Origin: an uncultured Kiloniellales bacterium
GTDB lineage: Bacteria > Pseudomonadota > Alphaproteobacteria > Kiloniellales > JAKSDN01
Assembly (NCBI GenBank): GCA_947258885.1
Contig: CAMYKD010000010.1
Span: 1-43,675, forward strand
Reading direction: 5' to 3'
Length of the DNA stretch: 43,675 bases
The notes beneath the pieces are model-generated. The model had not been told where the DNA came from and made no database searches. It was given only the letters and a program-made list of their open reading frames with translations. Below, piece by piece: positions 1-43,675 of this stretch (position 1 is its first letter; each line of letters starts with the position of its first letter). Made by a program: the position numbers and the translations under genes.

Positions 1-768
1 GCGCGCGGCCTCGAGCTCCATGGCGTCCTCTTCGTCCTCGTCGCGCATGTCCGCCACGTCCTTGTGCCGGAACAGGGCGTTGTCGTCGAAGTTCATCTTC
101 GCGTCCAAGGCGATCACCTCGCCGCCGCCGGTCACCACCAGCGGGTTGATCTCGACGATCGAGGCGTCGAGCTCGGCGAGCGCCCTGTACATGGCCATCA
201 GGAACTTGACCGCCGCGCCGACCGCCTTGCCCTCAAGGCCGAGACCGAAAGCGATCTGGCGGCCGTGGAACGGCATCAGGCCCAACGTCGGGTCGATCGC
301 CAGCTTGAGGATCTTCTCCGGCGTCGCGGCCGCGACCTCCTCGATCTCCATGCCGCCCTCTGTCGAGGCCATGACAGTGACCCGGCTGGTCACCCGGTCG
401 ATCAGCATGCCGAGGTAGAGCTCGCGTGCAATGTCGCAGCCGTCCTCGATGTAGAGGCGCTTGACCTCCTTGCCGTCCTGGCCGGTCTGCCGGGTCACGA
501 GCACGTGGCCCAGCATCTTGCGGGCGCTCTCCTTGACCTCTTCGAGCGACCGGCAGAGCCGCACGCCGCCCGCGCCTTCCGGATCGTCGGCGAATTGTCC
601 GGCGCCGCGGCCGCCGGCATGGATCTGAGACTTGACCACCCAAATGGGGCCGCCCAGCTCGCGCGCCGCGTTCTCCGCTTCTTCCGGGGTGAACGCAACG
701 CCGCCGCGCGGCACCGCGACCCCATATTTCGCCAAGAGGCCCTTGGCCTGGTACTCGTGAATGTTCAT
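1..768 (-). CDS. sucC: Succinyl-CoA synthetase beta subunit, 5' part only
   Basis: ADP-forming succinate-CoA ligase beta subunit, which makes ATP and succinate from succinyl-CoA in the TCA cycle as a complex with SucD. The first 256 codons are present and the frame runs off the left edge, so about the last third (the CoA-ligase domain) is missing. The start is certain: the protein opens [17 protein letters not shown], the family hallmark, followed by an ATP-grasp domain ([41 protein letters not shown]). It lies 171 nt downstream of mdh on the same strand, an arrangement common in alphaproteobacteria, where sucD and sucAB usually follow. The gap contains no clear promoter, so co-transcription with mdh is possible. 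Confidence 0.96.
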
Positions 769-939
769 GGACCGCCCATCCCTGGATCCGTCACACCCGG
801 TCGATCACAATGACCCGCTCAAGCTTCCCCAAACAGGCCGCACTAAGCCATACGGTCAGCAGCGCGACCGCTCGCTGAGGGCGCGCGCTACTTTAGCACC
901 CAGGAAAGGCAGCGCAACCTGGGGCTATTTCTTATTGCC

Positions 940-2049
<1,110 letters not shown>

Positions 2050-3183
2050 CTAATCCGAGTGCTCGAGCGCGATGTACTCCTTGGAGCGCATTTCCTGCAA
2101 TCGGCTCACCGTTCGTTGGAATTCAGCCGCCCCGTCACCCGTCCTATAGAGCCGCTCGGGCGGCGCTTCGGCCGACACGACCAGCTTGACCCGATGCTCG
2201 TAGAGTGCGTCGATCAGGGTCATGAAGCGGCGCGCCTCGTTGCGCCTGTCCGTATTCAGGACCGGTACATCGGCCAGGATCACGGCATGATAGCGCCCGG
2301 CGATCGCCAGGTAGTCGCCGGGCCCCAGCGGCGCCTCGCAGAGCTCGGCGAAAGAGAAGCAGGCGACGCCGCGCGCGGCGCGCGGCACGGCGAGCGTCCG
2401 CCCCTTGACCGTGATCCTGTCCGGCGCACCCGTGGCCCCCTCCGTCAGCCGCGTGAAGGCCTGCTCCATGGCCGCCGCGGCGCGCGCGCCGAGCGGCGCG
2501 TGATAGACCGAGATATCCTGCAGCCGGGCCATGCGGTAGTCGCGGCCGCTGTCGAGTTGCAGGATATCCAGGCGTTCCTTCAAGAGCGCGACGAAGGGCA
2601 GGAAGCGCTCGCGCTGCAGGCCCCCGTCGTACAGGCGGTCGGGCGGCCAGTTGGAGGTCGCGACGACCACCACGCCGCGCTCGAACAGGGAGTCGAAGAG
2701 TCGTCCCAGGATCATGGCATCGGCGATGTTGACCACGTGGAATTCGTCGAAGCAGATCAGCCAAGCCTCCTCGGACAGCGCGCCGGCCAGCTCCGGCAGC
2801 GGATCGGCCCTGTCGCCCTTGGTCGCTCGGCGCCAGGCGTGCAAACGGTCGTGCACCTCCTGCATGAAGGCGTGGAAATGGACCCGGCGCTTGACCTCCA
2901 TCGGCACGCTCTCGAAGAACAGGTCCATCAGCATGGACTTGCCGGTGCCGACCCCGCCGTAGATGTAGAGCCCCTGCGGCGGATCTGCCCGCCGGCGCGC
3001 CAGGCCCAGGCGCGCCTTCCAGCCGCCACGCCCGGTCGAGAGCTCGTAGTACCTGAGCGCGTTGGCCAGGCTCTGCAGCTTCTCGACGGTCAGCTCCTGG
3101 CCGGGGTCGGGCTTCAGCTCGCCGGCGTGGCGCCGGGCGCGGTAGGCGGCGAGCGGTCCCTCCGCAATAGTCGCGTCGGTCAT
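2050..3183 (-). CDS. zapE: Cell division ATPase ZapE (AFG1-like)
   Basis: AFG1/ZapE-family P-loop ATPase. The E. coli member acts at the Z-ring during constriction, and mitochondrial homologues work in protein quality control. The protein has 377 aa, close to the family norm. The Walker A is GGVGTGKS (residues 76-83), followed by the family signature RRVHFHAFMQEVH and Walker B LICFDEFHV (142-150); RFMTLIDALYEHRVKL near the C-terminus is also typical. No strong ribosome site precedes the ATG, but the N-terminus fits the family. It sits between the nitronate monooxygenase gene (75 nt upstream) and mdh; zapE next to mdh is a frequent alphaproteobacterial arrangement. Confidence 0.93.
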   Translation of the reverse strand: MTDATIAEGPLAAYRARRHAGELKPDPGQELTVEKLQSLANALRYYELSTGRGGWKARLGLARRRADPPQGLYIYGGVGTGKSMLMDLFFESVPMEVKRRVHFHAFMQEVHDRLHAWRRATKGDRADPLPELAGALSEEAWLICFDEFHVVNIADAMILGRLFDSLFERGVVVVATSNWPPDRLYDGGLQRERFLPFVALLKERLDILQLDSGRDYRMARLQDISVYHAPLGARAAAAMEQAFTRLTEGATGAPDRITVKGRTLAVPRAARGVACFSFAELCEAPLGPGDYLAIAGRYHAVILADVPVLNTDRRNEARRFMTLIDALYEHRVKLVVSAEAPPERLYRTGDGAAEFQRTVSRLQEMRSKEYIALEHSD

Positions 3184-3258
3184 GGGCGGATTCGGGCAGG
3201 AACGGCGGTCACGGCGGCCTGAGTGAATAACGTGATCGCAGCCGCTGTCAACGGCGGG

Positions 3259-4221
3259 TCACGCCTGCCAGCCGGCCGCCGCCTCTAGGCGGGACTCGGC
3301 TTCGGCGACCAAGCGCTCGACGATCTCGCCGGCCGGCAGCACCTCGCCGATCAACCCGACCGCCTCGCCGGCGATCACGCCAGCGGTGTCGAAGTCGCCG
3401 CGCCCGGTGGCCTCGCCGTAGCGCGCGCGCTCGGCGGCGCCGGCCTCGGCCAGAGCCGTTTCGTTGCCGTGCCATCGCTCCGTGAAGGTGTTCGCCAGGC
3501 CGCGGATCCTATAGGGAGCAGGCCAGGCGAGGTCGCGCGCCATATCGAACACCGACGTCTTGACGGTATCCTCGCCACTGGCCGCCAGGATCCGCTGCTT
3601 GGCCGCGGGGTGGCCGAGCGACTCCGCCGCCGCGTAGAACCGCGTGCCGAGCAACACCCCCGCCGCACCCAGCATCAGCGCGGCGGCGAGCCCCCGGCCG
3701 TCGGCGATGCCGCCGGCCGCCGCCACGGGGACCGGCGCCACGGCATCGACCACGGCGGGCACCAGCGGCAGGGTCGCGCGCGTCGCGCCATGGCCGCCAG
3801 CCTCGCCGCCCTGGGCCACGATCACATCAGCGTCGGCAGCTGCAGCCGAACGGGCGTGGGACAAGCTTTGGACCTGGCAGATCAGCTTGGCGCCGGCCTG
3901 CTTGATCTTGGGCGCGAAGGGCGCAGGGTCGCCGAAGGACAGCATCACGGCAGCCGGGCTGCGCGCCAAGGCCAAATCCAGCAGCGCCGGCCTCTCCGCC
4001 AGGCACCAGGTGATGAAGCCGATGCCGATGCGCTGGTTGCCGGCAGCGGCGAACTCCGCCTCGATCCACTCGGCCTCGCCATAGGCGCCGCCGATCAGGC
4101 CCAGGCCGCCCGCCGCGGAAACCGCCGCCGCCAGGGCGCCGCCGCTGACCCGCGCCATGGGCGCCAGGATCACCGGATGGGGGATCTCCAGGAGCTCGGT
4201 GAGCGGAGTCTTCAGCGCCAT
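3259..4221 (-). CDS. Nitronate monooxygenase family FMN enzyme
   Basis: TIM-barrel FMN protein of the nitronate monooxygenase (2-nitropropane dioxygenase) family, 320 aa. These enzymes oxidise alkyl nitronates to carbonyl compounds and nitrite; some relatives act on other substrates. Visible are the FMN-binding N-terminus ILAPMARVSGG, the family block AQGGEAGGHGA with its conserved His (about residue 144), and the phosphate-binding stretch AAGGIADGRGLAAALMLGA ending in LGTRF. It begins 19 nt after the stop of the SDR gene, so it is the third gene of a likely operon with the SAF-domain oxidoreductase. The substrate cannot be told from the sequence. Confidence 0.88.
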   Translation of the reverse strand: MALKTPLTELLEIPHPVILAPMARVSGGALAAAVSAAGGLGLIGGAYGEAEWIEAEFAAAGNQRIGIGFITWCLAERPALLDLALARSPAAVMLSFGDPAPFAPKIKQAGAKLICQVQSLSHARSAAAADADVIVAQGGEAGGHGATRATLPLVPAVVDAVAPVPVAAAGGIADGRGLAAALMLGAAGVLLGTRFYAAAESLGHPAAKQRILAASGEDTVKTSVFDMARDLAWPAPYRIRGLANTFTERWHGNETALAEAGAAERARYGEATGRGDFDTAGVIAGEAVGLIGEVLPAGEIVERLVAEAESRLEAAAGWQA

Positions 4222-4240
4222 GATCCTCTGCCCTTCCCGT

Positions 4241-4987
4241 TCAACGCCCGCCGGCTACGCGCAGCACCGTACCGGTCACGTAGGAGGCCGCGTCGGACAA
4301 CAGCCAGAGGATCGCTTCCGCGATCTCTCGCGGGGCGGCGGCGCGGCCGAGCGGCACCTTGGGCGCATCCTCCGCAAGCCGTTCCGGCATGCCCGAGGCG
4401 GCATGGATCTCCGTGTCGACGAAGCCCGGGGCGACTGCATTGACCCGGATGCCCTCGCCGGCGACCTCCTTGGCGAGGCCGAGTGTAAAGCTGTCGACCG
4501 CGCCTTTGGCGGCGGCGTACCAGACGTACTCGCCGGGGCTGCCGATCGTGGCGGCGCCGGAGGACAGGTTGACGATGGCCCCGCCCGGCCCGCCGCGGCG
4601 CGTCGACATGCGCCGGACCGCTGCACGCGAACACCAGATCGTTCCAAGGAGGTTGACCTCGACCACGGTCCGGATGGTCTCCGAGGAAGCTTCGTCCAGG
4701 CGGTTCACCCGGCCGGCCAGACCGGCATTGTTGACCAGCGCCGTGGCTGGGCCCAGCGCGCGCCCGGCGCTCTCGAACAGGCCCTCGACCGCGTCCTCGC
4801 GCGCCACGTCCGCCTGCACTGCGATGGCCCGCGCGCCGGCACCTGCGATGTCGCGCACCACCGCCTCGGCCGCCGCCGCGTTGTTCAGGTAGTTGACGCA
4901 GACGCCGTAGCCGCGCGCCGCTGCCAGGCGCGACGTCGCCGCGCCGATCCCTCGGCTGCCACCGGTCACGATGATGGTTCCGGCCAT
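4241..4987 (-). CDS. SDR family oxidoreductase (FabG-like)
   Basis: Classical short-chain dehydrogenase/reductase of 248 aa. The cofactor motif is TGGSRGIG (residues 8-15), NNAG follows at 86-89, and the catalytic set is Ser142/143, Tyr157 and Lys161 (YAAAK). The C-terminal VTGTVLRVAGGR is the usual FabG-like end. Arg12 after the glycine motif and VNYLNN after the second strand are compatible with NADPH. Start: the ATG at 4987; the frame stays open far upstream through the neighbouring gene, but that part has no homology. It lies 35 nt after the SAF-domain gene and 19 nt before the nitronate monooxygenase gene, consistent with one transcript. The substrate is unknown. Confidence 0.9.
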   Translation of the reverse strand: MAGTIIVTGGSRGIGAATSRLAAARGYGVCVNYLNNAAAAEAVVRDIAGAGARAIAVQADVAREDAVEGLFESAGRALGPATALVNNAGLAGRVNRLDEASSETIRTVVEVNLLGTIWCSRAAVRRMSTRRGGPGGAIVNLSSGAATIGSPGEYVWYAAAKGAVDSFTLGLAKEVAGEGIRVNAVAPGFVDTEIHAASGMPERLAEDAPKVPLGRAAAPREIAEAILWLLSDAASYVTGTVLRVAGGR

Positions 4988-5022
4988 CGGTTTGCCTTCG
5001 TGAGCCTGGCCAAACGATGGGT

Positions 5023-6381
5023 CTACTCGGCCGCCTGGGCGCCGCCCGCAAAGACGGCTTCCATCTCCTTGCGAACGCGCAGGGCGGCGTTGGCCGGATC
5101 GACCGCCACGTCGGCCCAGCTCAGCGGCTGGCCGGCCTTGACCGCGCGGGTCGAGGTGACCCCGTGGGCGAGGCCGATCGGCAGAACGCCGGCGGCGAGG
5201 CTGTCCTCCGCGGGCATCAGCCGACCCCAGACCGTATAGCCGCCCTCGCCGTCCAGCACCTCGCCGGCCGCAATATCGCGTTTCGCGACCGCGGCCACAT
5301 CGGCGCGGAAGCCGGTCGCCGAGCCGGTCGGCTCGCCACGCAGGGCGGCCGCGAGGACCGAGATGGAGAGCTCCAGCCCGATCAGGTGATAGGGCTTGTA
5401 CATGGACGCGTAACGGCCGCTCGAATCGGTCGCCAGGCCGTACTCTTGGAAACAGCGGGCGGTATAGGCCCCCGGGCCCTCGAACACGACGTACACGCCC
5501 CAGCGCAGGTCGCGCTCGACCGGGCTGCCGTCGCGCTCGAGACAGGAGACGACCTCGACCTGGCCCTTGTGGTGCAGGGTTCCGCCCTCGGCACGGGGCT
5601 TCAGCCCCTCGGCCAAGTGCTCGGCGCCGACCGGCGGAAAGGTCAGGCCCTGCGGGGCCGGGGTCAGGCCCGTGGCGTTGGCGACGGCCGCCATCTCGAT
5701 CGCCGACTTGGTGCCGTCGATGAAGGAGTTGAACATCTTGGGTTTCATGCCGCCGGCCTCGGCCTGTTCCGGCGTGATCCCGTAGTAACCCCAGACGGTC
5801 TCTGGCGTCGAGGCGTGGTACTCCGGGAGGTACTTGGTACCCTTGCCGGCTGCCACGACCGAGAGGCCGCTGGCGTGCGCCCAGTCGACCATCTCGCAGA
5901 TCAGCGCCGGCTGGTCGCCGTAGGCGAGCGAATAGACCAGACCGGCCGCGCGCGCTTCCTCGGCCAGCAGCGGACCGGCCAGCGCGTCGGCCTCGACGTT
6001 GACCATGACGATGTGCTTGCCGGCGCGGCAGGCGGCCTGGGCGTAGGCGATGCCGGCCGCCGGGTCGCCGGTCGACTCGATCACCACCTCCAGCCCGTCG
6101 GCGGCGATCAGCCCTTGGGCGTCCTCGGTCAGATGGGTGGAGCCGGTCTCGTAGGCCTCGGCGAAGGACCCGGCGCCGACCTGCGCCGCATCCCATCCGG
6201 TGGAGGTGCAGGCTTGGCGCGCGCGCCCCACGTCCAGGTCGGCCACCGCCATGACCTGGAGCCCCGGTATGACCCGGGCCTGGGCCAGGAACATGGAGCC
6301 GAACTTGCCGGCGCCGATCAGGCCGGCGCGCACGGGCCGGCCCTCGGCGGTGCGCTTCTGCAGCAGGGTGTAGAGGTTCAT
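5023..6381 (-). CDS. NAD(P)-dependent oxidoreductase with C-terminal SAF domain
   Basis: Protein of 452 aa resembling the predicted homoserine-dehydrogenase-like family COG4091. An N-terminal Rossmann fold (LIGAGKFGSMFLAQ, about residues 21-34) is followed by a middle catalytic-like region (KGTKYLPEYHASTPETVWGYYG) and a C-terminal SAF domain (RDIAAGEVLDGEGGYTVWGR, then an ending much like sialic acid synthase/antifreeze folds). This family is generally found with sugar-acid catabolism, but the true substrate is not known; it is not a genuine Hom enzyme. The start MNLYTLLQKR is typical, behind a weak AAAGGG ribosome site. It is first in a tight minus-strand set with the SDR and nitronate monooxygenase genes. 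Confidence 0.82.
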   Translation of the reverse strand: MNLYTLLQKRTAEGRPVRAGLIGAGKFGSMFLAQARVIPGLQVMAVADLDVGRARQACTSTGWDAAQVGAGSFAEAYETGSTHLTEDAQGLIAADGLEVVIESTGDPAAGIAYAQAACRAGKHIVMVNVEADALAGPLLAEEARAAGLVYSLAYGDQPALICEMVDWAHASGLSVVAAGKGTKYLPEYHASTPETVWGYYGITPEQAEAGGMKPKMFNSFIDGTKSAIEMAAVANATGLTPAPQGLTFPPVGAEHLAEGLKPRAEGGTLHHKGQVEVVSCLERDGSPVERDLRWGVYVVFEGPGAYTARCFQEYGLATDSSGRYASMYKPYHLIGLELSISVLAAALRGEPTGSATGFRADVAAVAKRDIAAGEVLDGEGGYTVWGRLMPAEDSLAAGVLPIGLAHGVTSTRAVKAGQPLSWADVAVDPANAALRVRKEMEAVFAGGAQAAE

Positions 6382-6611
6382 GGCCGCTTTTCCCTTTGTT
6401 CTTTCGATGTCAAATCGGGCATCGCACGTCGGGCGTATCGTCGAATTGCAGATACCATAGTTCCTCGAATCGCGCGCCGCGGCAATCCCGTACCGCGCCC
6501 CGTAACGAACCGCGGCTGCAACCGAGCGCCCTGCCAAGTGACGATGCGGACAAGATGGCCACCCGCCGCGCCAACCTGTCCGTGGTCGCTGGGGGGGCCG
6601 CACCTCCCAGG

Positions 6612-6639
6612 TAGACGATCCCGTGAAAATTGCTACACT
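6612..6639 (+). promoter_or_regulatory. Extended -10 promoter abutting the EEP gene
   Basis: TAGACG (6612-6617) and TACACT (6634-6639) are 16 nt apart, with a TG dinucleotide one base before the -10 (TGCTACACT). The start codon at 6647 lies 7 nt after the -10, so the transcript would begin at or next to the ATG (leaderless). Confidence 0.45.
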
Positions 6640-6646
6640 GGCGAGA

Positions 6647-7849
6647 ATGGCGAAGCACTTCACGCGTGCGGAGTGGGCCAAGGTCCACGATCTCGTCCGT
6701 CAGCGAGGGACGGCTTTCGGCCTGCCCGAACGGCGCCCGGACTCCGTGGTGATCGGCTCGTTCAACATCCGAAAGCTGGGCGCCCTGAGCAAAAAAAGCC
6801 CCGGCGCTTGGAAAATGCTCGAGCTCATCTGCCGGCGCTTCGACCTTATGGCGATTCAGGAGGTGCAGGACGACTTGGAGGGACTGATCCACCTGAGAGA
6901 CAGCCTGGGCGGCCGCTACGGCATGGTGGCCTCCGACATCACCGGCAGCTATCCCGGGCAACGGCCGGCTCCTGAGCGCCTGGGCTTCCTGTTCCGCTGG
7001 GACATCGTCGAGCGGACCGAAATCGCCTCGGACATAACCTTCGACCGCGGCAGGGTGGTTTCGACGCTGTACGAGTCGCGGGCCGGGTTCAGGAAGGCCT
7101 TCGACAAATACACCAAGGACCTGGCCGCCTGGGAGATCAAGAAAGCCGAGCGCAAGGCGGCGGGCAAGCGGGCGCCGAAGAAGCCGACGCCGCATCTGCC
7201 CGAGTTCCTGACTTTCATTCGCCAGCCGAGCTGCGCCTCGTTCCGAATCCCCGGTGCCGCCGGAACGGAGCCCTACGGGTTCCTGGCGGTCAACGCGCAC
7301 CTTCTCTACGGCGACTACAAGGACGAACGCCACAACGAGTTCAAGGCGCTGGTCGGTTGGCTGGTCGACCGGGCCCGCCAGGCCACGCGCATGTATCATC
7401 CGAACATCATCCTGCTGGGCGACTGCAACCTCGATTTCGACAACCCGAAGACCGACCGGGACAAGATCGACGCAGACCTGAAGGCGCTCAACAAGACGGA
7501 GCTCAGAAGCCGCAAGAGCGCCAAGCTCAACTTCCCGTTCCTGACCCGCCATCCGATCCGCGGCGAGTTCCTCAGGTCGAACGCCCGCCTGAACCAGACC
7601 TACGACCAGATCGGACTGGTGATACACGACCCGCGCCTGCCCGACCACGGACGGAACGCGCAGGCGGGCAGCGATCCGGACGGCTTCAACTACGATGTCT
7701 TCAATTTCGTCGAGCTGTTCAGCACCGCCCTTCACGGCAAGCCGTACAACGAACTGACCAAGCGCGACCGGAACGCGCTGATCAAGAAATTCGAGCACGA
7801 CCTCTCCGACCACATGCCGATCTGGATCCGTCTTCCGAAGCCGTTTTGA
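6647..7849 (+). CDS. Endonuclease/exonuclease/phosphatase (EEP) family protein
   Basis: Metal-dependent phosphohydrolase of the DNase I-like EEP superfamily, 400 aa from this start. The family motifs occur in order: SFNIRKLG near residue 38, AIQEVQ (metal-binding Glu, about 72), NAHLLYGD, LLGDCNLD, DQIGLV and the C-terminal SDHMPIW. It has no signal peptide, so it is probably cytoplasmic. A Lys/Arg-rich insertion (about residues 150-175) lies between the second and third motifs. The target (DNA, RNA, phosphoinositide or other) cannot be assigned. An alternative GTG start exists at 6623 (408 aa); the ATG at 6647 is preferred because a good -10 box is placed 7 nt before it. It stands alone between two minus-strand groups. 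Confidence 0.85.
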   Translation: MAKHFTRAEWAKVHDLVRQRGTAFGLPERRPDSVVIGSFNIRKLGALSKKSPGAWKMLELICRRFDLMAIQEVQDDLEGLIHLRDSLGGRYGMVASDITGSYPGQRPAPERLGFLFRWDIVERTEIASDITFDRGRVVSTLYESRAGFRKAFDKYTKDLAAWEIKKAERKAAGKRAPKKPTPHLPEFLTFIRQPSCASFRIPGAAGTEPYGFLAVNAHLLYGDYKDERHNEFKALVGWLVDRARQATRMYHPNIILLGDCNLDFDNPKTDRDKIDADLKALNKTELRSRKSAKLNFPFLTRHPIRGEFLRSNARLNQTYDQIGLVIHDPRLPDHGRNAQAGSDPDGFNYDVFNFVELFSTALHGKPYNELTKRDRNALIKKFEHDLSDHMPIWIRLPKPF

Positions 7850-7937
7850 CTGGGAGCGGCTGGGCCGGTTCCTCCACTGTGGCGCGGGGGCCCGCAAGCC
7901 GCTATCTTCGGGCCCGGTCGGAACCAGGGAGAGACCG

Positions 7938-8144
7938 ATGAACGAGGACGTGTTCAATATGGAGGTGCGCAAGTTCCTCAAGAAGGTCGGCGTCACCTCG
8001 CAGCGCGAGATCGAGACCGCAGTGCGCGAAGCGCTCGCCGCCGGAAAGCTTTCCGGAAGCGAGACCCTCAAGGCCAAGGTGCACCTCACCGTCGAGGGGC
8101 TCGACCTCGCCCACGACATCGACGGGGATATTTCGCTGAGCTGA
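7938..8144 (+). CDS. Small DUF6494-family protein
   Basis: Protein of 68 aa, which I recognise as the alphaproteobacterial DUF6494 family from its opening MNEDVFNMEVRKFLKKVGV and the middle SQREIETAVREAL. It is soluble, with mixed charge and no signal peptide or membrane segment; function unknown. A strong AGGGAGAG ribosome site precedes the ATG, and a possible -10 (TATCTT within CCGCTATCTTCGG, near 7901-7908) lies about 33 nt upstream, so it probably has its own promoter. It ends 15 nt before the stop of the convergent GDPD gene. Confidence 0.85.
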   Translation: MNEDVFNMEVRKFLKKVGVTSQREIETAVREALAAGKLSGSETLKAKVHLTVEGLDLAHDIDGDISLS

Positions 8145-8159
8145 GCCCTGCGATCGCGC

Positions 8160-9215
8160 TCAACCGCCGCCCGCCGGAAAGGCCGGCGGAAGCTCCATCC
8201 CCTTCTCCGCCATCACGCCGCGCAGGCGGTCGGGATAGTCTGTGATGATGCCGTCGATACCGCGCTCGATCAGCGCGGCCATGTCGGCCGGGTCGTTCAC
8301 CGTATAGGGCACCACCTCGAGGCCCAGGCGCCGGGCCTCGCGCAGGTCGGCCTCGCGCAGGTCGCGGTAGAAAGGTGACCAGACTTGGCCTCCCGCCTGC
8401 TCGATCAGGCGCGGCACCGAGCCGTCGAAGGCGTCCACGTCGAGGCCGGCCGTCCATCGGGAGGCGCCGGGCCGGCCGCGTTCGATATTGTCGAGCCAGT
8501 TCTGCTCGGCCGTGAGATAGGCCGTCGCGATCTCCGGCGCCAAGTCCTGGGCCACTTTCAAGGTCCGCCAATCGAAGGACTGCACGGTCGTTCGCCCGGC
8601 CGCGCCCGCCGTCCGGACCGCGGTCACCAGCGCCGCGGCGAAGACTTCGGGCGCCGGCGACCCGGCGGGCGCGAGCGGCGAGATTTTGGTTTCGATGTTG
8701 TAGTGCATGGTGCCACCCGAAAGCGCCTCGGCACGAGCCAGAACCGCATCGAGGGACGGCACGGAGACGCCGTCCCGACCTTCTTGCTCGGGAAAGCGGC
8801 GCGCAGATTTGCTTTCGGGCCGCAGGCGGCCGACGTCGTAGCCCTGGAGCTGGGCGAACTCCAGTTCGACGAGGGCCGGGCCGGGATCCTCGAGCCAGGC
8901 GCCGTCGGGACCGCGGGTACGGTCGGGATTGAGCCGCTGGTCGTGATGCACGACGAGCACGCCGTCGCGGGTCATGCCGACGTCCATCTCCAGCGTGGTG
9001 ACGCCAAGCGCGAGCGCACCCTCGAAGCCGGACAGGCTGTTCTCGGGAAAGAGGCCGCGCGCGCCGCGGTGGCCTTGCAGATCGAAGCTCGACGGCATGG
9101 TCTGGTTCCTCGCGGTGTCCCCGCGCGGCACGAGGTAACTGATCAGCGTGAGCCCGGCAAGGACCGCGGTAACGGCCAGCCAGACGCGCGAGGATCTCGA
9201 GAGTCTAGCGGGCAT
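8160..9215 (-). CDS. Glycerophosphodiester phosphodiesterase, membrane-anchored
   Basis: GDPD-family enzyme, 351 aa, predicted to cut glycerophosphodiesters to glycerol-3-phosphate and an alcohol. A single hydrophobic segment at residues 11-29 (VWLAVTAVLAGLTLISYLV) suggests export or anchoring facing the periplasm. The TIM-barrel follows with HRGARGLFPENS (His49-Arg50), the metal ligands EMDV (Glu76, Asp78) and the catalytic His pair VVHHDQ (90-91); NIETKI, VQSFDW and the late GIDGIITDYPD are also conserved. An AGGA ribosome site precedes the ATG. It lies 45 nt downstream of recQ on the same strand, so it may share its transcript. Confidence 0.92.
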   Translation of the reverse strand: MPARLSRSSRVWLAVTAVLAGLTLISYLVPRGDTARNQTMPSSFDLQGHRGARGLFPENSLSGFEGALALGVTTLEMDVGMTRDGVLVVHHDQRLNPDRTRGPDGAWLEDPGPALVELEFAQLQGYDVGRLRPESKSARRFPEQEGRDGVSVPSLDAVLARAEALSGGTMHYNIETKISPLAPAGSPAPEVFAAALVTAVRTAGAAGRTTVQSFDWRTLKVAQDLAPEIATAYLTAEQNWLDNIERGRPGASRWTAGLDVDAFDGSVPRLIEQAGGQVWSPFYRDLREADLREARRLGLEVVPYTVNDPADMAALIERGIDGIITDYPDRLRGVMAEKGMELPPAFPAGGG

Positions 9216-9260
9216 GCGGCGTCCTGCCGTCCTGGCGAACGGCGGGGGCCGACCGCCGGG

Positions 9261-11069
<1,809 letters not shown>

Positions 11070-11076
11070 GATTTCG

Positions 11077-11086
11077 GTTATAGCAA
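11077..11086 (-). promoter_or_regulatory. Extended -10 box abutting recQ
   Basis: TTGCTATAAC on the minus strand: a TATAAC hexamer (11077-11082) with the TG extension, 7 nt before the recQ ATG. No good -35 was seen. It implies transcription from at or near the start codon. Confidence 0.5.
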
Positions 11087-11148
11087 GGATCGCGGGCCGG
11101 ACCCGACCGAAAAGCGACATAGCCGTTGAGCGCGCCGCGTCGATGCCG

Positions 11149-11165
11149 CAGGATGGTCCATCCTG
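11149..11165. repeat. 17-nt perfect palindrome in the recQ/reductase intergenic region
   Basis: CAGGATGG-T-CCATCCTG, two 8-bp arms around one base, 26 nt before the start codon of the reductase gene. Size and position suit a dimeric repressor operator, possibly overlapping the promoter of the plus-strand gene. No regulator gene for it is adjacent. Confidence 0.55.
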
Positions 11166-11190
11166 TCGCCACGCTAGGAAAGAGTCCGCC

Positions 11191-12180
11191 ATGAAGGTCG
11201 TTCAGTTCGCCCGCTACGGCGTGCCGCACGAGGTCTGCGCCTGCATAGAGGCGGAAGACCCCGGCGCGCCGGAGGCCGACGAGGTCGTGGTCGCGGTCGA
11301 GGCCGCGCCGATCAACCCCGCCGACCTGCTGATCATCGAGGGCCGATATCCGGGCCCCACCGAGTTGCCGGCGCCGCTCGGCATCGAGGGCGTGGGCCGG
11401 GTCCTCGCCGCGGGATCCGGGGTCACGGACATCGCCGAGGGCGACCGCGTCATGAGCCTGGCGCGCGCCAACTGGGCCGAGAGGATCAAGATCAAGGCGG
11501 CCCAGGCGATCAAGCTGCCCGGCGACCTGGACGTTCTGCAGGCCGCGATGATGAAGGCGAACCCGGCGACCGCCCTGCTCATGCTGCGCGACTACGTCGA
11601 GCTCGAGGCGGGCGACTGGATCATCCAGAACGCGGCCAACTCCGCCGTCGGCCAGCACGTCATCCGCCTCGCCAAGGCGCGCGGCATTCATACGGTCAAC
11701 GTCGTGCGGCGCGACTCCCTGGTCGAGCCGCTCAAGGGTATCGGCGCCGACCTCGTCGTAGTGGACGGCGACGACCTGGCCGCACGGGTGCGGGACGAGG
11801 GCGCCGCCGAGGCGAAGCTGGCGATCGACGCCATCGGCGGCGAGGCGACCCTGCGGCTGGCCGACTGCCTGGCGGACGGCGGGACGGTCGTGAACTACGG
11901 ATTCCTGAGCGGCCAGCCCTGCATGATCACGCCCCACCAGGCGATCGTTCACGGCATCACCCTGAAGGGCTTCTGGCTCGCCGGCCTGTTCCGCACGGCG
12001 GCGCCCGAGCAAATCCAGGCGATCTATGCCGAGGTCGCCCGCCACTTGGCCGACGGCACGCTTTCCGCCCCGGTCGAGGCGACCTACGACATCGCCGACA
12101 TCAAGGATGCGCTGGCCCACGCCGAACGCGAAGGCCGCGACGGCAAGATCCTGATCACGCCCAACGGCCCGGTCGGCTGA
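11191..12180 (+). CDS. Zinc-independent quinone / 2-enoyl thioester reductase (MDR family)
   Basis: Medium-chain dehydrogenase/reductase of 329 aa. It has the GroES-like N-terminus (INPADLLIIEGRYPG, PLGIEGVGRV) and a Rossmann half where the usual glycine motif reads NAANSAVGQHVIRLAKARG, a form typical of the MECR/ETR enoyl-thioester reductase branch; the NVVRRD that follows is compatible with NADPH. The catalytic and structural zinc cysteines of alcohol dehydrogenases are absent. Likely activities are NADPH-dependent reduction of 2-enoyl thioesters or quinones. A good ribosome site (AGGAAAGAG) precedes the ATG, and the 17-nt palindrome upstream suggests regulated expression. Its stop directly abuts the stop of the convergent PaiB-like gene, leaving no room for a terminator. 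Confidence 0.88.
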   Translation: MKVVQFARYGVPHEVCACIEAEDPGAPEADEVVVAVEAAPINPADLLIIEGRYPGPTELPAPLGIEGVGRVLAAGSGVTDIAEGDRVMSLARANWAERIKIKAAQAIKLPGDLDVLQAAMMKANPATALLMLRDYVELEAGDWIIQNAANSAVGQHVIRLAKARGIHTVNVVRRDSLVEPLKGIGADLVVVDGDDLAARVRDEGAAEAKLAIDAIGGEATLRLADCLADGGTVVNYGFLSGQPCMITPHQAIVHGITLKGFWLAGLFRTAAPEQIQAIYAEVARHLADGTLSAPVEATYDIADIKDALAHAEREGRDGKILITPNGPVG

Positions 12181-12819
12181 TCATTCGTTCGCGCCCCAGC
12201 GCATGGCGGCCGCCAGCTCCCGGTCGCCCGGACGCCCGCTCGCGTCCAGAGCGGCGATCACGCCCCGCCGGTCGGCGTCGGTCTTGTTCTGACTGAGCTT
12301 GGCCTTGGCCTCGAGCCGAGCGATCGGCATCTCGAAGGCGACGATGCCGCGCAGCATGCGGCGAATGTACTTCTCGTCCTGCCCAGCCACGGACCAGGGC
12401 GCCGCGAAGCCGGCTTCGTGGTCCTCCACCAGGCGCTCCTGATGCGCCTTGGTTCTAGCCGCGTCGTCGATGATCTGTGGCGACCCATAGGCGTGGACCG
12501 CCAGATAGTTCCAGGTCGGTACCGCCGGGCCGGGCCCGTACCAGTTGGGCGAGATGTAGCCATGCGGCCCCTGAAAGATAACGAGCGCCTCGCGCCCCTC
12601 GGCCTCGAGCTTGGCGAAATCCTTCCACTGCGGGTTGGCCCGCGCCATGTGGCAGAGCAGGGTGCCGTGCGGTCCAGGCTCGAGGTCGTAGAGAAAGGGC
12701 AGGTGCGTGGCCACGGGACTGCCCCCGGCGGCGGTCACCAGGAGCGCGAAGCTGTGCTCGCGCATGATCCGGCGGGCTTCGGCCTCGTCGGCCACGGCGA
12801 AAGCCTCGGGGATATACAT
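12181..12819 (-). CDS. PaiB-like FMN-binding protein
   Basis: Protein of 212 aa of the FMN-binding negative transcriptional regulator (PaiB) family, a flavin-reductase-like split barrel. It opens MYIPEAFAV and carries the family blocks SPVATHLPFLYD, GTLLCHMARANPQW, the GPHGYISPNWY stretch, VPTWNYLAVHAYG and GIVAFEMPIARLEAKAKLSQNK, the last being especially diagnostic. Bacillus PaiB was described as a regulator of sporulation and protease genes, but most members are only presumed flavoproteins. A strong GGGAGGG ribosome site precedes the ATG. It follows sdhB by 80 nt on the same strand; the terminal codons of this gene and the plus-strand reductase touch. Confidence 0.9.
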   Translation of the reverse strand: MYIPEAFAVADEAEARRIMREHSFALLVTAAGGSPVATHLPFLYDLEPGPHGTLLCHMARANPQWKDFAKLEAEGREALVIFQGPHGYISPNWYGPGPAVPTWNYLAVHAYGSPQIIDDAARTKAHQERLVEDHEAGFAAPWSVAGQDEKYIRRMLRGIVAFEMPIARLEAKAKLSQNKTDADRRGVIAALDASGRPGDRELAAAMRWGANE

Positions 12820-12899
12820 GGCTCTGCCCTCCCTGAAGGTGCGCTCGGCCGCCGGATCGTTTCGACGGTCGGTCGCTACCTGCCTGCCGCGCCGCGCCG

Positions 12900-13679
12900 C
12901 TACCCCCTTCTTTCGAGCATCAGCTTCTTGAGCTCGGCGATGGCCTTGCCCGGGTTGAGGTTCTTGGGGCAGGTGCGGGTGCAGTTCATGATGGTGTGGC
13001 AGCGGTAGAGCCGGAAGGGGTCCTCCAGCTCGTCCAGGCGCTCGCCCGCGGCCTCGTCGCGGGAATCCGCGATCCAGCGGTAGGCCTGGAGCAGGACGGC
13101 CGGGCCCAGGTAGCGATCGCCGTTCCACCAGTAGCTGGGGCAGGAGGTCGAGCAGGAGAAGCAGAGGATGCACTCCCACAGGCCGTCCAGCCTGGCGCGC
13201 TCCTCGGGCGACTGCGGGCGCTCGCGCTCGGGCGCCGGGGTCTCGGCCTTGAGCCAGGGCTCGATCGCGGTGTACTGGGCGTAGGCTTGGTTGAGGTCCG
13301 GCACCAGGTCCTTGACCACCGGCTGGTGCGGCAGCGGATAGACCTTCACGTCGCCCTTCATGTCGCTGAGGTACTTGGTGCAGGCGAGCGTGTTGGTGCC
13401 GTCGATGTTCATGGCGCAGGAGCCGCAGACCCCCTCGCGGCAAGAGCGCCGGAAGGTCAGCGTGGCGTCGACCTCGTCCTTGATCTTGATCAGCGCGTCC
13501 AGGACCATCGGCCCGCAGTCGTCCAGGTCGAGGTGATAGGTGTCGAGGCGCGGGTTATCGCCGGAATCCGGGTCCCAGCGGTAGATCTTGAAGGCCTTGA
13601 CGGTCTTGGCGCCGTCGGGCGTGGGCCAAACCTTGCCCGGCTTGATCCTGGAGTTCTTGGGCAGCGCGAATTCGACCAT
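12900..13679 (-). CDS. sdhB: Succinate dehydrogenase iron-sulfur subunit
   Basis: Complex II electron-transfer subunit, 259 aa. The N-terminal plant-type ferredoxin domain has [14 protein letters not shown] plus a further Cys for the [2Fe-2S] centre. The C-terminal domain has [16 protein letters not shown] and [18 protein letters not shown] for the [4Fe-4S] and [3Fe-4S] centres. It carries electrons from SdhA flavin to ubiquinone in SdhCD on the inner membrane. It is last of the sdh genes, 23 nt after the ridA-like gene, which separates it from sdhA. The ribosome site is weak (GGACC). Confidence 0.97.
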
Positions 13680-13702
13680 GTCGGTTCAGGTCCGTTTCCA
13701 AA

Positions 13703-14086
13703 TCAAGCGGCGGCGACCGCCTCGATCTCCAACAGCCATTGGGATTCGAGGGTCTCGGCAATCATGACGGTCAAGGCGGGCCGGCAGTCCCGCAGCACGT
13801 CCTGGCGAATGCGGCTGTTGGCGTCAACCTGGGTTTTCGAAGTCAGGAACGTGGTGACCTTCACTAGGTTTCCGAACCCCATGCCGCCCGCGGCAAGAAT
13901 CTTGCGAATGTTGTCCCAGACCGCCCGGCACTGCGACTCGAAATCCTCAGGCACGGCGCCGTCGGCGGTCTCCGGGATCTGGCCGCTGATGAACAACAGC
14001 TTTCGGCCCTCAGGCACGAGCCAACCGTGACTGTACCCGCCCAGCGGCGGCGTGACATCGTGTGGCGTGACGGGGGAACCGACCAT
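13703..14086 (-). CDS. RidA/YjgF family protein inside the sdh operon
   Basis: Protein of 127 aa of the RidA (YjgF/YER057c/UK114) family, which hydrolyses reactive enamines/imines such as those released by PLP enzymes; several subgroups have other roles. It shows the fold signatures LFISGQIPE, QCRAVWDNIRKILAAGGMGFGNLVKVTTFLT and the C-terminal ESQWLLEIEAVAA; DCRPALTVMIAETL stands where the canonical Arg-Pro-A substrate-binding segment occurs. The ATG at 14086 has GAGG at good spacing; the frame also opens with a TTG at 14092. It fits between sdhA (23 nt upstream) and sdhB (23 nt downstream), so it should be co-expressed with complex II. That placement is unusual. Confidence 0.88.
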   Translation of the reverse strand: MVGSPVTPHDVTPPLGGYSHGWLVPEGRKLLFISGQIPETADGAVPEDFESQCRAVWDNIRKILAAGGMGFGNLVKVTTFLTSKTQVDANSRIRQDVLRDCRPALTVMIAETLESQWLLEIEAVAAA

Positions 14087-14109
14087 GCGCAAACCTCAAA
14101 TCGCGGCCC

Positions 14110-15897
14110 TCAATAGACCCGGGCCTTGGGCGGGAAGGACTGCACCTCGTTGCTCATCGGCTGCAGGTGGACCGGCCGGTAGTCGATGGTCACCTTGCCG
14201 GCCTCGTCGCACCACAGCAGGCTGTGCTTCATCCAGGTCTCGTCGTCGCGCTCGGGGAAGTCCTCGCGGGCGTGCCCGCCGCGGCTCTCCTCGCGATTGA
14301 GCGCCCCGTTTATGGTCACCGTCGCCTGATAGATCAGGTTGTCGAACTCCAGGGTCTCGACCAGGTCCGAGTTCCAGATCAGCGAGCGGTCGCTGACCCC
14401 GATGTCCTGGCGCTTGGCCCAGGTCTCGGCCAGCCGGTCCACGCCCTCCTGCAGCACCTCGCCGGTGCGGAACACGGCGCAGTGGTTCTGCATGATCCTC
14501 TGCATCTCGAGGCGCAGCCGGGCGGTCGGGATCTCGCCTTTGGCGTGGCGCGCCTTGTCGAGCCGGGCGAGCGCCGGCTCGTCCGCGTCGAGCGGCAACG
14601 GCGGGTGCGGCTCCCGGGGTTTCAGGGTCTGGGCGCAGTGCCGGCCCGCACTGCGGCCGAAGACCACCAGGTCGAGCAGCGAGTTGGAGCCCAGGCGGTT
14701 GGCGCCGTGCACCGAGACGCAGGCCGCCTCGCCGATCGCCATGAGGCCGGGCACCGCGGACTCCGGATCGCCGTTCTCGAGCCGGACGGCCTCGCCGGTA
14801 TAAAGCGCCGGGATGCCGCCCATGTTGTAGTGCACCGTCGGCAGCACCGGCATCGGTTCCTTGGTCACGTCGACGCCGGCGAAGATGCGCGCGGTCTCCG
14901 AGATGCCCGGCAGGCGCTGGTGCACCATGTCGGGGTCCAGGTGCTCGATGTGCAGGTGGATGTGGTCCTTGGCGGGGCCCGCGCCCCGGCCCTCGCGGAT
15001 CTCCAGGGACATGGCGCGGCTGACCACGTCGCGGCTGGCCAAGTCCTTGGCGCTGGGCGCATAGCGCTCCATGAAGCGCTCGCCTTCCGAGTTTGTCAGG
15101 TAACCGCCCTCGCCGCGCACCCCCTCGGTGATCAAGCAGCCGGCGCTGTAGATGCCGGTCGGGTGGAACTGCACGAACTCCATGTCCTGCAGCGGCAGGC
15201 CGGCGCGCAGCACCATGGCGTTGCCGTCGCCGGTCTGGGTGTGGGCGCCGGTGCAGGAGAAATAGGCCCGGCCGTAGCCGCCGGTGGCCAAAATCGTCGT
15301 GTGGCCGAGGAAGCGGTGGATCGTGCCGTCGTCCAGGTTCCAGGCGACCACGCCGCGGCAGGCGCCGTCGTCCATCATCAGGTCGATGGCGAAATACTCG
15401 ATGAAGAACTCCGCCCGGTTCTTCAGACTCTGCTGATAGAGCGTGTGCAGCATGGCGTGGCCGGTCCGGTCGGCCGCGGCGCAGGTGCGGTGCGCGATGC
15501 CCTCGCCGAAGCGCGTGGTCATGCCGCCGAAGGGCCGCTGGTAGATCTTGCCCTCGGGCGTGCGGCTGAACGGCACGCCGTAGTGCTCGAGCTCGACGAT
15601 CGCCGGGATCGCCTCGCGGGTCATGTACTCGATCGCGTCCTGGTCGCCCAGCCAGTCCGAGCCCTTGACCGTGTCGTACATGTGCCAGCGCCAGTCGTCC
15701 TCGCCCATGTTGCCGAGCGCGGCCGAGACGCCGCCCTGGGCCGCCACTGTGTGGCTGCGTGTCGGAAATACCTTGGTGATGCAGGCGGTCTTCAGGCCCG
15801 CCTCGGCCAGCCCCAGGGTCGCCCGCAGGCCGGCCCCGCCGGCGCCGACGACGACGACGTCATAGGTGTGGTCGATGATCTCGTAGGCCGTGGTCAT
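14110..15897 (-). CDS. sdhA: Succinate dehydrogenase flavoprotein subunit
   Basis: FAD-carrying catalytic subunit of complex II, oxidising succinate to fumarate; 595 aa. The FAD-binding fold is [20 protein letters not shown], and the covalent flavin attachment region is [16 protein letters not shown]. Further conserved blocks are [49 protein letters not shown] and the C-terminal [18 protein letters not shown]. It begins 4 nt after the sdhD stop, so it is translationally coupled, and is followed by the ridA-like gene. Confidence 0.98.
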
Positions 15898-15901
15898 GGA
15901 G

Positions 15902-16282
15902 TCACACCCTGAACAGCAGCAGCAGGACCGAAAGCAGGCCGGTCAGCCCGAGCACGATGGCGGCCGTCTGGACCACCAGAATGGCGGTGAACTTCACGCC
16001 CTTGCGCGGCACGTAGTCCTCGATCACCTCCTGGAGCCCCCGGGCGCCGTGATAGAAGACGGCGACGATCAGCAGGATCAGCAGGCCGGCGACCAGAGGG
16101 GAGGCGGCCCAGGCCCGCACGGTCTCGTAGCCGGCGCCGGTCATGACCGCGACGGAGGCGGCGAACCACAGGGTGAGCGGGACCAAGGCCAGGGCGGAGA
16201 AGCGCAGCCCCCACCAGTGGCCCGCGCCCTCCTTGGCGGAGCCCAGGCCGCGCACCCGGCCGAGCGGCGAGCGCCGGCTCAC
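15902..16282 (-). CDS. sdhD: Succinate dehydrogenase membrane anchor subunit
   Basis: Small anchor protein of 126 aa with three hydrophobic stretches (about residues 28-50, 58-78 and 98-124) and the [15 protein letters not shown] block whose His is the expected haem b ligand. Together with SdhC it forms the quinone site and fixes SdhAB to the inner membrane. It overlaps the end of sdhC by 4 nt (ATGA). Confidence 0.94.
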
Positions 16283-16677
16283 CAGGCGCCGCTCCGCATG
16301 GCATAGGCCAGGGCCCAGCTGCCCAGGGTCAGCGCGCAGGCGGCGATCACCATCAGCCAGCCGGAGCGGTACAGGTCGGGCAGCTCGAGGCCGTAGCCGG
16401 CGTCCCAGAAGAGGTGCCGTATGCCGTTGCAGAGGTGATAGAAGAGCGCGAATGACCAGCCGAGCAGCAGCAGGCGGCCGATGATGGAGCCGATCAGGGC
16501 CTGCGCCGTGGCGAAGGCCTCGGGCCCGGCCGCGGCGGCGGCGAGCCAGTAGACCAGCAGCAACGTCCCCGGCGTCAGCGCCACGCCCGTCATACGGTGC
16601 AGGAACGAAAGGACCGAGGTCAACTGCGGCCGGTAGACCTGCAGGTGAGGCGACAGGGGCCGGTTATCGCTGGACAT
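16279..16677 (-). CDS. sdhC: Succinate dehydrogenase cytochrome b556 subunit
   Basis: Membrane subunit of 132 aa with the family opening RPLSPHLQVYRPQLTSVLS, then SFLHRMTG (quinone-site Ser and Arg) and FYHLCNGIRHLFWDAG (haem ligand His). Three membrane helices are evident. It is first in the sdhCDA-ridA-sdhB operon. A GGAAGG ribosome site lies about 9 nt before the ATG, and a promoter is predicted at 16761-16789. Confidence 0.95.
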   Translation of the reverse strand: MSSDNRPLSPHLQVYRPQLTSVLSFLHRMTGVALTPGTLLLVYWLAAAAAGPEAFATAQALIGSIIGRLLLLGWSFALFYHLCNGIRHLFWDAGYGLELPDLYRSGWLMVIAACALTLGSWALAYAMRSGAW

Positions 16678-16760
16678 GAACCCGCCTTCCCCCAGAGGGC
16701 CTTTCGAGCCCCCGTCGATACGGATGGCCGCAGAAAGATGCGAACCCGATTGACTTGGAT

Positions 16761-16789
16761 CATTTAGCCTCCGTGACCGGAGGAGTCAA
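16761..16789 (-). promoter_or_regulatory. sdh operon promoter with palindromic spacer
   Basis: Minus-strand TTGACT (16784-16789) and TAAATG (16761-16766) are exactly 17 nt apart. The spacer is itself an inverted repeat, CCTCCG-N4-CGGAGG (16768-16783), so a dimeric regulator could sit between the -35 and -10. The leader to the sdhC ATG would be about 77 nt. An 11-bp word ACTTGGATCAT overlaps the -10 edge (16753-16763, plus strand) and recurs inverted at 16962-16972. Confidence 0.6.
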
Positions 16790-16861
16790 CGACACCGGCC
16801 CGCCCAAAAGCCGATCTCTTACTGCATCGCAATATGACCCCCATGAAGTAGCAGGCGAATA

Positions 16862-16980
16862 CGCACAACCCCCAACCGATAGGGGTATGGCTAGGGGTAA
16901 GGATTGTGCGGTGCAAAAATGTGGATAAGGCTGTGGAGAAGCTCGCGCAACTTTGTGAAATATGATCCAAGTTATGCACA
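16862..16980. other. DnaA-box and repeat cluster upstream of sdhC
   Basis: Within 120 bp are a 7-bp inverted repeat CGCACAA/TTGTGCG (16862-16868, 16904-16910), two tandem TAGGGGTA words 12 bp apart (16880-16887, 16892-16899), and two perfect DnaA boxes TTATNCACA (TTATCCACA on the minus strand at 16920-16928, TTATGCACA on the plus strand at 16972-16980). A one-mismatch box lies at 16932-16940 (minus). The surroundings are AT-richer than the genome. It could be a DnaA-controlled promoter region or part of a replication origin; the sequence alone does not decide. Confidence 0.5.
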
Positions 16981-17082
16981 AGAAAATTACTTTGGAACGA
17001 GATTCCATATTGCCCGGAAACGGCTGCTCGGCGACCCTGTCCGGGCACGCGAAAGCGCCGGGATGCTGGCAATGCGCGAGCC

Positions 17083-17755
17083 GCCCGCGAAGGCGGGCTT
17101 CGTGACGGGCTTTGGCCCGGAGCGGCGTCCGGTCGGAGCGACGGCGGGTCACGCGGAGACGGACCCCGGGGACCGCGGATCTCCTCACGGAGGACCGTGG
17201 TTCGGCGAGGCCGGCGGGTCCATTTCGGTGGACGCGGGTCTGGCCCGGAGGGTCTACCCCGGGCCCATGCCCAGACCGTCGGCCCGGAAGGCGACTGCCG
17301 GGCATTCCCGCCCTTGGCCTTCCGGTGGATCCCGCCCTCCGCCCTGCGCGGGAGAGGCGGGCCGGTCGGACGAGAGGCCCTTTCGGGGGTCTCAAGGAGG
17401 CCGGATGTTTCCGGGACCTTCGGGATCCCACCAAGTCCTTCGGGGTCTTGGCGGCGGTCCTCCGGGTTCCGAGGAGTTCCTCGGGTTCGACGGCAGATCC
17501 TTTGGGACCGTGCCGGAGAACATGAGGACTTCAGGGGAAATCCTCGGATTTCCGCGGAAGCATCGGGTGCCTCCCGCCGGGGCCCTCCAGCCCAGGCGGC
17601 TCGGTCGACGGAGCGTTCGAGATCGTTGCGGCGAAGCCTGCCTTCGCGCCGATGGTCCGAGCGCCACCGGAGAGGTTCGAGGGTCGCCCGGCGGAGCCGA
17701 CCGGTGGGTCGCGGCTTCCGGGAGGTTCGCCTCGCGAGGTCGCCGTCCCCGCCAC
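17083..17755. repeat. Non-coding block of dense small hairpins and a ~20-bp phased motif
   Basis: No plausible gene lies between sdhC and 17987; several frames on both strands are open but none looks like protein. The stretch is packed with short inverted repeats: GCCCGC/GCGGGC (17083-17098), GTCCA/TGGAC (17218-17233), CCGAGG/CCTCGG (17469-17484), GGAAAT/ATTTCC around 17536-17553, CCACCGG/CCGGTGG around 17664-17706, and GAGG-TTCG-CCTC near 17722-17733. At 17416, 17436, 17458, 17477 and 17498 a motif close to TCCTTCGGG repeats every 19-22 bp, and several copies close small hairpins with TTCG loops on the plus strand. Function unknown. Confidence 0.5.
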
Positions 17756-17796
17756 CGACGTGGGTCCTGCCGGGGCCGTGGTCGGGCGGAGGACGC

Positions 17797-17858
17797 AAAA
17801 AAGACCCCGCCGCCTTCCTGTGCGGGAGCCCTCACCGGCTCCATGAGGCGTCGGGGTC
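17797..17858 (-). terminator. Intrinsic terminator of the structured RNA
   Basis: Minus-strand arms GACCCCGACGCC and GGCGGCGGGGTC (17847-17858 with 17803-17814) pair at 11 of 12 positions, enclose a second hairpin GGAGCC/GGCTCC (17825-17842), and are followed at once by six T residues (17797-17802). Confidence 0.7.
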
Positions 17859-17911
17859 CGTGTCCTCCAGGGCACTGTCGAGAGAGTAATCTCTCGAACC
17901 CGGCGCCTCAT
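17797..17911 (-). ncRNA. Candidate attenuated leader or small structured RNA
   Basis: A compact minus-strand unit of roughly 110 nt between a promoter (17912-17940) and a U6 terminator. The 5' end AUGAGGCG (17904-17911) is exactly complementary to CGCCUCAU (17843-17850). This closing helix would enclose two perfect or near-perfect hairpins, CGAGAGA-UUAC-UCUCUCG (17879-17896) and GUGCCC-UGGA-GGACAC (17860-17875), giving a three-way junction. The 3' side of the closing helix overlaps the left arm of the terminator, so the two folds exclude each other, as in a riboswitch or attenuator. It matches no RNA family I recognise. It could instead be a stand-alone sRNA. Confidence 0.5.
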
Positions 17912-17940
17912 TTCTTATGGGCCCGGGCTCCGATTGTCAA
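17912..17940 (-). promoter_or_regulatory. Promoter for the structured RNA
   Basis: A perfect TTGACA (17935-17940, minus strand) stands 17 nt before TAAGAA (17912-17917); CATAAG at 17914-17919 is an alternative -10. A hairpin CAACCA/TGGTTG (17938-17956) overlaps the -35, and a 10-bp palindrome CTACATGTAG lies at 17971-17980, both just past the end of the mesaconyl-CoA hydratase gene. Confidence 0.5.
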
Positions 17941-17986
17941 CCAAGTTTTGTGGTTGGCCTGCGAGAATCACTACATGTAGGGCCCA

Positions 17987-19069
17987 TTAGGACGAAGACG
18001 GCGACAAAGGTGCCAACCACCAGCGGCGCGGCAAGAGCACTGTGTAGTCGAGGTCCAACACCACGGCCGGATCGTATCTGCCTTCGGAGTCCTTGTAGGG
18101 AAAATCCTCGCAGGCTTGGTCCTTTGTCGCGACAGTGCGCAGGCGCAGCGCGCCGACGTCGTTGCGATCGGTCAATTCGACCTTCTCGAGAACTTCGGAC
18201 CAAGCATAGATCGTGTCGCCAGCGAAGCTGGGGGCGGTATGAGCGCCACCGTTGATCGCGGCGGTCCGAAAGGCGCCGGAGAGGCCGTTGAAGCTCAGTG
18301 CGCGGGCGATCGAGATGATGTGTCCGCCATAGACGATACGCCGACCGAATCGGCCCTCCTTTTCGACATGCTGGTTGAAGTGGACTCGCGCCGTGTTGTG
18401 GTAGAGGCGTGTCGCCATCTGGTGCTCGGCCTCTTCGATGGTCATGCCGTCGAGGTGGTCGATCCGATCGCCCGGCGTGTGAGCTTCCCAATACCCGCCG
18501 TGCAGGTGATCGACGTTCTGCGCCGTGACCTTGACCCCCTCCGGCACTTCTAGGTTCTCGAACGCCACCTGGTCCGGCAGCGTCGGGACCTCCGGCGGGG
18601 CGACCGGGGCCTTCGGTTCGCGCTTCCTGACCATGACCCAGCGCACGTAGCCGAGCACCCGTCCGCCGCCCTCCTTGAAGCCTTCGGTGCGCACGTAGAC
18701 GACGCCGGTCTTGCGGTTCGAGTTCTCCTTGAGACCGATCACCGTGCTCATCGCGTACAAGGTCTCCCCTGGATATACCGGCGCAAGGAAGCGGCAGTCG
18801 GCGTAGCCCAGGTTGGCGACCGCGTTCAACGAGACGCCTGATACGCTCTGGCCGAACACGATATGAAACACCAGAAGGTCGTCGAGCGGCGCGCGTTGGT
18901 AACCGAGCGCTTGGGCGGCCGGCGTGGATGAGTGGATGGCAAAGCGGCTACCATAGAGTGCCGTATAGAGCGCGCAGTCGCCCTCGGTCACTGTTCGCGG
19001 CGGCCCGTGGGGAATCGTCTCCCCAAGACTGAAATCCTCGAAAAAGCGGCCCCGGTAGGTTCCAGTCAC
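17987..19069 (-). CDS. mch: Mesaconyl-CoA hydratase (beta-methylmalyl-CoA dehydratase)
   Basis: Interconverts mesaconyl-C1-CoA and beta-methylmalyl-CoA in the ethylmalonyl-CoA pathway. The 360-aa protein is a double hotdog (MaoC-like) enzyme: first domain with GRFFEDFSLGETIPHGPPRTVTEGD and YADCRFLAPVYPGETL, second with ARVHFNQHVEKEGRFGRRIVYGGHIIS and SFAGDTIYAWSEVLEK. These long blocks are characteristic of Mch rather than generic MaoC proteins. It starts with GTG at 19069 inside the stop of the lyase gene (GTGA overlap), so translation is coupled. Together with that gene it supports C2-unit assimilation without isocitrate lyase; other pathway genes (ccr, ecm, mcd) are not in the window. Confidence 0.9.
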   Translation of the reverse strand: MTGTYRGRFFEDFSLGETIPHGPPRTVTEGDCALYTALYGSRFAIHSSTPAAQALGYQRAPLDDLLVFHIVFGQSVSGVSLNAVANLGYADCRFLAPVYPGETLYAMSTVIGLKENSNRKTGVVYVRTEGFKEGGGRVLGYVRWVMVRKREPKAPVAPPEVPTLPDQVAFENLEVPEGVKVTAQNVDHLHGGYWEAHTPGDRIDHLDGMTIEEAEHQMATRLYHNTARVHFNQHVEKEGRFGRRIVYGGHIISIARALSFNGLSGAFRTAAINGGAHTAPSFAGDTIYAWSEVLEKVELTDRNDVGALRLRTVATKDQACEDFPYKDSEGRYDPAVVLDLDYTVLLPRRWWLAPLSPSSS

Positions 19070-19950
19070 GACGCTGCTGAGTCCAGCTCTTCGATGGCAT
19101 CGGCCAGCGCGACCAGCCGTTGCGCGCTCGCCACGTGGAGGTTCTCGATCAGCTTGCCGTCGACCACCACCACGCCCTGGCCTTCGGCGGCGGCGGCCGC
19201 GTGGGCCTCGATAATCTTGTGCGACCAGGCGACCTCCTCCGGCGAGGGCGCGAAGACCTCGTTGGACTTGGCGACCTGCTTCGGGTGAATGAGCGTCTTG
19301 CCGTCGAAGCCGAGCTCCTGACCCTGGAGGCAGGCCTCGGCGAAACCCTCGTCGTCCTGCAAATCGAGGTGCACGCCGTCGACGATGGCCAAGCCGAAGG
19401 CGCGCGCGGCGAGCAGGCAGAGGCCGAGCGAAGTGAGCACCGGCAGGCGCGCGTCCGTGTGGCTGGCCTGCAGCTCCTTGACCAGGTCCGAGGTGCCCAT
19501 GACCAGACAGGACAGCCGCTTGCTGGCCGAGGCGACCGCTTCGGCATGGAGCATGCCGAGCGGCGTTTCCATCATGCACATGATGTCCATGTCGTCCGGC
19601 GCGCCGGCCCCGACCATCTGCATTTCGAGATCGTGGACCATGGCCGCGCTCTCCACCTTGGGCAGGAGGACCGCGTCGGCACCAGAGGTCGCGACAGCCG
19701 TAAGATCCTCGTGGCCCCAGGGCGAATCGAGCGGGTTGATGCGCACGATCAGCTCGCGCTTGCCGTAGCCGCCGGCCGCGACCGCCTCGACGACCTGCTG
19801 GCGCGCCAGCTCCTTGGCGTCGGGGGCGACCGCGTCCTCGAAGTCGAGGATCAGCGCATCGGCCGGCAGGCCGCGCGCCTTTTCGAGAGCGCGCACGTTG
19901 GAGCCGGGCATATAGAGAACGGAACGGCGCGGCCGGGCGGCTTTGTCCAT
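19066..19950 (-). CDS. CitE-like CoA-ester lyase (malyl-CoA lyase / malyl-CoA thioesterase type)
   Basis: HpcH/HpaI-type TIM-barrel of 294 aa with the CitE signatures RRSVLYMPGSN, ALILDFEDAVAPDAK (metal-binding region), IVRINPLDSPWGHEDL, VLLPKVESA, METPLGMLHA and GKTLIHPKQV. Beside mch it should act on beta-methylmalyl-CoA or (3S)-malyl-CoA. In Rhodobacter sphaeroides, mcl2, the thioesterase paralogue, lies close to mch while mcl1 is elsewhere, and this N-terminus looks more Mcl2-like; I recall this from the literature and cannot confirm it here. It is first in a two-gene operon with a good promoter at 19992-20019 and a GGGGAGAGAGG ribosome site. Confidence 0.85.
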   Translation of the reverse strand: MDKAARPRRSVLYMPGSNVRALEKARGLPADALILDFEDAVAPDAKELARQQVVEAVAAGGYGKRELIVRINPLDSPWGHEDLTAVATSGADAVLLPKVESAAMVHDLEMQMVGAGAPDDMDIMCMMETPLGMLHAEAVASASKRLSCLVMGTSDLVKELQASHTDARLPVLTSLGLCLLAARAFGLAIVDGVHLDLQDDEGFAEACLQGQELGFDGKTLIHPKQVAKSNEVFAPSPEEVAWSHKIIEAHAAAAAEGQGVVVVDGKLIENLHVASAQRLVALADAIEELDSAAS

Positions 19951-19991
19951 GGCCTCTCTCCCCTTGTTCCTGCCTTGGGATCCGGCCGCGG

Positions 19992-20019
19992 ACTATAAAC
20001 GCTGGACCGCCTGTGGCAA
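19992..20019 (-). promoter_or_regulatory. Promoter of the lyase-mch operon
   Basis: Minus-strand TTGCCA (20014-20019) and TATAGT (19992-19997), each 5/6 to consensus, are 16 nt apart. The predicted leader is about 35 nt. The same AT-rich stretch (TATAAA on the plus strand, 19994-19999) could serve the divergent kinase gene. Confidence 0.6.
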
Positions 20020-20057
20020 AGTGCGGCGGTCACAGCCGGGGCCCACATTTTCTATCC

Positions 20058-20927
20058 ATGTCCATTCTCTCGATCCAGTCGCACGTCGCCTACGGACATG
20101 TCGGCAATGCTGCGGCGGCCTTCCCCTTGCAGCGCCTCGGATTCGAGGTCTGGCGGGTCAACACCGTGCAGTTCTCCAACCACACCGGCTATCCCTCATG
20201 GCGCGGCCAGGTGTTTGAGGCCACCCACGTCGCCGAGCTGGTCGCGGGTATGGCCGAGCGCGGCGTGCTGGGCGGCTGCGACGCAGTGCTCTCGGGCTAT
20301 ATGGGCGACGCCGGGCTGGGCGCCGTGATCCTCGATGCGGTGGCCCGGGTGCGCGCGGAGAACCCCGCAGCGCTCTATGCCTGCGACCCGGTCATGGGCG
20401 ACGTCGCGCGGGGGGTCTTCGTGCGCCCGGACATCCCGACCTTCATGCTCGAGCGGGCCGTGCCCGCGGCCGACATCATCACCCCCAACCAGTTCGAGCT
20501 GGAGCTGCTCACGGGCGTCGAGGTGAGCAGTCTCGCGCACGCCGTGGCCGCCGCGCGCCACGCCCTCGCGCTCGGCCCCAAGGTCGTACTGGTCACGAGC
20601 CTGAAGCACGACGCGACGGCGGCGGACGAGATCGAGATGCTGGCGGTGACGGAGCAGGCGGCCTCGCGGGTGGTGACGCCCTTCTTCCACATGGATCCGG
20701 CGCCCAACGGCGCCGGCGACGCGCTCGCGGCTCTCTTCCTCGCGTTCTACCTGAAGGAAGGCGGGTCGACCGAAGCGGTGCCCGGGGCGCTCGGTCAAGC
20801 CGCCGCCGCCATCTTCGCGGTGATCGCCGCAACCCGGCGGGCCGGTACCCGCGAGCTGCAGCTAATCGCCGCCCAGGACGAGTTCGCCCGACCGGCGCGG
20901 CGCTTTCCCGTCGCGCAGGTGACCTGA
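20058..20927 (+). CDS. pdxY: Pyridoxal kinase (PdxY-type)
   Basis: Phosphorylates pyridoxal to PLP in the salvage pathway; 289 aa in the ribokinase superfamily. Visible are the opening SILSIQSHVAYGHVGNAAA, FSNHTGYPSWRG, LSGYMGD, CDPVMGD, ITPNQFELELLTG, and the anion-hole motif PAPNGAGDALAALFLA with its catalytic Asp, close to the PdxY consensus. The ATG at 20058 is where homology starts; an in-frame GTG at 20013 is rejected. No clear ribosome site precedes it. It is divergent from the lyase-mch operon and convergent with the Kef-type gene, the two stop codons touching. Confidence 0.92.
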   Translation: MSILSIQSHVAYGHVGNAAAAFPLQRLGFEVWRVNTVQFSNHTGYPSWRGQVFEATHVAELVAGMAERGVLGGCDAVLSGYMGDAGLGAVILDAVARVRAENPAALYACDPVMGDVARGVFVRPDIPTFMLERAVPAADIITPNQFELELLTGVEVSSLAHAVAAARHALALGPKVVLVTSLKHDATAADEIEMLAVTEQAASRVVTPFFHMDPAPNGAGDALAALFLAFYLKEGGSTEAVPGALGQAAAAIFAVIAATRRAGTRELQLIAAQDEFARPARRFPVAQVT

Positions 20928-22709
20928 TCAAGCCTGGCCCGTCTCGGCCTCGGCGTCCTGGGCGAAGAGCTCCTCCAGCTCCTCGGCCGCTTCCTTGGCG
21001 AGATCGATCATCTTCTGTTCGTCGTCGTGCAGGCCGTAGTGGGCGTAGAGCCGGCGTTCGTCATGCTCGCGAAACCTCTTGACTACCCTGTCCGCCTCGT
21101 AGTCGGGGAGCCCCAGGCCCTCGAGCACGGACCGCGCGATGTCGAGGCTCGAAAGAAAGGTCTCGCGTTGCAAGACGGTAACGCCCAGGTCCATCAGCTG
21201 GTAAGCGTGTTTGCGGTTTCGCGCACGGGCATAGATCTTCAGGTCCGGAAAGTGCTTGCGCACGGTTTCCGCGGTGCGGAGGGAGGCCTCGACCTCGTCG
21301 ACGGCGAGCACGAAGGCGACCGCCTGCTCGGCCTTGGCCGCGCGCAGCAGGTCGAGGCGCGATGGGTCGCCGTAATAGATCTTGTTGCCGTAGCGCTTGA
21401 CGAAATCGACCTGCTCCTGGCTGGCCTCGAGTGCCGTGAAGCCGATCCGCTTTGCGCGCAGGATGCGCGCGACGATCTGCCCGAAACGCCCGAAACCGGC
21501 GATGATAACTTGATTCTCCTCGCCCGAAGGGGTCTCGAATTCGTCCCCGTCGGTCTTCTTCCGGCCCGGCAACAGCTTCTCGTCGGCCATGACGAGCAGC
21601 GGCGTGACCACCATGGACAGGATCACGACCAGGATGAGCAGCTTCACAAGATCGCGTTCCATGACCTGGGAGGCGACGGCCAGACCGAGGATCACGAATG
21701 CGAATTCGCCCCCTTGCGACAGCGCGACCGCAAGCTTGCCTGCCGCCCGGCTGCCGTGCCCGGCCGCCTTGGCGACTCCGAAGAGCACCAACGCCTTGAG
21801 CAGGACGAGCGCGACAACCAGGGCGCCCACCTCGAGCGGCTTGTCCAGAAGCAAGCCGAAGTCGACCGCCATACCGACGGCGATAAAGAACAGGCCGAGC
21901 AGCAGGCCCTTGAAGGGCTCGATATTCGCCTCCAGTTCGTGGCGAAACTCGGAGTCGGCGAGCAGCACGCCGGCCAGGAAGGCGCCCAACGCCATGGACA
22001 GGCCCGCCAGCTCCATCAGCAACGCCATGCCGATCACGGTCAAGAGGGCCATGGCGGTAAAGACTTCGCGGACCCGTGTGCGGGCGGCTATGCGGAAGGC
22101 ATGGCGCAGCAGGAAGTGACCGCCGACCACCACGCCGGTCAAGACCGCCGCCACCTTGAGCACGGAGAGCAGGGCGCCGCCTCCGGCCACGCCCTCCGGT
22201 GCCACGCCGAGCAGCGGCACCAGGGCCAGGATGGGGATCACGGCCAAGTCCTGGAACAGCAGGATGGAGAAGGCCGCGCGGCCATGCCGGGTGGTCAGCT
22301 GGCTGCGCTCCGCCAGGATCTGCAGGGCGAAAGCGGTGGACGAGAGCGCCAACGCCAGCCCAGCGACCACCGAGGCCACGAACGGCAAGCCCAATGCCGC
22401 GCCGCCAAGGGCCAGGAGGGTGGCGGTGAGGAGAACCTGCGCACCGCCCAATCCGAAGATCGATTTGCGCATGACCCACAGCCGGCCGGGCTGCAACTCG
22501 AGACCGATGACAAACAGCAGCAAGACGACGCCGAACTCGGCGAAATGGAGGATCGCCTCGACATCGTGTATCAGGCCGAGGACCGAGGGCCCGATCGCCG
22601 CACCCGCCGCCAGGTAGCCGAGCACGGAGCCGAGCCCCGCGCGCTTGGAAAGCGGCACGGCCAGCACCGCCGCGCCCAAAAAGATCGCCGTTTGCCCCAA
22701 GAGTGACAT
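20928..22709 (-). CDS. Kef-type monovalent cation/proton antiporter (CPA2)
   Basis: Inner-membrane K+ (or Na+)/H+ exchanger of 593 aa. Residues 1 to about 385 form the multi-helix exchanger domain (FAEFGVVLLLFVIGLELQP, ALALSSTAFALQIL, LFQDLAVIPILAL, FFIAVGMAVDF and SQGGEFAFVILG, all typical of KefB/KefC). Residues 405-525 form a cytoplasmic RCK/TrkA-N domain with the nucleotide fold VIIAGFGRFGQIVARIL, and a charged acidic helix (EAAEELEELFAQDAEAE) ends the protein. A KefF/KefG-type partner is not adjacent. GGAGG lies 11 nt before the ATG. The frame opens further upstream but without membrane-protein character. Confidence 0.93.
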   Translation of the reverse strand: MSLLGQTAIFLGAAVLAVPLSKRAGLGSVLGYLAAGAAIGPSVLGLIHDVEAILHFAEFGVVLLLFVIGLELQPGRLWVMRKSIFGLGGAQVLLTATLLALGGAALGLPFVASVVAGLALALSSTAFALQILAERSQLTTRHGRAAFSILLFQDLAVIPILALVPLLGVAPEGVAGGGALLSVLKVAAVLTGVVVGGHFLLRHAFRIAARTRVREVFTAMALLTVIGMALLMELAGLSMALGAFLAGVLLADSEFRHELEANIEPFKGLLLGLFFIAVGMAVDFGLLLDKPLEVGALVVALVLLKALVLFGVAKAAGHGSRAAGKLAVALSQGGEFAFVILGLAVASQVMERDLVKLLILVVILSMVVTPLLVMADEKLLPGRKKTDGDEFETPSGEENQVIIAGFGRFGQIVARILRAKRIGFTALEASQEQVDFVKRYGNKIYYGDPSRLDLLRAAKAEQAVAFVLAVDEVEASLRTAETVRKHFPDLKIYARARNRKHAYQLMDLGVTVLQRETFLSSLDIARSVLEGLGLPDYEADRVVKRFREHDERRLYAHYGLHDDEQKMIDLAKEAAEELEELFAQDAEAETGQA

Positions 22710-22790
22710 GGTCCGCCAAGCCCTCCGTTCCGTTGTCCGCCGATCGCCCGGTTCGCCGCGCCCCCGAGAGCGCCATCGCTCTTCATTCTT

Positions 22791-22801
22791 CATATAGCAA
22801 A
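22791..22801 (-). promoter_or_regulatory. Extended -10 box upstream of the Kef-type gene
   Basis: Minus-strand TTTGCTATATG: TATATG (22791-22796) with a TG extension, the same TTGCTA core seen before recQ and the EEP gene. The leader to the ATG would be about 75 nt. No convincing -35 was found. Confidence 0.4.
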
Positions 22802-22899
22802 GATGCCGCGACGCCTGCTGAAACGACTGACGCCTTCCTGCGAGGACGCGCCGGCCGAAACCTGTTACCCTCCCGGCCGTGCAAGCGGGAAGGATGATC

Positions 22900-23427
22900 A
22901 TGACCGTTGCCGCGCGCGGCTTTTTGGACCTCGTGGCCGATCTGCGGTCGGTCGCCGACCGCGATGCCTCTGGCGTCACGGACCCGATCGCGCTGCCTGC
23001 GGTGCCCGGCGGATACCTGCTGCTGGCCCGACTCGCGACCGCGCTGCCCCTGGAGGTCGCCGGGCTGCCCGCGGCGACGCTGCCGGCGGACTGGTACGTC
23101 TACGCCGGCAGCGCCCGCGGCCCCGGCGGCATCCGGGCCCGAGCGGGGCGGCACCTGCGGCGGGGCAAGCGGCCGCACTGGCATGTCGACTATTTGACCG
23201 AGGCAGCGGCGGACCTCTGGGTCTTCGCCGTTCCGGGCGGGAGGGAGTGCGACCTGCTGCGCGGGCTCCTGGCGCGGCCCGCTTTCGACACTGCCCTCGC
23301 CGGGTTCGGCAGCAGCGACTGCCGCCTCTGCGTCAGTCACCTGCTGGCCGTACGCCCGGGCGATGTCCGACAGGATCGGCACCGCCCGGAACCTGGCCGC
23401 CGCCGCACGGGCGCTCAGTTCAAATAG
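22900..23427 (+). CDS. DUF123 / Uri-type GIY-YIG family protein
   Basis: Protein of 175 aa of the DUF123 (COG1833) family, GIY-YIG-superfamily-like and of unproven activity. It shows YLLLARLATALPLEV, the GIY-YIG-like DWYVYAGSARGPGGIRARAGRH, the HWHVDYLT block and the C-terminal GFGSSDCRLCVSHLL, the usual family pattern. The ATG at 22900 is chosen because GGAAGG lies exactly 6 nt before it; in-frame ATG 22894 and GTG 22879 are alternatives. Its last 13 bases overlap the 3' end of the convergent asd gene. The final 20 residues, beyond the family core, are Arg-rich and may simply be read-through of the overlap. Confidence 0.85.
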   Translation: MTVAARGFLDLVADLRSVADRDASGVTDPIALPAVPGGYLLLARLATALPLEVAGLPAATLPADWYVYAGSARGPGGIRARAGRHLRRGKRPHWHVDYLTEAAADLWVFAVPGGRECDLLRGLLARPAFDTALAGFGSSDCRLCVSHLLAVRPGDVRQDRHRPEPGRRRTGAQFK

Positions 23428-24431
23428 TCGCTGGTCAGCTTCTCGGCGATCTGTACGGCGTTCAGGGCCGCGCCCTTGCGCAGGTTGTCCGCGACCACCC
23501 AGAGCGACAGGCCGTTCTCGACCGTCGGGTCGCTGCGGATACGGCTGACGAAGACCGCGTCCTCGCCGGCGCATTCGGCCGGGGTGACGTAACCCTCGTC
23601 GACCCGGTGGTCGATCACCGTGACGCCAGGCTGGTTGCGCAGCGCCTGGCGCGCCCCGTCCTCGTCGATCGGGTTTTCGAACTCGAGGTTGACCGCCTCG
23701 GCGTGGCCGATGAAGACCGGCACCCGCACGCAGGTCGCGCTGACCAGGATCGAGGGGTCGAGGATCTTCTTGGTCTCGACCACCATCTTCCACTCTTCCT
23801 TGGTCGCGCCGTCCTCCATGAAGACGTCGATCTGGGGGATCACGTTGAAGGCGATCTGCTTGGTGAACTGTTCAGGCCTGATCGGTTCGTTGACGTAAAT
23901 GCCGCGGGTCTGGTTGAACAGCTCGTCCATGGCGTCCTTGCCGGCGCCTGAGGTCGACTGGTAGGTCGCCACGACGACCCGGCGGATGCGGGCCAACTCG
24001 TGCAGCGGCTTCAGCGCGAGCACCATCTGGATCGTCGAGCAGTTCGGGTTGGCGATGATGTGGCGCCGGGTGTAGCCGGCGATATCGTCCGGGTTGACCT
24101 CGGGCACGATCAGCGGCACGTCCGGGTCCATGCGGAACTGCGAGGTGTTGTCGATCACCACGGCGCCGGCCCGGGCCGCGCGCGGCGATTGCTCCGCCGA
24201 GACCTTGGCGCCCGGCGAGGAGAGCACGATGTCCGTGCCCTTGAAGTCGAAGCTGGAAAGATCCTGGACCTTCAGCACGTCGTCCTCGCCGAAAGAGACC
24301 TCTACGCCGGCCGAACGCTCGGAGGCCAGCGCCACCACGTCGTCGGCCGGGAACGCGCGCTCGACGAGTGTGGTCAGAATTTCACGCCCGACGGCGCCCG
24401 TGGCGCCGGCAACGGCCACCCTGTAACCCAT
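23415..24431 (-). CDS. asd: Aspartate-semialdehyde dehydrogenase
   Basis: Reduces aspartyl phosphate to aspartate semialdehyde with NADPH on the way to lysine/diaminopimelate, threonine and methionine; 338 aa. The cofactor motif is AVAGATGAVGREIL (residues 6-19), the active site Cys lies in NPNCSTIQMV, and YQSTSGAGK, AFNVIPQID and the substrate-binding RVPVFIGHAE complete the pattern. It is functionally linked to dapF further right in the window. It stands as a single minus-strand gene whose 3' end overlaps the DUF123 gene by 13 bp. Confidence 0.96.
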   Translation of the reverse strand: MGYRVAVAGATGAVGREILTTLVERAFPADDVVALASERSAGVEVSFGEDDVLKVQDLSSFDFKGTDIVLSSPGAKVSAEQSPRAARAGAVVIDNTSQFRMDPDVPLIVPEVNPDDIAGYTRRHIIANPNCSTIQMVLALKPLHELARIRRVVVATYQSTSGAGKDAMDELFNQTRGIYVNEPIRPEQFTKQIAFNVIPQIDVFMEDGATKEEWKMVVETKKILDPSILVSATCVRVPVFIGHAEAVNLEFENPIDEDGARQALRNQPGVTVIDHRVDEGYVTPAECAGEDAVFVSRIRSDPTVENGLSLWVVADNLRKGAALNAVQIAEKLTSDYLN

Positions 24432-24609
24432 GGAATCCGTCCGCCTGATCGTCAAAAGTACATAGATGAGAGCGGCATGAGTTACGCCGCCCGGCGAATT
24501 ATTGCAAGGAAAGACGGAGACGGCGTTGCGGCCGTATCGGGCGGAAGACGACGCACCACAGACCCTACCGATCCGGGTCGACGTGTGCGGTCCCCGCCGG
24601 CGACCGTGA

Positions 24610-24635
24610 CAAAGGCCCCCGCTGGGAGGCCTTTG
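24610..24635 (-). terminator. Hairpin terminator after the small exported protein gene
   Basis: CAAAGGCC/GGCCTTTG, a perfect 8-bp stem with a 10-nt loop, beginning 27 nt past the small gene's stop codon. The run of T after it is short, so termination may be partial. Confidence 0.55.
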
Positions 24636-24661
24636 CCGTTTCGTCCCTTGAGCGGGATTCG

Positions 24662-24847
24662 TCAGTTCGAGCTGCTCTCGACCTTCGGCGTCTGAGGCGT
24701 GCTCTGTCCCGCCCGTTCGGCCTGGGCAACTTCCAGGCTGTCCTGCGTCTGCGCGGTGGTGGTCGCGTGGCCGCACCCGCCTTCTGCCCAGGCCGGCGCG
24801 GCTAGAACGCTCAAGGTGAAGGCAACGACCGTAAATGATTTGAGCAT
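24662..24847 (-). CDS. Small exported protein with GGCGH motif
   Basis: Orphan protein of 61 aa. A clear signal peptide (MLKSFTVVAFTLSVLAAPAWA, cut after residue 21) leaves a mature peptide of about 40 residues starting EGGCGH and then rich in Thr, Gln, Ser and Glu. A single Cys25 beside His27 could bind a metal or form a disulfide. AAGGGGTGG serves as ribosome site at proper spacing, and a hairpin terminator follows, which supports a real monocistronic gene. I do not recognise the family. It lies between asd and another small gene, both on the same strand. Confidence 0.7.
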   Translation of the reverse strand: MLKSFTVVAFTLSVLAAPAWAEGGCGHATTTAQTQDSLEVAQAERAGQSTPQTPKVESSSN

Positions 24848-24950
24848 AGTCCACCCCTTTGCAACCATGGCATGCGAGAAGCCTAAACCGACTGCGAACT
24901 GTTCTCAAGACAATTAATCGTGAAGCCAGCCTAAGGCACCGCACGGAGTA

Positions 24951-24984
24951 AGAAAAGGACCGCCTGTCTGCGACAGGCGGTCCT
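24951..24984 (-). terminator. Strong intrinsic terminator
   Basis: A perfect 13-bp stem AGGACCGCCTGTC (24956-24968 with 24972-24984) and a 3-nt loop, followed on the minus strand by TTTTCTT. It starts 27 nt after the stop of the 25012-25203 gene. It is the strongest terminator hairpin in the window. Confidence 0.85.
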
Positions 24985-25011
24985 AGATTGGAGCTTTCCG
25001 TAACATAGAGA

Positions 25012-25203
25012 TCACTTGAAGCTGCTCTCCCCTCCAGGCCGCGCAGGCGAGGGGCTGCTCGCCAGATCGATCCGCGCGACTTCGGTGCTCGTGGCGCCGA
25101 TGGGCTGCGCCCTGGATCCGCGGCCGCCGCCGGCCAGGGCCGGCGCCCCGGGAGTCAAAGCGGTTCCGGAGCCGAATATGATAATCGCCGAGTGGTTATT
25201 CAC
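25012..25203 (-). CDS. Small hypothetical protein with its own terminator
   Basis: Reading frame of 63 codons starting with GTG at 25203 (MNNHSAIIIFGSGTALTP). It has a hydrophobic N-terminal third (AIIIFGSGTALTPGAPALA) and a Gly/Ser/Pro/Arg-rich remainder ending in GGESSFK. The upstream leader has a G-rich GGTGGGTGAGAG stretch that may act as ribosome site. The best support is the strong terminator placed 27 nt after the stop, which shows something on this strand is transcribed and ends there. It could instead be a small RNA with a chance frame. No family recognised. Confidence 0.45.
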   Translation of the reverse strand: MNNHSAIIIFGSGTALTPGAPALAGGGRGSRAQPIGATSTEVARIDLASSPSPARPGGESSFK

Positions 25204-25317
25204 GTTCTCTCACCCACCTGAACTGAAGAGCAAGACAAGGTAGGCATATGTACTAGGGCCTGTCTAATCAACGCTGCGTGAGGTCGCCGCGAGGTCGGGT
25301 CCCAGGGGTCCCGGACG

Positions 25318-26430
25318 CTAATCCGCCAGCTTGTCCAACTCGCGCAGGACCGAATCGCCCATCGCGGTGGTCGAGACGGTCTCCGCACCCTCCTGGCTGA
25401 TGTCGGCCGTCCGCAGGCCGCCGGCGAGCACGTTCTCGACCGCCCGATCGAGCAGGTCCGCGCCCTCGCCCTGGTCGAAGGAATAGCGCAGCATCATGGA
25501 GAAGCTGAGGACGCAGGCCAGGGGGTTGGCCAGGTCCTGGCCGGCGATGTCGGGCGCGCTGCCGTGGACCGGCTCGTAGAGCGCCTTGCGCCGGCCGCTC
25601 GCGTCCGCGGTGCCCAGCGAGGCCGAGGGCAGCATGCCGAGCGAGCCGGTGAGCATGGCCGCGGCATCCGACAGCATGTCGCCGAACAGGTTGTCGGTGA
25701 CGATGACGTCGAACTGCTTGGGATTGCGCACCAGCTGCATGGCGCAGTTGTCGGCATACATGTGGCTGAGCTCGGCGCGCGGGTAGTCGGCGTCGTGCAG
25801 CTTCTGCACCTCCTCGCGCCACAGCACGCCGGACTCCATGACGTTGGCCTTCTCGACCGAGCAGACCCGGTTCTGCCGCTTTTCCGCCAATTCGAAGGCG
25901 ACCCGCGCCACGCGCCGGATCTCGGGCGTGGTGTAGACCTGGGTGTTGATGCCGCGGCGCGTGCCGTCGGGCAGGTCCTCGATGCCGCGCGGCTCGCCGA
26001 AGTAGACCCCGCCGGTCAGCTCGCGCACGATCATGATGTCGAGGCCGCTGACCACCTCGGGCTTGAGGGTCGAGGCCGCGACCAGGGCGTCGAAGCAGAT
26101 CGCCGGCCTGAGGTTGGCGAAGAGCTCCATCTCCTTGCGCAGCCTGAGCAGACCGCGCTCCGGCTTGATCTCGAAGGCCAGGTCGTCCCACTCGGGCCCG
26201 CCGACCGCGCCGAGCAGCACGGCGTCGGCGGCCATGGCCTTGTCCAGCGTCGCGTCGGCCAGCGGCACGCCGTGGGCGTCGATGGCCGCGCCGCCGACCA
26301 GGTCCTCCTCGACATCGAAGGTCACGACGCGGCGCCGGTCGAACCACTCGATCACACGCCGCGCCTGGCCGAGGCACTCGGGCCCGATTCCGTCGCCGGG
26401 CAGCAAGAGAACCTTCCTGTTGGACGCCAT
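25318..26430 (-). CDS. leuB: 3-isopropylmalate dehydrogenase
   Basis: NAD-dependent oxidative decarboxylation of 3-isopropylmalate in leucine synthesis; 370 aa. Family features are [55 protein letters not shown], a catalytic Tyr/Lys region ([13 protein letters not shown]) and the metal-binding [20 protein letters not shown], then [27 protein letters not shown] ribosome site precedes the ATG. It is third in leuC-leuD-leuB, 27 nt after leuD. Confidence 0.97.
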
Positions 26431-26457
26431 GACCTCTCCCTTCCCTCTATCCCGGGC

Positions 26458-27060
26458 CTAGAGCCAGGGCTGTTCCCGCCGGCGTTTCGCCTCGAAGGCT
26501 TCGATCTTGTCCGACTTCTGCAAGCTCAGCCCGATGTCGTCGAGGCCATTCATAAGGCAGTGCTTGCGGAAGGGATCGATCTCGAACCGGACCCGCCCGC
26601 CGTCGGGCCCGGTGATCTCCTGCCTCTCCAGGTCGACGGTGACGACCGCGTTGGCGCCGCGCTCGGCGTCGTCCATCAGTAGGTCGACCTGATCGGGCGG
26701 CAGGGCGATCGGCAGGATGCCGTTCTTGAAGCAGTTGTTGTAGAAGATGTCGGCGAAGCTGGACGCAATGATGCAGCGGATGCCGGCGTCCAGCAGCGCC
26801 CAGGGCGCGTGCTCGCGCGACGAGCCGCAGCCGAAGTTCTCGCCGGCGACCAGGATTCTCGCGTTCCTGTAGGCCGGCTGGTCGAGCACGAAGTCCTTCT
26901 TGTTGCCGTCCTCGTCGAAGCGCAGCTCGTAGAACAGCCCCTCGGAGAGCCCGGTGCGCTTGATCGTCTTGAGGAACTGCTTGGGGATGATCTTGTCGGT
27001 GTCGACGTTGACCATCGGCAGCGGCGCCGCGACGCCGGTCAACTTGGTGAACTTTTCCAC
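26458..27060 (-). CDS. leuD: 3-isopropylmalate dehydratase small subunit
   Basis: Swivel-domain subunit that joins LeuC to isomerise 2- to 3-isopropylmalate; 200 aa. It has [15 protein letters not shown], the hallmark [16 protein letters not shown], and [20 protein letters not shown]. It lies 12 nt after leuC, so the two subunits are made together. Confidence 0.97.
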
Positions 27061-27072
27061 GTGCGGCCCTCC

Positions 27073-28479
27073 CTACACCAGTTCCCGAACGTCGGCGATG
27101 CGCCCGGTCACTGCCGCCGCGGCGGCCATGGCGGGGCTCATCAGGTGGGTGCGGCCGCCGCGGCCCTGGCGGCCCTCGAAGTTGCGGTTCGAGGTGGACG
27201 CACAGCGCTCACCGGGCTCGAGCTTGTCCGCGTTCATGGCCAGGCACATGGAGCAGCCCGGCTCGCGCCACTCGAAGCCGGCCTCGATAAAGAACTTGTC
27301 CAGGCCCTCCTCCTCGGCTTGGTTCTTGACCAGGCCCGAGCCCGGCACGATCAGCGCCTGCACGCCCTCCGCCACCTTGCGGCCCTTGGCGACGGCCGCG
27401 GCCTCGCGCAGGTCCTCTATGCGCCCGTTGGTGCAGGAGCCGATGAACACCTTGTCGACCACGACCTCGCCGATCGGCGTGCCGGCTTTGAGGCCCATGT
27501 AGGCGAGCGAGCGCTCCATGGCCTGGCGCTTGCCCTCGTCCGGTGCACCGGCCGGATCGGGCACCCGGCCCGTGACCGGCACCACGTCCTCGGGGCTGGT
27601 ACCCCAGGTGACCTGCGGCACGATCTGGTCGGCGGACAGTGTGACCTCCTTGTCGTAGTGCGCGCCGTCGTCCGACGGCAGGCCGCGCCAGGCGGACTCG
27701 GCCTGCTCCCAGGCGCCCGCCTTGGGCGCCATGGGCCGGCCCTTGATGTACGCGAAGGTGGTCGTGTCGGGCGCGATCAGGCCGGCGCGCGCGCCCGCTT
27801 CGATCGACATGTTGCAAACCGTCATGCGGCCTTCCATGGACAGGTCCGTGATCGCCTGCCCGGCGTATTCGATGACGTGGCCGGTACCGCCGGCGGTGCC
27901 GATCTTGCCGATGATGGCAAGGATCAGGTCCTTGCCCGTCGTGCCCGGGGGCCGCGCGCCTTCGACGGTGATCCGCATGTTCCGGGCCGGCTGCTGGATC
28001 AGCGTCTGGGTCGCCAACACGTGCTCGACCTCGGAGGTGCCGATACCGAAGGCGAGCGCCCCGAAGGCGCCGTGGGTCGAGGTGTGCGAATCGCCGCAGA
28101 CGATGGTCATGCCCGGCAGGGTGAAGCCCTGCTCCGGGCCGATGATGTGGACGATGCCCTGGCGTGGGTCCTCCACCTCTATGTAGGGAACGCCGAAGTC
28201 CGCGCAGTTGCGGATCAGCGTCTCGACCTGGATGCGGCTTTCCTCGTCGGCGATGCCCGCCGAGCGGTCGGTCGTGGGTACGTTGTGGTCGGCCACGGCC
28301 AGCGTGGCCTCGGGCCGGCGCAGCCGGCGGCCGGCGAGCCTGAGGCCCTCGAAGGCCTGCGGGCTGGTCACCTCATGCACCAGGTGGCGGTCGATGTAGA
28401 TCAGGCAGGTGCCGTCGTCCTGGCGGTCGACCAGGTGGCCCTCCCAGATCTTGTCGAACAGGGTGCGCGGGGCTGCCAT
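27073..28479 (-). CDS. leuC: 3-isopropylmalate dehydratase large subunit
   Basis: [4Fe-4S] aconitase-family subunit of isopropylmalate isomerase; 468 aa. It has [49 protein letters not shown] and the cluster cysteines in [12 protein letters not shown] and [19 protein letters not shown] ribosome site lies just before the ATG. It is first of the leu genes; no leader peptide of leucine codons was seen in the 110 nt after rplS. Confidence 0.97.
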
Positions 28480-28568
28480 GGCTTTCTCCTCGGTATCGGG
28501 GCCGGGAGAATAGCGCGACGCCCCGGCCAGGCAAAGCCCGGCCGACGGCCCCTTCAGCCGCCTCCGAT

Positions 28569-28586
28569 GCCGCCCTTAAGGACGGC
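28569..28586 (-). terminator. Possible weak terminator after rplS
   Basis: GCCGTCC-TTAA-GGGCGGC on the minus strand, 6 of 7 pairs, starting 3 nt past the rplS stop. There is no U-run, so it may only stabilise the 3' end. Confidence 0.3.
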
Positions 28587-28589
28587 GGT

Positions 28590-29051
28590 TCAGCCCTCGG
28601 CCTGCTTCTTGGCCGCCTGGGCGGCGGCGCGGGTCTCCGCCTTGACCTTGGCCGCCTCTTCGCGCTCGCTCTGGGCGGCCTTGCCGGCGGCGCCGGTGGT
28701 CTTCTCGGCGATGCGCGCCCGCTTGCCGGTGCGCCCGCGCAGGTAATAGAGCTTGGCCCGGCGCACGTCGCCCCGGCGCACCAGCTCGATCGAGTCGATG
28801 CGCGGGCTGTACAGCGGGAAGATGCGCTCGACTCCCTCGCCGTAGGAGATCTTGCGCACCGTGAAGGACGAGTTGACCCCGCGGTTCTTGCGCGCGATGC
28901 ACACGCCCTCGAAGGCCTGGATGCGCTCGCGCGTGCCCTCGACCACCTTGACGTTGACGCGCAGCGTGTCGCCCGGGTTGAATTCGGGCTGCGCGCGCTG
29001 TTGGGCCAGCTTGGTCACCTGCTCTTGCTCGAGCTGTTCGATCGTGTTCAT
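28590..29051 (-). CDS. rplS: 50S ribosomal protein L19
   Basis: Ribosomal protein of the subunit interface; 153 aa from the ATG at 29051 ([11 protein letters not shown]). The core, up to about residue 118, is standard ([72 protein letters not shown]). The tail adds about 35 residues rich in Ala, Glu and Lys, which is common in alphaproteobacteria and milder than the one on S16. It is last of the ffh-rpsP-rimM-trmD-rplS group, 30 nt after trmD. Confidence 0.97.
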
Positions 29052-29081
29052 GGCTCTCATCCTCGGCCGTCGCTTGTGTGT

Positions 29082-29807
29082 TCAATCTCTTCGTTTCGCC
29101 CGGTAGCGCGCCCAGAGGTCCGGGCGCCGCTCTTGCGTGATCCGCTCCGCCTCGGCCAGCCGCCAGAGGCGAACCTTCTCGTGGTGGCCCGAAACCAGGA
29201 CCTCCGGCACCTCTCGGCCGCGCCACTCCGCTGGGCGCGTGTAGAGCGGATACTCCAGAAGGCCCCGCTCGAAGGTTTCCTCCTCCAGGCTCGCTTCGTT
29301 ACCCAAGACCCCCGGCAGCAGACGCAACACGGCGTCGATCAGCGCCAGGGCCGCCGGCTCACCGCCCGAGAGCAGATAGTCGCCGACGCTCACTTCCTCG
29401 ACCCCACGGGCATCCAGGACCCGCTGGTCGATCCCTTCGTAGCGGCCGCACAGCAGGGTCACGCCCGGCTCCGCAGCCAGCTGCCGCACCCGCGCCTGAT
29501 CGAGCAGGCGCCCGCGCGGGCTTAGATAAACCACCGGCCCGGGCCGTGCCTCGACCGCGGCCAGCGCCGCGTCGACCACGTCCGGCCGCATCACCATGCC
29601 GGGCCCGCCGCCGAAGGGCTGGTCGTCGACGGACCGGTGTTTATCGCGCGCGAAGTCCCGGATGTCCAGAACCTCCAGCGCCCAAAGACTGTTTTCCAGC
29701 GCCTTGCCGGCCAAGCTGACGCCGAGCGGCCCCGGAAACACCTCCGGAAAGAGGGTGAGCACCCTCGCCGTCCACGGTTCGGCCCGCGCCGTCATGTCGC
29801 CGCCCAT
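29082..29807 (-). CDS. trmD: tRNA (guanine37-N1)-methyltransferase
   Basis: SPOUT methyltransferase making m1G37 next to the anticodon, which prevents +1 frameshifting; 241 aa. Visible are [34 protein letters not shown], the trefoil-knot SAM site [12 protein letters not shown] and [21 protein letters not shown], and [14 protein letters not shown]. The first ATG at 29807 (MGGDMTAR) or a second at 29795 could be used; neither has a clear ribosome site. The 78-nt gap from rimM holds nothing notable. Confidence 0.96.
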
Positions 29808-29885
29808 CCGTCGCCAGAGCCAAGCGGCCGCGCTTTATGCCGTCCCGGACCGGCTTTGTCCAGCTCCCGCCCGCGCCCGGCCGGG

Positions 29886-30428
29886 CTAGCCATCTTCGGT
29901 CTCCGCCTGGTCGCCCTGAGGTTTAGTCTCGGCCGGCGGATCGACGACGATACGGCCGCCCTCGAGGTCGACGAGCGGCACCGCCACGCGATTGAAGGGC
30001 AGGAAGAGCGGCCGGCCCTCCGGGCCGCGGCCGAGCTCCAGGACGTCGCCGGCACCGAAGTCGTGCACCGCCGTAACCCGACCGAGCGAACAGCCGTCGC
30101 GATCCTCGGCGGCCAAGCCGACCAGGTCGGCATAATAAAAGGTCTCGTCCTCCTCGATTGGCGGCAACGCGTCCCGCGCGACATAGAGCCGTGTCCCCTT
30201 CAGTACCTGGGCCCCGTCGCGGTCGCCGACCCCCTCGATGCGGGCCAGCAGGGCGTCCTTGACGCGGCCGGTCACGGTGAGATCGAAGCGCCGCCGGCCC
30301 TGCTCGTCGCTCAACGGACCGTAGGACGCCAGATCCTCCGGCACCTCGGTAAAGGACTTGACGCGCACCAGGCCGCGCACGCCGTGGGGTCCGGCGATCA
30401 CCCCCAGGCAGACACGCGCCTCGCCCAC
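29886..30428 (-). CDS. rimM: 16S rRNA processing protein RimM
   Basis: Assembly factor for the 30S head that binds S19; 180 aa from a GTG at 30428. It contains the N-terminal RimM domain (CLGVIAGPHGVRGLVRVKSFTEVPEDLASYGPL) and the PRC-barrel (YYADLVGLAAEDRDGCSLGRVTAVHDFGAGDVLEL, then LPFNRVAVPLVDLEGG). The same frame stays open far upstream through the S16 tail because that DNA is low-complexity; the upstream residues (Arg/Pro/Lys-rich) are not RimM. The GTG lies 22 nt after the rpsP stop with no clear ribosome site. Confidence 0.93.
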   Translation of the reverse strand: MGEARVCLGVIAGPHGVRGLVRVKSFTEVPEDLASYGPLSDEQGRRRFDLTVTGRVKDALLARIEGVGDRDGAQVLKGTRLYVARDALPPIEEDETFYYADLVGLAAEDRDGCSLGRVTAVHDFGAGDVLELGRGPEGRPLFLPFNRVAVPLVDLEGGRIVVDPPAETKPQGDQAETEDG

Positions 30429-30450
30429 GGCCGGCCCCGGCGGGGGGCGC

Positions 30451-31146
30451 TCAGCGCTTTTTCGCCTCGTCCTCGGCAGCCTCCGCTTCGACCGGCGCCT
30501 CCTCTGCAGCGGGCTCCTTGGCCGACGCCGTTTCGGCGGCGGTTTCCTCGGCCGTAGTCTCCTCTGCAGCAGGCTCCTCGGCCGGCGCTTCCTCGGCAGG
30601 CGCCGTTTCGACGGCGGGTTCCTCGGCCGGGGCTTCCTCGGCGGCAGGTTCCTCGACCGGAGCGGCTTCTGCAGCAGGCTCCTCCGCCGGAATTTCATCG
30701 GCAGGCGCTTCTTCGGCCGGCTCAGCCTCGGCGGCGGGCTCCTCGGCCGGAGCTTCCTCAGCAGCTGCAACCTCGACAGCAGGCGCCTGGGCGGCTTCGG
30801 TCGCCGCCTGCTTGGCCTCCTCGCGCTCCTTCACGCGCTCGAGCGTCTTCGCCCGGGGCTGGCTCTTCTTGGTCTGCTGCGGGATCGCCGGCATCTGGAT
30901 GATTTCGGCCTGGCCCAGGAAGCGGGCCACCCGGTCGCTCGGCCGGGCGCCGACCGAGACCCAGTGCCTGGCGCGTTCCTCGTTCAGGCTCAGACGCTCC
31001 GGGTGGTCCTTGGGCACCATCGGATTGTAGGTGCCGATCTTCTCGATGAAGCGGCCGTCGCGCGGACTGCGCGAATCGGCCACCACGATGCGGTAGAAGG
31101 GGCGCTTCTTGGCGCCGCCACGGGCCAGTCGAATTCTCAAAGACAT
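30451..31146 (-). CDS. rpsP: 30S ribosomal protein S16 with a long acidic repeat tail
   Basis: The S16 core is in residues 1 to about 85 ([59 protein letters not shown]), essential for 30S assembly. A basic linker (about 92-116) follows, then roughly 110 residues of degenerate Ala-Glu-Pro repeats of the type [14 protein letters not shown], ending in EDEAKKR. Total 231 aa against about 80-100 for ordinary S16; short Ala/Glu tails occur in some alphaproteobacteria, but this one is longer than the folded protein. The repeats exist at DNA level (GCC/GAG/GAA tracts), so length may vary by slippage. It lies downstream of ffh and ahead of rimM. Confidence 0.95.
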
Positions 31147-31198
31147 GCTCGTTCCTCTTGCTGGTGTCGTGTCGTCGTCTGTTGTCTCTGCAGTGCCG

Positions 31199-32563
31199 TC
31201 AGCGCGGGAACCCGCCGCCGGGCGGCATACCGGGCAGGCCGTGGCGCATCAGGCCCTTCTTGTCCATCTTGGAGACCCGTTTCATCATGCGGCTGGCCTC
31301 CTTGTGTTGTTTCAGGAGCTTGTTGATCTCCTGCACGTTGGTCCCCGAGCCGCCGGCGATGCGTTGCTTGCGGCTCGCCTTGATGATCTCGGGCCGGCGC
31401 CGTTCCTTGGGGGTCATGGACGACAGGATGGCGAGCTGGCGCTTGATCACGCCGTCGTCGACCTTTGCGTCCTTCATCTGCCTCTGGATCTTGGGCACGC
31501 CGGGCAGCATGCCCATCAGGCCGCTCAGGCCGCCCATCTTCTGCAGCTGCCTGAGTTGGCTGGCCAGATCGTCCAGGTCGAACTTGCCCTTCTGGATCCT
31601 CTTGGCGAGCTTTTCGGCCTCGTCCTGCTCGATCGTTTCGGCCGCCTTCTCGACCAGAGAGACCACGTCGCCCATGCCCAGGATGCGGCCGGCGATCCGG
31701 TCCGGGTGGAAGGCCTCCAGCGCGTCCAGCTTCTCGCCGGTACCGAGCAGCTTGATCGGCCGGCCGGTCACCGCCTTCATGGAGAGCGCCGCGCCGCCGC
31801 GCGCATCGCCGTCGGCGCGGCTCAGCACGATGCCGGTCAGGCCCACCTTCTCGTTGAAGTTCGTGGCCACCGTGACGGCGTCCTGGCCGGTCATGGCGTC
31901 GGCCACCAGCAGGGTCTCGTGCGGCTTGACCGCGGCGCCGACCCCGGCCACCTCGGCCATCAGCTCCTCGTCGATGGCGAGCCGCCCGGCGGTGTCCAGC
32001 AGCACCACGTCGAAGCCTTCGAGGGCCGCGGTCTGCACGGCGCGCTTGGCGATCGCGACCGGCGGCTCGCCGGGCACGATGTCCAGCGTGCGCACCCCGG
32101 CCTGCTCGCCCAGCACGGCGAGCTGCTGCTGGGCGGCCGGCCGGCGCACGTCGAGCGAGGCCATCAGCGATTTCTTCTTGTCGCGCTCCCTGAGGCGAAG
32201 AGCGATCTTGGCGGTCGTGGTGGTCTTGCCGGAACCCTGCAGGCCGACCAGCATGACGACGGCGGGCGGCGGCACCTCGAGCCCGAGGGCCTCGCCTTCG
32301 CTGCCCAGGGTCTCGACCAGGTGGTCGTGCACGATCTTGACCACCATCTGCCCGGGCGTGACCGAGCGCAGCACCTGCTCGCCGACGGCCTTCTCGCGCA
32401 CCGCCTCGACGAAATCCTTGACCACGGGCAGCGCCACGTCAGCCTCGAGCAACGCAACGCGCACCTCGCGCAGCGCGGCCGTGACGTCGGCCTCGCTGAG
32501 CGCGCCGCGCCGCGTCAGCTTGTCGAAGACCTGGCCGAGCCGTTCCTGCAGGCTGTCGAACAT
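31199..32563 (-). CDS. ffh: Signal recognition particle protein
   Basis: SRP54 GTPase that binds signal peptides of nascent membrane proteins and docks with FtsY; 454 aa. Visible are the N domain ([20 protein letters not shown]), G1 [63 protein letters not shown], and an M domain with the Met-rich [13 protein letters not shown] and [13 protein letters not shown] followed by [14 protein letters not shown]. It is first of the ffh-rpsP-rimM-trmD-rplS cluster, and its partner ftsY is 3.6 kb to the right on the other strand. The 4.5S RNA gene is not in the window. Confidence 0.97.
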
Positions 32564-32722
32564 CGTGTATCAGCGTTCCCGCCTAGATCCGCACCGCGCC
32601 CAAACGTCCTTCGCGCCAGTGCGCGAAACTCGCGGACTGGCGGGGCTCCTCGGAACCGGGGTGTTCCCCAAGGCTTGAGCGGGCCGGACCCTAAGCCGGG
32701 CGCCGTCCCGCGTCAAGACGGA

Positions 32723-33302
32723 TCAGTTCGGCTCTTTTCGAACCTTGGCCTGCGCCGCGCGCTTTTCGGCCAGCTCGAGGCGCAGATCCCGCGCCATCTC
32801 GCCGACTTCCTTGGTTAGCGCGAGCGCCGCCGCCAACTTGGCCTTGTCGACGACCTCCTCGGCGGCATTGGAGGAATTGATCGTGGTCGAGAGCGTGGCC
32901 GCCGCATCCTCCACCATGGTCGACGCGTAGCCATAGGTGTAGCCGTTGCGCACGTCGAGCAGAACGGCCTGGGCGATACCGTCGGCCTCGATGCTTTCGC
33001 TGGGCGCGATGTAGAAACCGATCAGCGTCAGCCAGGTGATGGCCAGCGGATTGGTCGTCTGTTCGCTCTTGCTCAGGGTCTCGTAGATCAGCGCCACGTC
33101 GACGTGCTGGCGCGCGGGGGGCAAGGCGGATGTCGCGTACCGTCTGCTCGATGCAGGGCCCGTAGGGACCGCAACCGTAGCCTTCCCGTTCAGCCTTGGA
33201 GAGCGGTTGGCGCGCCAAGGCCGCGATCAGCGGGCTGATCGGCAGGAACTCGCCCCAACCGACCCTCACGGTCCCCTCGGGTGCCGCGCCCAGGAGCTGC
33301 AT
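32723..33302 (-). pseudogene. Frameshifted fragment resembling a rhombotarget-type lipoprotein
   Basis: Two overlapping frames encode one protein-like sequence. Frame A, from an ATG at 33302, reads MQLLGAAPEGTVRVGWGEF and on to CIEQTVRDIRLAP. Frame B continues with ARQHVDVALIYETLSKSEQ, LAITWLTLIGFYIAPSESI, AVLLDVRNGYTYGYAS and a helical C-terminus. They join cleanly if one base is removed from a run of six C (minus strand, 33116-33121). The middle block (VDVALIYE, LLDVRNGY.YG.A) resembles the rhombotarget lipoprotein family, but the expected lipobox N-terminus is missing, so it may also be 5'-truncated. This is a real decay, a sequencing error in the homopolymer, or slippage control. Confidence 0.5.
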
Positions 33303-33330
33303 TCCGCCAAGTCGACCCGACGACGGTCGG

Positions 33331-33609
33331 TCAGTTTCGGCAGTTCGCGGTCTGGCGGTTGTAGAAGTAGTCGTTCGCGATCTCGGACGGGTCCACGGGC
33401 TCGGTCAACATCTCAGCCGCCATTTTCCCGTACTTGAGCGCATGGCGCATAAACACGTAGTTGGTCGCGAGGTCGACCGAGGACTCCTCATGCCCGCAGG
33501 CCGAGCAGGTGACCGTCGTCCCCAAATCCTTCACCACGAAAGAGTGGCATGCACCCTCCGCGGTGCACTCCACCAGATATCCTTCGGGCCGCTTGCTTAT
33601 GATGATCAT
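33331..33609 (-). CDS. Small cysteine-rich hypothetical protein
   Basis: Protein of 92 aa with Cys15, Cys21, His22, Cys35 and Cys38 (VECTAEGACHSF and TCSACGHEES), a spacing compatible with a zinc ribbon. The C-terminal half (FMRHALKYGKMAAEMLTEPVDPSEIANDYF) is helical. There is no signal peptide. A strong GGAGAAGGG ribosome site precedes the ATG at 33609. The stop is 29 nt ahead of the broken lipoprotein-like gene. I do not recognise the family. The AT-rich island with two CtrA sites lies about 190-280 nt upstream and could control it. Confidence 0.7.
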   Translation of the reverse strand: MIIISKRPEGYLVECTAEGACHSFVVKDLGTTVTCSACGHEESSVDLATNYVFMRHALKYGKMAAEMLTEPVDPSEIANDYFYNRQTANCRN

Positions 33610-33796
33610 GTCCCTTCTCCGACGATCGCCAGGAGATCGAGCGCGGCATCCATGAGAACCGCTATGTTACCGGCCATCGGTGCGCAATCCTGGACCGTCC
33701 CTCCGATCCTGTCCTGCGCGGGCCTGGCACATAGCGCGGTCATCGGCCGCCTCCTGTGGTGAATGTTTCTTATTGATTGCTGGGGCTAATTGTAGC

Positions 33797-33811
33797 TTAA
33801 GAAAGTATTAA
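33797..33811. promoter_or_regulatory. CtrA consensus site 1
   Basis: TTAA-GAAAGTA-TTAA, an exact match to the alphaproteobacterial cell-cycle regulator consensus TTAA-N7-TTAA, inside the AT-rich island. Confidence 0.55.
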
Positions 33812-33871
33812 TCTCAATAAAAACTTAATGACAATTTGGATAAGAAATTGTTTATTAACTATATGGCATTC

Positions 33872-33886
33872 TTAATGTATTGTTAA
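33872..33886. promoter_or_regulatory. CtrA consensus site 2
   Basis: TTAA-TGTATTG-TTAA, a second exact TTAA-N7-TTAA match, 75 bp from the first (start to start), inside the same island. Confidence 0.55.
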
Positions 33887-34071
33887 CCTCGTTTGTTCCG
33901 CGTGCGGGGCGATTCTTACTAACCGTGGGACGTTCGGCGTGACCTTAGCAGCGGTAGAGGCGCACCGGCGATCGAAGGTAGGCGCGCGGCGGGATCCGGC
34001 ATCGGCGGTGCCCGGCCTCCCGTCGCCCGCGCGACGGCCCAGCCATCTGGACTTGCCCCCCCGCGCGGCCC

Positions 34072-34077
34072 TATAAC
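34072..34077 (+). promoter_or_regulatory. -10 box abutting dapF
   Basis: TATAAC (5/6) placed exactly 7 nt before the dapF ATG, as before recQ. This suggests a leaderless dapF-mtaB-ftsY mRNA. No convincing -35. Confidence 0.45.
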
Positions 34078-34084
34078 CCGGCCC

Positions 34085-34918
34085 ATGCAGGAACGCGCCT
34101 TCATCAAGATGCACGGCCTCGGCAACGACTTCGTCGTGATCGACGCGCGCCGGGAGCCTTTCGACCTGGACGACGCACAGGCGCGGACGATCGCCGACCG
34201 GCGGCTTGGGGTCGGCTGCGACCAGCTGATCGTCATGGAGCCGCCGGCCAGCGGCGCGGCCGACGTCTTCATGCGCATCCGCAACGCCGACGGCGGCGAG
34301 GTCGAGGCCTGCGGCAACGCCACGCGCTGCGTCGCCGCGCTGGTCATGGCCGAGCGGAGCACCGAGACCTGCACCGTGGAGACCGCGGCCGGCCTGCTCG
34401 CGGCGCGGTCGCTCGGCCCCGCGCAGGTCGCCGTCGACATGGGCGAGGCGCGGCTCGGCTGGGGCGAGATCCCGCTGGCGCGTGAGATGGACACCCTTCA
34501 CCTGGAGCTGTCCGAGGACGGCCTGTCGGACCCGGTGGCGGTCAACATCGGCAACCCGCACGCCGTCTTCTTCGTCGACGATGCCGAGGCGGTCGACCTG
34601 GCCGGCCTGGGTCCGCGGCTGGAGCACGATTCGCTGTTCCCCGAGAGCGCCAACATCGGCGTCGCGCAGGTAAGCGGAGCCGACCGCCTGCGCCTGCGCG
34701 TCTGGGAGCGCGGCGTCGGGCTGACCCGCGCCTGCGGCACCGGCGCCTGCGCCGCCGCCGTCGCCGCCCACCGCCGCGGCCTGACCGGGCGCCAGGTCGA
34801 GGTGACGCTGGACGGCGGCCCGCTGGCCCTGGAATGGCGCGAAAACGGCCACGTGGTCATGACCGGACCGGTCGCGATCTCGTTCCGCGGCGTGTTGAAC
34901 GGCGGCCTCCTGCCATGA
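34085..34918 (+). CDS. dapF: Diaminopimelate epimerase
   Basis: Converts LL- to meso-diaminopimelate for peptidoglycan and lysine; 277 aa. The start [20 protein letters not shown] is typical. The two catalytic cysteines are in EACGNATRC and [20 protein letters not shown] and the VWERGVG segment bind substrate. No ribosome site is seen, but TATAAC sits 7 nt upstream. The stop overlaps the mtaB start (ATGA), making it the first of three coupled genes. Confidence 0.97.
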
Positions 34919-36171
34919 CCACGGCGATCGAGGACAGCGAGATCATCACCTTCGGCTGCCGGCTAAACGCCTTCGAGTCCGAGGTGATGCGCGGCCATGC
35001 GCGGGCCGCGGGGTTGGACGGCGCGGTTATCGTCAACACCTGCGCCGTGACCGCCGAGGCCGAGCGCCAGGCGCGCCAGGCGATCAGGCGGGCCCGGCGT
35101 GAACGGCCCGGCGCGCAGATCATCGTGACCGGCTGCGCGGCGCAGATCGACCCGGAGGCCTACGCCGCCATGGCCGAGGTCGACCGCGTGCTCGGCAACG
35201 AGGAAAAGCTGAAGCCCGAGAGCTTCGGGCCCGCGGCGCAGGAGCGCATCGCTGTCGACGACATTATGACGGTCGAGCAGACCGCCGGCCACCTGATCGA
35301 GGGTTTCGAGGGCCGGACCCGCGCCTTCGTCCAGGTCCAGCAGGGTTGCGACCACCGCTGCACCTTCTGCGTCATCCCCTACGGCCGGGGCAACAGCCGC
35401 TCGGTTCCGGTCGGCGAGGTCGTTCGCCAGGTCGCGCGCCTGGTCGATAACGGCGTGGCCGAGGTCGTGTTGAGCGGCGTCGACATCACCGGCTACGGCC
35501 GGGACCTGCCGGGCCGGCCCGGCCTGGGGCAGCTGGCGCGCCGGCTGCTCGCCCTGGTGCCCGGGTTGCAGCGTCTCAGGCTTTCCTCGGTCGACCCGGT
35601 CGAACTAGACGACGAGGTTTTCCGCCTGCTGGCCGAGGAGGAGCGGCTGATGCCGCACCTTCACCTTTCGCTGCAGTCCGGCGACGACATGATCCTGAAG
35701 CGCATGAAGCGCCGCCACCTGATGGCCGACGCCAGGCGGCTCTGCGCGCGGGCGCGGGCGCTGCGCCCAGACGTGGTCTTCGGCGCCGACCTGATCGCCG
35801 GCTTCCCGACCGAGACCGGGGCGATGTTCGAGAACACGCTGGCCGCCGTCGAGAACCTGGGCCTGGCCTATCTTCACGTCTTTCCCTATTCGCCACGGCC
35901 GGGCACCCCGGCGGCGCGCATGCCGCAGGTGCCGGGCCCGGAGCGCAAGGCCCGGGCGGCGCGCCTGCGGGCGGTCGGGGAGGGCGCGCTGGCAAAGTTT
36001 CTGCAGGGCCGGATCGGCACGACGGCGCGCGTGCTGGTCGAGAAACCGGGCTTCGGCCGCAGCGAGCACTACGCCCCGGTGGCGCTGACCGGCGGCGCGC
36101 CCGGCCAAATCGTCGAGGCCAGGATAGCCGGCCTCGCCGACGGCCGGCTGATCGGGGAATCGCTCCGGTGA
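34915..36171 (+). CDS. mtaB: tRNA t6A37 methylthiotransferase MtaB
   Basis: Radical SAM methylthiotransferase converting t6A to ms2t6A at position 37 of tRNAs reading ANN codons; 418 aa. The N-terminal UPF0004 domain carries cluster cysteines in [22 protein letters not shown] and VTGCAAQ. The radical SAM motif is [16 protein letters not shown] (CxxxCxxC), followed by [32 protein letters not shown] and a C-terminal TRAM-like part. GCRLN rather than GCQMN favours MtaB over MiaB. The start at 34915 overlaps dapF by 4 nt; the longer upstream frame is discounted. Confidence 0.94.
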
Positions 36172-37103
36172 GCGAAGCGGCGGTCAAGGGCGGCTGGCTC
36201 GCCCGCCTCAAGGCCGGCCTGACGCGCTCGTCAGGCAAGCTGGGCGAGGGCATTACCGGGATCTTTACCAAGCGCCGGCTGGACGACGCGGCCTTGGAGG
36301 AGCTCGAGGAGCTGCTCATCTCGGCCGACCTGGGCGTCGCCACCGCGGCCAAGCTGGCTGCTGGCCTGGCCGGGGAAAAGTTCGACAAGGAAGTCGCGCC
36401 GGACGAGGTGCGAAGGGCGCTCGCCGGCCAGATCGCCGCGATTCTCGCGCCCGTCGCCAGGCCGCTCGCCGTCGACCCGGCGCACAGGCCGCACGTGGTG
36501 TTGGTCGTCGGCGTCAACGGCAGCGGCAAGACCACGACGATCGGCAAGCTCGCCAAGCAGCATCGGGGCCGGGGCCTCAAGGTGCGCCTGGCTGCCGGCG
36601 ATACCTTCCGGGCAGCGGCCATCGAGCAGCTGCAGATCTGGGGCGAGCGGGCCGGCTGTCCGGTGCTCGCCAGGCAGCCGGGCGCCGACGCCGCGGGCCT
36701 GGCCTACGAGGCCCTCGAGACCGCCCGGAGGGAGGGCGACGACCTGCTGCTGATCGACACTGCCGGGCGCCTGCACAACAAGACCGAGCTGATGGCCGAG
36801 CTGGAGAAGGTGGTCCGGGTGCTCAAGAAGCTCGACCCGGAGGCGCCGCACGACTGCCTGCTGGTGCTGGACGCCACGACGGGCCAGAACGCCCACGCCC
36901 AGGTCGAGACCTTCAAGCAGCTGGTCCAGGTGAGCGGCCTCGTCGTCACCAAGCTGGACGGCTCGGCGCGCGGCGGCGTGCTGGTCGCGCTGGCCGAGAA
37001 GTTCGGCCTACCGGTCCACGCGGTTGGCGTCGGCGAGGGCATCGAGGACCTCCACGCCTTCGAGGCCGAGGACTTCGCAAGGGCGCTGGTGGGGGTGGAC
37101 TAG
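36168..37103 (+). CDS. ftsY: SRP receptor GTPase FtsY
   Basis: Docks SRP-bound ribosomes at the membrane; 311 aa. The GTG start overlaps the mtaB stop (GTGA). It has the N domain (GWLARLKAGLTRSSGKLGEGI), G1 GVNGSGKTTTIGKLAKQ, AGDTFRAAAIEQL, DTAGRLHNKTELM, TKLDGSARGG and VGVGEGIEDLHAFEAEDF. It lacks the long acidic A domain of E. coli FtsY, as is usual in alphaproteobacteria. It is last of the dapF-mtaB-ftsY set. Confidence 0.96.
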   Translation: MSEAAVKGGWLARLKAGLTRSSGKLGEGITGIFTKRRLDDAALEELEELLISADLGVATAAKLAAGLAGEKFDKEVAPDEVRRALAGQIAAILAPVARPLAVDPAHRPHVVLVVGVNGSGKTTTIGKLAKQHRGRGLKVRLAAGDTFRAAAIEQLQIWGERAGCPVLARQPGADAAGLAYEALETARREGDDLLLIDTAGRLHNKTELMAELEKVVRVLKKLDPEAPHDCLLVLDATTGQNAHAQVETFKQLVQVSGLVVTKLDGSARGGVLVALAEKFGLPVHAVGVGEGIEDLHAFEAEDFARALVGVD

Positions 37104-37111
37104 TAGGCGGC

Positions 37112-37459
37112 TCAGCCGCCCTTCGCCTTGAACAGCGCGTAGAGCTTCTGGGGCGCGCTGTCGAAATACTTGAACAACGCCGGGCAGAGCCAACCCACCA
37201 TGTCCAGATCCCCGCTGTAGTACCGGATCCCCTCGTATTCCTCCCGGCGCCACTCGAGCTCGGCCTGAAATCAGGGAAACGGTCGGCCGGAAAAAATCAG
37301 CGCAAAGTCCTCGTCCGCATTCGGGATACCGGCGACCATACGGTCGATGATGACATCCGCGCCGGACACAAAAGGTTCTTGGACGAGCCCGCCCTTCTCG
37401 TCGTCGAAGACCCACACGCCCAGCTGTTTGTAAGGGTGGATCACGCGGATCGCGTTCAT
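37112..37459 (-). pseudogene. DUF6717-family gene interrupted by one in-frame TGA
   Basis: Reading from the ATG at 37459 (MNAIRVIHPYKQLGVWVFDD), behind a GGAG ribosome site, the frame gives 62 residues ending ADEDFALIFSGRPFP, then TGA at 37271-37273. It continues open for 52 more codons (FQAELEWRREEYEGIRYYSG, MVGWLCPALFKYFDSAPQKLY) to a second stop at 37112. Both halves match the DUF6717 family I remember, in which the interrupted position is normally Gly, so GGA to TGA would explain it. No frameshift is needed. It is either a nonsense mutation, an error in the sequence, or read-through. Function of the family is unknown. Confidence 0.75.
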
Positions 37460-37531
37460 GGTTCTCTCTCCACCGGCAAGGCGCAAAATGGCCTCTGGCG
37501 GTCCAGCGACCGCCTGCCGAGACGCTGCGGG

Positions 37532-38086
37532 CTAGCGCCGCCGCATGTCGCCGGTCTCGCCGGGCGGGTTGCTGCGTGGTGCAAAGCTGGGCTGATCGCG
37601 CACCTCCTGAAAATGGCCCAGCGCCCAATGCACGGAGGGAAATGCGATCTCCTCCCAGGGAATGTCCTGCCAGCGGAACAGGTCCAGCTCGAGGGTCTCC
37701 GGTCCGGCGGCAAACTCGGGTGCCTCGAGCCGCGCGCGAAAGATCAGCTGGATCTGGCTGATCCGCGGGATCGAGTAGACGGCCAGCAGCTGGTCGATCT
37801 CGATCTCCGCCTGGGCCTCCTCCCAGGCCTCGCGCCGTGCGCCCTCGGGGGCGCTCTCGTGCAGTTCGAGAAAGCCGGCGGGCAGGGTCCAGAATCCCCT
37901 GCGCGGATGGATCGCACGGCGGCACAGCAGGATCCGGTCCTGCCAGGCGACGACCGAGCCGACCACCACTTTCGGGTTCTCGTAGTCGACAAATCCGCAG
38001 TCTTCGCAGATCCGCCGCGGGCGATCGTCTCCGTCCGGGATCCGACGCACGAAACTGGGGCTTGGCGAAGGTCCGGTTTTCGTCAT
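37532..38086 (-). CDS. Nudix hydrolase (ADP-ribose pyrophosphatase-like)
   Basis: Protein of 184 aa, COG1051-like. An N-terminal CxxC (ICEDCGFVDYENP) resembles the zinc-ribbon remnant of NudC-like proteins. The Nudix box reads G-FLELH-E-SAPEGAR-REAWEE, with Gln replacing the usual Gly after the EE pair. WTLPAGFLELHE and FRWQDIPWEEIAFPSVHWAL are conserved surroundings. Expected activity is hydrolysis of a nucleoside-diphosphate derivative; the substrate is not predictable. The ATG at 38086 is preferred over an in-frame start at 38140, and a promoter ends 6 nt before it. It is followed on the same strand by the DUF6717 gene (72 nt). Confidence 0.88.
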   Translation of the reverse strand: MTKTGPSPSPSFVRRIPDGDDRPRRICEDCGFVDYENPKVVVGSVVAWQDRILLCRRAIHPRRGFWTLPAGFLELHESAPEGARREAWEEAQAEIEIDQLLAVYSIPRISQIQLIFRARLEAPEFAAGPETLELDLFRWQDIPWEEIAFPSVHWALGHFQEVRDQPSFAPRSNPPGETGDMRRR

Positions 38087-38092
38087 GGTCGC

Positions 38093-38121
38093 AGTGTGGT
38101 CCAGCCCGGAATCCAGGACAA
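38093..38121 (-). promoter_or_regulatory. Possible leaderless promoter of the Nudix gene
   Basis: Minus-strand TTGTCC (38116-38121) and CACACT (38093-38098) are separated by 17 nt; the ATG follows 6 nt after the -10. The hexamers are weak, but the spacing copies the other leaderless candidates. Confidence 0.3.
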
Positions 38122-38218
38122 GCCGGCGCGTGCGGCGCAAGCCTGCCTGCGCATGCCGGCACGAGTTTCTTCGCCCGAGACTCCTATCGGGGCATTGAGG
38201 AAATGTTAACAGTCTTCG

Positions 38219-38247
38219 TTAACGATGGCTAATACCCCGTTTACACT
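38219..38247 (+). promoter_or_regulatory. Promoter of the small exported protein, with GTTAAC repeats
   Basis: TTAACG (38219-38224) and TACACT (38242-38247) are 17 nt apart; the -10 is identical to that of the EEP gene. The -35 overlaps the second of two GTTAAC palindromes (38205-38210 and 38218-38223) separated by 7 nt, which could be an operator. Confidence 0.45.
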
Positions 38248-38298
38248 ATTCACGCGAGTGTCTCGTCTAAACAGGACACCAGGAGGTTAAATCTCTCG

Positions 38299-38613
38299 AT
38301 GGCCAAGATCTTGAAAAGCATCGTGCTGGCGGCTGCCTTCATCCTACCCCTGTCCGGCGCGCCCGCCGAGGCGCAGCAACTGTGCAGCGAGCGCGGCAAG
38401 GTGATCGGACAGTTCTCCAAGGTGTACAAGGAAACCCCCGTGGCCGGCGGGTTGACCCGGGACGGCCGCCTGATCGAGATCCTTTCCACCGGCGACGGCA
38501 GCACCTGGACGATCGTCATCTCCAAGCCCGGTGGCGAAACCTGCGTCATGATGGCCGGCGAGGGTTGGCGTCCGCTCAAGCTCAAGGCCGTCGAGCTCGG
38601 CCCCGAGGCGTGA
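38299..38613 (+). CDS. Small exported protein of unknown function
   Basis: Protein of 104 aa with a clean Sec signal peptide (positively charged MAKILK, hydrophobic SIVLAAAFILPLSG, cut after AEA at about residue 25), leaving about 79 mature residues. Two cysteines (Cys29 and one in GGETCVMM) could form a disulfide in the periplasm. The mature part alternates hydrophobic and polar residues (RLIEILSTGDGSTWTIVISKPGGE, GEGWRPLKL), suggesting a small beta fold. AGGAGG lies 12 nt before the ATG, and a promoter is predicted upstream. Family not recognised. mreB follows 104 nt downstream on the same strand. Confidence 0.8.
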   Translation: MAKILKSIVLAAAFILPLSGAPAEAQQLCSERGKVIGQFSKVYKETPVAGGLTRDGRLIEILSTGDGSTWTIVISKPGGETCVMMAGEGWRPLKLKAVELGPEA

Positions 38614-38657
38614 AGAGAAATCCGCCGTCCGACAGAATTCCTGTTCGGATTTAATAA

Positions 38658-39758
<1,101 letters not shown>

Positions 39759-39847
39759 TCCCCGCGGCGCGCCGGGACAACGAGCACGGGCCCTGATTCA
39801 CCGCGGATAGCCGATCCGTCAGAGCACGTCGCCGGTATCGCCGGCGA

Positions 39848-41053
39848 TCAACTGGCTGCCGCCTCGAGCGCGGCGACGCCGGGCAGCGTCTTGCCTTCCA
39901 GCCATTCGAGAAAGGCGCCGCCGGCGGTCGAGACGTAGGAGAAGTCCTCCGCCACACCGGCATGGGCGAGCGCCGCCACCGTATCTCCACCGCCGGCCAC
40001 CGACAGCAGCTGCCCGGCGCGGGTCAGTTCCGCCGCCGCCTGCGCCACGGCGTTCGTGCCGGCATCGAAGGGCGGCAGCTCGAAGCAGCCGAGCGGCCCG
40101 TTCCATAGCAATGTCCGGCAATCCCCCAGACGCCGCGCCAGGTGGGCGGCCGTGGCCGGGCCGACATCGAGGATCATCTCGTCCTCGGGCACCTCCTCGA
40201 TCGACACGGTGCGGCTCGCCGCGCCGGCCGTCAGTTCCGCTGCTACCAGCGCATCGCTCGGCAGCACGACGTCGCAGCGGGCTTCCTTGGCCTGCTCGAC
40301 GATGGCCCGCGCCGTCTCCGCCATGTCGTGCTCGCAGAGCGAACGGCCGACCGCCACGCCCAGGGCGTTCAGAAAGGTGTTCGCCATGCCGCCGCCGATC
40401 ACCAGCATGTCGACCCGCCGCACCAGATTGCCGAGCAGATCCAGCTTGGTCGAGATCTTGGCGCCGCCGACGATCGCCGCAACCGGCCGCGCCGGCGACT
40501 CGAGGGCGTTGGCCAGGTGTTCCAGCTCGCCCTGCATCAGGCGACCGGCGGCGGCCGGCAGCAGGCGCGCCAACGCCTCGACCGAGGCATGGGCGCGGTG
40601 TGCGGTGGAAAAGGCGTCGTTCACATAGATATCGCCGAGCTTCGCGAGGTCCGCGGCGAAGCCGGCGTCGTTCGCCTCCTCGCCTGCATGAAATCTCAGG
40701 TTCTCGAGCAGGACCACCTGGCCGTCGTCCAGGCCCGCCACCGCCTCGGCCGCCGCCGGGCCGACGCAGTCGACGGCGAAGACGACCGGCCGGCCGGCCA
40801 ACGCCGTCGAAAGGGGCGCGACGAGCGGCGCCAAAGACAGCTCCGGAGCGGGCTTCCCTTTTGGCCTGCCGAAATGAGACAGCAGAACGATGCGCGCGCC
40901 CCTGTCGGCGAGCTCGCTGATGGTCGGTACCAAGCGGTCGATACGGGTTGTATCGGTGACCCGCCCGGCCTGCATGGGGACGTTGAGATCGGCGCGCAGC
41001 AGCACGCGGCGTCCCGCCACATCCAAGTCTTCAAGGGTGTTGAAGTGTGCCAT
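39848..41053 (-). CDS. pgk: Phosphoglycerate kinase
   Basis: Transfers phosphate between 1,3-bisphosphoglycerate and ADP in glycolysis/gluconeogenesis; 401 aa, the normal length. It has [84 protein letters not shown] and [12 protein letters not shown]. The ATG is preceded by a CACTG-N5-CAGTG inverted repeat (41065-41079) containing CATAAC, possibly a regulated promoter. gap and tkt, common neighbours of pgk, are not present here. Confidence 0.97.
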
Positions 41054-41184
41054 CCCGAATTCTCCACTGTTATGCAGTGAATACGGAACGGGCGGGTCTA
41101 TGGCAAGCCCCGGCCGCCGGGTCGGTTGACTTCCCGGCGCGCCGGACCCAGGCTTGCAGGCGCGAGACTGCCACGAGGCGCATT

Positions 41185-41988
41185 ATGGCTTATGGGCTGG
41201 CCCTGATCACCGGCGCGACCAGCGGCATCGGCGAGGCCTTCGCCCGTGAGCTGCCGCGAGCGACCGGCCTGCTCCTGACCGGTCGCGACGAGCCGCGGCT
41301 GGCGGCCCTCGCCGAGGAGCTGGCCGAGCCGGGACGCCATGTCGAGACCGTGGCCGCCAACCTCGCCGGGGACGCGGGCCGCCAGGCGCTGATCGCCCGC
41401 GCGGCCGGGCTGCCGATCGACCTGCTGATCAACAATGCCGGTCTCGGCTACTTCGTGCCTTTCCTCGAGAACCCGGCGGAGCGCGAGGGCGAGATGGTCC
41501 AAGTGAACTGCCTGGCACCGGTGCTGCTGACCCGAGCGCTCCTGCCGGGCATGCTGGCGCGGGCGGCCGAGAAGGGCGGCCGGCGGGCCGGCGTGATCGT
41601 CGTCGCCAGCACGGCCGCCTTCTACCCGTTGCCCGGGCTCGCCACCTACACGGCCACCAAGGCCTTCGATCTGTCCTTCGCCGAGAGCCTGGCTGGAGAG
41701 CTGCACGGAGTTCCGGTGGACGTGCTGGCGCTTTGCCCCGGACCAACGCACTCCAACTTCTTTGACCGTTCGGGATTGCCGAATCCGAAATCCGCCGCCA
41801 TGGCCAGCCCGCGGCAAGTGGTGCGCGAAGGCCTGGCGGCACTCGGCCGGCGCACGGTCCACGTGGTCGGCGGCGCCAACCGGCTGGCGGCCACAGCGAC
41901 ACGCCTGGCGCCCCGGCCCCTGCTGCAAGCGGGCGCGCGCCGCACCATGCGGCGTTGGGGCCGGCGGCGCCGGGCAGGAGAGGACTGA
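41185..41988 (+). CDS. SDR family oxidoreductase (DltE-like)
   Basis: Short-chain dehydrogenase of 267 aa. It has TGATSGIGEAFA (cofactor), LINNAGLG, a catalytic Ser in VVASTAAFYPLPG and YTATK (Tyr and Lys). ALCPGPTHSNFFDRSG and the tail, VREGLAALGRRTVHVVGGANR followed by a basic Arg-rich C-terminus, match the SDR subgroup COG0300 that includes lipid-related reductases. GAGG lies 8 nt before the ATG at 41185; the frame opens earlier, but homology starts here. It ends 3 nt before the methyltransferase gene, so the two are almost certainly co-translated. Confidence 0.88.
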   Translation: MAYGLALITGATSGIGEAFARELPRATGLLLTGRDEPRLAALAEELAEPGRHVETVAANLAGDAGRQALIARAAGLPIDLLINNAGLGYFVPFLENPAEREGEMVQVNCLAPVLLTRALLPGMLARAAEKGGRRAGVIVVASTAAFYPLPGLATYTATKAFDLSFAESLAGELHGVPVDVLALCPGPTHSNFFDRSGLPNPKSAAMASPRQVVREGLAALGRRTVHVVGGANRLAATATRLAPRPLLQAGARRTMRRWGRRRRAGED

Positions 41989-41991
41989 GTC

Positions 41992-43038
41992 GTGGCCGGG
42001 CCACCCCTCTCACCGCTGGCGCGGACCGCCTATGCGGTCGGACAAGGCGCGCGCGTCGGTCTGTTCTGGAGCCAGTACTGGCTGACCGCCCGGCTTACCA
42101 AGCCGGTCGAGGCGCCCCGTCCGATCGCAGGGCGATTCCCCGGGCCGCGGCGTGTTCGCGCCGATCTCGGCGAGCTCCTGATGCGGGACTGGCGCAACAT
42201 CGAGGCGGGCCTTTACCGAATGCCGCATGATCTGGCGGCGTCCCCCATCAGGGCCCTGGCCGACGCCGGCAGGTATTTCGCCGACCTGCGGCAGGTGGAA
42301 CGTCGGCGCCATGCCCGCGACGCCCGGGAGGTCCGGCGCGACGGGCCGCCACAAGACGGCCTGCCGTCTTACTACCTGCAGAATTTCCACTATCAGACCG
42401 ACGGCTACCTGAGCCGGCGCTCGGCCGAGCTCTATGATCATCAGGTCGAGGTGTTGTTCGGCGGCGGCGCCGACGCCATGCGCCGGCAGGCCCTGGTACC
42501 GCTCCACCACTTTCTCGAGGGGCGGCGAAGCGCAGACACCCGGCTGGTCGACCTGGCCTGCGGGACCGGGCGGTTTCTCACCTTCGTCAAGGACAACTAT
42601 CCGCGCCTCGAGATCACCGCGCTCGACCTCAGTCCGGCCTACCTGGCCAAGGCGCGGGAGCTGCTGAGCCCCTGGGGCCGCGTCGATTTCGTCGAAGCGC
42701 CGGCCGAGGCGACCGGCCTGCCGGAGGGCAGCTGCGACGTCGTCACGTGCATCTATCTATTCCATGAGCTGCCCCGGAGCGTACGCGGGCGCGTCGCCCG
42801 GGAGATCGCGCGCATCCTGAGGCCGGGCGGAAAGCTCATCTTCCTGGACTCCCTTCAGCTCGGCGACGAACCGGATTACGACGGCCTGCTGGAGTATTTC
42901 CCGGTGGCCTTTCACGAGCCCTATTACGCGGACTACATCCGCCAGGATCTGCCGGCCGCCTTCGCCGCCGCGGGGCTCACCCTGGAGCGGGCCGAGCGGG
43001 TCTATCTGTCGCGCCTGATGGTGCTCGCCAAGCCCTGA
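41992..43038 (+). CDS. Class I SAM-dependent methyltransferase
   Basis: Protein of 348 aa. About the first 150 residues form an extra N-terminal region (helical, many Arg, with LPSYYLQNFHYQTDGYLSRR and SAELYDHQVEVLFGG); the Rossmann methyltransferase fold follows with motif I VDLACGTGRFL, motif II ITALDLSP, DVVTCIYLFHELP and RILRPGGKLIFLDS. It resembles small-molecule or lipid/quinone methyltransferases; the substrate is not predictable. It starts with GTG and has AGGAGAGG upstream. Next to the SDR it may be a two-step modification pair. Confidence 0.86.
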   Translation: MAGPPLSPLARTAYAVGQGARVGLFWSQYWLTARLTKPVEAPRPIAGRFPGPRRVRADLGELLMRDWRNIEAGLYRMPHDLAASPIRALADAGRYFADLRQVERRRHARDAREVRRDGPPQDGLPSYYLQNFHYQTDGYLSRRSAELYDHQVEVLFGGGADAMRRQALVPLHHFLEGRRSADTRLVDLACGTGRFLTFVKDNYPRLEITALDLSPAYLAKARELLSPWGRVDFVEAPAEATGLPEGSCDVVTCIYLFHELPRSVRGRVAREIARILRPGGKLIFLDSLQLGDEPDYDGLLEYFPVAFHEPYYADYIRQDLPAAFAAAGLTLERAERVYLSRLMVLAKP

Positions 43039-43051
43039 AGCGAGCGTTATG

Positions 43052-43066
43052 TTAATCGCTCGGTAA
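43052..43066 (+). promoter_or_regulatory. Near-consensus CtrA site before the response regulator
   Basis: TTAA-TCGCTCG-GTAA, one mismatch to TTAA-N7-TTAA, 24 nt before the response regulator start codon. Single sites of this quality arise by chance fairly often. Confidence 0.3.
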
Positions 43067-43090
43067 CCGCGTCGTTCTAGGCTGATGGTC

Positions 43091-43504
43091 ATGAGCCTGC
43101 ACGAGCCAGCTCCCGAGCGCCAGTCTCTCCCGCCGACCGCGCACAGCGTGCTCATCGCCGACGACGACGACACGCTCCGGGAACAGCTTGCCACCTACCT
43201 CGTTCGCCAAGGGATCCGTTGCCTCCTCGCCAAGAACGGCGCCGAGACCCTCGAGACCCTCGAGACCCAACGGCCCGAAGTCGTTCTACTCGACGTCTGC
43301 CTGCCGGACATGAGCGGCCTCGAGATCGCCCGGCGCATCCGCCAGGCAACGCCCAGGCCCAAGGTCATCTTGATGTCCGGCTACGACGCCGCCGTGAGCG
43401 AGGCCAAGCGGGCGGACCTCGAGGTCTTGATGGTGATCGAGAAACCAGTGCCGCTTTGGGCCGTCGCCCGGGCCCTCGAACAAGCCTTCGACCGGGCCGC
43501 TTAG
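43091..43504 (+). CDS. Single-domain response regulator
   Basis: Receiver-only protein of 137 aa: acidic pocket IADDDD near residue 23, phospho-accepting Asp in LLDVCLPDMSG, Ser/Thr-equivalent region ILMSGYD and conserved Lys in VIEKPVP. There is no output domain, so it must act through partners, such as a phosphorelay or motor. The preferred ATG at 43091 and an alternative at 43085 differ by two codons. No histidine kinase is in the window; 171 nt of non-coding sequence follow to the right edge, with nothing distinct in them. Confidence 0.88.
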   Translation: MSLHEPAPERQSLPPTAHSVLIADDDDTLREQLATYLVRQGIRCLLAKNGAETLETLETQRPEVVLLDVCLPDMSGLEIARRIRQATPRPKVILMSGYDAAVSEAKRADLEVLMVIEKPVPLWAVARALEQAFDRAA

Positions 43505-43675
43505 GGTCTGGAACGGAATTATCGATACGTTTGGCGGGAGCGAATTCTCGCCAGGGTTAGGAGCGGGCGGCGCGGGGGGGTGGGGTCCCCATGAGCCGTC
43601 CGCGACGCGGCCCTGGCGGGAATTGGCCCCGTCCCGCGGGGATCGGGCGCAATCGGCCCGCTGCCGCGTCGCTCG

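Follow-up and report, generated by a model that had tools for sequence, protein, structure and literature searches.

A probable plus-sense long non-coding RNA with a covarying three-way junction at its 3' end, often beside succinate dehydrogenase genes in alphaproteobacteria

The stretch of DNA analysed here (the window; 43,675 nucleotides of one contig from an uncultured Kiloniellales bacterium) carries on its minus strand the gene for mesaconyl-CoA hydratase (mch), ending at 17987, and sdhC, starting at 16677, beyond which lie sdhD, sdhA and, at greater distance, sdhB (open reading frames, with names backed by Pfam). Between mch and sdhC, an original prediction had placed a minus-strand switching RNA, and all of the letters on which it drew are present: TTGACA at 17940-17935, a 17-base spacer and TAAGAA at 17917-17912; a closing helix with arms AUGAGGCG and CGCCUCAU (plus-strand positions 17843-17850 and 17904-17911); a second stem of 12 positions with one mismatch, pairing 17803-17814 with 17847-17858 and followed by a minus-strand T6 at 17797-17802; and positions 17847-17850, which are common to both stems. 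The absence of a coding gene directly downstream holds for 1.1 kb, after which sdhC begins. A site scanner reported zero promoters and zero terminators across 16600-18200, a silence that arises because TAAGAA matches only three of the six positions of TATAAT and because the terminator loop exceeds the length permitted by the scanner. The features to which the argument refers are as follows.

16920 to 16980, plus strand: DnaA-box-like array, with TGTGGATAA at 16920, TGTGG at 16932, TTGTG at 16953 and TTATGCACA at 16972, in a spacing common to 34 loci
17010 to 17015, plus strand: putative -35 element TTGCCC
17033 to 17038, plus strand: putative, weak -10 element GACCCT, with A in second place and T in sixth place each in 25 of 28 loci
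17045, plus strand: start motif GCACGCGAAAGCGCCGG, the proposed 5' end of the RNA
17045 to 17918, plus strand: proposed long non-coding RNA with predicted start and end, based on the start motif, CTTCGG bias, folds and an unprotein-like sequence
17797 to 17858, minus strand: terminator stem of the original prediction with its T6, present here and at a similar level in 5 of 52 copies
17825 to 17842, plus strand: hairpin GGAGCC/GGCTCC immediately 5' of the junction, seen by eye in the window and in many relatives (uncounted)
17843 to 17911, plus strand: three-way junction, based on covariation, the types of P1 pair 9 and the comparison of plus and minus folds
17843 to 17855 with 17899 to 17911 (P1), 17860 to 17865 with 17870 to 17875 (P2) and 17878 to 17885 with 17890 to 17897 (P3), plus strand: helices of the junction
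17912 to 17918, plus strand: U-rich tail TTCTTAT (together with 17911, TTTCTTAT), read as a plus-strand terminator tail, the same letters having served as the minus-strand -10 of the original prediction
17912 to 17940, minus strand: leftward promoter-like TTGACA-N17-TAAGAA, matched next to the helix in 15 of 59 loci by a strict and in 26 by a loose pattern

Both strands of this region fold well. As a minus-strand RNA, 17795-17910 reaches -55.3 kcal/mol (z -2.71; equalled by one of 200 shuffles), and as a plus-sense RNA, 17795-17940 reaches -73.3 kcal/mol (z -5.51; equalled by none of 200), while the neighbouring block at 17040-17800 gives z values of -6.68 on the plus and -2.34 on the minus strand (20 shuffles each). 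The better fold of the plus strand is largely due to G.U pairs, which exist on one strand only, and it recurs in all ten junction sequences compared. In the window itself, P1 comprises 13 pairs on the plus strand, including one U.G, which on the minus strand becomes an A.C mismatch; the closing helix is thus fully paired only in the plus-sense RNA, which, together with the location of the U tail on the plus strand, speaks against the original choice of sense strand.

Comparison with relatives confirmed the expectation of a conserved, structured RNA with compensatory changes, since 16 of the 24 junction pairs have changed on both sides, and none of 500 shuffles reached this count, the share of positions paired or the covariation score; the number of further pair types was reached by 11 of 500. 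These values come from an alignment fitted to the model (A4; 29 distinct of 32 rows), which leans towards its own structure and was used because the MAFFT alignments A2 and A3 misplace P2 and P3; on A3, two-sided pair counts did not exceed those of shuffles (243 of 500). The 54 distinct 3' domains have U.G (33), U-A (18) or C-G (three) at P1 pair 9, with A.C in none of them, and G-C (36) or A-U (18) at pair 11. A minus-strand RNA would therefore carry an A.C mismatch at pair 9 in 33 copies, and a U.G lying between U-A and C-G is the trace that a plus-sense RNA would leave. Comparison between genomes establishes the strand of the predicted RNA and its covarying 3' domain. An additional pairing between the 5' end of the RNA and the 3' arm of P1 was considered and discarded, as 165 of 500 partner swaps were equally good.

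The same comparison bears on the minus-strand attenuator or riboswitch, which depends on mutual exclusion between the closing helix and the terminator. Both stems and the T6 do occur in the window, the minus-strand fold is matched by only one shuffle in 200, and 15 to 26 of 59 loci have a leftward promoter-like site next to the helix, but 33 of 54 copies would have a mismatch in a minus-strand closing helix, and a competing terminator at the window's level (an arm of at least 9 of 11 and at least five A in 10 bases) was found in just 5 of 52 distinct copies, the window included. Moreover, a start 6-7 bases past TAAGAA would remove the outer pairs of P1, and sdhC has a nearby promoter-like site of its own, TTGACT-N17-TAAANN (by eye). 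We consequently regard a switching RNA on this strand as very improbable and have rejected it.

The bases following P1 are equally asymmetric. In 52 copies, the ten bases after the helix average 4.85 T on the plus side and the corresponding minus-side bases 1.44 A, and runs of at least four T follow P1 in 22 of 52 copies, compared with A runs on the minus side in one of 52; the tail of the window is among the weaker ones, its longest T run being three. A stable stem with a U-rich tract is what characterizes an intrinsic terminator on the plus strand, and the model recovers the stem in all 54 distinct 3' domains. Given this stem and the U tail revealed by comparison, P1 resembles the stem of an intrinsic terminator read from the plus strand.

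The promoter-like site on the opposite strand is only partly conserved. The strict pattern (TTGA-N16-19-TA) adjoins P1 in 15 of 59 loci and the loose one (TTG-N17-19-TAA) in 26, counts that include near-duplicates and of which the latter is generous, since a plus-strand U tail makes TAA more likely on the opposite strand; in the remaining 33 loci, even the loose pattern is absent. The minus-strand promoter originally proposed is supported in part. In the window, 17912-17952 of the minus strand reads TTGA-N17-TAA with a CACAAAATTTAG-like block upstream, overlaps the plus-strand U tail and is kept in part of the family. Near sdhC, the promoter-like TTGACT-N17-TAAANN lies at 16792-16764 on the minus strand and has kept its 17-base spacing in most of eight aligned genomes, and TTGACA-N17-TAAGAA resembles it (both by eye). 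With a leftward promoter next to the helix in 15 to 26 of the 59 loci, a convergent arrangement is quite possible, in which the plus-sense RNA would face a leftward promoter reading over its tail and an antisense RNA would control it or feed the sdh operon. Such a pair would be compatible with a plus-sense RNA, and many of the loci with the loose pattern also hold a CACAAAATTTAG-like block upstream; set against the 33 loci without it and the TAA partly forced by the U tail, we rate this arrangement at somewhat below an even chance.

At the other end of the proposed RNA, the start region was compared across 34 loci picked by a score of at least 22 of 28 on the boxes, whose box scores are therefore not independent. 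The trinucleotide TTG occupies exactly the -35 place in 28 of these loci, and places shifted by one or two bases hold it in at most one of 34; in the same 28 loci, position -11 is an A in 25 cases, position -7 a T in 25 and position +1 a G in 21, although the plus-strand -10 is poor against the usual consensus. From this geometry, we infer the start of the plus-sense RNA at the GCACGCGAAAGCG motif, with TGTGGATAA at -125, TGTGG at -113, TTGTG at -92 and TTATNCACA at -73, sites that resemble DnaA boxes and that probably govern the RNA promoter. The distance from +1 to the start of P1 ranges from 366 to 1194 bases in these loci. A search for the array pattern matched 4 of 385 genomes from the class (reversed control, 0), and two of the matches come from outside the order: L174, which lies beside sdhC, and L177, whose 3.1 kb include no sdhC. 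Both loci terminate in a junction with a T-rich tail. In addition, six copies away from sdhC all have a variant of the array, and most have a similar promoter (by eye).

An array of DnaA-box-like sites at fixed spacing could also belong to a DNA element, such as a site for DnaA titration or reactivation or a replication origin, with the RNA being incidental. The covarying 3' domain, the pairing confined to the plus strand and the promoter geometry, however, require an RNA, and as regards an origin, the sign change in 20 noisy GC-skew samples, taken along a single contig of a relative, falls at roughly 0.3-0.7 Mb, and the element lies at 0.97 Mb. A purely DNA-based function is, in our estimation, improbable.

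Between start and junction, the plus strand is rich in potential UUCG-capped hairpins. In 31 loci of the order, the stretch from sdhC or the locus end to the junction contains 123 copies of CTTCGG on the plus strand and 15 on the minus strand (near-duplicates included); the corresponding figures for 32 loci of the class are 104 and 16 (1.3 kb upstream of the junction; four loci common to the order set). At least four further pairs enclose the C(UUCG)G loop at 87 of 184 plus-strand sites, compared with one of 18 on the minus strand and three of 123 outside the gene. In the eight genomes tested against dinucleotide shuffles, the plus-strand count was reached by none of 300 in G004, G060 and P064, and the bias gave values of 0.01-0.03 in G001, G002 and G019; it was not significant in the window (two plus, none minus; P 0.20) or in G005. 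Sliding 120-base folds mildly favour the plus strand, as seen in all eight genome means and in z values below -3 for 18 plus versus nine minus folds at 143 positions. Among three members of the genus, single-sequence folds kept 30 pair changes and broke 15 on the plus strand, against 17 and 31 on the minus strand; consensus folds of the same members gave no separation between strands (49 kept and three broken, 34 and two).

Long open frames exist on both strands of this block, but a protein-coding gene was rejected on the basis of an even split of 55 substituted columns over codon phases among genus members (18, 17 and 20) and single-base indels at 17533, 17745 and 17796; by this comparison, the predicted RNA gene is non-coding. 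The long non-coding transcript of the original prediction is supported in its link to this block, and the evidence places it on the plus rather than the minus strand, the hairpin block then being, in our reading, the body of the plus-sense RNA. Two further observations concern related loci. In one of the six copies away from sdhC (L230, about 5630-5990; G363:C106), the RNA consists of eleven near-identical tandem UUCG hairpins, with GGAA to either side of an internal loop; at another locus (L006, 1705-1811; G005), a long G/C-rich inverted repeat lies downstream of the element and gives weak microRNA-family matches, all below the cut-off.

A 151-base query retrieved similar DNA from 8 of 98 genomes and a 966-base query from 10 of 98, the weakest of these matches being doubtful and the one at G007:C43 reading as coding DNA. 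A covariance model of the junction built from 10 sequences (R1) gave matches at E <= 0.001 in 32 of the 61 order genomes, among them 25 of the 48 better ones, and its successor, built from 32 matches (R2), gave matches at E <= 1e-4 in 26 of 385 genomes sampled from the class and, among 299 sampled from the phylum, solely in the window's own genome; no junction match was obtained in 29 of 61, 359 of 385 and 298 of 299 genomes, respectively. A pattern scan of contigs returned at least 119 stretches, and among the 80 loci listed, five were real by R2 (E below 1e-11), the best forward R2 match of the other 75 being 22.4 bits (E 0.015). Carriers include the cultured strain Pelagibius litoralis DSM 21314 (L042), where mch is visible and sdhC lies outside the fetched stretch, as well as one Pelagibius MAG, one Rhodospirillales MAG and two Kiloniellales MAGs.

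The usual position in the order is between mch and sdhC: within 30 fetched loci, sdhC is in reach in 25, either gene in 27 and neither in three (L171-173), and where sdhC is in reach, 905 to 1383 bases separate it from the start of the element. The genome of the window holds two model matches, the element itself (64.4 bits) and a second at G000:C20:19500-19577 (46.4 bits). This second copy, on the minus strand (L224, L227), spans about 0.3-0.4 kb, has a DnaA-box-like array of its own and is flanked by genes for a methyltransferase and a homocysteine S-methyltransferase. A second-type copy in one family adjoins a phosphoribosyltransferase gene (L231, 4798-5286, by Pfam; L233 and L234, by eye). 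A mobile repeat was rejected as an explanation, the whole genome of the window containing just two model matches at E <= 1.

Between mch and sdhC, both strands have terminator-like stems, which would also suit a two-way terminator separating neighbouring genes, with no RNA gene involved. We hold this to be highly unlikely, as the junction, promoter array and hairpin body recur together, also at a distance from sdhC. The conserved layout of the predicted RNA gene is established by this comparison, and genes of this kind most likely recur in many alphaproteobacteria, often beside the succinate dehydrogenase genes, and are apparently undescribed.

Altogether, we consider it likely that 17843-17918 is the 3' terminator domain of an undescribed plus-sense long non-coding RNA of about 0.88 kb. 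Its transcription on the plus strand would begin near 17045 and stop near 17918 (both ends predicted), divergently from the sdhC operon and convergently to mch; its promoter would consist of a TTG at -35 separated by 17 bases from a weak -10, and DnaA-box-like sites lying 65 to 125 bases before the start may place it under DnaA control; its body would fold into many hairpins, a good part of them UUCG-capped; and it would end in the three-way junction, with P1 as terminator stem followed by U-rich RNA.

What such an RNA does can be addressed more tentatively. Because of its repeated hairpins and its promoter, our leading guess, to which we give less than an even chance, is that the stable chain of hairpins works in trans, binding an RNA-binding protein as its scaffold or sponge, with a dose tied to DnaA activity. 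A wider and similarly speculative proposal is that of a class-wide, undescribed family of hairpin-chain RNAs with DnaA-controlled promoters and a shared junction terminator, the U tail of which doubles as the -10 of a convergent antisense promoter and which is present in two copies in some genomes; as a structural or protein-sequestering RNA, it might link replication or cell-cycle state to metabolism. The RNA would be widespread in alphaproteobacteria, and one carrier, Pelagibius litoralis DSM 21314, is a type strain in culture; the RNA, whose promoter, start motif and terminator can be recognised, would be amenable to deletion, tagging and pull-down, and the DnaA-box-like array renders a cell-cycle link testable.

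Only a small number of long structured RNAs are known from bacteria, most of them without an assigned function. Sponge RNAs of the CsrB/RsmZ type combine repeated hairpins and an intrinsic terminator with GGA-bearing loops; the present RNA shares the first two traits, an analogy that extends to a guess at how it might work, but its loops are UUCG and no binding protein is known for it. In agreement with the original statement that no known riboswitch class is matched, a search with Rfam 15 gave no match at gathering score in the window or in 20 other loci of the class and order, a result that extends to OLE, GOLLD and ROOL if the library contains them. The anti-hemB RNA (RF02837) aligned to 17804-17918 of the plus strand with 18.0 bits (E 0.039 in a 201-base search), below its gathering score of 49.5, and was rejected, its gene context also being different; 6S RNA (RF00013) was likewise rejected, as the single match in the genome (73.1 bits) sits at G000:C11:16803-16960. 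No description of such an RNA was found in the open-licence literature, where most matches were off topic, and a term search of one article (PMC2704228) gave no mention of sdhC. CcnA of Caulobacter is likewise an alphaproteobacterial non-coding RNA with DnaA boxes, and is set apart by its length of 182 nt and its location at the origin (PMC8959179), whereas the present RNA would measure about 0.9 kb and usually lie beside sdhC. The nearest kind is represented by OLE, GOLLD and ROOL, which are long, highly structured, non-coding bacterial RNAs (PMC12286853); the present RNA appears likewise long, structured and non-coding and, unlike them, would combine a chain of UUCG hairpins with a class-specific 3' junction.
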